From a virus: a stretch of DNA of 34,103 nucleotides. Below are positions 1-34,103 of the stretch, one piece after another; position 1 is the stretch's first letter; each line of letters starts with the position of its first letter. Where the stretch lies: the IMG/VR virus record IMGVR_UViG_3300006810_011822, positions 1-34,103 of that record; one strand, 5' to 3'. A program made the translations under genes and the position numbers. Below the pieces are notes generated by a model. That model saw only the letters and a list, made by a program, of their open reading frames with translations, was not told the origin of the DNA and searched no databases.

Positions 1-204
1 AGATAAACCACGGTTCACGGCCAGTAGTTTCTCGGTTGCGGCCATGAGCCCATCCAATCCTACTGGTGTAAATTCCTCCTCCTGTACGCTGTTAGGTTGA
101 CGAGGCTGAACCTCTGGCACCTTAGAGCGGAGCTTGGCAATAGACGGGTTCACATTCCCCGGCTTCACCATATCTAAAAATTCATTTATCTCTTCTCGAT
201 TCAT
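1..204 (-). CDS. Partial unknown phage protein (N-terminal 68 residues)
   Basis: The reading frame is open to the window edge, so only the N-terminus is visible. It begins MNREEINEFLDMVKPGNV and continues as a hydrophilic segment with a conserved-looking LDGLMAATEKLLAVNRGL stretch. Its ATG overlaps the TGA stop of the preceding 347-residue gene as ATGA, which supports both the start and translational coupling. It is the fourth gene of the string that begins with the RNA polymerase beta-like gene. I do not recognise a family, and the rest of the gene is outside the window. Confidence 0.7.
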   Translation of the reverse strand, partial: MNREEINEFLDMVKPGNVNPSIAKLRSKVPEVQPRQPNSVQEEEFTPVGLDGLMAATEKLLAVNRGLS

Positions 205-1244
205 CGCACAGTACTCATAGCCTGAAACGGACTCTCATATATCTTGGGAGCTGGTCGTTGCGGAAGGGGTTGGGCAGGTCTCTGCGGAAATCTAGCATTA
301 GCCCCATTCATTTCAATAACAGGATCGCTAACCACAGCTCTTCCTTGTTGAGTCTGCATAATATTACGTGGCTGGTGATTCGCTATATTGAAATCCCGAA
401 CTTCACGAAGTTGTCCATTAGGCAGACGTAAACGGTAAATAGGCTGACCATAAGAATCCTGACCCACATGACCAGTCTGATGCATAGTTCGGCGCTCCAT
501 AGCATTCAGTAACTTGTCTGAGTCATGTCGTCCACGTAAATAATCCATCTTCATTTTTTGCCTCGTAGCTAACTCAACTTCCAAGTTCTTCACATGATCC
601 TGTGCGCTTCTCCAGTTCTCAGGTACGCCGGGAGCTTTGCCGGGTCGTCTGAATAGGCGATCTACCATGGTTCTACGAGGCGTGGTGTATGGGGCTAGTA
701 GGTTCTTATAGTGTGTCAGGTCTTTCGCAAGGTTGGCTGTATCATCTGTGAACTGTCCTAGGCTTGAACCTATTCTAGGGATGTCTTTTAAACGCTCAGT
801 ATGGAAGCCGCGTGCGTGCTGGCCAAATATCTTAGGGAAGAAATCTGGGTAGTGTCTCATGATCGCAACACGATCATCAATGTTTCCCCCTCCCAGCATA
901 TCGAGTATGCCAGTATCCCCACCAGTTATCCTCTTAGGGATCATCCTCTCCTGACGTCCTCTTGGACCCGTCATCATCTTACCAAACTTATCCGACACGT
1001 GCGGGAGATCATAAAATACCTTAGTCGAAGTATCTCCTATTCCCGGTGTGAAGCTCGGCATCATTTTACCCTCAGCACCGGAACCCAACGCTCTATTACC
1101 GATCTGACGTGTTCCTCCTGATAGTCCGTCTTTAAGTCGAAGGATAGATTGTGGACTCAGTTTACCCTGAGCCATCATCTTGGCCCAGCGAGGTGATGCT
1201 TCTTTCACCAACAGTGATGTTCTAAATTGTTCTACGTGATTCAT
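201..1244 (-). CDS. Unknown basic protein, possible virion component
   Basis: This 347-residue protein is rich in Arg, Lys, Gly and Met, with no membrane segment or catalytic motif that I recognise. The N-terminus runs FRTSLLVKEAS. Its x-K-E-A core resembles the starts of two other window proteins (FIKEAAAG at 26.5-27.1 kb and MYKEAF next door) and loosely recalls the cleavable capsid-targeting tags of T4 internal proteins (inference). The C-terminus is Pro/Gln-rich (PAQPLPQRPAP). It overlaps the upstream metallopeptidase-like gene and the downstream partial gene by ATGA junctions, so all are probably translated from one message starting at or before the RNA polymerase-like gene. Basic charge and context would suit a DNA- or RNA-contacting protein packaged in the head, but function is unknown. 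Confidence 0.75.
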   Translation of the reverse strand: MNHVEQFRTSLLVKEASPRWAKMMAQGKLSPQSILRLKDGLSGGTRQIGNRALGSGAEGKMMPSFTPGIGDTSTKVFYDLPHVSDKFGKMMTGPRGRQERMIPKRITGGDTGILDMLGGGNIDDRVAIMRHYPDFFPKIFGQHARGFHTERLKDIPRIGSSLGQFTDDTANLAKDLTHYKNLLAPYTTPRRTMVDRLFRRPGKAPGVPENWRSAQDHVKNLEVELATRQKMKMDYLRGRHDSDKLLNAMERRTMHQTGHVGQDSYGQPIYRLRLPNGQLREVRDFNIANHQPRNIMQTQQGRAVVSDPVIEMNGANARFPQRPAQPLPQRPAPKIYESPFQAMSTVR

Positions 1245-2077
1245 CGTAAAGCCCTGCCTAGCTTGGAAGGGATACCCACCCCACCTATTGCGGCACCGTA
1301 TAATGTAGGAACAGCAAGCGATCCTAGCAAGTAAGTTTTGTAAGCTGTGTTCAGTGCCTCCTTCTCCTGAGCCTTGCGCTCATCATCCTTGGATGTAGCA
1401 TCCAGATATTTCTTAGCGTGCCATGATGCTTGGTTCTCATTGATCAGGGTAGGCGCATTCATCATAGCTGCCAGCCCTAATCCTGTTCCAGCTCCTGCTA
1501 ATCCGGACAACACAGGGTTTCCTGTCTTGTGATAAGTCATCCCTCCAAGAATACCAGCTCCCAGTAGGGTAGCGATGGGAGATGCTATTGATAATGCGTT
1601 ACTCAGGGGACGAGCTACACTCTGGTTTATCCGGGAAGGGGAATGCCATGGGCGGTTGCGTATGTGAGCGTGTCCTGCCTCGTGCGCTATGATATTCTCA
1701 CGCAGGTAGTCAGGATGGTATCCAATCAGTCCTGCTCCTAGATGCTTGGCTACTCTCCTCTCTCCGAAGTGCTCGCGTAGTGCTTTACGGACTCTACGAT
1801 CTCGCTTGTATAAGAACTTGGCTGATCTCGGCGCAGCATAGAATGCATTACGGGTCTTATCATACGGCACCATAGGTAGGTGCGATGGTAATCCCATACG
1901 TGTCAGGATCTTCTTAGCCTGCTCGGGTGTGACCTTTTCGGACTCTTCTATCTGCTTCTCTAACCGCTTACGCGTGAGATAGTGCATAAGCATGGAGATC
2001 CCCATGGCGCTTCCTACAGCCAAGGGATACTGGTGGCGTTCTATGAACTCGCCAGCGCTAAATGCCTCCTTGTACAT
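1241..2077 (-). CDS. Membrane-associated HEAGH zinc metallopeptidase-like protein
   Basis: This 278-residue protein carries HEAGHA at residues 132-137, the HExxH zinc site of gluzincin-type peptidases. A later NENQAS at 213-218 could supply a third glutamate ligand, as in M48/YugP-like families where E sits about 80 residues downstream. Hydrophobic segments near 17-32, 161-180, 188-206 and 247-266 suggest several membrane passes. The basic stretch 82-110 (KRDRRVRKALREHF) lies before the active site. It begins with MYKEAF. Its ATG overlaps the RNA polymerase-like stop as TAATG, and its stop overlaps the next ATG as ATGA. Peptidase chemistry is inferred from the motif. The substrate is unknown; virion protein processing or membrane entry are possibilities. 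The gene is intact with no sign of decay. Confidence 0.65.
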   Translation of the reverse strand: MYKEAFSAGEFIERHQYPLAVGSAMGISMLMHYLTRKRLEKQIEESEKVTPEQAKKILTRMGLPSHLPMVPYDKTRNAFYAAPRSAKFLYKRDRRVRKALREHFGERRVAKHLGAGLIGYHPDYLRENIIAHEAGHAHIRNRPWHSPSRINQSVARPLSNALSIASPIATLLGAGILGGMTYHKTGNPVLSGLAGAGTGLGLAAMMNAPTLINENQASWHAKKYLDATSKDDERKAQEKEALNTAYKTYLLGSLAVPTLYGAAIGGVGIPSKLGRALR

Positions 2078-5000
2078 TACCCTCCCGTATTCTTTTTCTT
2101 AGCCTGCGCATCAGACTTAGGCTCTGCCACATCCTTAGTTCCTTCCCGGATACGCGTACGTAGCATATCCAGTTCTGCTGCCTGCTTATCAAACAGCTCT
2201 TGAAATGAGGCAGCTTGTTTATCAGGCATGAGTGACTCATCCACATATATCGGTTCTATGGATGCCATCTTAGCAACCATAGGATCGGGCTCAGTAGATA
2301 CTAGACTGGGATACTGATTGGCCATGAAGTCTCTGTATCGCTCGTAGTCCTCTGGGGACGACCCTCGCAGTACACGTAGGTGCTCCATGCCTCTGTAGAA
2401 ATCGTTTAGCTTCTCATCTACATCCTGTAGTTTATACTTGTTCAGGAACTCCTGTTTGTCCATGGAGGTCCCATCGTCTATGAAACTAGATGCTTCTGTA
2501 GGGTCCTCGATTCTACTCCCGCGTCCCTTAAACAGCGCTGCCTGTGCTCCTGCACCCCAGCCTGTCTGTTCGTTGAAAAGAAGCCCAGCATCGGTCGTAG
2601 CCTCGGGCATGCCTTCGTGTGTAATATCTATGTCGTTATTATCTAACAGGTAGTTAGACTTATGCCCTAGAGAGTCATCATCTAGGTTCTTATACATCTT
2701 GTGTCTCTTCTCGTGATACGCTACACCCTCCTGATTCATGTCAGGTATGAAGTGTTCAGCAGCTCCGGGAATAGTACCGTAGTTCTTCACACCTAGGTCC
2801 ATCCTGATCTCATCTTCACGAGGCAGGTATGCTGCATGGTGATCCTTACTATTGTACAAAGGTGTAGGGTCATCTACCCTAGTATAGTCAAAGTTAGGTG
2901 TTGTCTTGTCGCTCCAGTGCCAGTTCTCTTTGGGCTCTGCAGCTCTCTGTGCTTGTTGGTACTTCTGAGCTTTCGCTAGTTCTCCATCCAGTTGATCTCC
3001 GTACCACGGCTCTGCGAACTGCCGGTATGTATAATGTCCTTGGTAGTTATTGTCCGTGACTTTAGGATCTACCTTGTGTGGAGTAATGTCTCCTAAGTCT
3101 GCCTTAGGGACCTCGTTCTTCTTGAACTTAGACAGGAAGTCGCCTACGAAGCCTGCATTTTTAGTAGCATCTTCCCACACGCTTGGTTGCTTGGGTGCCT
3201 CAGGCTGCACGACTCCCTGTTGAGCCATGTCCTGATACTGATTACGATATTGTTCTGCTCCAGCCAGAGCTGTCTCCAGCACACCACCACCTACGCTACC
3301 TTCTTCGATGAATTCGAGGATTGTTTGCTCGAGTTCTGGGCCGGTGACGTTGAGTGGTAATCCTGCTGCGTGTTCTTTGTTGAGGAATTGTGCAAGTGTT
3401 TTGAGTTCTCCACTGTCGAACGCCGCGACTTTTGTAGTTTGGGTAACATTCTCTGTGACTTCTGGTTTCGATATCGCATCTGTTTGTTGTATCTGTACTG
3501 TTGGGGGTATTACTGTATTTCGCACATGTAATTGGAACCCGGTAGGTATGTGCGTAACTCCGGGGAATTTGCCGCCCGGTGAATCTACGATCCACTCCTC
3601 TGGGCGTTCCATCATTGATCTTTGCACGAGGAAATGCTTGTGGTCATAACGCCCCGCGTCTGAATGCGATTTAGCATCCAGAAGCGTGCGTAGTGTGTCT
3701 GCGTTGGCATCAACGCTGGCTGCTTTGTTGAGCTTCTCAGTCCGATAGGCGTCCATTTGGTTACGCAATAAAGTCCGTGCTTCGCCGTCAACATAAAGCA
3801 GTGGGTCTATAGCCCAGTTCCTCAAGGAAAAGGCTCGTCTAGGTGTTGGGTTTCTAAGGAACTGAGCAAGATTTCGAGACTTGAATGACTTCCATCGCTT
3901 AATTTGACGATCGTCGTCATCACTTCTTTTCCCTTCTGCATATCCAAAATACCAATCCAACCAACCCAGTTCGTTACTACCTGTCGGCATCCAGTGAGCT
4001 GGCCATTTATCCATTCCGGCGAGCCTACTTCCCATTCGTCCGTATATATTAGAGTATTGTTCTTTGAGTTCATTTGGTTTTAGGTCGGGGTTAAAGTCCT
4101 TATCAGGACCGTTGTGTTCTATCTCGTCCCACTCCTCACCAGCCACCTTGTGGATACAACGATCCATAAGTGCGTCAAAGCAATCGGCGGGTTCGAGATC
4201 TGGTTTGAAATGTGTGGTGTGTGCTCTCGATGCGACCTTCTCGATCATCATCTTCCTACCTATCCAGCGTGCGTTCCACTCGGCCGACTTCATCATATCG
4301 AATCGGTTCGGTAGGTTCTTACGCATGACTGCAGTATTTACCTCTGCAGCATCCAGAGCATCCTTAATCTGTTGTGCTTTCTCTTCCCGCGAAGCATCCT
4401 TGTCGCGTTGCTTCGCAGGGACCAAGCGCTCATATGCTTTCTCAAATACACGAGCATCATATTTAGCAGAGTTAGCAGCGAAGATATCTTCACCCCATCT
4501 CTTCTTCAGCACATCGTCGCTTACGCCCAAGTCCTTGAGCAGCGAATACATATGCATGTTCGCCTGTCCAATCTTCAGCCGATACTGTGTGGTCTCTGGT
4601 TCGAATCCTACACGGAATGCTGACCGGGACTGGCGAAGGTTAAACTGAGTTTCTAATGCTCCATTCTCCTGACGACGAGTGTATACCCCCGGTAGCAGTC
4701 GAGACTGCATGATGGAAGTGTACTCATTACCCCCATGGATGAATGTCCCCCTGTTACTCAGGTAGGGCACACGCATGAGAGACAAGCGCTGTTTGTCCAG
4801 CAGCTTGTTAGTTTTGTCGTCATATAACTTTACCGTACCTCTGAGGCGGCGTGATAAATACCTATCCTCTAGGATAGCTTTCTTCTGCTCCTCGTATGAA
4901 AAGTCCTCAGGCCCCTCATAATCCACGTCAGCGATCTCCATGCGAACCCCTCCCCACTTCATGGGGTAGGATTCTACAAGCGCATTCTTAGTTCTGTCGT

Positions 5001-5124
5001 ACAGATCCTGACGGGCGGATTTGAAATCACCAAAATCTCTCAGCTCCACACCTTTAGGCATCTCGATGTCTTCTGGACGGATTTGCATTGGTTCATTATA
5101 ACCGATATCTGGTAGCTCTGACAA
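2077..5124 (-). CDS. RNA polymerase beta subunit N-terminal-like protein with HExxH tail
   Basis: Residues about 40-210 match the N-terminal (protrusion) part of bacterial RpoB. The core is LMRVPYLSNRGTFIHGGNEY followed by TSIMQSRLLPGVY (117-148), the counterpart of the RpoB stretch [30 protein letters not shown]. A following segment, MYSLLKDLGVSDDVL, parallels the RpoB helix after the protrusion. The catalytic beta C-terminal half and beta-prime (NADFDGD) are absent from this protein and from the window, so this looks like a split subunit. Residues 600-1015 do not look like polymerase. They contain AYHEKRHKMY with HExxH at about 804-808, and a Lys-rich end. The apparent start is TTG with no Shine-Dalgarno. 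The sequence just upstream matches that before the ATG at 22969, which supports it; ATG at 5088 is the alternative. A terminator-like hairpin ends 10 nt before the start. The polymerase match is fairly sure; the HExxH role is inference. Confidence 0.7.
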   Translation of the reverse strand: MSELPDIGYNEPMQIRPEDIEMPKGVELRDFGDFKSARQDLYDRTKNALVESYPMKWGGVRMEIADVDYEGPEDFSYEEQKKAILEDRYLSRRLRGTVKLYDDKTNKLLDKQRLSLMRVPYLSNRGTFIHGGNEYTSIMQSRLLPGVYTRRQENGALETQFNLRQSRSAFRVGFEPETTQYRLKIGQANMHMYSLLKDLGVSDDVLKKRWGEDIFAANSAKYDARVFEKAYERLVPAKQRDKDASREEKAQQIKDALDAAEVNTAVMRKNLPNRFDMMKSAEWNARWIGRKMMIEKVASRAHTTHFKPDLEPADCFDALMDRCIHKVAGEEWDEIEHNGPDKDFNPDLKPNELKEQYSNIYGRMGSRLAGMDKWPAHWMPTGSNELGWLDWYFGYAEGKRSDDDDRQIKRWKSFKSRNLAQFLRNPTPRRAFSLRNWAIDPLLYVDGEARTLLRNQMDAYRTEKLNKAASVDANADTLRTLLDAKSHSDAGRYDHKHFLVQRSMMERPEEWIVDSPGGKFPGVTHIPTGFQLHVRNTVIPPTVQIQQTDAISKPEVTENVTQTTKVAAFDSGELKTLAQFLNKEHAAGLPLNVTGPELEQTILEFIEEGSVGGGVLETALAGAEQYRNQYQDMAQQGVVQPEAPKQPSVWEDATKNAGFVGDFLSKFKKNEVPKADLGDITPHKVDPKVTDNNYQGHYTYRQFAEPWYGDQLDGELAKAQKYQQAQRAAEPKENWHWSDKTTPNFDYTRVDDPTPLYNSKDHHAAYLPREDEIRMDLGVKNYGTIPGAAEHFIPDMNQEGVAYHEKRHKMYKNLDDDSLGHKSNYLLDNNDIDITHEGMPEATTDAGLLFNEQTGWGAGAQAALFKGRGSRIEDPTEASSFIDDGTSMDKQEFLNKYKLQDVDEKLNDFYRGMEHLRVLRGSSPEDYERYRDFMANQYPSLVSTEPDPMVAKMASIEPIYVDESLMPDKQAASFQELFDKQAAELDMLRTRIREGTKDVAEPKSDAQAKKKNTGG

Positions 5125-5126
5125 CG

Positions 5127-5138
5127 AATAGATAAAAA
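5127..5138 (+). promoter_or_regulatory. AATAGATAAAAA motif, copy 1
   Basis: This 12-bp motif lies 2 bp from the TTG start of the RNA polymerase-like gene. Exact copies sit beside the starts of the genes at 22969 (same orientation) and 6300 (opposite orientation). It may be a phage promoter or leader element, but its function is not known. Confidence 0.3.
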
Positions 5139-5164
5139 CAAAAGCCGGGTGTTTGGGACCGGCT
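5134..5164 (-). terminator. Intrinsic terminator / leader hairpin before the RNA polymerase-like gene
   Basis: On the minus strand AGCCGG and CCGGCT form a 6-bp stem with a 10-nt loop, followed directly by TTTGTTTTT. It lies 33 bp after the stop of the 367-residue gene and ends 10 bp before the next start. It would therefore end the upstream transcript, or act as a leader hairpin for the downstream gene. It is the only structure seen in this short gap. Confidence 0.6.
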
Positions 5165-5196
5165 GATGTTTAAATCCTTTCTTTTGTTTATGTTTG

Positions 5197-6300
5197 TTAA
5201 GCACCTACGGGATTGTAACTCCCATCCTTCAGCTTACGAGCTTTGTCGTACGCGTACGGATTGAGGCTCCAGTAGTCTGGAATTTTATTATTCTCGGCTT
5301 CCTTCTTCTTGGGTGTGAATGACCATGGAGCGAGGAACGCCGCATGGGGTAATTCTTCCCGAGTTATCGGTGCTGAATGATCGAGGTTGTGTATGCACTC
5401 TTCCACTTCTGTAGCCATGTATGGGGCCATCGTGTGTTGTAGGTATACCCAGTCCTCGTCCTTGAGGTGATCTCTTACTCCTTCGTCATACTTACGTGCA
5501 GAGAACTCTGTGAAGAATTCCTCCGCATAACAGAATGACACTGGGAGATCCAGCGATTTCAACCCACCTATCCACTCCCCTGTTATTGGGTTAGTGGTTG
5601 ATTGGTCGAGTTCCAGTGTTCCATCCAGCAAGCTAGATGTTCCATCTTCCGTTTCCGGATCGCTTTGCGTAAGGTCCGCTCCAACGAATCGGAACGGGTA
5701 CTGTTGCTCAGCGTCCAGAGGGACCAGTGGATGATCACCAAACAGCTTAATGAAATCCCCGAGTTGAAACGGGGCTCTAGACAGCTGCCGACCGCCAATG
5801 GAGACGGCGGTCTTCATTGGGAGTAAACCCGGAATTTCCGGATACGAACTCAGCCTTAGCAATCCTCCCGGTGTGGCCACTTGCGTGTCCGGTCCGGTTG
5901 GTTGATGGGCGAACTCCTCGAGCTCGTTATACCGCGGCTTCGTCTGCCCTGTGAGCCAAGCACGCCCCTTGAAAAAGGGCACACCATACGCTCTCAGTTC
6001 AACATGCCTGAGTATTTGTTCCCACTTATTTCCTTTTCTTCGGAACATGGGAACGGATTGACCCGGTGCGAGGAAGGCGGTCTTTTCAGCGCCTCCTGCG
6101 GTTTTCCATGCATACATCAATTCGAAACGAATCATGAGTGTTGGATCTGCCATCTGTGCGGGGTCTGGGGACGCGACAGTGGCAGTGTTTGCTAAGTTTA
6201 ATGGAATCGATTCTGCATAAATAGCTTCCTGCTTAGCACAGGAAGTGGTATTTGAATAAGGCTGCAGTTCGAGTTGATTTAGTTTGTCTAATTCGGTCAT
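5197..6300 (-). CDS. Unknown 367-residue phage protein
   Basis: This is an acidic to neutral soluble protein with many Pro, Trp and Tyr residues. It has no signal peptide, membrane segment or known catalytic motif that I recognise. Segments such as FFKGRAWLTGQTKPRYNELE and the C-terminal DYWSLNPYAYDKARKLKDGS look like compact globular sequence. It stands alone as a single-gene unit, with a hairpin-rich 226-bp leader upstream and a clear terminator downstream. That arrangement suits a separately controlled, perhaps abundantly made product. The ATG is preceded by an A-run (AATAGATAAAAAAA) rather than a Shine-Dalgarno. A structural role or a role tied to the adjacent RNA polymerase-like gene is possible, but nothing in the sequence proves either. 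Confidence 0.75.
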   Translation of the reverse strand: MTELDKLNQLELQPYSNTTSCAKQEAIYAESIPLNLANTATVASPDPAQMADPTLMIRFELMYAWKTAGGAEKTAFLAPGQSVPMFRRKGNKWEQILRHVELRAYGVPFFKGRAWLTGQTKPRYNELEEFAHQPTGPDTQVATPGGLLRLSSYPEIPGLLPMKTAVSIGGRQLSRAPFQLGDFIKLFGDHPLVPLDAEQQYPFRFVGADLTQSDPETEDGTSSLLDGTLELDQSTTNPITGEWIGGLKSLDLPVSFCYAEEFFTEFSARKYDEGVRDHLKDEDWVYLQHTMAPYMATEVEECIHNLDHSAPITREELPHAAFLAPWSFTPKKKEAENNKIPDYWSLNPYAYDKARKLKDGSYNPVGA

Positions 6301-6302
6301 TT

Positions 6303-6314
6303 TTTTTATCTATT
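6303..6314 (-). promoter_or_regulatory. AATAGATAAAAA motif, copy 2 (inverted)
   Basis: This is an exact copy of the 12-bp motif, here reading AATAGATAAAAA towards the ATG of the 367-residue gene, 2 bp away. The copies at 5127 and 22972 face the other way relative to their genes. It could be part of a promoter, operator or start region. Confidence 0.3.
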
Positions 6315-6385
6315 TAGTTCACGTGTTCACATCCTACGCCAGCACAGTGCGAAGCATAAGCTTATCACTATCCAAGGCAATACGG

Positions 6386-6457
6386 GTGCGAGCCAGTTTA
6401 AGAAGCTCGCACAGAACATGAAAACGGGGATTGCCATCCGCACGACGACAATCCCCG
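6386..6457. other. Two tandem perfect hairpins in a 226-bp intergenic leader
   Basis: The gap 6301-6526 contains two strong inverted repeats. GTGCGAGC (6386-6393) pairs with GCTCGCAC (6405-6412), with an 11-nt loop. GGGGATTG (6426-6433) pairs with CAATCCCC (6449-6456), and flanking C/G adds a ninth pair. On the minus strand the second hairpin is followed by TTTTC, so it may terminate transcription from the 217-residue gene. The first has no U-tract and would sit in the leader of the 367-residue gene. I see no tRNA and no open frame here. Confidence 0.5.
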
Positions 6458-6526
6458 CAAGGAGAATTAGTATTTCCTTCACAGAAATATTTAACACATA
6501 CTGCCTAGTGGTTACCGATACTAAAA

Positions 6527-7180
6527 TCAGACCTGTCCGGGCGTAGAAGTGCTTGCTCCACGCGCTGGTGGAGCTACTTTCAGCCTGTTACCCTGCAATT
6601 CATATACATTGAAGACACCCCCCAGTACATCACCTGCCTGAATCAGTTCCTTCTTATCAATCTCAGTAATAAGCTGTTGGATCTGCTGTTTGGACACGCC
6701 AATGGGTACTTCCATGAATTCGATCTCACCCGTAGAAACATTGATAGCCAATTCGATGTGATCGCACTCCTGCACCTGTAGAGGTGCATTAGTCTTGGCA
6801 GTATATGTCGTGGCTGGAAGAACATCCACGCCTACAACAGTATCCGGACTATCCTTCTCTCCCGGCTTCACGTGAAGCAGGAAATCATGTCTGCTGGAGA
6901 TAGCATCAAAGCCATCTCTAACCACACCGGGACCTGAGCGACCTTCAGCTCTACGCCAGATGTGCTTAGTGCACTCCGCTCGCTTCGACTTGTAATTTCT
7001 CGAGGTGTAATAGAACAGGTATTTGTGGTCATCGCCACCTTGCTCATCCATCTGAAAATCAGGGGGTTGTATTCGGACCGCATAGACTTTCTTCAGTCCT
7101 ACGCGTTTTACTTTACGTAATCCGACTTCGGGTATTGTTGGGGTATCGCTCATCTTATTATCTAGTGTTGTTTCACTCAT
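6527..7180 (-). CDS. Unknown 217-residue protein
   Basis: I see no recognised domain. The protein is soluble. A basic N-terminal patch (GLRKVKRVGLKKVYAVR, about residues 21-37) leads into a central beta-rich region, and the C-terminus is low-complexity Ala/Pro/Ser/Thr (APPARGASTSTPGQV). The chosen ATG overlaps the upstream cysteine-rich gene by 8 bp; an internal ATG at residue 10 (MSDTPTIPEV) is an alternative start just after that stop. It is the last gene of the unit that starts with recA, downstream of the RecQ-like helicase and its cysteine-rich neighbour, so a DNA transaction role is plausible but unproven. Confidence 0.7.
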   Translation of the reverse strand: MSETTLDNKMSDTPTIPEVGLRKVKRVGLKKVYAVRIQPPDFQMDEQGGDDHKYLFYYTSRNYKSKRAECTKHIWRRAEGRSGPGVVRDGFDAISSRHDFLLHVKPGEKDSPDTVVGVDVLPATTYTAKTNAPLQVQECDHIELAINVSTGEIEFMEVPIGVSKQQIQQLITEIDKKELIQAGDVLGGVFNVYELQGNRLKVAPPARGASTSTPGQV

Positions 7181-7649
7181 CTTCTTTAAACATTTGCTTT
7201 TCGTACGGGATTCCTAAACTATCATAGTAAACCATCATTTCAATGATATCCGTTCTTTCCAAATCTGGGGTACAGACAGGACATCCGGGGATATGATAGA
7301 ATTTGTCGGCCTCAATCTTAAATCCATTTGGATCAGTCTGAGGTGTTATCCATCCTATAACAGCTGCACACGGCACGCATACCAGCCTCGCCATCCCGTT
7401 GTAATCACTACGACATGGAGGGCAGACTGGCTCTACTGCGTGTAGGTGTCCGGTATCCACTAACTTAGCGTTGTCGCATGTAACATTCTTATTACAAGCA
7501 CAGCGGATACGTGTGGGGTCGAAGTCCTCAGGCACAACATTCGGAGGCCGACCAATCTGCTGAAGCAAACTGATCAGATCCGCGGTTGTTGGTTCAGGGT
7601 TATCCTGTTTCCATCGCGCTAGTATTTCCTGACGCTCCTCTTTATCCAT
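7173..7649 (-). CDS. Cysteine-rich putative zinc-binding protein next to RecQ
   Basis: This 158-residue protein has a Cys cluster in its middle: RCACNKNVTC, then CPPC, CVPC and finally CPVC. These pairs are typical of zinc-ribbon or treble-clef folds and could bind two zinc ions. The N-terminus is helical and acidic. The ATG overlaps the stop of the RecQ-like helicase gene as TAATG, so the two are translationally coupled. The neighbouring helicase lacks the usual cysteine zinc-binding module. A zinc subunit acting in trans with the helicase is therefore an attractive but untested idea. Alternatively it could be an independent nucleic-acid-binding factor. Confidence 0.7.
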   Translation of the reverse strand: MDKEERQEILARWKQDNPEPTTADLISLLQQIGRPPNVVPEDFDPTRIRCACNKNVTCDNAKLVDTGHLHAVEPVCPPCRSDYNGMARLVCVPCAAVIGWITPQTDPNGFKIEADKFYHIPGCPVCTPDLERTDIIEMMVYYDSLGIPYEKQMFKEDE

Positions 7650-9340
7650 TACACATGCACTTCAAAGTAATCCTCTATATACGCATGCTTTTCATCATCA
7701 GGCAAGTTAACATATTTGACCACATCCTCGAGCTTCTGATACGCATCCTCACGTTTCTGCTCTAAGCGATCAAAGTCCACCTGCGAGATATCACCCACGA
7801 TTCTTGTCTCAGATCCCACATACGGGTCCACGAATCTGACGAACTTATCGTCCTTGGCCCACTGCTTGAACCACTTCCTGACTGTGGGATAACCTCTCCC
7901 CACAGATTCAGCAAACTCATTCATGTCGAATTCGATAAACCCTTTATCATTCGGGATACCGATCTCATTCACGAGCTGCATCCAATCATAGAAGCGCTCA
8001 TTATCCTCGGGAACCATAATATCAGTCTCACGCACCTGAGCAATCTTCTCAGTCATACGCTCACGCTCAATTACATTAGCTCCCTGCAGTTGCTGGAAGA
8101 CAGCATAGATACCCTCCTTGGATATGTTTGCTTCCGAGGCCAGCTTGTCTCCTGTCACCCGGCATATCCCACTGGCATCTGTTAACCTACGCAACGCATT
8201 GAATGCCTTCTCGTAGTCAGACTTAGGGGGGTGCCCAGTTCTCAAGAAATAAAGCTGAGTGTCGTAGCTATCCTTGGAGTAGTACGTCATGCACGTCGAA
8301 TCTTTACCGTCACGACCAGCGCGACCGGTTTCTTGGGCAAGGGCTTCGACGGTGCCGGGAATGTCACGGTGGATGACTCCACGTATGTCAGGCTTGTCCA
8401 CCCCCATGCCGAACGCATTTGTTGCGACCATAACACGGGTGTAGCCTTGCATAAACATGTCTTGATTTGTACGCTTTGTTCCATCTGTTAACTCGCTGTG
8501 GAAGATAAGTACATCCTCCCGCAGATTCTTGTTTAGCATCTCAGCCGTCTCTTCGACCTTCCTGATCGTACAACAATAGACGATGGTACTTCCCGGGATC
8601 TCTCGCGCTGTATCACAAATCATGTAATCACTGGCGAGTTCCGCGCTCTTGAGATGTAGGTTAGTTCTTCTTGGGTAGTTGATTATCTTCTTCCCATGCG
8701 CTAGCCCCAGCACTCTCCGCACATCAGTCTCAACCTCTTGCGGACAGGTAGCCGTGAACGCTGCCACGACCTTGGGGTTATGCTCGCGAATGAAGTCACC
8801 CACCTTACAGTAAGCCGAGCGAAAGTTATCGCTCCACTGGCTGAGGGTATGTGCTTCATCCAACACCACGAAGTCTGGGGGTACCAGACTCATGGCTTGC
8901 TTGAAAGAATCATTGTGTAATCGCTCAGGCGCTACATACAGGAAGCTGAGTTCGCCTTCTGCCCAGCGGCGTGCAGCATCCTCATTCTCTCCCTGCGTCT
9001 GCATTCCAGACATAGCAGCGGCCTCTATACCCACAGCATGCAGGCTTCTTACCTGATCTCTGATGAGCGCTACTAGAGGGCTGAAGACTATGGTCCGCCA
9101 CCCCAAGCACATGGCTGGGATGACGAAACATGCAGTCTTACCTGTTCCTGTTGGCAGGATACACAGGGTATCCATCTGTGCCAAAATACTCGTAATGACA
9201 GGTTCTTGTCCATCTCGTAAACCTTCATAGCCCATCTGCCTGAGCACCTCTGACATGTTCCCCAGCCCCTTACGGACTAGAGCCCAGTCTGGCTCGGCAG
9301 GGCGTGATGGCCAGCGATCTACAATATCCTGAGTATCCAT
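7649..9340 (-). CDS. recQ: RecQ-like SF2 DNA helicase
   Basis: This is an ATP-dependent 3'-5' DNA helicase by family, expected to unwind forks and recombination intermediates. Motif 0 is YEGLRDGQ (39-46), Walker A is LPTGTGKT (62-69), motif II plus the RecQ aromatic loop is DEAHTLSQWSDNF (161-173), motif III is FTATCP (195-200), and motif VI is QETGRAGRDG. The C-terminal third differs from classic RecQ. It holds winged-helix-like segments (SEANISKEGIYAVFQQL and ESVGRGYPTVRKWFKQW), then ends with KYVNLPDDEKHAYIEDYFEV. This last part resembles the RecQ zinc-binding stretch with its cysteines lost. There is no HRDC domain. The length of 563 is close to E. coli RecQ (about 610). It is coupled by TAATG on both sides. 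Confidence 0.9.
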   Translation of the reverse strand: MDTQDIVDRWPSRPAEPDWALVRKGLGNMSEVLRQMGYEGLRDGQEPVITSILAQMDTLCILPTGTGKTACFVIPAMCLGWRTIVFSPLVALIRDQVRSLHAVGIEAAAMSGMQTQGENEDAARRWAEGELSFLYVAPERLHNDSFKQAMSLVPPDFVVLDEAHTLSQWSDNFRSAYCKVGDFIREHNPKVVAAFTATCPQEVETDVRRVLGLAHGKKIINYPRRTNLHLKSAELASDYMICDTAREIPGSTIVYCCTIRKVEETAEMLNKNLREDVLIFHSELTDGTKRTNQDMFMQGYTRVMVATNAFGMGVDKPDIRGVIHRDIPGTVEALAQETGRAGRDGKDSTCMTYYSKDSYDTQLYFLRTGHPPKSDYEKAFNALRRLTDASGICRVTGDKLASEANISKEGIYAVFQQLQGANVIERERMTEKIAQVRETDIMVPEDNERFYDWMQLVNEIGIPNDKGFIEFDMNEFAESVGRGYPTVRKWFKQWAKDDKFVRFVDPYVGSETRIVGDISQVDFDRLEQKREDAYQKLEDVVKYVNLPDDEKHAYIEDYFEVHV

Positions 9341-9879
9341 TAAGCAAGTGTACGGGCTAAGCTGGGTAGCACATGCCCAGTTTCCAAATTAGGCGCACCT
9401 AACCAATCAGCTACGAACTTCGTGTTGAAGTTCTTTCTTTGCTCAAAGGTCAGTGTTGCCGGGTAATGGAAGGCTTCACATAGGTCTACTGTCTTCTTAG
9501 CCAGTTCGTTAAACGTGTTTGTTATCTCATCCAACGTGTATGTTCTCAGTAGTCCCCACCGGAACAAGCGTAGGAGTACGCTCTTCGGGTGGACCGAGTA
9601 AACACTGTAGGCATCATTCTTAACCGTATTTTGGGACGTAACATCCCTTACGGCGTTGACAATGAAGTCCTTAGCATTCTCAGAACTTAACATCTGCATC
9701 GGATCATACCGCTTGGTGTCTAGAATATTCCATTCACCGTTCAATACTGCTTCCAGTCTCATATGCACTAGTGCCGTCACGACTGTCTCCTCTGGAGTTA
9801 TGGGGAAGCGTTCTAAGTCATCCTCAAACGAAGCTTGTTCAAAATAAATTAATGAGGCGTGCGCCCCTATAGGAATCAT
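9340..9879 (-). CDS. Unknown 179-residue protein upstream of recQ
   Basis: I recognise no family. The protein appears all-helical and soluble, with one segment SVHPKSVLLRLFRWGLLRTY (about 94-113) that could be amphipathic. Its stop overlaps the helicase ATG as TAATG, and its own ATG overlaps the preceding gene as ATGA, so it belongs to the recA to recQ transcription unit and is probably made in fixed ratio with its neighbours. A helicase or recombinase accessory role is only a guess from position. Confidence 0.7.
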   Translation of the reverse strand: MIPIGAHASLIYFEQASFEDDLERFPITPEETVVTALVHMRLEAVLNGEWNILDTKRYDPMQMLSSENAKDFIVNAVRDVTSQNTVKNDAYSVYSVHPKSVLLRLFRWGLLRTYTLDEITNTFNELAKKTVDLCEAFHYPATLTFEQRKNFNTKFVADWLGAPNLETGHVLPSLARTLA

Positions 9880-10298
9880 CTTTCTAAATTACTCAAATAA
9901 AAGGACTCGAAAATCCTCGGCCGAGTCAGCATGAACAGGGGCATATGTTTTAGTCCCTGTACGCTAGATCCCGGCTTGGCCAAGTCCCGTAACCTCACCT
10001 TGGGAATCAAGATCAAGGTCACAATTTTATCGAACTCATCACTGCAAAGATTTACAGCATCATAAGCTCGAATAGAACGGGGTACACCATGTAGTGTATC
10101 CCCGGCCTCTGCAAACTGTCGGTAAACATCTACTGGCGAGTAATACTCGCACAGCGGGAGGTTAGAACCGACTTGCGTATACTGATCGGAGGATAAGTCA
10201 TCTATCGTAACTGGTGCTGGCAGACCATCATCCCTGTACAACACCTCTACCCATCCGTGCGCATAATGCGCATCATATTCTTTGTTTTCGTTAGACAT
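9876..10298 (-). CDS. Unknown 140-residue protein
   Basis: I recognise no family. The start chosen is the ATG giving MSNENKEYDAHYAHGW; a longer frame opens 13 codons upstream at TTG but its extra sequence looks less protein-like. The product is soluble and mildly acidic, with aromatic-rich segments (HGWVEVLYRDDGLPAP) and a basic helix near PKVRLRDLAKPGSS. A 49-bp non-coding gap separates it from the upstream gene, with nothing notable in it. The stop overlaps the next ATG as ATGA. Confidence 0.65.
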   Translation of the reverse strand: MSNENKEYDAHYAHGWVEVLYRDDGLPAPVTIDDLSSDQYTQVGSNLPLCEYYSPVDVYRQFAEAGDTLHGVPRSIRAYDAVNLCSDEFDKIVTLILIPKVRLRDLAKPGSSVQGLKHMPLFMLTRPRIFESFYLSNLER

Positions 10299-10347
10299 AT
10301 TGGAAAGAGGTAAGTGCTGCGGCGAAGAGTCCGCCAAATCTGGGGTG

Positions 10348-10740
10348 TTAGTTCAAAAGCACTTTAGCATGCCTCATACTGGACATCCAGTCCGAGACTA
10401 AAGAATCCTCAATTTCTGTCTGGGTTACGACAAATAAGCTGTCTGCACTGGTGAATCCGGGGTCCGAAATTAGGAACGGAGCACGCGGTGCATCGGCTAA
10501 TACGTCAAGTAAAAAACTAGTGGGTTTAGGATTAAATATCTCATGAATGAGATTGACTCTCTCGTAAACCACAATCATGTGGGAGAACTGGAAAGGCACC
10601 CTGAGCGGGAGCTCTACGACCTCATCGAGGCACTCTAGATACTCCTTCAAGGTACCGTTCATTCTCACGCCTGTCAGCTTCTCTAAAGCCTGTATAAGGT
10701 AATGGTCATTAGTCCGCAAGAACGGTTTCTTCTTCGACAT
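10348..10740 (-). CDS. Unknown 130-residue protein overlapping the recA end
   Basis: The start chosen is ATG giving MSKKKPFLRTNDHYLIQALE; a second in-frame ATG lies 10 codons upstream, deeper in recA. Either way the gene begins inside the last codons of the recombinase gene in another frame (a 32-bp overlap for the shorter form), so the two are linked. The first residues MSKKK repeat the start of the recombinase. No domain is recognised. The rest is a small, soluble alpha/beta-looking sequence (FSHMIVVYERVNLIHEIFN). Function is unknown. Confidence 0.65.
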   Translation of the reverse strand: MSKKKPFLRTNDHYLIQALEKLTGVRMNGTLKEYLECLDEVVELPLRVPFQFSHMIVVYERVNLIHEIFNPKPTSFLLDVLADAPRAPFLISDPGFTSADSLFVVTQTEIEDSLVSDWMSSMRHAKVLLN

Positions 10741-12325
10741 TTTCAAAATCAGGTCTCGGTGGACCTGCATCTCCTTGGGTTGGCATTTCTGCCTGAGCTT
10801 CCTGTGCTTTCTCCCTTGTCTCGATATCTTCCTTGATACGTTCGACAGTGTCTACGTACCCTTCGATATCAAGCTTCTGTCCTATGAGAGTTTTCATCTC
10901 ATCGTTCTGGTGGAAAGCCTTATGGAACTCTTCTGCGGGAACCGCGTGCACGCCTAGATCCTTACACGTGTAAGTACCATCAGATGTCTCAATTTTCGAT
11001 CCTAGATATTTGCTTTTGCAGAACCAGTCTGAAAAGCTCTTGGCGAAATGTAATCCGGGTTCCACGTATACACCCGGAACATCTCCGCGGTGTTCGTTTC
11101 TTATCTCAAAGAACAACTTACGCTTCTCAGGTCCGAACGAGTTCTTGGCTATTGCCATGTTTATGTTCTTACCCGAGTTGGTCTTGTCCTTGTACTTGGC
11201 TAAACTACGCTGTCCTAGAATCCATTGCTGGGTTGCTAGTTGCTGGGGAGCACGACCACCAATGTGAGTCTTGTTCTCCAGACAGGTGATAGCTTCAGGT
11301 AGGATAATCTTTGGTCCAAAGGAATGCTCCATAGCTTTCTTCAGGTCCTCGCTCTGATGCTGGCATAAGATCAATATCATATTGTCGTTCTCCATCATGT
11401 AAGCCAAGCGCCTGCACCAAGCCTGTGCAAATTTGGCATGACCAAAGTTTGTACCAGTATTGGTTTGCTGGAACTTCTTATCCTTATCCATGTTCTTGCC
11501 ATAGTCGTAGAACTGTGCGGCTTCAGCTTGGTTCATCAAGCGTGACCATGGGTCTACGATTACAACCAGAGGCACGTGATGTGGTACGCTGATAGGATAG
11601 TCCTTCAGGGCTTTCCTGCCGCGCATAACATCTGCATAGTCCATCAAAAACTGATCTAGGTGATCAAGTGAACCAATTCGCTCTACACGTAGTTTACTTA
11701 ACATCTTCCCAGCCTTCTTGGGATCAGAACTCATCATTCTAATCATGCGGTGCGGTGGCATTTGTTTACCTTCACACTCACAGTAGACTGCTGGTGCTCC
11801 CTGATCCATAGCCCAACCAGCAATGGTCAGTGCTAGGGAAGTCTTACCCGCGCTCTCCGGGGCAATGATCTCGAGGAAGCTACCATGTGGTAAACCTACT
11901 ACACCCATAGCATGTTGCATCTCGAACTCAGGTATCCATAGTACATTACGCTTGATGTCAGAAGCTGTGGCGAATCCTATAGTTTGGTTCTTCCTGCGAC
12001 TGACGACTGACGACAATACTTGGGCTGCGTTCTCAAACACATCACTATCCGAATCCAAGATATCAAATCCTAGATCAGGCGCTGCTATAGCTGCTATTCT
12101 ATCTTTAGTCTTGTCTTCCGCCTGCTTCTTAGCGACGGTCTTCTTTGTTGTAGTTTTCTTCTTGGCATTCTTCTTCGTTACCGGACCCTTCTTCCATTTA
12201 GATATAGTCATAGGGGAAGCACCGAACTTCTTAGCTGCAGCAGCCTGCGAGTGCTCTTCTGCATACGCTAGGATTTCTTTCTTCTCCTCATCCGTATAAC
12301 GTTTAACTTTCTTCTTTTTAGACAT
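10709..12325 (-). CDS. recA: RecA/UvsX-like recombinase with N-terminal helix-turn-helix
   Basis: This is an ATP-dependent strand-exchange protein by family, forming filaments on ssDNA for recombination and recombination-dependent replication. Walker A is APESAGKTS (155-163), Walker B-like is VVIVDPWSR, and the L2-like stretch is ILILCQHQSEDL. The family stretch NKTHIGGRA is followed by NMAIAKNSFGPEKRK, which parallels the IGG and VVKNKVAPPF regions of RecA. Unusually, residues 10-46 form a homeodomain/transposase-type HTH (AAAAKKFGASPMTISKWKK), joined to the core by a Lys/Thr-rich linker (47-68). The acidic C-terminus contains GPPRPDFENV, echoing the N-terminus of the SSB-like neighbour. ATG at 12325 is preferred. 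The frame opens upstream at GTG, but that stretch encodes the terminator hairpin. Confidence 0.85.
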   Translation of the reverse strand: MSKKKKVKRYTDEEKKEILAYAEEHSQAAAAKKFGASPMTISKWKKGPVTKKNAKKKTTTKKTVAKKQAEDKTKDRIAAIAAPDLGFDILDSDSDVFENAAQVLSSVVSRRKNQTIGFATASDIKRNVLWIPEFEMQHAMGVVGLPHGSFLEIIAPESAGKTSLALTIAGWAMDQGAPAVYCECEGKQMPPHRMIRMMSSDPKKAGKMLSKLRVERIGSLDHLDQFLMDYADVMRGRKALKDYPISVPHHVPLVVIVDPWSRLMNQAEAAQFYDYGKNMDKDKKFQQTNTGTNFGHAKFAQAWCRRLAYMMENDNMILILCQHQSEDLKKAMEHSFGPKIILPEAITCLENKTHIGGRAPQQLATQQWILGQRSLAKYKDKTNSGKNINMAIAKNSFGPEKRKLFFEIRNEHRGDVPGVYVEPGLHFAKSFSDWFCKSKYLGSKIETSDGTYTCKDLGVHAVPAEEFHKAFHQNDEMKTLIGQKLDIEGYVDTVERIKEDIETREKAQEAQAEMPTQGDAGPPRPDFENVEEETVLAD

Positions 12326-12328
12326 AGT

Positions 12329-12363
12329 AAAAAACGGCTCCGGTATTATACCGGCCCGGAGCC
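12329..12363 (-). terminator. Strong hairpin with U-tract directly before the recA start
   Basis: On the minus strand GGCTCCGG pairs perfectly with CCGGAGCC (8 bp, 12-nt loop), followed by G and TTTTTT. It has full intrinsic-terminator form and lies just after the SSB-like stop. The U-tract ends only 3 nt before the recA ATG, leaving no room for a Shine-Dalgarno. It either ends the SSB-like transcript or acts as a leader structure for recA. An inner palindrome (CCGGTATAATACCGG, allowing for the centre base) overlaps the loop. Confidence 0.7.
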
Positions 12364-12382
12364 ACAGCCGGATGTTAACCAC

Positions 12383-13891
12383 TTACGCTTTGACACTGTC
12401 ACGGGAACCTAGCTGTGCCCACTCGACTACTTGGTCGGGTGTCATAGCCTCAGTCCCTATACCATTCAACTCGTTCAACCGTGCTCTCTCCTCATCAGAC
12501 AGAGGAGCATTATCCGTGTCTGTGGGTGCAGTCCCTTGAGATAGCACATCGGCTGGTGTTGACGCCGCTGTAGTAGCTGGCGCTGGTACGTTGGTGTCCT
12601 GTGCAGGCGGTGGGGGTCCCGCAGGGGGGTTAGTTCCACCTAGCCCCAACTCCGCTGGTGTCTTCCATCCACTGGACTGATCTTCAGTCATAAGACTCAA
12701 GTTCCTTCCAGATTCGAGGAAGCTAGTAACCGCGGAGGCAGCATACATATCAGGTAGCACACTTCCTGTATCCAAATCCGTAACCCAGTATTTTACTTCT
12801 GGCGGTTCTGGAGCTGCGGGGGGAGCAGCAGGAGGTGCAGCCTGTGCAGGGGCTGGTGCGGGGGGCGCAGCAGGTGTGGGCGCTGCGGGAGGGGTTTGGG
12901 CAGGTGAAGTTGCAGTAGGCATAGAAGCACTCGCATACGAGGTTGGCTTAGGCGGTACGGTACACTTACCGGAACACGCCTGCTCAATTAACTCATATGG
13001 GATGGCTCCATCCTCTAACATAAAGTTCACGAGATCCTGATAGCTATAGATCATTAGCGCCTCTTCTGTCCATATGTTGTATCTAGCATTGATAACATCA
13101 GGACCTACCGGTTTCTGTACAGCACCTTGGGCTGACTTATGGCTACTAGGAACCAATGTAAAGCCACCAAAGTTCTGCGGTGTACCCGGTATCTGGGACG
13201 CAGTAATCCAAAGACCAGTCTGAGGATCTGTTATATCCCCAAACAAATAGTCTGGCCAGTTAGGATCTAATACCTTTTCAATCCCCGGTCTCCACTCACT
13301 GAGTTTCTCACACAGGTCCTCACCACCCTTATTAGGGGTGATCAGTACTGCATTCTTTACCTCCTGTGTGCTGGACGTATCATGTCCATAGAAGTTAAAG
13401 AAGCACTTCCAACCGGGATAAGGAATGACAGGGCCTTCCCTTGAATCCTTCGGCCTCTTAGTGAGATTCTTAATGTTTGGATCGGTACTCTGGGAGGCTA
13501 CTTGCCTAACATCCAATACTGGGTCCCAGAAGTCTTCAGTTCCATAGTTCCCCACCATCTGCTTACGCGTGAGAGGGGACAAGAACTTAGCACTCGCATT
13601 CCCAAAGAACGCGTAAGCCTGTACGCGAATGAAGAATGAGTTAAATGCTGCTTGGTTGTTTTCATCCAACTGCGAGGCGTCCCGGTAAGGGATGATGCTC
13701 TGCTTGAATGCCGGTGCTGCTGGGTCTGGATTGTTGGCCCAGTCAAAGCCCGGAAGGATTCTGCCAGCATAAGATTTCTTCGCTGACGGTGTGAATGAAT
13801 GAACGCCATCTTGGAAATAATCCATCCAGCTGCGTTCGGAATCTGGTCTTTCGAATGTGGGCCGCGGAGGACCCATAGGTATATTGCTCAT
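12383..13891 (-). CDS. Putative single-stranded DNA-binding protein with Pro/Ala linker
   Basis: This is a 502-residue two-part protein. Residues 1 to about 300 look like a phage SSB/OB-fold core. The clues are WKCFFNFYGHDTSSTQE, then VLITPNKGGEDLCEKLSEW, then FGDITDPQTGLWITAS and GGFTLVPSS, an order seen in phage ssDNA-binding proteins (spacer helix, GD-TDP...G motif, then VxPS strand). This is resemblance, not proof. A Pro/Ala/Thr-rich linker (about 315-365) leads to a small domain starting KYWVTDLDTGSVLPDMYAAS, which recalls GYF-like peptide-binding modules. The N-terminus MGPPRPTFERPDSE shares GPPRPxFE with the RecA C-terminus. It is encoded between polymerase and recombinase, as SSB genes often are. 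A 90-bp leader carries the ACATAATAATAT motif. Confidence 0.6.
   Translation of the reverse strand: MSNIPMGPPRPTFERPDSERSWMDYFQDGVHSFTPSAKKSYAGRILPGFDWANNPDPAAPAFKQSIIPYRDASQLDENNQAAFNSFFIRVQAYAFFGNASAKFLSPLTRKQMVGNYGTEDFWDPVLDVRQVASQSTDPNIKNLTKRPKDSREGPVIPYPGWKCFFNFYGHDTSSTQEVKNAVLITPNKGGEDLCEKLSEWRPGIEKVLDPNWPDYLFGDITDPQTGLWITASQIPGTPQNFGGFTLVPSSHKSAQGAVQKPVGPDVINARYNIWTEEALMIYSYQDLVNFMLEDGAIPYELIEQACSGKCTVPPKPTSYASASMPTATSPAQTPPAAPTPAAPPAPAPAQAAPPAAPPAAPEPPEVKYWVTDLDTGSVLPDMYAASAVTSFLESGRNLSLMTEDQSSGWKTPAELGLGGTNPPAGPPPPAQDTNVPAPATTAASTPADVLSQGTAPTDTDNAPLSDEERARLNELNGIGTEAMTPDQVVEWAQLGSRDSVKA
12878..12900 (+). other. Potential G-quadruplex sequence
   Basis: Four G-runs of 3-4 with loops of 6, 1 and 3 nt lie within a G-rich stretch (about 12810-12900) on the plus strand, which is the template for the minus-strand gene. 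It encodes the Pro/Ala linker of the SSB-like protein, so codon choice for Pro and Ala alone may explain it. Confidence 0.3.
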
Positions 13892-13981
13892 ATATTATTA
13901 TGTTTCTTACTTCTTACTGTTGTTTATTGTCTGAATGTACCTAGGACAATGGTCTCTGGTACGTAAACGACGAGCGCTTAC

Positions 13982-16900
13982 TTAACCCAATAACTCAGCA
14001 AGTTCAACAACTTCCTCACCTTTCGGTTTGGTTGACCACCGTTTGTTGTAGTCAGTGTCGATAGGGTAGTTCATTACCCGTTTGTGATAGGTCCATGTGT
14101 TCTTGTCACACATAAACTCTTGATGCAGTTCAGCCACGCGTGTGGCCTCCTCGAGGGGACATAATGTCACCACCGAGTCATACAAAATAATCAGGGGACG
14201 AGCCTTCATACTATTGTCCCTGAAATACCTCAGTAACCAATCTGCAGCTCTAGCGGCAGTTGCTGCCACCGACTCCTGCATAGGAAAGTTCCTGAGTTCT
14301 CGGCCAAGTGCGGCCAGTATCCTTCTCGCTTCCCGTCCCTTAGTTTGACCTAGTGGACAGTGGCGAATCCTCCCGGAAGCAGCACGGTATTTACCATCCC
14401 TATCAGGGACTTTCTCCATGTCTTCCAAGAATGCTACGGCTACTGGCTGACGCGCACGAAGCGCATCTAGGATTGCTTGACCTGTACCCTCCTCGGGCTT
14501 GATCCCCGTATCTTGCTCGATCTTTCTTTCGAGCGTGGTAGGTGATGCTCCATATGCTGTGGAGAAGTTTCCTACCTTACCGAGTCCTTTACGTTCCACC
14601 TTCTCGTTCAACACTTCGCGTGGCTTATGGGTTACCATTTCTGCCAACGACCAGTGTAGATCCGCTTTAGGGGATATCCGCTCTCCGTTATCATCCAATT
14701 CAAAGTCCGCGTCTGTGTGGAGATGTTCTGTAAACATACCGGGGGGTATGCCTAGGATATCGTCATAGGATACTCGTACATACTCATCCTTACCCTTCAG
14801 CTTTGCATACTGTTGGTCAGGTCGAGTCATGATGTTGATCAGCTTCTCGTCACCACTAATGAACGCTAGTCCACGTATCTCAGCAGTCTGATAATCTGAT
14901 TCGACAAAGCACCAACCATCTGGTGCTTTAACACACGAGCGTATAGATGGAGGTTTTTCCTCTATATAACGCTCAAATTCTTCAGGCAACTCGCCATGCT
15001 CTTTTGCATCTTCAAGAGCTGATTGGATACCTTGTTGTATCTTCTCATTCACATAGGAAGGCCAGTTAAGGATGTTGGGATTCCAACTCCTTGGCCGTCC
15101 TGTTTCTGTAGTACTCATCTGACCGTGAACCCGACCGTCTGAGCATAGTGATTCGTGCAGCCCTCTCTCTTCGGTTACCTGCCCCGTATCATCGGTGAGA
15201 GGTTCCTTGAGGAACTGCTTAGTTATATTACCCACAGCATTCAGCTTCAATAGCTGGCCCAACATCATGTCTCCATGAGTTTCATATAAGATCTCTAGCG
15301 ACTGGATGTCTGTAGATGGGTTGTATTCTTTCTGTGCTGCTGGGGGAAGTCTTAGTACTCGCGACCAAGCTGTAGATGGTAATCCTTTCTCTTTGTTACT
15401 AGTACTCTTAATTGGAGTATACCCTTTAACATCGTATAACCATCTGCGCATCTTTGGTGAGCTACGTATATTGAAGTCCGTGGAATCTAGGAAATGCTCG
15501 AAGTGTTGCTTCACCTGCTTCACGTATCCCACGGTCACAAATTTCTTAAGTACAGCCCATGCTTCATCCGCTTTGTCTGTCTGAGATAATGTTACTACTT
15601 CACTTACTACGTCTGCTACATCGTTTACTGGTACATTCTTCGACTCGTATGCTATGCTGAATACCTGCTTGTATAGTAGAGCTTCGGCTTCTTTAGCCAT
15701 CGCTTTCTTGAGCTGTATCTCCAGTCTGTCTCTCGCGTACGAGTATAGTTTTCTTAGTTCATCCAGCCGCTCTATATCTATCGGTAGTCCCAGTATCGCA
15801 AATGTTACGAAGATGTTTGTAACGAACGGGTGGAACATGTTGTAGTAGTACGGTAGTAATCCCTGCTGATTTAACTTCTTAATTATCTGCGGATAGGCTC
15901 TCATCACTGCATCCACATCTCGACACGCATATGGTATCAGGATGTCATCTGGTACGAAACCATATCCATTCTTTGTCGCGCCCTTACTCTTCTTCTTCCA
16001 CAATGTCAGGTCTAAATCATACCTTCCTAGATCTGTGTAGCGCATTGCTATGCCTCTCTCTAATCCTAACTCGGAATACTCATCGGCTGTCTGCTGCGCA
16101 AATTCACTATCGAATACACACTTATCAAAATACTCTAGACCTAACCACGTATACATCCACGGCGCATCAGCAGCGAAGTGATGCCCTATATATTTCACCT
16201 GTGGCTCATTCAGATAACTACCCAGTACCTCCCCCACATCAGCGTAGGGCACATCAAACACGTAGTTAAGCTCATCATCCATGAACCTTATGTAGCATGC
16301 TTTACCCGCAGACCAGCAAAACTGGATTGATCTCAATTGCCCATCCACATGATCTCCACCGTGCCACTCACAGTCAACAGAGAACACTATGTGTTGTTCC
16401 TCCTTCCACATCTGCACTAGCTCCTTGAGCTCTGCAATGTTGGTGATGGTTACATAGTCTTGTGGATGTTTGGGTATTTCCATACCCTGCAATCCTAATC
16501 GCATGTTATTGATCTCGCGAAAGTCCACTCGGAACTTCTCAATGTACTCAGGTTTGAATACCGGGAATGTGATGGGTTCCATGAGATACACACGTGCCCC
16601 AGTCTCCTTGTGGAGGAACCATCCTCCCCTTGCGTCCTTCATGTTGATCTTGATATCAACAATCTCATCGAACACTTTCTTACCTAGGCATATGATCACC
16701 TTCGGGTGTACCCTCTTGATCTCCTTGAGAGCGGAGGGTCTACCCCATGCCATCTGTTCCTTGGTAGGGTTGCTGGCATTACTCTTAGGTAGTACCCACT
16801 TACACCATGCTGTGAAATAACACTCTTCCACATCTATCCCGGCCGACAGAGCTATGTCCTTAAACACAGACCCTGCCTGACCTTTGAGATACGCTGCTTC

Positions 16901-17137
16901 CTGAGTGATCTTCTTACCAGTGATACTCTCTTGAAACTGCCTGCCTTCTTCCTCCAAACACGAGGATGATATGATCATCACATCTGCGTCTGGAGCCCCT
17001 TGACCGGCCACATACAAAATCATCTCCTGACCCGAGCGCTTCTTCTGCGTCTTCTTTATGTCCTGAGGTGGCGTGCCGATATAATCGGGCTGGGGCGCTT
17101 CTGGTGGTTTTTCGTTACGGTAATTCTTCTTGTACAT
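13982..17137 (-). CDS. polA: Family A DNA polymerase with UDG-like N-terminus and 3'-5' exonuclease
   Basis: This is the replicative polymerase of the phage (1051 residues). Residues 35-205 look like a uracil-DNA glycosylase superfamily domain (GQGAPDADVMIISSSC and HPKVIICLG), but the usual GEAPG catalytic loop is replaced, so it is probably inactive. The proofreading exonuclease has motif I SVDCEWHG (D255, E257), II GHHFAADAPWM (D324) and III YACRDVDAV (D407), all acidic residues kept. The polymerase has GQMSTTETGRPRSWNPNILN, motif A SDYQTAEIR (D748, E753), and motif B RKGLGKVGNFSTAYG (K854, F858; the Arg-754 equivalent appears to be Lys). It also has RNFPMQES and motif C YDS (D987), where HDE is usual, so the second acidic residue is Ser. 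The start overlaps the zinc-ribbon gene by 23 bp. No 5'-3' exonuclease domain is present. Confidence 0.92.
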   Translation of the reverse strand: MYKKNYRNEKPPEAPQPDYIGTPPQDIKKTQKKRSGQEMILYVAGQGAPDADVMIISSSCLEEEGRQFQESITGKKITQEAAYLKGQAGSVFKDIALSAGIDVEECYFTAWCKWVLPKSNASNPTKEQMAWGRPSALKEIKRVHPKVIICLGKKVFDEIVDIKINMKDARGGWFLHKETGARVYLMEPITFPVFKPEYIEKFRVDFREINNMRLGLQGMEIPKHPQDYVTITNIAELKELVQMWKEEQHIVFSVDCEWHGGDHVDGQLRSIQFCWSAGKACYIRFMDDELNYVFDVPYADVGEVLGSYLNEPQVKYIGHHFAADAPWMYTWLGLEYFDKCVFDSEFAQQTADEYSELGLERGIAMRYTDLGRYDLDLTLWKKKSKGATKNGYGFVPDDILIPYACRDVDAVMRAYPQIIKKLNQQGLLPYYYNMFHPFVTNIFVTFAILGLPIDIERLDELRKLYSYARDRLEIQLKKAMAKEAEALLYKQVFSIAYESKNVPVNDVADVVSEVVTLSQTDKADEAWAVLKKFVTVGYVKQVKQHFEHFLDSTDFNIRSSPKMRRWLYDVKGYTPIKSTSNKEKGLPSTAWSRVLRLPPAAQKEYNPSTDIQSLEILYETHGDMMLGQLLKLNAVGNITKQFLKEPLTDDTGQVTEERGLHESLCSDGRVHGQMSTTETGRPRSWNPNILNWPSYVNEKIQQGIQSALEDAKEHGELPEEFERYIEEKPPSIRSCVKAPDGWCFVESDYQTAEIRGLAFISGDEKLINIMTRPDQQYAKLKGKDEYVRVSYDDILGIPPGMFTEHLHTDADFELDDNGERISPKADLHWSLAEMVTHKPREVLNEKVERKGLGKVGNFSTAYGASPTTLERKIEQDTGIKPEEGTGQAILDALRARQPVAVAFLEDMEKVPDRDGKYRAASGRIRHCPLGQTKGREARRILAALGRELRNFPMQESVAATAARAADWLLRYFRDNSMKARPLIILYDSVVTLCPLEEATRVAELHQEFMCDKNTWTYHKRVMNYPIDTDYNKRWSTKPKGEEVVELAELLG

Positions 17138-17897
17138 CGTCTATTGGTTCAGGACCTTGATCCCCTGTTAGGTTACCCCACTCATCGTGAGGTACCCTGT
17201 CGTCCCACTCCCCAGTGTAGGGGTGAATCCACTCTTCATTACACTTAGGACAGTTCTCCCCACTGGGGCTCAGACAGTCTCTACTCGCCTGTTTCCACTC
17301 ATAGCAGCAACCGGGGCATTCGAAGTACCTATAACCTATGAACGGTTCAATACCATCTTTCTTCGCCAACTCATACCAAGTTTCTGCTACGAATTCAAAT
17401 TTCTCACTAACATGGTTGAAGAAGTTTGCTTCCGACTCATCGTCGTCTCTTAAATCTGTCCAATCATAATGCTCACATGCGAGCTGTGCCATATCTTCTC
17501 TAATCATTTTATCTTCTAATGGTTCTTTAAGTGATACTGCAAGCTTATCTAGAATATCTGGATCAGCTACAATCTTTTCCTGTAGGGCTTCTTGTGCTCC
17601 GGGGAGCAATGGTGAATCCCAATTAACACTAGCTACATACTCGTATATATCGCACTCAAAGTACTCCAGCGACATGGACTTACACAAATCCAATAACGCA
17701 CGGCACGTATACTCACAAGCCTGATAATTGTCTGCATATACTCTTATGTCGTAAAAAGAATCTGGGAAGTATATGGTCGCAATCTTATCATATACTTCTG
17801 CCCATTCTTTAGTAATCTTCTCTTTTAATTTTTTGTACGCTTCTTCTGACAAGGAGGGCCAGTCCAATTGTATACTGGCTTTACACATGTTACTCAT
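17115..17897 (-). CDS. Zinc-ribbon protein between primase and polymerase
   Basis: This 260-residue acidic protein has a C-terminal zinc ribbon: CPGC (194-197) and CPKC (216-219), with two more Cys between. The first 180 residues are mostly helical with several Cys and no known domain. It starts 3 bp after the primase stop and overlaps the polymerase start, so all three are probably co-translated. The neighbouring primase lacks a recognisable N-terminal zinc-binding domain. A trans-acting template-recognition subunit for the primase is a reasonable hypothesis, but a general replisome adaptor is equally possible. Confidence 0.75.
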   Translation of the reverse strand: MSNMCKASIQLDWPSLSEEAYKKLKEKITKEWAEVYDKIATIYFPDSFYDIRVYADNYQACEYTCRALLDLCKSMSLEYFECDIYEYVASVNWDSPLLPGAQEALQEKIVADPDILDKLAVSLKEPLEDKMIREDMAQLACEHYDWTDLRDDDESEANFFNHVSEKFEFVAETWYELAKKDGIEPFIGYRYFECPGCCYEWKQASRDCLSPSGENCPKCNEEWIHPYTGEWDDRVPHDEWGNLTGDQGPEPIDDVQEELP

Positions 17898-17900
17898 TGT

Positions 17901-19130
17901 TTATATATATTTTGCTATTAGTCGCCACGCGGTGGTCGTATCAGACATTTCACCTACGTCTTTATACTCTGGTGGTAAGGGTACCTCAACCAGTTCTACT
18001 TTATCCGCCAAAGCCCTGTATATAGACTTCTTTGATTCTCTTCCCGACGCATCGGCATCAGCTATAAATAATACTTTCCTAAACTTCCTTGCTATCAACT
18101 TACCTTGCTCTTCATTCAAATACTTACCTAGAAACGCTAGACCCGGAGGTCCCATTCTTCCTGCATCTAGAGGACCCTCCATCAGGCATGCCCACGGTGT
18201 CCCACTTGATTTATTACTCCATTCTACTGCGGCATCATAGCCTAGTACTACTCTACTTCTTTCTGTTCCATTGCCCGTCCTATACTTCGATGGTTTCCAC
18301 GCATAAGGTTCTTTCTTGTAATCCGGACGCAAAGTCCATATACCATTCACGCGAACGTGCGTCAACTCCCATCTATTCTGATACGGGTGCCAATGAAATT
18401 TTTGATCTCCTTCTATCTTATCAAGGATACGTGCCTGCCAACCTTCCTGTATACCTTTCACATCGATATAGAAGATTAGCCTCCCTTGGGGAGTGTCTTT
18501 AAATCCGCCCGGTAGTCTCCGATAGTACAGTTTGATGTCTGGGTTCTCAGGAGTCTCCATGTGGCAGAATGCACATCTAAACTGACGATACAGTGCTTCA
18601 GGATCGTAGCCCCTGTTCAGGAGATACTCCACAGCTGGGTGATCATCAGGTAATTCATTAATGGGTAGAGTGTGTCCGGGATGGTTGGGGATCATATTCC
18701 CCTTCCCGTCATCTACCAAATACTTCTCCCTGTCTACTGCGCTGTTGAACACAGTTCTCTTCACATTCTTAATCCCTCTCTTCTCCAAAGGGGGTAAACT
18801 CTTAAGCTGCTCCACAGTGTACTTGGTACCGTACTTGTGGCATACCGCGGAGAGTTCCTTGTTGTAGGTCCCCACCCGGTTGGTCCATTGACCCAGTCCC
18901 AGATACCTATCAGCGTTCACCGTCAAATGCTTACTCTGTAGTTCTTTCAGACCATCTTGCTCGAGGGCTTCAGGACTAGCCATGTACAGGTGTAGTCCAT
19001 GACCCTCACGACGGATGACCACTTCTCCGTGTACTCTTGAGAGGGCATTAGCCAGCAGCATGACCTGTCTGGGTATGTCCTGTCTCGCGAGTCCCTCGGA
19101 GGTTGAGATATCATCCGATTTGTCCTGCAT
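17901..19130 (-). CDS. dnaG: DnaG-type primase with Toprim domain
   Basis: The C-terminal part carries a Toprim fold. LMEGPLDAGRMG (E319 with DA) is followed by KVLFIADADASGRES (D358, D360), the E and DxD metal-binding residues of primases and topoisomerases. By family it makes RNA primers for lagging-strand synthesis. It has 409 residues, shorter than cellular DnaG (about 580). The N-terminal CHC2-type zinc finger is not visible; only scattered Cys/His (VCHKYG and RCAFCHME) appear. There is no fused helicase. It overlaps the winged-helix initiator gene by 20 bp and is followed after 3 bp by a zinc-ribbon gene. The order initiator, primase, zinc protein, polymerase supports a replisome operon. 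Confidence 0.88.
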   Translation of the reverse strand: MQDKSDDISTSEGLARQDIPRQVMLLANALSRVHGEVVIRREGHGLHLYMASPEALEQDGLKELQSKHLTVNADRYLGLGQWTNRVGTYNKELSAVCHKYGTKYTVEQLKSLPPLEKRGIKNVKRTVFNSAVDREKYLVDDGKGNMIPNHPGHTLPINELPDDHPAVEYLLNRGYDPEALYRQFRCAFCHMETPENPDIKLYYRRLPGGFKDTPQGRLIFYIDVKGIQEGWQARILDKIEGDQKFHWHPYQNRWELTHVRVNGIWTLRPDYKKEPYAWKPSKYRTGNGTERSRVVLGYDAAVEWSNKSSGTPWACLMEGPLDAGRMGPPGLAFLGKYLNEEQGKLIARKFRKVLFIADADASGRESKKSIYRALADKVELVEVPLPPEYKDVGEMSDTTTAWRLIAKYI

Positions 19131-20697
19131 ACCTCATGACCTGATCGGCACGTGTGATGTCTACGCCCAGTGCTTTGAGCTTAGTAGCCATACTCAGGCG
19201 TAAGTCAGCCTTCACCTTCACAAACGCAGCTTCATCATAGAAGTGGAACTCTGGATAGTCCTTGGCCATCTTGGACATGTAGACCGCCACATGCTTGTTC
19301 TCAGCCATCTCCTCTTCCAACTCATGAGTAGTCCGGGTAGCGAAATACTGCTTAGTGAGATGTGAGTAGCCTGTAGCATTCAGGATTGATATGATCGTGT
19401 ACAAGGGTTTGGAAGCCCAACCTCTGTACTCAATAACATTCTCAAACGTAAGTTCTCCCTTAGCCTCATGATCCTCAAGGTACGCAGCAGTCACACCAAG
19501 CGCTTTACGCAAGTTGAAGTACTTCGCCCCATCGGTATGCCGTCTCCACTTCCAGCACAGATCCACACGCTCCACCTGCTTTTCGTTGGTGAACTTCTCA
19601 CGAATCTTCCGGGAATTGAGCAGCACATACCTCAGGTTGAGATCTTCACGCCCTTTGATCTTCAGGAAATAGTTTATCTCACGAGCATGCTCAAGCGTGA
19701 TCTCACCTGTACGCCACCTACGCAGCAGCATTCTAGCGAGCTCTGGAGTGATTCTCTCTTGGTTGGAGATCTCCATGAGAAGCGCATGCATCTCCTTGCC
19801 TACCGGGGTAAAGGAGATCCAGTTCATGGCCTTACGTGCTGTGCACTGACCAGCCATGTAATCCACCTTCTCAGGATTCTTGTACGGCTTGCTGTAGCGC
19901 TTTCCAAGCTTGGTCTTCTCCGGGGGAGTAATTGGCTGTGGGTCTGTTTTTGCCTCATACGAGTTAGCGTGCTTCTCTGCATGCTTCTCCGGGAATAGGG
20001 ATCTGTTGAGAGATCTTCTCCATCCAAGTATTTTGCGCTGGTCAAGCTTTGGAGCATAAGGGCACTCCTGAACTACCCCATGCATGTTCGCAAGTTTTTG
20101 AGCTATGTGTCTAGCTCTAGCCTGAGCACAAGAGATCCTTGTAGGCACCTGCGGTGCGGGAGGAGAAAAAGAAGAAAAGCCATCCGCAGGATAATCACTC
20201 TCCCCGGAAGCCATAGGCTCCGGTTCAGAGTTAGGAGATAAATTATTTATTAATAATTTATTAAGTGGCGGCTTATTCGGAGACCCCCCATCTTTTGGGC
20301 TGTCCTCCTCTATTTTAGGGAGCTTCAGGCTGATCACATAATACCACTTACAGTAGCTATCACGGGATATCACATGCTTGATATAGCCCTTCTTTTCGAG
20401 CGATGTCATCCACTTTGTGACTGTGTCTTTGGATGCCAGTTCACCCGGCTGATTTGCCAGCAATTTCTTGATGCATGCTTTGTTCACCACGAAACCTGAA
20501 GGAACACTTAACATGTACATTAATATCAATCTTTCCGAAGAAGTCAGGTTAGGATCATTAGCGATTTGGAACGCAGGAAACATGCTCACTTCAGTATGCT
20601 TGTCCCAGAGCGTTGCTTCTCCGACCATTGCTTGATATTCTTCTTCCCGAACTGTTGCTGGGAGTATTTTAACTTCTTTGGTTATTTTGTTTGCCAT
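19111..20697 (-). CDS. Winged-helix putative replication initiator / replisome organiser
   Basis: Residues about 50-125 read as a winged helix: LTSSERLILMYML, then DTVTKWMTSLEKKGYIKHVI, the pattern of phage replication organisers and plasmid Rep N-termini. A Ser/Pro/Asn-rich linker (about 135-175) follows, then a large helical C-terminal region (about 175-528), lysine- and arginine-rich at first (RKILGWRRSLNRSLFPEKH). By analogy with phage replication proteins of similar layout, it would bind the origin and recruit the helicase. An AT-only palindrome is embedded in the linker-coding part, as origins sometimes are in such genes. The start ATG follows a TATAATAATA leader with no Shine-Dalgarno. 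It overlaps primase by 20 bp. Family placement is uncertain. Confidence 0.65.
   Translation of the reverse strand: MANKITKEVKILPATVREEEYQAMVGEATLWDKHTEVSMFPAFQIANDPNLTSSERLILMYMLSVPSGFVVNKACIKKLLANQPGELASKDTVTKWMTSLEKKGYIKHVISRDSYCKWYYVISLKLPKIEEDSPKDGGSPNKPPLNKLLINNLSPNSEPEPMASGESDYPADGFSSFSPPAPQVPTRISCAQARARHIAQKLANMHGVVQECPYAPKLDQRKILGWRRSLNRSLFPEKHAEKHANSYEAKTDPQPITPPEKTKLGKRYSKPYKNPEKVDYMAGQCTARKAMNWISFTPVGKEMHALLMEISNQERITPELARMLLRRWRTGEITLEHAREINYFLKIKGREDLNLRYVLLNSRKIREKFTNEKQVERVDLCWKWRRHTDGAKYFNLRKALGVTAAYLEDHEAKGELTFENVIEYRGWASKPLYTIISILNATGYSHLTKQYFATRTTHELEEEMAENKHVAVYMSKMAKDYPEFHFYDEAAFVKVKADLRLSMATKLKALGVDITRADQVMRYAGQIG
20204..20264. other. Candidate replication origin inside the initiator gene
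   Basis: An imperfect hairpin (20204-20223; CCGG and AGCC arms with one bulge) is followed by a 27-bp run containing only A and T (20238-20264). Within that run AAATTATT (20240-20247) and AATAATTT (20252-20259) are a perfect inverted repeat. The run is far more AT-rich than the surrounding coding sequence and falls in the interdomain linker. It could be a DNA unwinding element. No clear iterons were found beside it. Confidence 0.35.
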
Positions 20698-20903
20698 TTT
20701 TAAGTATTATTATAGTTTTAATCCGCTGCCTGTTGAGGCATTGGTTTTGTCATTTTTACTAATGCTATTCGGCCGGTAGCGAAGGTACCTTTGAAAGGGA
20801 GTGAGGTTTTTGATTTTTTTCCCTCACTCCCTTTTCTTTTTGTAACTTCTGGCTCATAACGATGCGTATCCTAAATTATGTGAACGTCCCCGTCAATGAT
20901 TTT
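20698..20903. other. 206-bp intergenic region with a long hairpin
   Basis: This gap separates the helicase gene from the initiator gene. It holds a perfect 13-bp inverted repeat, AAAGGGAGTGAGG (20794-20806) with CCTCACTCCCTTT (20822-20834), and a T-rich 15-nt loop. It is followed on the plus strand by TCTTTTTG. It is thus shaped as a plus-strand terminator, although no plus-strand gene lies nearby. It may act on antisense transcripts or be part of an origin or leader. The TATAATAATA leader of the initiator gene is at the left end. Confidence 0.5.
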
Positions 20904-22328
20904 TTACCAATTTTCTAATCTTTGGTACTCATAACGTCTCCGTACACCCGGTCTACCGCCTTTACCCTTACGTGCCTTACTGACACACAAGTACTGCTGC
21001 TCAGCCCACATAACATCATCACCCTCAACGGCATTGTCCATACGATCATCATACAGAGCGGTCAGTCCCACGAAGGAGGTAATCCCCTCAATCATGTTCT
21101 TGGCCTCACCGATGTTCCTGTGATCCAGAACCTTCTTATTGATGCTGGTAGCCTGTGTAGCCTGCGCTAGTGCAATTGCTGACGTGTTGAATTCCTGCGC
21201 CACGTATCTCACTTGATCCATGGCATCCTTGAACAACCACCTTATCTCGCCCGGATCTCCACGACCCTCGGATAAAGCACCACCTACCCAGTCCAGTATA
21301 ATGTACTTGGGGTCGCGCTTGTACTTGTCCTTGAAGCGTATTACTTCTTCACGCAGCTCCGACACAGCATGCCCCGGAGATGTCCAGTCAACGAACTCCA
21401 GTATGCCCTTGACACTATTGCGGAAGCGATCGTACTGGTACTTGTAATTCTCGGGCAGTTTCTCAGGATCGAATCCACGCACAATCATATCGAATGGTAT
21501 CTGTGCAAAGTTCGAAATCATTCTGAGCTCGAGGTCCTCTTGCGGTTGCTCTGTGGTTACCAGAATACCGTCAATGCCCTTACACATCCAATCTCCTGCG
21601 AGCTGGCATGCGAGTACTGTCTTACCTCCAGAGGAAGGTGATATGATCAGGTTACTTTCACCTAAACCAAATCCTCCACCCAACGCCTCGTTGAGTCCTT
21701 TCAGATTTGTCTCCAGCACCCTTGCATCGGGGCTGAGATCCACTTTCACGTTATCCACGAAGTGACCAAACGCATGGCGCTCAGTCTTATCTCCAGACAA
21801 CCCAGCAGTCTTCTGATCCACCTGTTCCAGTAATGACTTCAAGCTATGCAGGCACCAACCACCAAATGCAGCTGATGACCTCACGGCCTGTTGTGTCTTT
21901 TGTGCTTGTATCCAAGGAACGAAGCCCATATCAGCGACAGGTCTCCATCGTAAGGCATCCAGTTCTAGAGCCTGACGAAAGAAGTAGAGTGCTTGTGGGA
22001 TTTCGTCCGCGAGAATATCTTCACCATCATGTGACTTGTTTGTGAGCATTACCTGCATCACTGCTTCATTGATGGGTACAAAAGGTCTGTCCGGGTAATT
22101 CAGTTGGGCGCTGTTGTAGATGTCTACTGCGCGGTAGACCGCATTCCTGAGCAGTTGCGAGAAGTCATCTTGCTCTCCCTTACCACTCAGGTCCTTGCAG
22201 AGGATGGGCTGGATCTTGCGGTAGAAATCCGCATCCTTTATGGCGCAGCCGAGAATTATATTCTCGAACCATTCGGGCTGCTGCTTGATGTATGTCTCAA
22301 TCTTATTTTCTACTCCTGCCTCAGCCAT
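20904..22328 (-). CDS. dnaB: DnaB-type replicative DNA helicase
   Basis: This is a RecA-fold hexameric helicase expected to travel 5'-3' at the fork. Walker A is SPSSGGKT (230-237), the catalytic glutamate is in LVTTEQP (E260), and the Walker B strand is YIILDWVGG. A conserved segment, NTSAIALAQATQATSINK, matches the DnaB stretch ending in a sensor Gln. The next stretch, EAKNMIEGITSFVGL, parallels the DnaB DLRESG/IEQDAD area. The N-terminal 200 residues are helical and would be the collar domain, without the standard DnaB N-domain motif. Its length of 474 matches DnaB (471). The start lies inside the preceding gene (19-bp overlap), pointing to coupled translation with a possible loader. Confidence 0.88.
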   Translation of the reverse strand: MAEAGVENKIETYIKQQPEWFENIILGCAIKDADFYRKIQPILCKDLSGKGEQDDFSQLLRNAVYRAVDIYNSAQLNYPDRPFVPINEAVMQVMLTNKSHDGEDILADEIPQALYFFRQALELDALRWRPVADMGFVPWIQAQKTQQAVRSSAAFGGWCLHSLKSLLEQVDQKTAGLSGDKTERHAFGHFVDNVKVDLSPDARVLETNLKGLNEALGGGFGLGESNLIISPSSGGKTVLACQLAGDWMCKGIDGILVTTEQPQEDLELRMISNFAQIPFDMIVRGFDPEKLPENYKYQYDRFRNSVKGILEFVDWTSPGHAVSELREEVIRFKDKYKRDPKYIILDWVGGALSEGRGDPGEIRWLFKDAMDQVRYVAQEFNTSAIALAQATQATSINKKVLDHRNIGEAKNMIEGITSFVGLTALYDDRMDNAVEGDDVMWAEQQYLCVSKARKGKGGRPGVRRRYEYQRLENW

Positions 22329-22969
22329 GCCATTATTTCAATCATATCAAAACCCAGTCTTTCCATCGCGCGGAAAACATCCGGCCGCTTCTCGAAATTC
22401 TCAAGCATTTCCTGCCCGAAAAACTTACGCATCGTCTCATCTGGATATCCCAATATGAGTCGCACGTGCGGTCGGAACATAACAGTGTATGTCCGCAAGA
22501 CTTCCAAACTTTCAGGTCCTATCGGGGGCCAGTCCTTTTCCCCTGTTCGCTCATACAGCACCTGCCTCGCAAACTTTAGGTCCTCCATAATCTCCCTTAT
22601 CGCTGGTCCTCTATGCCAGCAGTCCTCAGGGAGACCAATCTTCTTATAGTACTCAGCCTCTTCCCTGTATCCCGGATTACTCCGTACATACTCTCTCCAC
22701 CAATACGCTGCAGCCTGTCCTCCCAACATGTTTGGGAATGGGCCAGTTGTCATCGTGCAATATGTAAACGCGGCGAACACATATGTTTCAGCCGGGGCAT
22801 TTAGTTGTATTGCTTGATTGGCAGCTTGTTGCCACAGCTTGAATGATTGATGTCGGGAACTGGGTTTCCATTTCCTGCCCAGTAGAGCTGACTTCCTTTC
22901 CGTGTATGCTTTCTTGATCTCTCTAGCCAAGGCATCACGCGTCTTTGTGTCTATACTTGTCTTCTCCAT
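22310..22969 (-). CDS. Unknown 219-residue protein, possible helicase loader
   Basis: I recognise no domain. The protein is basic at its N-terminus and helical throughout, with aromatic-rich segments (MLGGQAAAYWWREYVRSN and MFRPHVRLILGYPDE). There is no Walker motif, so it is not a DnaC-type ATPase. It lies directly upstream of the DnaB-type helicase and overlaps it by 19 bp, a common position for phage helicase loaders, which is the only basis for that suggestion. The leader contains the AATAGATAAAAA motif 2 bp before the ATG and a small GTAAC/GTTAC hairpin. Confidence 0.65.
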   Translation of the reverse strand: MEKTSIDTKTRDALAREIKKAYTERKSALLGRKWKPSSRHQSFKLWQQAANQAIQLNAPAETYVFAAFTYCTMTTGPFPNMLGGQAAAYWWREYVRSNPGYREEAEYYKKIGLPEDCWHRGPAIREIMEDLKFARQVLYERTGEKDWPPIGPESLEVLRTYTVMFRPHVRLILGYPDETMRKFFGQEMLENFEKRPDVFRAMERLGFDMIEIMAWLRQE

Positions 22970-22971
22970 CT

Positions 22972-22983
22972 AATAGATAAAAA
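22972..22983 (+). promoter_or_regulatory. AATAGATAAAAA motif, copy 3
   Basis: This exact copy sits 2 bp from the ATG of the helicase-operon leading gene, in the same orientation and spacing as the copy before the RNA polymerase-like gene. In the same leader, CCTCC (23008-23012) and GGAGG (23020-23024) form a hairpin followed on the plus strand by ACTTTTTAA. Confidence 0.35.
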
Positions 22984-23040
22984 ACTTCACAGTAACAGAG
23001 TTACCTGCCTCCTTACTAGGGAGGACTTTTTAATAGCTAT

Positions 23041-23074
23041 AAGAAAGGTGGCGGTATTTAAGTGCCACGCCACC
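23041..23074 (-). terminator. Intrinsic terminator after the acidic protein gene
   Basis: On the minus strand GGTGGCG pairs with CGCCACC (7 bp, 14-nt loop) and is followed by TTTCTTATA. It lies 12 bp after the stop of the acidic protein gene, so it would end the long transcript that begins near 31.9 kb and isolate the helicase operon downstream. Confidence 0.6.
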
Positions 23075-23085
23075 CCTCTCATTGG

Positions 23086-23499
23086 TTAATCTGCTTCTGG
23101 GTAAAACCCGAAGACGCGCATGAATCGCTCTTCACTTTCACGAAGATCGTCATCTGCCGTGCGCTGTTCAGTATACGAATACTCCAACTCCTTACGTCTA
23201 AACAACTCAGCTTGTGTGAGTTGCTTCGTCTGGATCTGGAGCATGTACTGAATTTGCTCGGGTGACCATCCCATTTCTATGAGAGCATCATACGACTCCT
23301 CAGGGCTTAAGTCCTCAGGGTCTTCCTCTTCAGGCACTTCTTCAGCTACCTCCTCTTCCTCCGTCTCAGGGCACTCTGAGAGTTCTGGTTTGGCTGCAGT
23401 TAAGAAGCTCCAATTTTCAGGTACATCCTCCTCTTTTTCCTGTCGTACAGGAAGTGGCGGCGGTACTACCTCTGACTCGGGCGTTAACGTCTCCTTCAT
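23086..23499 (-). CDS. Unknown acidic protein
   Basis: This 137-residue, very acidic protein has an N-terminal Pro/Glu-rich tail (PPPLPVRQEKEEDVPENW) and a run of Glu in the middle (ETEEEEVAEEVPEEEDPED). Its C-terminal half is helical (SPEESYDALIEMGWSPEQIQ onward). That last piece loosely recalls UBA-like three-helix bundles (L..MGW), but this is weak. The ATG chosen is one codon inside a TTG-initiated frame. It follows the SF2 helicase by 30 bp and is last before a terminator. Acidic phage proteins often mimic DNA or bind helicases, but no function can be assigned. Confidence 0.65.
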   Translation of the reverse strand: MKETLTPESEVVPPPLPVRQEKEEDVPENWSFLTAAKPELSECPETEEEEVAEEVPEEEDPEDLSPEESYDALIEMGWSPEQIQYMLQIQTKQLTQAELFRRKELEYSYTEQRTADDDLRESEERFMRVFGFYPEAD

Positions 23500-23529
23500 C
23501 AAAAGTATGTAACACGGACATTTAACCTA

Positions 23530-26004
23530 TTACACGCAATGGACCCTAAACCGGTCCTCAAGCTCACTTAGGGTGTCTACTATGGTTATATCATAGCCCT
23601 TCTCCTCGTAGCAATTCTTGCGCTGGTTACTCTCTCGGATCATACTCCATACACCACCTCGCCCGTCTCTTCCTGCTCCTCCATCAGGTACGAATAGGAA
23701 GTCAAACAGTACACCGCATTTCTTATTCGGCCGTACTTCAACAACTCTACCGGGCTTCTGGATGGTGCTAGCGTATGGTCCACCTCCACACAGATTGAAT
23801 ACTGCGCGTACGTGGTTGAAGGTAATACCTGTGGAGTATATCTCGGTGGCCAGACATCTCTTGATATCCGCCTGCTTCATACGCTCCGTAGTTGCATCAC
23901 GCTCTTTAGCAGTCATGCGCTTTGCCATGACTATCGTACCCTGCTCGCCTACGAACTTCTTATAGTACTCAGCCTGATCCTCGTTCTTAATGAACATGAT
24001 CGACTGCCAGTCCTCGGGTAGTATCCCTGAGGAGATCTCTGATACCAACCTAGCCATGCACTCGTTCTGATGAAGAAGCGCTTTGTAGGTATTGGTATGA
24101 TCACCCCAGTTCTGTATCTCCAGTGGTACTCTCAACATGAACACGCGTAAGGGAGCAACCGCTCCTTCAGCTACTGCCTCAGGAAAAGTTCTCTCGCTTA
24201 GCACAGGACCCATCAGGCCCTTGATAACTAGTTCCCTGTTATCGTAGCGCTCCTTGAGTGTAGCACCAAAGCCCAGCTTGCGAGCCTTGTGGAAACTGTG
24301 CAGGATAGGTAGTCTGGAATTCGTGACAGCCATGTGCGGTTCATCGATCAGGATCAACCGTGTCTTACTTGGCTCACACTTATGCATGCTATCTATGCTT
24401 GCGACAGTTATATCATCCCCTTGGTATTTCACCCTAGAACCTGCACCTATCAATTTCACATCCCTACCCGGCATGTGCTCTTTCACATCCTTGTAGAGTT
24501 GCTTTACTAGATCAGTACCGGGTGCGGTAAGGATAGATGGTATTCCCGGATACGCCTTGAGCGTATTCAGCATGAGATACGTATTATGAGTTATTGTGAA
24601 GTTACCTAAAACAAATTCTTGAGTATCTCCTTCTATTTGCATACCACAATACTTATCCACACCTAAATGCTCTACCTTAAATCCAGTAGTTAATGGGTTC
24701 CCTCTTTTATGTCGGGGACTCATACTTATTTCTTCTGTGAATCTTGGAGTCTTAAATGGTATTTCGTCTATGTTTCCAGATATCTGGAATCTAAAGTATT
24801 CTCTAGGTTCTTCCCAGTCATCCAATTGTACCCATTTGGAAGTATAATTGCACCTGAATCCAAGAGACCTACAAAGATGAAGAAAAGAGTCACGTAGTCC
24901 TTCATACTTTGTAGTAAACTCTAAAGATTTACCATTGTTAACAGAACCGTCTGTATCAAGTAATCCAGCCAATAATTGCATCCTTATGTCTACGCTATTA
25001 GCTAAGTACTCTTTTGGTATAGTTCTACTATTAGCTATTACTGACTCCCAGTATCTAGAGAATTCATAATTCGATTTAATACGAATAAGATACGTGTTTT
25101 TATTTATAGTCTCAGAATAGTCCTCTGCCCAACTCTTCACATAATCCGCAACTGCTTTTTTCTTCTCAACACCTAGGGTTATATACGGACCGCTTGTGTG
25201 CCCATCACCAATAAAAGATCCAAGTATATAAGGATCAAAAGGGACATCCCGCCCCGATAGTTTATCCAACTTTGCTTGAACCTGCTTGAATATGTGTTTT
25301 TTACTTTTAGGCCATGTGAGATACTCATCTAATCTCACATGTATTTTATCTCCTTTATTTATTCCTGAGTATTGACCACTACAATTGCATTGCAATACCA
25401 ATATATGATCTTGGGTACATATCCAAGATTCTCCTTTTTTAGGTGTTATGCGGTACATTTCATCAGTACCTTGAGTTACGTTTTCAACTCGCTTAGGTAG
25501 TGAGTCAGAACCCATAACATAATCACCTATAACTATATCCTTAGCTTCCTTTCTAGTTATACCATCTCCCATAAGTATATCAGTGTTCTCATGAACACAT
25601 TTACCATATCGCGTAGGAGCTCCCACCAATCCACTGCAATCTTTTGCCAGTGCTGATGTGAGTAATTGTTTCTGGTTAAATCTGAATCCTCCCATGTTAC
25701 CCAATTTGGGTTCTGGAAAGGGCAGACGTTTATCGTGTAGCTCCACCGTATCACCAGCTGCTTCGCTGGCTTCTTTTACGTGTTGCCACAATCCTTGAAA
25801 TGTCTGGACCGCTTGGTGTCCAGCATTATCCCTCCCGACATCCTTATATAAATGCACCTTACGATAGATTGTTCTTCTTTCCCAAGGTCTAGTAGGATCG
25901 GGAGCACCAAAGCTTTTCTCTGTGTATGTCAGCGCTTCCTTTATCGCCCTCGTGAGAGGAGCTATAGTCAATGCGCCGTCATCCCAGATGAGATGTACTC
26001 TCAT
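23530..26004 (-). CDS. SF2 helicase (UvsW-like) interrupted by an intein
   Basis: Without its intein this is a 485-residue superfamily 2 helicase. The P-loop is GAPTRYGK-T (128-135, then 475), motif II is LILIDEPH, motif III is GFGATLKER, and motif VI is QKPGRVVEV. T4 UvsW (503 residues) has a similar size and role, remodelling recombination intermediates and R-loops. The resemblance is by motifs and context with SbcCD, RecA and RNase H. Residues 136-474 are an intein inserted exactly between the P-loop Lys and Thr, so the helicase is inactive until splicing. The gene overlaps the next upstream gene by ATGA. The extein is about 45-53% GC in sampled lines; the intein is about 30-37%. Confidence 0.85.
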   Translation of the reverse strand: MRVHLIWDDGALTIAPLTRAIKEALTYTEKSFGAPDPTRPWERRTIYRKVHLYKDVGRDNAGHQAVQTFQGLWQHVKEASEAAGDTVELHDKRLPFPEPKLGNMGGFRFNQKQLLTSALAKDCSGLVGAPTRYGKCVHENTDILMGDGITRKEAKDIVIGDYVMGSDSLPKRVENVTQGTDEMYRITPKKGESWICTQDHILVLQCNCSGQYSGINKGDKIHVRLDEYLTWPKSKKHIFKQVQAKLDKLSGRDVPFDPYILGSFIGDGHTSGPYITLGVEKKKAVADYVKSWAEDYSETINKNTYLIRIKSNYEFSRYWESVIANSRTIPKEYLANSVDIRMQLLAGLLDTDGSVNNGKSLEFTTKYEGLRDSFLHLCRSLGFRCNYTSKWVQLDDWEEPREYFRFQISGNIDEIPFKTPRFTEEISMSPRHKRGNPLTTGFKVEHLGVDKYCGMQIEGDTQEFVLGNFTITHNTYLMLNTLKAYPGIPSILTAPGTDLVKQLYKDVKEHMPGRDVKLIGAGSRVKYQGDDITVASIDSMHKCEPSKTRLILIDEPHMAVTNSRLPILHSFHKARKLGFGATLKERYDNRELVIKGLMGPVLSERTFPEAVAEGAVAPLRVFMLRVPLEIQNWGDHTNTYKALLHQNECMARLVSEISSGILPEDWQSIMFIKNEDQAEYYKKFVGEQGTIVMAKRMTAKERDATTERMKQADIKRCLATEIYSTGITFNHVRAVFNLCGGGPYASTIQKPGRVVEVRPNKKCGVLFDFLFVPDGGAGRDGRGGVWSMIRESNQRKNCYEEKGYDITIVDTLSELEDRFRVHCV
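24583..25599 (-). mobile_element. LAGLIDADG intein in the helicase P-loop
   Basis: This is a 339-residue intein. The N-terminal block is CVHENTDILMGDG (Cys1 nucleophile), block B has TQDH (198-201 of the precursor), and the C-terminal block ends VLGNFTITHN with the final His-Asn and Thr as the +1 residue. Between these, ILGSFIGDG and LAGLLDTDG are the two LAGLIDADG endonuclease motifs, so homing activity is plausible. All splice-site residues are present, so it should splice. Its lower GC than the flanking extein points to separate acquisition. Confidence 0.9.
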
Positions 26005-26483
26005 ATTTCATTGAGATGGATTATATCAAATCGTCCGTAGCCAAAATGACCACCCCACGGACTGAGGCCCAGCATTGAGCCTACAAATGAAAAGATCTGC
26101 TCCAACTCTTTTAGTGTTGGGGGTTTACCGTGCGAGGTTGAATTCGGGAGGGGCTGTGTTACCAACACCTGCATGGTGAGCACCGTCCCTTCCCGTATAG
26201 CTTCGAAAAACTCCTCTTGTTGTTTCTTACGATGTGTATACCTGCGTCTGTAACTAATCAGACACGGTGACTTCAAGCCCTCTTCCATACGTATCGTCTT
26301 GATATCTATATGGTGCAGGTGAAGGGCTTCGCATGCTTCTTGTAGGGTCCATTGTAGTCTGGGTAAATCAAAGGCAAGAATATCCTCCGTATGTCCCCTT
26401 TGGAACTTACGGATTTTATCTTGGCCTCTACGGATATCCCCAAGCCACGCTTTCGTGACCCGCAATTTTAACTCATACAACAT
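26001..26483 (-). CDS. Unknown 160-residue protein before the SF2 helicase
   Basis: This is a basic N-terminal and mid region (YRRRYTHRKKQQEEFFEA) followed by a beta-rich C-terminus. The end, MLGLSPWGGHFGYGRFDIIH, has a G-x-SP-G-x-x-FGYGRF pattern that I associate loosely with uncharacterised phage replication-region proteins; I cannot name a family. Its stop overlaps the helicase ATG as ATGA. It starts 15 bp after the upstream gene, without a clear Shine-Dalgarno. Confidence 0.7.
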   Translation of the reverse strand: MLYELKLRVTKAWLGDIRRGQDKIRKFQRGHTEDILAFDLPRLQWTLQEACEALHLHHIDIKTIRMEEGLKSPCLISYRRRYTHRKKQQEEFFEAIREGTVLTMQVLVTQPLPNSTSHGKPPTLKELEQIFSFVGSMLGLSPWGGHFGYGRFDIIHLNEI

Positions 26484-26498
26484 TCTACCAGATCTTAA

Positions 26499-27131
26499 TT
26501 AAGATCTGTTAGGTTGTCCATTGTTATTTCTTTTTTTACCCTGCGGTTTACCCTGCGATTGTTTCTTCTTAGGCTGCTTTTTCTTAGGAGGGTTCAGCCG
26601 CCTATCCATTACAGGATACTCTTTCGGATTACGATTGTATGCTGGTCTGGATGGAGGTGTCTTAGACCGAGGTATATTCCTTTGCAAATTCTGACCACGC
26701 ATCGTCTTGAGGTGCTTAGCAAGCCTGTTCCGATCTCGGGTAAGACCCATACCAGTTACCTTAGCTCCAAACAGCTCACGCATCATTGTGAACGGATTCT
26801 GATAAGGATTAGCTCCTCCACCGGGTTCCTTGCCGGGACCGACATTACGTACTCCGCGTTGAAAAACATCCTTCATAGGCGTCGTGCCTCTTGAAGTAAG
26901 ACTCTCATATCTTCCCCTCCAAAAAGGTTCAAGTACGCTCTTCGTGTCTCGAGTTTTTTGCGTCAGCTTCTCCAGTTTCTTGGTGGGGTCTCTCCTAAAG
27001 AGTGCTCCACGTTGGAAAAACCCTCCACCAATACCTTGGCGTCTGAGGTGATTTAAAAATTTCAGTGTCTGATCTCCTGCTGCCGCCTCTTTGATAAAGT
27101 TGGCCACAAGTAGCTGTTCCCGGTAAGTCAT
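26499..27131 (-). CDS. Basic protein with T4-like head-targeting N-terminus
   Basis: This 210-residue, strongly basic protein ends in a Lys/Gln/Pro/Asn-rich tail (about 175-210), likely disordered and nucleic-acid-binding. The N-terminus MTYREQLLVANFIKEAAAG contains I-K-E-A. That fits the (Leu/Ile)-x-Glu cleavage rule of the T4 prohead protease and resembles the T4 capsid-targeting start MKTYQEFIAEA in length and pattern (inference). It sits between the SbcC gene (4-bp gap) and helicase genes, an odd place for a structural gene. It could be an internal head protein delivered with the DNA. The alternative is a plain DNA-binding accessory of the recombination operon. Confidence 0.65.
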   Translation of the reverse strand: MTYREQLLVANFIKEAAAGDQTLKFLNHLRRQGIGGGFFQRGALFRRDPTKKLEKLTQKTRDTKSVLEPFWRGRYESLTSRGTTPMKDVFQRGVRNVGPGKEPGGGANPYQNPFTMMRELFGAKVTGMGLTRDRNRLAKHLKTMRGQNLQRNIPRSKTPPSRPAYNRNPKEYPVMDRRLNPPKKKQPKKKQSQGKPQGKKRNNNGQPNRS

Positions 27132-27135
27132 ATAC

Positions 27136-29685
27136 TTATCTTAAGTTAATAGTTTCTTGAAATGAACTTTGCAATTCTGGTTTATGGTCACATACGATAA
27201 TCTGTGCTTCGGTATGCTGCAACTGTTCTCCTAGGGTGGAAAACAATTCTTTCATAGCCTCTACACCGTCATCATCTATGTGTGTGCTGGGCTCATCCAG
27301 CACCAGAAAAGCGATATCCGGTATCACCAGCTGCTGTATGGCTAACAAGTAAGCTATGCTCACGCGTACCTTCTGGCCCCCTGACAGCTTGGTCTGGGGC
27401 ATCCACCCACTCTCCTCATCCGTCAGTTTCATGAACTGTATGGTAACCGGGGAATCAGGGTTGGGCTCTATCACGAAGTCCGCACCTAGGGTATTCAGGT
27501 TATCCTGCGCGATAGGGGTAAGGTTCTCAAACACGTATTGTAAGTACGCCTGTGGGATTCCTTTCTTGTTGAATGCCTCCTTCAGATTCTTCAGATCTGA
27601 AACTACTCGTTGTCTCAATTTATCCTGCTCGATGTGTTGTTCGATCTCATCCAATCTTTTCTGCACTCCATCGGCCTGTTTCTCAGCTTGATCCACTTGT
27701 CCTTGTAGGCTGTTATACTCAGTCGCATTCTCTTTTAATTCCCTCTCTATCTGGTCGTAATTACTGCTGTGCTTATCAATGACTTTCAAGGTAGTCTCGG
27801 GTAGACCCATAGCATGCACCTGAATAGCCTCCTTCATCGATTGCTGATATTGCTGATGCACCTGCAGCTCTGTCTCGCTGGTCTCTATGGACTGCGCTGT
27901 AGCTTTGACCAAATCTATGATCTTATCGTCAGAGTTCTTCAGCCTGATCTCCTGCCTCTTCTCGAGCGCATACTGCAATTCATTATTCTTGAATTCCCAT
28001 GTGGCATCGCTCCACTGAGCCATGGCCTCTGCATCCTCTTCAGTGATGGGACCTAGCCCTAACTCCAAGGATTGTATCTCACGAGCTAAACTAGCCTTCT
28101 GCAGGTGGGCTTCATCTGCGCTCTTTCCTGCCTGTTGCAAGCTCTCTATCGTTGCTTCCAAATCTCCTATACTGTGTACGGGAATGTTCCTGAGCTCCTT
28201 ACTCAACTGAATGATATTCTCCTGCTCCAGTTTAATACTCTGCTGTAAACCTTCTATCCGGGTATTAGTGGAGTTGCTCTTGCCGATCAAAACATTCTTA
28301 GCGGAGGTGGCTGAGAAGGACTTCTCCTTCAGTTCCCTTGCTTCCGCCTTGGCCTGCTTCATCTGGATTATCCAGTCCGTAGGATCTTGATGTGCACTCT
28401 GCCCACATAGCGGACAATTTCCATCTTCACTATTCCCGGAGTTTATAAGGCTCTCTAGAGCTAGCTCCTTACCATGCACCAACATGTATGCTGCCTGAGC
28501 TTCATCTGCTGCGAGTTGTGCCTTTTTTATTTCCTCGTCTGCTGGTGGAGGTGGTATCTCTTCCAGCTCCTTTTGCAAGGATTCCAATCTAGCTGCATAC
28601 ACGCCTGAGATGTCGTCTGTTAATTGCTGCCTGTGCTGTTGTATCCTGAGGTCTTCTCGTAGTGCATCTATCTCGCCACTATGATCTGCTGTTCCTTCTA
28701 GGTACTCATCTAACTCTGCTATCTTCTCCAGTAACTTCTCCCTGTGCTCGTCGCACTCTTCCTTTGCTTGCTTCCTTGCTTTTATCCTACCTAGGTCAGT
28801 CACTTCTCTGGACAATGTGTCGATGTCAGTCTCCAACTGTTGAACTGCTTCCAGCGCTGTGTTGATTGTCGCGTGCTCTATTCCCAGTACTGTCCCTATC
28901 TCGGTGACAGTCATGTTTACTTCTTGCTCCGCTACTTCTATCTGGTGCTTTAATTCTTTCTTCCTATTCTGTGATACTTGGAAATCCTCCACTGCCTCTC
29001 GGTACTTAGCGAATAATACTTGGTCTTCATTCCAATCATGCTCTGCCTGTAGCTTGGTCTCCAGCTCACCTAAGTTCTCTTCGGCTTCAGTGTGCTGTCC
29101 CTTCAGTTCCGTGAGGAGCGTAGTATAGTCCTGCACTTGACTTAGTAGTATGCGTGACTGCTGGTCTGCAGCATCGCATACTTTATTCATGAAACCCACG
29201 AGGAGTAGCTTGGTGAATAGCTCCAGTCTTTCTCCGGGTGTACCGAATAGGAGTTTATCCAGTGAGCCCTGTGGAGGGAATATAGCATTTGCTCTAGCCT
29301 CCTTATCAGCATCGAAGATCTCCTTCAGCTTCTCTTCTATGTCAGCTACCTTGGTGATCTCCTCACCTTCCCACTTCAGGAACCGTCTAGGATTGGTACC
29401 TATCTGCCTGAAGATCTGGCCTACCTTCCCGTCCTTTATGAACTTCAGATATACCTTGGCATTCTTAGGCTTATCTACATCCGGCCCGTCCTCTAGGAAC
29501 CAGTTACGCACGTAGGTTTCATTCTTATCTGGTAATATACCCGTGAAGGCAAATTTGATTGCTTCAAGTATGGTAGACTTACCAGATCCATTTATTCCCA
29601 TCAAACCAACGACGGGAACATCCATGTCTATATCCAGTAACTTATGCAGTCCAAAGTCCTGGATTTTTAAATGTTGAATCCGCAT
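27136..29685 (-). CDS. sbcC: SbcC/Rad50-like ATPase (T4 gp46-type)
   Basis: This is the SMC-like ATPase subunit of the SbcCD/MR nuclease, which processes DNA ends and hairpins for recombination. Walker A is GINGSGKS (30-37), a long coiled coil follows, the zinc hook is CPLCG (424-428) in the centre, and a second coil leads to the ABC signature KLSGGQKVRVS. Walker B with the D-loop is FLVLDEPSTHID. Its length of 849 lies between T4 gp46 (560) and E. coli SbcC (1048). The start is inside the end of the sbcD gene (44-bp overlap), with a purine-rich AGAAGAG just before it. Confidence 0.93.
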   Translation of the reverse strand: MRIQHLKIQDFGLHKLLDIDMDVPVVGLMGINGSGKSTILEAIKFAFTGILPDKNETYVRNWFLEDGPDVDKPKNAKVYLKFIKDGKVGQIFRQIGTNPRRFLKWEGEEITKVADIEEKLKEIFDADKEARANAIFPPQGSLDKLLFGTPGERLELFTKLLLVGFMNKVCDAADQQSRILLSQVQDYTTLLTELKGQHTEAEENLGELETKLQAEHDWNEDQVLFAKYREAVEDFQVSQNRKKELKHQIEVAEQEVNMTVTEIGTVLGIEHATINTALEAVQQLETDIDTLSREVTDLGRIKARKQAKEECDEHREKLLEKIAELDEYLEGTADHSGEIDALREDLRIQQHRQQLTDDISGVYAARLESLQKELEEIPPPPADEEIKKAQLAADEAQAAYMLVHGKELALESLINSGNSEDGNCPLCGQSAHQDPTDWIIQMKQAKAEARELKEKSFSATSAKNVLIGKSNSTNTRIEGLQQSIKLEQENIIQLSKELRNIPVHSIGDLEATIESLQQAGKSADEAHLQKASLAREIQSLELGLGPITEEDAEAMAQWSDATWEFKNNELQYALEKRQEIRLKNSDDKIIDLVKATAQSIETSETELQVHQQYQQSMKEAIQVHAMGLPETTLKVIDKHSSNYDQIERELKENATEYNSLQGQVDQAEKQADGVQKRLDEIEQHIEQDKLRQRVVSDLKNLKEAFNKKGIPQAYLQYVFENLTPIAQDNLNTLGADFVIEPNPDSPVTIQFMKLTDEESGWMPQTKLSGGQKVRVSIAYLLAIQQLVIPDIAFLVLDEPSTHIDDDGVEAMKELFSTLGEQLQHTEAQIIVCDHKPELQSSFQETINLR

Positions 29686-30805
29686 TCTCTTCTTTCATTT
29701 CTTCCATTACGTAGTCTGTTACCACACGCCTGTGATCCTGTTCTGGATCACATAATGTCAGGGCTACAGAATACAACTTAGTATTGGCAGGGATGTAGTC
29801 CGCTACGAAGTCCTGTGGTTTCTTCAACCGCAAGAGCTCCTCGTTCTCTCCTCCCACTCCCAATATATGCGCCGCATTTATATCTGCGAACGCTGCACAT
29901 CTCAGTAGAGCTTTACTACCTACCAAGACAGTCCTGAACATAGCAGGGATAGAGTGCATTCGACGATCATACTTGATCAATACTATAGGGTCTTGGTCTA
30001 CGTATGACTTCAGGTCCGCGAGGGCAATCTCTGCCTCCTCTTCGCTGTGTATGCGATAAACCAACGACATACGTGTGGGTATCGATATGTGCTTCAGACT
30101 ATCCACATTGGTGATAACCTTCTTCTCTATCTCCAGCATAGTCACAGACTTCTCCGTGGATTCCACACGCGAGCATAACTCTATGGAGTCCGGATAGCCT
30201 ATGAGACACTCATCCACTATTTTATACTTGCAGGTGTGAATGTCTCCCAGCAGGATAGCTTTGTACTTATCTGTGGGGTAGTCTGCGATAGACAGCGCAT
30301 CCTTATCTGCAGGGAACGCACAGAACTCTTTTACAAGCTCATGCGATAGCAGTATGTCAGCATCTGGCCATCCCACTTGGCGGAACGCTCTCGCTCCTAC
30401 ACTCGGTAGCCCATACACAGTCATCCCTGTGTCCCCTATGGGTAGCGTCTTGTTATCGGCATTGATAATACCGCTAGTCTTCTTACTAGAATCCTGCCTT
30501 GTCTCTTCATCCAATATAGATATCCAACTTGGCCGAGCTAAATCATGATTACCACTGATCACAAACATTGGTATGCCTGCAGATCTCAGTCGCTTATCGA
30601 TCTCGGTAAGATCCTGTATATTCCGGGAACTGGGTCGTCGGTTGTTCAGAATGTCTCCACTGTTGAAGATAGCTTTCACACCGTAGCCCATGCATACGTC
30701 AATTACGGTGAAAGCGGCATTCGTGAAATCATCTCCCCTATTAGGTGAGGCAAACTGGCTGTCCCGTAGATGCCAGTCTGCTGTGTGAGCATATAAGTCT
30801 CCCAT
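29642..30805 (-). CDS. sbcD: SbcD/Mre11-like nuclease (T4 gp47-type)
   Basis: This is the metallophosphoesterase nuclease partner of SbcC. Metal-binding motifs are TADWHL (D10, H12), NSGDIL (D51), SGNHD (N86, H87), then LLSHEL and LGDIHTC. By family it is a Mn-dependent dsDNA exonuclease and endonuclease that trims ends for RecA-type recombination. Length is 387 (T4 gp47 339, E. coli SbcD 400). The ATG overlaps the RNase H-like stop as TAATG, and the 3' end overlaps sbcC, so the complex is probably translated as a coupled pair. Confidence 0.93.
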   Translation of the reverse strand: MGDLYAHTADWHLRDSQFASPNRGDDFTNAAFTVIDVCMGYGVKAIFNSGDILNNRRPSSRNIQDLTEIDKRLRSAGIPMFVISGNHDLARPSWISILDEETRQDSSKKTSGIINADNKTLPIGDTGMTVYGLPSVGARAFRQVGWPDADILLSHELVKEFCAFPADKDALSIADYPTDKYKAILLGDIHTCKYKIVDECLIGYPDSIELCSRVESTEKSVTMLEIEKKVITNVDSLKHISIPTRMSLVYRIHSEEEAEIALADLKSYVDQDPIVLIKYDRRMHSIPAMFRTVLVGSKALLRCAAFADINAAHILGVGGENEELLRLKKPQDFVADYIPANTKLYSVALTLCDPEQDHRRVVTDYVMEEMKEENADSTFKNPGLWTA

Positions 30806-31368
30806 TAATTGTCTATTTTCAGTATTTCAAAATATTCTTTTACGATGAGCCTAGACTCGCTTGCTAGCTTGTCCACGTAGGCGTGCTCCTCGGTACTATT
30901 TCTCTCAATACAGAAGGGAGAGATATCAAATATCTGCTCGTAAAACTCAAACCTAGCCCACAGGTCTCCTGATGTTTTCCTCTTGTAAATCGTTTCTCCG
31001 TTTTCGTCTCTCCAGATCGCTAGTGCTAATGACTCTCGATCGGTGTACCAACACACGGAGGGTTTAACTGGCAGTTCCATCAGCTCCTTTACTTTGGAGA
31101 CCTTGGACCACCCCATACTCTCAACAATGCTCTGTAGCCCTGAGAGTAACGCTTCGAATTCAGCTCGATCTGTGGTTACGTGGGAATAGGAGATAAGCCG
31201 GGTCTCTCGTAGACCGTACTTTTTGCTCACCATTAAACTGGAAGCACCTCCATATCCGTCTGTGTAACCAGAGCCGTCTGTGTAAATTATGAAATCATGA
31301 GCCTTTTCATTCGGGCAGGACGCTCGAATCTGGCTGTGAATCTTCTCTAGCATCTTCTTCTGTCGCAT
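30805..31368 (-). CDS. RNase H-fold ribonuclease
   Basis: All four acidic positions of RNase HI can be placed: IYTDGSG (D31), DRAEFEALLSGL (E70 or E72), WYTDRESLALAI (D110) and HAYVDKLASE (D166). The expected role is removal of RNA primers or R-loops during phage replication, fitting its place next to SbcCD and the UvsW-like helicase. At 187 residues it is slightly longer than E. coli RNase HI (155), with insertions around 85-105 and 125-145. The start overlaps the preceding gene by 62 bp; a second ATG (MLEKIHSQ) five codons in is possible. Confidence 0.82.
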   Translation of the reverse strand: MRQKKMLEKIHSQIRASCPNEKAHDFIIYTDGSGYTDGYGGASSLMVSKKYGLRETRLISYSHVTTDRAEFEALLSGLQSIVESMGWSKVSKVKELMELPVKPSVCWYTDRESLALAIWRDENGETIYKRKTSGDLWARFEFYEQIFDISPFCIERNSTEEHAYVDKLASESRLIVKEYFEILKIDN

Positions 31369-31750
31369 TCTCCAGCAGGAGCCCAGTTGAAGGCTCGCCG
31401 TCTAACATACTCCCGTGTGGGGGAGGTGGCAGCTGGTTTATTACATTCTCTTGTATGTGTGAATTAAACCTCTGCAACAATGGCTGCAGCAGGCTATTCT
31501 GGATTACATCTTGAAATTGCTTGGGGATCACGGGCTTGCTCTCTTCCCGCATAGCATGGGGGAATGAGTTCTGTCCTTTGATCTGAAATACCTCACCATC
31601 CTTATCAAGGAGGCGTAAATCAAAGCATAGGGACAAATCGTGTTCTTCTAGAAACGCTAATTGCGCTTCAAGCATCTCAGGGGTCAAAACGGCCGGTGAG
31701 ATCGTCGGCGCTGACTGTTCTTCCTTCTTCGAACTCTTCTTCGTTGTCAT
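31307..31750 (-). CDS. Unknown 147-residue protein
   Basis: No known domain is recognised. It has a Lys/Ser-rich start (MTTKKSSKKEEQ), a central alpha/beta part (LCFDLRLLDKDGEVFQIKG), and a helical region leading to a Pro-rich and then acidic C-terminus. Using the first ATG it overlaps the upstream small gene by 74 bp in a different frame. An internal ATG (MLEAQLAFLEEH, residue 26) lies 1 nt after that gene's stop and is a serious alternative start. Its 3' end also overlaps the RNase H-like gene. Confidence 0.6.
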   Translation of the reverse strand: MTTKKSSKKEEQSAPTISPAVLTPEMLEAQLAFLEEHDLSLCFDLRLLDKDGEVFQIKGQNSFPHAMREESKPVIPKQFQDVIQNSLLQPLLQRFNSHIQENVINQLPPPPHGSMLDGEPSTGLLLENATEEDAREDSQPDSSVLPE

Positions 31751-31880
31751 CTTCAGTAGTTTGACTATCTCCCATACCTATCATATCTTTGAACCACTTA
31801 ACATGTCTTAAACGAGGTGGTCGAAATTGATTGGGACTGCGAGTATCAAGGTACTTCGCGGGTGAATGGGAGTCTGCCAT
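31677..31880 (-). CDS. Small unknown acidic protein, first gene of the minus-strand string
   Basis: This 67-residue protein begins MADSHSPAKYLDTRSP, with a basic middle (RPPRLRHVKWFKD) and an acidic end (TEDDNEEEFEEG). Longer forms would start inside the terminase gene and are not favoured. The leader reads ACATAATAAT directly before the ATG, as at the SSB-like gene. Its start lies about 6 bp from the divergent terminase start, so both promoters must lie within the other gene or be leaderless. It is unknown and only moderately supported as a gene. Confidence 0.5.
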   Translation of the reverse strand: MADSHSPAKYLDTRSPNQFRPPRLRHVKWFKDMIGMGDSQTTEDDNEEEFEEGRTVSADDLTGRFDP

Positions 31881-31886
31881 ATTATT

Positions 31887-33764
31887 ATGTATATTGATAT
31901 TAACTGGGAAGCAAGGACTAATGGGCGCTTCCGGCATAAGCTGGATACGCTCGTAAATGAGATTGCTCGTCTTGAAAAGATCGGCTCTCCTGCTGCGGAA
32001 GACAAGATCAAAAATCTCACCGTAGAGATCTATCGACTCTGCCATCACAACCCCGGATTCCTCATTCCTTACTTCTTTCCCAAATTCCATCCTCAGGATA
32101 GATTTGGTGAACCAAACCCTACACCACTGTCGCTACAAGATCGACCATATGCTTTTGCGATCTTCTATTTCCAGATAGGGGGATTCATTGTTTTCCGGGC
32201 CTCTCGCCAGATTGGTAAGTCCACTTCTATCGCATGCAGGCAGCTTATTAACGCCCACATCGTCAAGAAATATAAGAGCTTGTATATCACTCCTCACCAA
32301 GAATTCTTAACCACGTATGCTAACCGTCTCAAGGACATGGAGCGGGAATTTAGATTCCAGCGTACCAACCCTGATTTGCGGAGTAACCTGAAGTACAAAG
32401 AACAGGACAACGGCAGTACGATCACACTGGTTAAGTGTTTGACCGACTCTGCTGAAGCGCGTTCTAAAACTGCTGATGAGTTACTCTACGATGAGTACCA
32501 GTTGCTGGACCCTGACCTTGAGCCTGACATTGAACAGACTCAGAAGGCGTCTTCTATGCCCTCCACCGTATACGCTGGCACGAGTACCACAATCGAGTCT
32601 CCGCTCGAGTGCAGGTTCCAAGAGTCCAGCATGGGGATGTGGCATATCAAAAGCCCAGACGGAAAGCACTGGATTAACTGTGGCGATGAGGAAGAGATCC
32701 TCAAAGTCATTAAACCTGAAGGACCAACCTGACCTTACTCTGGTCGGTTACTGGATGTAACCCAAGGCACCTTCGTCCACGCTAACGAGCGAATGATGTA
32801 CGAAAACCAAATAGGATTCCATATCCCACAAATAGCCATCCCCGATTACGCCCACGACATTGTTAAGTGGCGCGAGATTTACCGGGTCTTCAAGAAGTAC
32901 GATCACAAGAAATTCCTACAGGAGGTTCTTGGTATCCCAACTGAGGAGGGCTCGCGAGAGATTACCCTGCAAGACCTCAAGGACATATGTGTGTTGCCTG
33001 AGATGCCTGAGACTCTCATGAAGAAAGCCAAAGCGCATGCCTACCGGCACATCGTTAGCGGTTGTGACTGGGGTGGTTCCGACTATAACCCGGCTGACAA
33101 GACTAAGGTGTCGTACACCGTGCATGTCATCATCGGCATCACGCAGGACTGGAAGATCCATATCCTGCATATGCGTCAGTACAGCGGTATGGACTACCGC
33201 ACTATTTCCCACCATATCTTAGAAGACCACAAAGCATATTGTGGTCAAGCTCTTGGAGCTGACTTTGGTGTAGGTGGTGCTTACAACATGCTCATTCGCG
33301 AATCGGGCAATGTGGCAGTCGAGAAGCACCTTATCTTTCAGTACACAGGTCCAGATACCTCTCCGGTATCCAAGCCCACTAACTCCGCTCTCTTCAATCA
33401 CTGGACACTCAACAGGACCGAATCCATAACTGAGCTCTTCCGTGCTATTCGAGAGAAGGAAATTCTTTGCTTCCCATGGGGCGAGGCTAAAGACCTGCTC
33501 ATGGACATTCTTAACATGTATCGTATCCCCGCAGAAACGGCCGCTGGGAAGACTGGCTTCCTTTATCGCCGTCATGGGGCTAAAGCAGACGATACACTCC
33601 ACGCTTTAAACTTTGCATACGTGATTGCACGCTTGTATATGAAGCATCCTATTATGCACGATAAACAGTTGGAGTACACTATGCGTCGTAACCTCGGCAT
33701 AGGTGGTGGAGGTAACGACGATTACTTAGGAGGATGGCCCAACACTGGGCTCATCAAGGGTTAG
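31887..33764 (+). CDS. terL: Terminase large subunit, frame broken by one in-frame UGA
   Basis: This is the DNA-packaging motor: an ATPase that translocates DNA plus a nuclease that cuts it. Walker A is FRASRQIGKS (103-112), Walker B with the catalytic Glu is LLYDEYQ (D202, E203), and the coupling-like motif is YAGTSTT. Nuclease acidic residues are in SGCDWGG, GADFGVGG and AKADDTLHAL. Codon 282 is TGA, but the same frame continues without a gap, reading PYSGRLLDVTQGTFVHANER into the nuclease. The UGA stands where GPT-x-PYSGR would fit a Cys of a small zinc-knuckle-like loop (with C265). If read through, the protein is 625 residues, the normal size for the family. The start is ATG at 31887, or possibly 31866. 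Possible explanations are readthrough, selenocysteine, a split protein restarting at ATG 32793, or a mutation or sequencing error. Confidence 0.85.
32730..32762 (+). other. In-frame UGA with SECIS-like hairpin in terL
   Basis: UGA (32730-32732) is followed by C, a weak termination context. After 13 nt comes GGTTAC-TGGAT-GTAACC (32746-32762), a perfect 6-bp stem with a 5-nt loop whose second base is G. Nineteen nt separate the UGA from the loop, within the range usually quoted for bacterial SECIS elements. The size is the same 17 nt as the E. coli fdhF upper hairpin, GGUUGCAGGUCUGCACC. The bulged U of fdhF is not present here. Confidence 0.4.
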
Positions 33765-33950
33765 TTTTTCTCCATGCTTCTGTAGCATTTCTACTATTGA
33801 TACTGGACCTCTAGTTTGAGACCCGTCTTCCAGCAGAGCGATTGGCTCTACTTCATTCTCAGTTTTTTCTCGCTGAAGTTTAGCTTTATATTCTTCAGTT
33901 TCTTCTTCTGGCACCAGTTTCCCGGTAGACCAGCTCATGTCTTTACTCAT
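33726..33950 (-). CDS. Small unknown charged protein convergent with terL
   Basis: This 74-residue, highly charged and probably largely helical protein includes EEETEEYKAKLQREKTENEV and VEMLQKHGEKLTLDE. It has no known domain. Its ATG overlaps the stop of the next upstream gene as ATGA, which supports it being real. Its 3' end runs 39 bp into the 3' end of the convergent terminase gene. Confidence 0.6.
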   Translation of the reverse strand: MSKDMSWSTGKLVPEEETEEYKAKLQREKTENEVEPIALLEDGSQTRGPVSIVEMLQKHGEKLTLDEPSVGPSS

Positions 33951-34103
33951 ACTTCTAATAGCCCCTGATCATCATGAACAGGGGTAAGATCAGTAATCGC
34001 GAGTCTTCTGATCACTGCTTCTTCGATACCAAGCTTTCTCATATCTCTGAATACCTCGTCGCGATAATCATCCACATATTCTTCATACGCAGACACTATC
34101 GCT
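33947..34103 (-). CDS. Partial unknown protein (C-terminal 51 residues)
   Basis: Only the end of this gene is inside the window. The readable C-terminus includes YEEYVDDYRDEVFRDMRKLG, then EEAVIRRLAITDLTP and the final DDQGLLEV, giving an acidic helical segment. It ends in TGA shared with the next ATG (ATGA). Position beside the large terminase could suit a small terminase or other packaging-region gene, but nothing in this piece shows it. Confidence 0.6.
   Translation of the reverse strand, partial: AIVSAYEEYVDDYRDEVFRDMRKLGIEEAVIRRLAITDLTPVHDDQGLLEV

Follow-up and report, generated by a model that had tools for sequence, protein, structure and literature searches.

Replication block and candidate element

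The window, which here denotes the whole stretch of DNA analysed, is the 34,103-base IMG/VR record IMGVR_UViG_3300006810_011822 from an uncultured bacterial virus, whose terminase matches suggest a tailed phage. The minus strand contains a replication block with genes for an SF2 helicase interrupted by an intein, a 219-residue unknown protein, a DnaB-like helicase, a 528-residue putative initiator, a primase and a family A polymerase. The features discussed below are:

13982–17137, minus strand: family A DNA polymerase with an N-terminal uracil-DNA-glycosylase-like domain (profile matches)
17901–19130, minus strand: toprim DNA primase (phrog_47, 1.2e-22)
19111–20697, minus strand: putative replication initiator, 528 residues (PHROG profile matches, AlphaFold2 model, Foldseek partial matches)
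20904–22328, minus strand: DnaB-like replicative helicase (Pfam DnaB_C, 2.9e-8; phrog_19, 7.2e-22)
20197–20264: candidate intragenic origin, consisting of H1 and H2, its extent inferred from the L003 family of relatives
20197–20231: H2, a G+C-rich hairpin (20204–20223) with an outer 5-bp stem (20197–20201/20227–20231), the proposed initiator-binding site
20238–20264: A/T-only run of 27 bp containing H1, the proposed unwinding element

The start of the primase gene overlaps the end of the initiator gene by 20 bp. In the polymerase, the uracil-DNA-glycosylase-like domain (residues 45–201) is fused ahead of the exonuclease and polymerase domains. Matches to the terminase large subunit are divided between two successive ORFs, 31866–32732 and 32793–33764 (profile positions 58–223 and 286–550 of phrog_675), both on the plus strand, opposite the replication genes, as in a split gene, an intron or a frameshift. 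The genome with the palindromic candidate origin also carries SbcC- and SbcD-like genes (27136–29685 and 29642–30805, both minus strand), annotated as a palindrome-specific endonuclease. Other inverted repeats include a 13-bp stem (AAAGGGAGTGAGG / CCTCACTCCCTTT) at 20794–20834, in the gap between the helicase and initiator genes, and a 20-bp perfect palindrome (CAGATCTTAATTAAGATCTG) at 26489–26508, where two genes join.

The 528-residue protein is a putative replication initiator, a role resting on weak profile matches to two families of replication initiation proteins (phrog_428, E 3e-6; phrog_270, E 9.5e-5) and to a DnaD-like helicase loader (phrog_186, E 2.9e-4). The resemblance to all three is confined to the winged helix (residues 44–156); the phrog_428 match is partial, covering residues 44–152 and profile positions 96–213 of 455, and is given by only one of the nine members. 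The AlphaFold2 model, with a mean pLDDT of only 58, predicts an N-terminal winged helix (residues ~40–121), a disordered linker (~122–283) and a helical C-terminal domain. Foldseek returned only partial matches to the winged helix, all at E of 0.06 or above and none at E ≤ 0.001; these neighbours are repressors, for example of the PerR and MarR types. Searches with tblastn of 50,697 phage records gave no match for the window initiator or for that of the relative L003, and none for the primase in phage records; a search of IMG/VR by sequence likewise gave no match for the window initiator.

H1 and H2 lie within codons ~146–165 of the initiator ORF. The first-pass annotation had described a 27-bp A/T-only run with a perfect 8-bp inverted repeat, next to an imperfect hairpin, in the linker-coding part of a winged-helix protein. 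The run is present at 20238–20264 and the hairpin at 20204–20223, and both repeats fall in codons of the linker that AlphaFold2 predicts to be disordered. The inverted repeat is indeed perfect, but its arms (20238–20261) are 10 bp rather than 8, with a 4-nt loop. H2, CCGGAAGCC-ATA-GGCTCCGG, has eight pairs and one bulge.

The A/T-only run is the longest in the window, the second longest being 14 bp, and when the gene was shuffled synonymously 2000 times a run of 27 bp never arose; it arose in one of 200 first-order Markov copies made of the window. An arm of 10 bp is no rarity at the scale of the window, being present in 2 of 30 such copies. The fold energy of H1 and H2 together was matched in 15 of 2000 synonymous shuffles, that of H1 alone in 84 and that of H2 alone in 14. 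Along the window's initiator gene, the element is the third-lowest segment in fold energy, with a z of −2.5 against −3.4 at nt 826. By itself, the window palindrome is suggestive; it becomes convincing because the same place recurs in relatives.

Conservation in related genomes

Relatives were collected by a polymerase search, which gave eight loci, and by a primase pattern, which added L099; further scans gave no new contig. L004 is identical to L002 over 21,147 bases and was counted once. The nine distinct genomes are thus the window, L002 and the seven members of the L003 family (L003, L005, L006, L007, L008, L009 and L099). A toprim search gave at least 80 loci; one of those listed, L010, duplicates the L005 contig, and 79 others, short matches of 27–36% identity, were left out, as were L090 and L092, which matched no replication protein. 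A host search in the genome contigs found no host; it gave 17 pattern matches, at chance level only and none confirmed.

The order helicase, initiator, primase is found in all nine genomes, followed by the polymerase except in L099, where the block reads helicase, initiator, primase. The initiators of the window and L002 share 27% protein identity, and together they match the L003-family initiators over the C-terminal domain (hhalign probability 94.6, E 7e-8). The L003 initiator has the same domain order as the window protein in a predicted structure with a mean pLDDT of 57.

Several of these genomes differ in inserted elements. In the window, an intein with a homing-endonuclease domain (residues ~136–473) splits the SF2 helicase (23530–26004, minus strand); tblastn suggests that it is absent from the same place in L002, L003, L005, L006 and L009, and that an insert is present there in L008 and probably in L007. 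The family A polymerase gene is split in L005, L007, L008 and L009 by inserts of ~0.8–1.4 kb, one per gene or, in L009, more; some are at the same residue (~859), and they are perhaps inteins or introns. L002 also has an 11-bp stem (6058–6083) in its helicase–initiator gap.

Short-loop inverted repeats were located in each initiator gene, and the gene-wide score of their strongest cluster was compared with 400 synonymous-codon shuffles. The strongest cluster lies just past the winged helix in all nine genes (gene nt 432–576): at nt 437 in the window, at nt 507–576 in L002, where it has three repeats, and at nt 432–483 in the other seven. Its significance against the shuffles is strong in some genes and weak in others. 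Of 400 shuffles, the score was reached by 0 for L002, 3 for L007, 5 for L006, 19 for L003, 22 each for the window and L005, 24 for L099, 32 for L008 and 68 for L009. Across the genomes the element consists of two inverted repeats (three in L002) of 15–24 nt, accompanied by an A+T-rich dip that falls within or next to them. Tandem inverted-repeat sites of ~18 bp are present in every gene, the second site of the window being bulged. The lowest-GC 50 nt of the gene lie at the element in the window and L002; in L003, L005 and L007 the A+T dip at the element is shallower and the gene's lowest GC lies elsewhere.

Folding gave a similar picture. In all seven initiators tested of the nine, the fold energy of the element alone was reached by 0 to 15 of 2000 synonymous shuffles, and a sliding fold scan against such shuffles in six of the nine genes placed the lowest segment in or overlapping the element in five (z −6.2 in L002). 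Among all genes of a genome, those with hairpin clusters at 1/150 or better number 5 of the 51 in G001, where the initiator ranks first, 4 of the 90 in G004, where it falls outside the top nine, and none of the 25 in the window, where it ranks third. Of 29 coding inverted repeats that have counterparts between G004 and G007, 6 retain every pair, and two of these are the linker pair, the sole neighbouring two.

What is kept among the diverged lineages is the position of the repeats. The hairpins of the window and L002 lie at aligned codons (NKLLINNLSPN and NRILLDSTPN, then the next block) with no evident shared sequence: the first is ATAAATTATT-AATA-AATAATTTAT in the window and TAGAATCT-TATT-AGATTCTA in L002, and the second is CCGGAGCC-TAT-GGCTTCCGG and CTCACCGAC-CAA-GTCGGTGAG, respectively. 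The absence of the palindrome from close relatives had been named in advance as evidence against the proposed origin; its position is retained in all nine genomes, but its sequence is not. In L007, an inserted codon in H2 produces a longer stem and not a broken one. Covariation is unavailable within the L003 family because the H2 arms hardly vary.

No direct repeats of 10 nt or longer within 250 nt were listed in the linkers of the nine genes, the sole exception being a 10-nt match in L006 that extends to nt 472, and no convincing imperfect repeats (iterons) were found in four linker regions. The motif TTCCGGG occurs in all nine linkers (in another reading frame in L006); it is not claimed as an origin motif, since it is enriched about twofold genome-wide and is not confined to the linker.

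Codon agreement was scored where L007 and other members of the L003 family share a residue. Codon identity reaches 0.95 in the best 20-codon window of the linker, compared with 0.49 over the initiator gene, and in alignment columns 151–160 all 43 of 43 codons are identical. The corresponding maxima in the neighbouring genes are 0.69 for the primase and 0.68 for the helicase (six of seven genomes used), and column permutation reached the observed linker maximum in 2 of 2000 trials. In these relatives the codon-constrained stretch continues for a further ~60 nt along the gene direction, towards lower window coordinates. The sole other equally frozen stretch is the C-terminal end of the initiator, which overlaps the start of the primase gene in the L003 family and serves as a natural control. 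This overlap is ~110 nt long (L003:6394–6503 and counterparts), with codons almost fully frozen. The near-frozen linker codons therefore indicate selection on the DNA or RNA itself and not only on the protein. On the evidence of these genomes, a nucleic-acid element in the initiator gene is real and conserved.

Origin reading and alternatives

We consider it somewhat more probable than not that the element is a lambda-like replication origin inside the initiator gene, without repeated iterons. Dimers of the winged-helix domain would bind at least one inverted repeat of the gene that encodes them, and melting would follow in the neighbouring A/T-rich DNA, which in the window is the 27-bp A/T palindrome. 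The helical C-terminal domain may then recruit the phage DnaB-like helicase, encoded next door, after which synthesis would be started by the primase and the family A polymerase, whose genes lie beyond the initiator gene on its opposite side. Because the repeats of a linker are unlike, equal binding of the two by a single protein is not expected; probably only one kind of repeat is the initiator site and the other unwinds or folds as a single-strand hairpin. GC skew, which had been suggested as a check, is essentially of one sign over the 73, 121 and 101 kb contigs of three relatives and does not switch at the initiator gene. The earlier proposal of a lambda-like origin thus gains from the linker position in nine of nine genomes, the strong constraint on synonymous codons among the L003-family genomes and the lambda O control described below, but iterons and a skew switch are both absent. 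In a variant that we regard as unlikely, only the shape of the origin would be conserved: a hairpin pair would be kept at fixed codons irrespective of sequence, and the initiator, helicase or primase would recognise the extruded hairpins. This would amount to structure-specific initiation in a lambda-like setting.

The chief rival, to which we give roughly one chance in four or five, is that the tandem hairpins act in the initiator mRNA, through ribosome pausing between domains, mRNA stability or autoregulation. The element does sit between protein domains, and its sense strand folds strongly relative to synonymous shuffles. Members of the L003 family have sense-strand G–U pairs, one at the end of H2 in L009 and three in the upstream hairpin, but so do they have sense-strand A–C mismatches (two cells, upstream hairpin), which are G–U on the other strand, and the wobbles therefore do not choose between the strands, or between RNA and DNA. 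Rfam gives no family match for the window, L002, L005 or L007. Moreover, H1 of the window consists entirely of A–T pairs and is weak as RNA (MFE −4.6), and a function in mRNA leaves unexplained the A/T-only run that no synonymous shuffle reproduced.

A DNA site of another kind, either an operator for self-repression of the initiator or a recombination or packaging site, appears distinctly improbable. Inverted repeats of 17–24 bp are typical of operator sites, and the repressors among the Foldseek neighbours of the winged helix would suit such a role. However, the site is not at a promoter but over 400 nt into the gene, and promoter-like matches in the region number 3, against a shuffle mean of 4.2. 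Chance combined with codon bias, by which an AT-rich string of codons (Asn, Lys, Leu, Ile) became palindromic by accident, is largely refuted by the relatives, and we consider it very improbable. The frequencies of 10-bp arms in Markov copies and of H1-like folding in shuffles would allow for it, as would the fully kept coding repeats of G004 and G007, two of which are the linker pair; against it stand the A/T-only run, the recurrence of the repeats at one position across three diverged lineages and the frozen linker codons of the L003 family. The origin reading is preferred because the place and anatomy of the element resemble those of the lambda origin.

Comparison with the lambda origin

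As a calibration, the same two statistics, fold z and inverted-repeat cluster, were run blind on lambda gene O. The lowest fold z (−5.68) is at nt 351 and the best cluster at nt 350 (3 of 150 shuffles), which coincide with the annotated iterons (gene nt 349–433). The scan, which combines inverted repeats compared with synonymous shuffles and codon freezing, finds the lambda origin blind and could be applied to initiator genes generally.

According to PMC6022878, the lambda origin contains four 18-bp hyphenated inverted repeats and an adjacent 39-bp A/T-rich stretch inside gene O, and a flexible linker joins the two domains of the O protein. Like the present element, it lies inside the initiator gene, in the linker DNA between the N-terminal DNA-binding and C-terminal domains, and combines tandem inverted repeats of ~18 bp with A/T-rich DNA, a feature that is clear in the window and L002 and shallower in L003, L005 and L007. 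H2 of L006 and L009, TCTCTG-AAAAC-CAGAGA, resembles TCCCTC-AAAAC-GAGGGA, the first of the lambda inverted repeats to be found. In the available parts of a small sample of papers on intragenic, hairpin or lambda-type phage origins (including PMC6022878 and PMC3349717), the element is not described.

The element differs from the lambda origin in having no repeated iteron, its two inverted repeats (three in L002) being of unlike sequence; for that reason it is not classed with the lambda-type iteron origins. The A/T-rich part in the window is itself a palindrome and precedes H2 in the gene direction, whereas that of lambda follows the repeats. Additionally, the initiators described here match O-like families only weakly, and a DnaB-like helicase, a primase and a family A polymerase are all encoded by the phage itself. 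If the origin reading is correct, phages with their own helicase, primase and polymerase, a lineage whose initiator has no relative among the phage records searched, would possess a testable origin readable from sequence, and the lambda habit of placing the origin in the linker codons of the initiator would extend to phages without origin iterons.
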